A stretch of 6,685 nucleotides of DNA from a bacterium. GTDB lineage: Bacteria > Thermosulfidibacterota > Thermosulfidibacteria > Thermosulfidibacterales > JALWSI01. Positions within the stretch are counted from its first letter, which is position 1. Every line of letters begins with the position of its first letter. Below are positions 1 through 6,685 of this stretch, in pieces. The notes below the pieces were generated by a model. It was not told the origin of the DNA and ran no database searches. It saw nothing but the letters and a program-made list of their open reading frames with translations. The position numbers and the translations under genes are program-made. The stretch covers positions 1 to 6,685 of the forward strand of contig JALWSI010000104.1 in NCBI GenBank assembly GCA_027080315.1, in the 5' to 3' direction.

Positions 1-348
1 AAAGTAAGTAAAACAAGAAAGATCTATGGTGAATTTCCTGTTGATTGCAGATTATCCCTCAGGAAGTATCACATATTAGAGGATTATTCCAATAAAATTG
101 ATTGGTGGAAGATAAGAAACGGAGCCTTTTTTTCTCCAAGGGCCTCAGGGCTCTTTATAGAAAGTAGGATTGAGGATATTGAGCTTTTGGCCATAGGCCC
201 TGAGGGGGGATTTACCCCTGAAGAGGAAGAGACCATGCTTAATTGGGGTTGGAGGTGTTACAATTTGGGTCCCAGGGTGTTGAGGACAGACACGGCCATG
301 GTTGCCGTAGCTGCCATTACAGCCCAGAGGATGTGGCGTGAAAGATAG
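1..348 (+). CDS. rsmE: 16S rRNA (uracil-1498-N3)-methyltransferase RsmE, C-terminal half
   Basis: The frame is open from the first base of the window to the TAG at 346-348, giving 115 residues of a protein usually about 240 long. The 5' end lies outside the window. RsmE methylates N3 of U1498 in 16S rRNA using S-adenosylmethionine and belongs to the SPOUT class with a C-terminal trefoil knot. The knot signatures are visible: [13 protein letters not shown] (from base 193) and [12 protein letters not shown] (from base 265), the two most conserved RsmE blocks, which form the SAM site. The FSPRAS segment about 25 residues upstream also fits the family. The stop overlaps the start of nth by 11 bp, so the two genes are probably one transcript with coupled translation. 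The identification rests on motifs and is firm for this half; the N-terminal PUA-like domain cannot be seen. Confidence 0.93.
326..330 (+). promoter_or_regulatory. Ribosome binding site for nth
   Basis: AGAGG lies 7 nt upstream of the GTG at 338, inside the end of rsmE. It supports the GTG as the nth start and translation coupled to rsmE termination. The ATG at 331 is in the rsmE frame and is not a competing start. Confidence 0.6.
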
Positions 349-994
349 CGACATACACGAGGTTATTGAGAGGCTTAGAGGGGTTTACTCCCTTTGGAAA
401 GAGCCAATTGTGACAAAGCTGAGCCGCAAGCGTAGGGATCCTTTCAAGGTTCTAATATCCTGTATCTTGAGCCTTAGGACTCAGGACAAGACCACTGCTG
501 AGGCCACTAGGAGGCTTATGGAGAAAGCCTCTACCCCTTATGAGATGCTGAAGCTTACTGAGGAGGAGATAAGCAGACTTATCTATCCCGTTGGATTTTA
601 TAACACTAAGGCTAAGAACATCAAGGAGATATGCAAAGCTCTGGTTGAGAGGTATGACGGCGAGGTTCCCTCTGACATGAATGAGCTGTTGAAACTTAAG
701 GGGGTGGGCAGAAAGACTACTAACCTCGTACTGACCAAAGGATTTGGGTTACCGGGTATCTGCGTTGATACCCACGTTCACCGCATCACCAACCGCTGGG
801 GGTATGTTGACACAAAGACCCCTAAAGAGACCGAGATGGTACTGCGTAAGAAGCTGCCAAAGGAGTATTGGATAGAGATAAACGATCTATTAGTGGCCTT
901 TGGTCAGAATCTTTGTCGTCCTATCTCTCCTTTCTGTAGCAGGTGTCCGGTAAAGGAGTTTTGTGAACAGCGAGGGGTTACAAATACGAGATGA
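338..994 (+). CDS. nth: Endonuclease III (bifunctional DNA glycosylase / AP lyase)
   Basis: A 218-residue protein of normal length for endonuclease III, the base-excision-repair enzyme that removes oxidised pyrimidines and cleaves the abasic strand. The helix-hairpin-helix reads [13 protein letters not shown] (about 120-132), with K126 as the catalytic Schiff-base lysine. VDTHVHR follows, with D144 as the catalytic aspartate. The C-terminus carries the 4Fe-4S cluster ligands C193, C200, C203 and C209 with the classic C-X6-C-X2-C-X5-C spacing. Residues 44-50 read LSLRTQD where E. coli Nth has LSAQATD, so the damage-pocket glutamine is replaced by arginine; similar SLRT-type versions are, as I recall, common in other Nth branches. 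The start is GTG, chosen because of the AGAGG 7 nt upstream. The gene overlaps rsmE by 11 bp, and its last 17 bp overlap the end of the convergent histidine kinase gene. Confidence 0.95.
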
Positions 995-1793
995 GTCTTT
1001 GATAAATACCTGTTTTCACGGCAAGAACAATTGTGAACCTCTCTTTGCTCTCTTTTATCTTCAACTTTATTTTGTATCTTCTGCACAGCTTCTTCACTAT
1101 ATTTAATCCCATTCCTGTTCCCTTTGAGCTTTCTTCTTTTATATCGTTTCTCACGGCCAATATAATCTGGTTATTCAGTCTTGATAATCGTATATGTATG
1201 AGTTTATCTGAATATCTTATGGCGTTATCTAATAGAAGATAAATGATTATACTAAGCTCTTCTTGTATGGCAAATACTGTGCACTTTCTATCTGTTATAT
1301 TCACTATTATTCTTTTGCTCTCTTTATACTCATTGCTATTGTCTGTAGCTTCTTTTATTATGGTCCTTATATCTAATCTTTCTTCCTCTTTCATGGTGCC
1401 TGACTTGAAGCCCTCTATTATCTTAATAAGTTGATCCATATCTTCCATTATTATTGAATACTCTTCTAATAGCCTATCAACTGCTTTATCTTTATATCTA
1501 TCTTGTAGAATATTTAAGTTAATGATCTGAGAAGACAAAAAGTTGCCAAGTTTATGAGTGAATGATAACATCAAGATTTCTAAAAACTCCCTGTTCTTCT
1601 CCCTGACCCGTATGTGTGTTATCAATAGTCTGTAAAATATTATAGTTGCTGAGAGTAGTAGCACAGTTTCCCATACTATCATAATGGTTATGAATCTCCA
1701 TATCTTTTCATCTGCTATAAGTGTAGAGTCGTATATTGACGACACAAATGCGTGTATAGCAACTATGTTAAATGCAAATATAAGGACAAACAT
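978..1793 (-). CDS. Membrane sensor histidine kinase, small, without sensor domain
   Basis: The frame from the ATG at 1793 encodes 271 residues. Hydrophobic segments at about 1-18 and 34-58 would be two membrane helices joined by a loop of only about 15 residues, so there is no extracytoplasmic sensor domain and no visible HAMP. About 20 residues after helix 2 comes the dimerisation helix with the likely phospho-acceptor H80 ([10 protein letters not shown]). The ATP-binding domain shows an N box ([11 protein letters not shown]190) and a G box ([11 protein letters not shown], 225-235). A standard DxGxG box is absent; VRNDIKEES stands in its place. The partner is almost certainly the OmpR-type regulator encoded just upstream. 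The ATG has no Shine-Dalgarno sequence. The same frame continues upstream to a strong one, so the true start may be ATT at 1841 or CTG at 1835, adding 16 or 14 residues including basic ones (KLRFEHR) before helix 1. The coding region is AT-rich: 19 G+C of 60 in bases 1261-1320. The signal sensed is unknown. Confidence 0.88.
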
Positions 1794-1831
1794 TACAAAT
1801 ATAAAGCTAAATAGAGATCTGTGTTCAAACC

Positions 1832-2479
1832 TCAGTTTAATAAGTATCCCCTCCCTTTCATTGTCTTTATGCTCTCCTTAGGAAGGATTTTTCTTAACTC
1901 TTTTATGTAGAATCTTATTATCTCATCACCTACAATAGAATCTCCCCATACGTATGAGAGTATCTGCTCCTTTGTAACCAATCTCCTTCTGTTTTTAATT
2001 AAGAGATACAGGAGATCCCATGACTTCTTTGAAAGATTAACTGGCTCTCCTGAAGCCGTATATACGGTTCTTGTTTTTAGATCAACTCTCACATCTCCTA
2101 TTGATATTAAACTTCCTCTCTGTGCTCTGTTTGAGAGTGCCTTTAGTCTCAATAGCAGTTCCTTTGGTTCAAATGGTTTGATTAAATAGTCGTCTGCTCC
2201 TCGCTCAAAACAGACCTCTTTATCATGCAGTTCTCTCTTTGCTGTTAGTATTAGAACAGGGGTTTCTATCCCAGATCTTCTGATCTCTTGTAGAATATCT
2301 TCTCCTTTTCTGCGCTTAAGAATAAGATCAAGCACTATAACATCAAAAGAAAAGCTGTTCAGTATCTCTTTTACTTCTGCTTCGTCACTTAGCCAGGTGA
2401 CTGAGACTCCATGACTGTATAGATACTCTTTAAGGCTCTCTCCTAAAAGAATGTCGTCCTCTACAATAAGGACCTTCAT
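1832..2479 (-). CDS. OmpR/PhoB-family response regulator
   Basis: A 215-residue two-domain regulator of standard length. The receiver domain (about 1-118) starts with MKVLIVEDD, giving the acidic pocket D8 and D9. The phospho-acceptor is D51 in VIVLDL, the switch threonine is T79 in LILTA, and K101 sits in the LIKPFEP motif. The C-terminal winged-helix DNA-binding domain (about 122-215) carries the family signature: L.KKSWDLLYLL, then LVTKEQIL..VWG, then a recognition helix region around IRFYIKELRK, and an ending in MKGRGYLLN. It should be phosphorylated by the kinase encoded immediately downstream and bind DNA as a dimer. Its targets cannot be read from the sequence. The ATG is well placed, with AAGGAAGGG (2485-2493) 5 nt upstream. 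It starts 21 bp after metF and ends at a TGA that overlaps the probable start region of the kinase gene, so it is inside the same operon. Confidence 0.95.
   Translation of the reverse strand: MKVLIVEDDILLGESLKEYLYSHGVSVTWLSDEAEVKEILNSFSFDVIVLDLILKRRKGEDILQEIRRSGIETPVLILTAKRELHDKEVCFERGADDYLIKPFEPKELLLRLKALSNRAQRGSLISIGDVRVDLKTRTVYTASGEPVNLSKKSWDLLYLLIKNRRRLVTKEQILSYVWGDSIVGDEIIRFYIKELRKILPKESIKTMKGRGYLLN
1848..1855 (-). promoter_or_regulatory. Strong ribosome binding site for the histidine kinase
   Basis: On the minus strand this reads GGGAGGGG, within the last codons of the response regulator gene. It lies 6 nt before an in-frame ATT (1839-1841), 12 nt before an in-frame CTG (1833-1835) that overlaps the regulator stop as CTGA, and 54 nt before the first ATG of the kinase. 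No in-frame ATG, GTG or TTG occurs between the kinase ATG and the upstream TAA at 1878-1880. The site therefore suggests a non-AUG, translationally coupled start. Confidence 0.5.
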
Positions 2480-2500
2480 ATTTTCCCTTCCTTGTGAGGG

Positions 2501-3391
2501 TTAGGGTTTTCTCAATAGCTCTTGCAGGATCTCTACTGTGGCTGGTGAACGGTTCAAGGTATAGAAATGGATGAAGTTCACCCCCTTTTCTACCAGCTCT
2601 GTGCACTGTTTTATAGCGTGTTCTATGCCCAGCCTTTTCACCCCTTTAGCCCCTTGGGTCTCTTCCGCCTTTTTCAGGGCACTTAACAGCTCATCAGGGA
2701 TAGATGCCCCGCAGAGGGAGGTGAATCTTAGAACCTGTTTCAGGCTGGTTATGGGCAGGATTCCGGGCAGTATTGGCACATCTATGCCTATGTCTCTGCA
2801 TCTATCAAGAAACTCAAAGAAGAAAAGGTTGTTGAAGAAGAGCTGGGTCACTACAAAGTCGGCTCCTGCATCCACCTTCTCTTTCAGGTGCTTTAGATCA
2901 TCTTCCAACGAGGAGCTTTCAGGGTGTCCCTCGGGATAGCCTGCCACTCCTATGCACCAGTTGGGATACCTCTCTTTTATGAAGGCTACAAGCTGAGAGG
3001 CATAGGAGAATCCCCCAGGGGGTGGAGAGAAACTCTTGCTTCCATTGGGGGGATCTCCTCGCAGGGCTAAGATGTTTTGTATTCCCCCCTTATCAAGCTC
3101 TTTCAGGATATTGGCCATCTCTTCTTTTGAGGCATAGGCGCAGGTGAGATGGGCCACCACGGGGATCTCCAGCTCCTTGGTGAGCCTTGCCACCATACTG
3201 AGGCTTTCGTTGTGGGTACTACCCCCTGCCCCATAGGTGACACTAACGAAACTGGGACCCCAGCCTTGTAGGGTTTTCAGTGTAGAGTTGAAGACTTCTT
3301 CCTCCTCAGCACTTTTTGGGGGGAAGAACTCACACGAGAACCTTATCCCCTTTTGGGGTTCCTCAAATATCTCTCTCACCAACCTTGCCAT
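2501..3391 (-). CDS. metF: 5,10-methylenetetrahydrofolate reductase
   Basis: A 296-residue protein matching the single-domain bacterial MetF (MTHFR) in length and motifs. It is an FAD-dependent (beta/alpha)8 barrel that reduces methylene-THF to methyl-THF for methionine synthesis or, in acetogen-like organisms, for the methyl branch of the Wood-Ljungdahl pathway. Visible motifs are SCEFFPPKS with catalytic E21, HLTCA (81-85), LALRGDPP with D113 near the flavin, GYPEGHPES (151-159), TQLFF with folate-binding Q183, and HFYTLNRS (275-282). The ATG at 3391 is the first possible start, since an in-frame TAG lies three codons upstream. It has no obvious Shine-Dalgarno sequence. The gene lies 62 bp after pyc and 21 bp before the response regulator. 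No metV or corrinoid-pathway partner is visible, so methionine synthesis is the default role. Confidence 0.95.
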   Translation of the reverse strand: MARLVREIFEEPQKGIRFSCEFFPPKSAEEEEVFNSTLKTLQGWGPSFVSVTYGAGGSTHNESLSMVARLTKELEIPVVAHLTCAYASKEEMANILKELDKGGIQNILALRGDPPNGSKSFSPPPGGFSYASQLVAFIKERYPNWCIGVAGYPEGHPESSSLEDDLKHLKEKVDAGADFVVTQLFFNNLFFFEFLDRCRDIGIDVPILPGILPITSLKQVLRFTSLCGASIPDELLSALKKAEETQGAKGVKRLGIEHAIKQCTELVEKGVNFIHFYTLNRSPATVEILQELLRKP

Positions 3392-3453
3392 GGTTAGAGG
3401 CTATAACAGATATTCCCTCGTAATGAAACCACCCGCCTCCCTATCTCAGGTTA

Positions 3454-6400
3454 TCACTTCTCCTCCACCACCGCCAAAAGATCTCCCTCTGATACTGTGT
3501 CTCCCACCTGAACCAGCAGCTCTGAGACAACCCCTGAGATCCGTGAGATGATGTTGGTCTCCATCTTCATGGCCTCTACCACAACCACGGGATCGCCTTT
3601 TTTCACCTTGTCTCCCTCTTTTGCCACAACCTGGATCACCTTGCCTGGCAGGGTGGAGCCCACATGGGAGGGGTTCTTGGGATCGGCTTTAGGCCTTGCT
3701 ACCACCTCAGCGGCAACAGAGCGGTCTGGCACCCTGATCTCTCTTGGCTGCCCATTGAGCTCAAAGTGGATCACCCTGGTGCCGTCTTCAAGAAGCTCAC
3801 CAATGGCGTTGAGCTTAACTATCAGGGTCTTGCCCTCTTCAATCTCTATGCTCTCTTCTTGTCCAACCTCCATGCCGTAGAAGAAGAGGGGGGTCTTCAT
3901 AACAGATACGTCTCCGTACTGCTCCTGGAACTCCACAAAGTCTTTGAATACCTTGGGATAGAGGACATAGGATAGGATCTGCTGCTGGGTGGGAGTGGTG
4001 CCCAGAATCTCTTTAAGCTCCTCTTTCACCTTTTTGAAGTCAACGGGTTCCAGTAGCTCTCCAGGCCGGCACTCAATGGGCTTTTCGCCTTTAAGAACAA
4101 CCTTTCTGAGCTTCTCGTTAAATCCTCCCGGGGGTTGGCCAATAAGGCCTTTGAAGAAGCCCACCACAGAGTCGGGAAAGGCCAGCTCTTTGCCCTTTTC
4201 ATAGAGGTCCTTCTCGCTCAGGTTGTTGCGGAGCATGAATAACGCCAGGTCTCCAACCACCTTGGATGAGGGTGTCACCTTGATAATGTCTCCTAAGATG
4301 CGGTTCACCTCGGCGTACTTCTCCTTCACCTCCTGCCACCTGTCTCCCAGGCCCATCTGGATCACCTGCGGCTTCAGGTTGCTGTACTGTCCACCCGGAA
4401 TCTCGTGGAAATAAACCTCCCCAGTTGAGCCTTTGAGCCCGCTTTCAAAGGGGGCGTAAAACTCCCTAACAGCCTCCCAGTAGTTGGCAAGGGGCAATAG
4501 GTTCTCAAGCTTTAAGGGGGGCTCGCGGTCGGTACCGTGAAGGGCTGCCACAACCGCCTCCATACTGGGCTGGGCCGTTAGTCCTGAAAGGGAGGATATC
4601 GCCAGATCAACCACATCCACCCCAGCCTCAGAGGCCCTTAAGCAAGAGGCCACCCCGTTACCCGCGGTGTCGTGGGTGTGGTAGTGTATTGGCATATCTA
4701 CCGCGTCCTTCAAAGCGCTTACTAAGATCTTTGCTGCCTGAGGCTTGCATAGACCCGCCATGTCCTTGATGCCCAGAATGTGGACCCCCATGGCTTCAAT
4801 CTCTTTGGCGAGAGAAACATAGTAGTTCAGGTCGTACTTCGTGCGTTTGGGGTCGCAGATGTCTCCGGTGTAGCAGATGGCCACCTCTACCAGTTTGCCG
4901 GTCTTTAGCGCCTCGTCAACCGCCACCTCCATGCCCTTAACCCAGTTGAAGCAGTCAAATATTCTGAAGAGGTCTATACCGGCGCTGGCAGACTCCCTCA
5001 CAAAAGAGCGCACCACGTTGTCAGGATAGTTGGTGTAGCCTACGGCGTTGGAGCCTCTAAGGAGCATCTGAAAGAGGATGTTTGGTATTCTCTTCTTCAG
5101 CTCCGCTATTCGCTGCCAGGGGTCTTCGTGTAGAAAGCGCATGGCCACGTCAAAGGTGGCACCTCCCCACATCTCTATTGAGAAGAGCTCAGAGGCTAAC
5201 CTGGCAGTGGCGTCGGCAATGCGCACCATGTCGTAGGTGCGTACCCGGGTGGTGAGGTTTGACTGGTGCGCGTCTCTAAAGGAGGTGTCGGTCACCAGAA
5301 GCCTCTTCTCCTTTTTCAGCCACTCCACCACTCCCTTGGGTCCCTTCTTTCTCAACAGGTCCGCTGAACCTTTTGGCACCTTATCCTTAACGCTGAAGGT
5401 GGGAACTGGAGGATCTTGCACCACAATCTGTGGCTTTGCAGTGATGCCGGGGAACCCATTGAGGGTTACGTCTCCCAGGTATCTTAGGGTCTTGTTGCCT
5501 CTGTCAAGTCTGGGTTTAAAATGGAAGAGCTCCTTTGTGGTGTCAACAAAGGTGGTGTTGCACTCCCCTGCGAGAAAGGTTGGATGGTTAAGCACATTCA
5601 GCAAGAAGGGGATGTTGGTCTTTATACCTCTAATTCTGAACTCCCTTAGGGCTCTTTCCATCTTAGAGACCGCATCCTCAAAGGTGAGGGCCCATGTGGT
5701 CACCTTCACCAGCATAGGGTCGTAGTGGGGAGATATCCTCGAGCCAATAAAGCCGTCTCCTGCATCAAGCCTTACTCCGTATCCCGCCGCGGTGCGGTAG
5801 GCCACAATGCGTCCGGTGTCTGGCATAAAGTTGTTTTCAGGATCCTCTGTTGTGACCCGGCACTGAACGGCAAACCCGCTCTTTTTTACAGACTCCTGAC
5901 CCTTTATCCCCACCTGGTGGAGGGAGAGGCCTGCGGCTATCTTCAACTGGGCCTGAACCAGATCCCTTCCGGTTATCTGCTCTGTGACGGTGTGCTCCAC
6001 CTGGATTCGGGGGTTCATCTCAATGAAGTAGTATCTTCCCTCCTTATCCACCAGAAACTCCACTGTGCCGGCATTGTAGTAACCCACTCCCCGGGCTATG
6101 CGCAGGGCGGCCTCGTAAAGCCTCTCTCTCAAGAAGGGGTCAATTCCCGAAACTGCAGGGGCCATCTCTATGAGTTTCTGATGGCGGCGCTGTATTGAGC
6201 AGTCTCTCTCAAAAAGATGCACCACGTTGCCGTATTTGTCTCCCAGAACCTGTACCTCAAGGTGTTTGGGACCCTCCAAAAATCTTTCCAAAAAGACCCT
6301 TTTGTCACCAAAGGCCTTGAGTGCCTCTGACTGGGCCCGCTCAAGATTCTCAATGAGCTCTTTCTCGTTGTAAACGATGCGCATTCCCCTGCCACCGCCC

Positions 6401-6579
6401 CCTGAGGCGGCCTTTATGATGATGGGAAAACCCGCCTTTTTCGCGAAGGCTATGGCGTCTTTGGGGTCTTCAATGGGGCTATCGGTGCCTGGAATTACCG
6501 GGATCTCAAGGCTTTTAGCCAATTCCCTTGCCTTCACCTTGTCGCCCACAAGCTCAAGCACTTCTGGGGAGGGGCCCAC
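3454..6579 (-). CDS. pyc: Pyruvate carboxylase, single chain, 5' end removed by IS insertion
   Basis: The remaining frame has 1041 codons of an enzyme usually near 1150 residues. Pyruvate carboxylase uses ATP, bicarbonate and biotin to turn pyruvate into oxaloacetate. The biotin carboxylase part (about 1-345) has the ATP-grasp loop KAASGGGGRGM (56-66) and the active-site block EMNPRIQVEHTVTE (187-200). The carboxyltransferase domain has DTSFRDAHQS (431-440, metal ligand D436), IEMWGGATFD (468-477), KDMAGL with K605 as the expected carbamylated lysine, HTHDTAG with metal ligands H634 and H636, and SGLTAQPS. The biotinyl domain ends the protein with EAMKMET, K1005 being the biotin site. The N-lobe of biotin carboxylase (about 115 residues, ending in the GYGFLSEN region) is missing. 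The frame picks up at FVGPSPEVLEL, and upstream of it the codons no longer match and reach a stop at 6643-6645. The GTG at 6579 has no ribosome binding site and is the conserved valine of that motif. The product is probably non-functional, in effect a pseudogene. Confidence 0.93.
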   Translation of the reverse strand: MGPSPEVLELVGDKVKARELAKSLEIPVIPGTDSPIEDPKDAIAFAKKAGFPIIIKAASGGGGRGMRIVYNEKELIENLERAQSEALKAFGDKRVFLERFLEGPKHLEVQVLGDKYGNVVHLFERDCSIQRRHQKLIEMAPAVSGIDPFLRERLYEAALRIARGVGYYNAGTVEFLVDKEGRYYFIEMNPRIQVEHTVTEQITGRDLVQAQLKIAAGLSLHQVGIKGQESVKKSGFAVQCRVTTEDPENNFMPDTGRIVAYRTAAGYGVRLDAGDGFIGSRISPHYDPMLVKVTTWALTFEDAVSKMERALREFRIRGIKTNIPFLLNVLNHPTFLAGECNTTFVDTTKELFHFKPRLDRGNKTLRYLGDVTLNGFPGITAKPQIVVQDPPVPTFSVKDKVPKGSADLLRKKGPKGVVEWLKKEKRLLVTDTSFRDAHQSNLTTRVRTYDMVRIADATARLASELFSIEMWGGATFDVAMRFLHEDPWQRIAELKKRIPNILFQMLLRGSNAVGYTNYPDNVVRSFVRESASAGIDLFRIFDCFNWVKGMEVAVDEALKTGKLVEVAICYTGDICDPKRTKYDLNYYVSLAKEIEAMGVHILGIKDMAGLCKPQAAKILVSALKDAVDMPIHYHTHDTAGNGVASCLRASEAGVDVVDLAISSLSGLTAQPSMEAVVAALHGTDREPPLKLENLLPLANYWEAVREFYAPFESGLKGSTGEVYFHEIPGGQYSNLKPQVIQMGLGDRWQEVKEKYAEVNRILGDIIKVTPSSKVVGDLALFMLRNNLSEKDLYEKGKELAFPDSVVGFFKGLIGQPPGGFNEKLRKVVLKGEKPIECRPGELLEPVDFKKVKEELKEILGTTPTQQQILSYVLYPKVFKDFVEFQEQYGDVSVMKTPLFFYGMEVGQEESIEIEEGKTLIVKLNAIGELLEDGTRVIHFELNGQPREIRVPDRSVAAEVVARPKADPKNPSHVGSTLPGKVIQVVAKEGDKVKKGDPVVVVEAMKMETNIISRISGVVSELLVQVGDTVSEGDLLAVVEEK

Positions 6580-6584
6580 AAAGG

Positions 6585-6611
6585 TGTATAGTGGACCCCA
6601 AAAATGAGACA
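6585..6611 (+). repeat. Probable left terminal inverted repeat of the IS
   Basis: The segment begins TGTATAGTGGACCCC and ends in AAAATGAGACA. IS3-family ends commonly start with TG and carry a C-rich run a dozen or so bases in. Only one end is present, so the repeat character is inferred. TGGACCCC at 6592 is an alternative outer edge. Confidence 0.45.
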
Positions 6612-6630
6612 GTATGCTAAGGTAGAGCCA

Positions 6631-6638
6631 AAGGAGGG
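6631..6638 (+). promoter_or_regulatory. Ribosome binding site for the IS transposase OrfA
   Basis: AAGGAGGG lies 6 nt upstream of the ATG at 6645, a near-perfect Shine-Dalgarno match and spacing. It supports this ATG as a real start even though only 13 complete codons are visible. Confidence 0.75.
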
Positions 6639-6644
6639 TCTGCT

Positions 6645-6685
6645 ATGGGTCGTAGGAGATATTCGGCGAAGTTCAAGGCCACAGT
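6645..6685 (+). CDS. IS3-family transposase OrfA, N-terminal fragment
   Basis: The frame starts at ATG 6645 and runs off the window after 13 complete codons (MGRRRYSAKFKAT, with the next codon beginning GT). The pattern of basic residues followed by RYSAKFKA is the typical opening of OrfA proteins of IS3-family elements, whose helix-turn-helix (HTH_Tnp_1 type) follows directly. In such elements OrfA and a downstream OrfB with the DDE domain are joined by ribosomal frameshifting to make the active transposase; that part is not visible here. The gene points away from pyc. The identification is based on a short sequence, backed by the strong ribosome binding site and the broken pyc next to it. 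Confidence 0.75.
   Translation, partial: MGRRRYSAKFKAT

Follow-up and report, generated by a model that had tools for sequence, protein, structure and literature searches.

Members of the IS3 family, such as IS2, IS3, IS150, and IS911, have two reading frames, OrfA and OrfB, at a -1 offset, an A-rich slippery site, a DDE (rve) transposase, and imperfect inverted repeats that end in CA on the right. In members that form circles, the target duplication is 2-4 bp (PMC3299598). Adjacent deletions and recombination between copies without duplications have been described for IS150, and these two processes are documented causes of missing duplications (PMC11708052). The element described here has the two offset frames, the transposase, and the imperfect repeats, together with a candidate slippery site and, in one of its copies, a 3-bp target duplication, and its left tip is TA, as for IS2 (PMC3299598). 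It is a lineage-specific member of the family; the OrfB relatives found in the order-mates align over partial stretches with no more than 55% identity. The gene next to it, pyc, encodes a single-chain bacterial pyruvate carboxylase (PRK12999, TIGR01235; structures 4qsl, 3bg5, and 5vyw). The domain order of the remnant is that of these enzymes but, unlike them, it is without the first ~100 residues, which we attribute to the insertion. Its identity to pyruvate carboxylases of Desulfuromonadota is ~58%. There is nothing unusual in finding an IS3-family element inserted into a metabolic gene, and a literature search returned no title or abstract evidently concerned with an IS-interrupted pyruvate carboxylase.

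The window, meaning the whole stretch of DNA that was analyzed (6,685 bp), is the entire contig C104, and the junction between pyc and the IS lies at a contig end. The draft genome consists of 1.84 Mb in 253 contigs and is 94% complete and 2.8% contaminated. It appears to represent a small, isolated lineage. The nearest genomes available for comparison were eight order-mates from two other families, and the next nearest share only the domain. The contig begins within a gene for an RsmE-type 16S rRNA methyltransferase, of which the 3′ part is present (1-348, plus strand), with a poor match over the first ~60 visible residues. It also carries a two-component pair, an OmpR-type response regulator and a histidine kinase (978-2479, minus strand). 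Only the ATPase domain of this kinase was matched in Pfam, and the HisKA phosphoacceptor domain was not found.

The best explanation of the junction, to which we assign a probability of about 85%, is transposition of an active IS3-family element into pyc ~100 codons past its start; no other pyc was found in the draft genome. The features on both sides of the junction are listed in Table 1.

Table 1. Features of the pyc remnant and the IS3-family element in the window
Feature	Position	Strand	Basis
pyc (pyruvate carboxylase), 3′ part	3454..6586	-	NCBIfam PRK12999/TIGR01235, Pfam domains, alignment with order-mates
Expected 3-bp target-site duplication, GTG (predicted)	6584..6586		By analogy with the TTT duplication of the C245/C231 copy
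IS3-family insertion sequence, left end (first 99 of 1,270 bp, cut by contig end)	6587..6685	+	100% identical to complete C137 copy
Left imperfect inverted repeat	6587..6613	+	17/27 bases match right end; TATAGTGGACCCCAAAAATGAGACAGT vs TGAGACGGACCCCATAGGCAAGACAGT, compared by eye
Shine-Dalgarno-like AAGGAGGG of OrfA	6631..6638	+	Read directly
OrfA start (MGRRRYSAKFKAT...), ATG at 6645	6645..6685	+	94 aa in complete copy; Pfam HTH_Tnp_1

The pyc frame is intact to base 6586 and runs for more than 1,040 codons without a stop or frameshift. Its single chain combines the ATP-grasp and C-terminal regions of biotin carboxylase with an HMGL-like carboxyltransferase, PYC_OADA, and the biotinyl/biotin carrier domain (Pfam). 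Biotin_carb_N (PF00289) was not matched by Pfam in the window's pyc protein, leaving a biotin carboxylase without its N-terminal subdomain, and the two equivalog models (1147 and 1143 positions) are matched from positions 106 and 102, respectively, through to their ends. The first native residue remaining is Thr (ACC, 6583-6585), with one further base to 6586; this Thr aligns with Val or Ile in relatives. The preliminary description had followed the resemblance to pyc up to FVGPSPE and no further, and our alignments agree, with the limit at (T)FVGPSPE. Read across the junction on the minus strand, the frame gives ...HFWGPLY and then TFVGPSPEVLELVGDK..., and the stop already noted at 6643-6645 is an in-frame TAG.

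Four order-mates (G003, G007, G002, and G008) have a pyc that is 68-72% identical to the window gene over the best stretch, and in all of them the missing ~100 N-terminal residues are present in a single open frame that begins near (M)NKVMAANRGEIAIRIFRAC. Counted from MNKVMAANR of the order-mates, the missing part is ~100 residues, or 107 with the mechanically called TTG start of G003, instead of the ~115 proposed earlier. The corresponding 5′ end, which the preliminary description had proposed to look for, was not found in the bin using PF00289 or a relative's 116 N-terminal residues with E up to 10, and it might lie on an unbinned contig. The three Biotin_carb_N matches in the bin are other biotin carboxylases (49-58% identity). 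Two contigs were considered as possible pyc fragments: C18 was rejected because it carries another biotin carboxylase running to the contig end, and C135 gave only a weak biotin-carboxylase match (35%).

The homology break in pyc coincides with the tip of the IS, exact to the base, and the element is oriented opposite to pyc. When bases 6587-6685 were compared with the complete C137 element, 99 of 99 were identical (E = 4e-45), which is too close for chance, and the identity to C245 was also 100%. The element start was placed at T6587 because the preceding base differs in every identical copy, with GGTG before the tip in the window, AGAA in C137, and GTTT in C245. The TG at 6585-6586, previously taken as the element end, is pyc flank, and the earlier coordinates were shifted by two bases. 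The earlier placement of the AAGGAGGG site and the OrfA ATG on the plus strand was correct. The element tips are TATAGTGGACCCC... on the left and ...GGGGTCCGTCTCA on the right.

A complete copy of the element is found in C137 (L009:2118-3387, minus strand). It is 1,270 bp long and encodes an OrfA of 94 aa with HTH_Tnp_1 (PF01527) and an OrfB of 277 aa with rve (PF00665), HTH_21 (PF13276), and rve_3 (PF13683). OrfB scores 297.8 bits on NF033516 transpos_IS3, for which the cut-off is 160. The OrfA end has an A8G run, and the -1 frame of OrfB stays open through it, following CTTAAAAAAAAG, making this a candidate frameshift site. The OrfB gene and the right inverted repeat, both sought since the initial reading, are present in this copy. 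A complete IS3 copy that begins with these 99 bases and carries both OrfA and OrfB, and not a flank devoid of transposase, together with the full-length gene in one frame in relatives, bears out the claim that pyc is cut by an IS3-type element. No target duplication flanks the C137 copy, which is preceded by AGAA and followed by GGTA. On its 5.5-kb contig it lies amid toxin-antitoxin-like genes (L009:162-3913), namely nucleotidyltransferase/HEPN genes, MazE/MazF-like genes, and HicA with a HicB-like partner.

A second copy is represented by two contig ends (L008 C245:1-108 and flank; L108 C231:1-108 and flank). The C245 flank ends ...ATGGAGTTT at the left tip, and the C231 flank starts TTTAGG at the right tip, giving a 3-bp duplication, TTT, that falls in the 2-4 bp range of circle-forming family members. 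When the flanks were joined with one TTT, a single frame of ~150 codons was obtained, and a second ORF is thus split by the same element. The duplication and the restored frame therefore indicate that the element inserts with a 3-bp duplication and has been active in the source genome. Six right ends were found in the bin, and their next bases are TTT (C231), AAA (C129), ATT (C166), GGT (C137), AAC (C93, diverged), and AAA (C33, diverged). None of the six runs into GTG or pyc, and the right junction of the pyc copy is not in the assembly. C231 was considered as the partner of C104 and rejected since it pairs with C245. The contigs of the other copies extend 105-113 bases into the element, and C104 extends 99 bases.

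Another possible explanation, which we consider unlikely but worth holding tentatively, is that the 5′ end of pyc was lost, with or after the insertion, by recombination between copies or by an adjacent deletion, and that C104 is now connected via the element to some unrelated region, for example C129 or C166. The absence of the 5′ end from a bin of 94% completeness is consistent with this, as are the right ends of C129 and C166, which have no matching left end. The missing target duplication of the C137 copy is a sign of such events, and adjacent deletions are known for IS150 (PMC11708052). However, a short unbinned contig explains the missing 5′ end equally well in a bin this fragmented, and no such junction was observed in the assembly. 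The insertion could also be present in only part of the population, with an intact pyc in the rest. IS insertions are often polymorphic and the genome is a draft bin, but we think this rather improbable, given that an uninterrupted pyc was not found in the assembly. Furthermore, if the assembler was of the de Bruijn type, it would be expected to end a contig where two paths diverge, but C104 runs on into the element, as do the contigs of the other copies. We infer that the assembled, interrupted version is the dominant one.

It is very unlikely that the element was misjoined to an intact pyc during assembly. Although the junction is at a contig end and in a repeat, the join is at the exact tip of the IS, and there is no sequence in common between the pyc side and the flanks of the other copies, so that the assembler had no overlap to mislead it. 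A natural split gene with the biotin carboxylase N-lobe encoded elsewhere, which the preliminary description had set against its own proposal, has a negligible chance of being correct. The pyc of the order-mates is one continuous open frame, and no separate N-lobe ORF was found in the bin, where each of the three N-lobe matches is part of another biotin carboxylase.

Under the favored explanation, the IS3-family element would have inserted into pyc ~100 codons from its start in the opposite orientation, and C104 would end inside the element because further copies of it occur in the genome. What is left of the frame would lack the biotin carboxylase N-terminal subdomain, the native promoter, and the start, and the enzyme would be expected to be inactive. 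Because the N-terminal subdomain belongs to the folded core of biotin carboxylase, inactivation of pyc by the insertion is very likely. The event looks recent because the 99-base element end is identical to other copies and the pyc frame is free of stops and frameshifts.

This locus calls for caution in annotation and metabolic modeling. As anticipated in the preliminary description, a mechanical ORF caller puts the pyc start at GTG 6579, which is misleading since the N-lobe is missing. The remnant nevertheless scores 1595 bits on equivalog NF009554 (cut-off, 965), and a pathway tool would list the cell as capable of pyruvate carboxylation.

The loss of pyc would leave the cell without the standard route from pyruvate to oxaloacetate. 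The earlier suggestion that this anaplerotic route is knocked out, with oxaloacetate coming from other routes, is supported only in part. A second pyruvate carboxylase was not found in the source genome. PEP carboxylase, of either the bacterial (PF00311) or archaeal type (PF14010), was not found in the source genome or the eight order-mates, and neither was GTP-PEPCK. A malic enzyme domain is present in all nine of these genomes. Five of the eight order-mates have an ATP-PEPCK, with a match that covers the whole model in four and part of it in one. Instead of this canonical enzyme, the source genome has just a divergent member of the PEPCK family (L147:105-1601; C190:240-1556, minus strand). 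This protein scores 176 bits in Pfam and 459 bits on the NCBIfam subfamily NF006821 (cut-off, 369), and it is far below the cut-off of the canonical pckA model. One of the two adjacent lysines in its GE-KK motif is replaced by Met in an alignment to Thermus PEPCK and, thus, its activity is uncertain.

In the other four order-mates (G001, G004, G005, and G006), pyc was not detected, the matches being biotin carboxylases and carriers only, and completeness is 90% or more in three of these bins. Loss of pyc is therefore unremarkable in this lineage, and the order is probably able to live without it. That the lineage has been losing pyc repeatedly, with oxaloacetate supplied by the atypical PEPCK-family enzyme of C190 or by a carboxylating malic enzyme, is a doubtful extension of this idea. 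C166 also carries a cluster of a carboxyltransferase, a biotin carboxylase, and a methylmalonyl-CoA mutase-like gene, the last recognized by eye.
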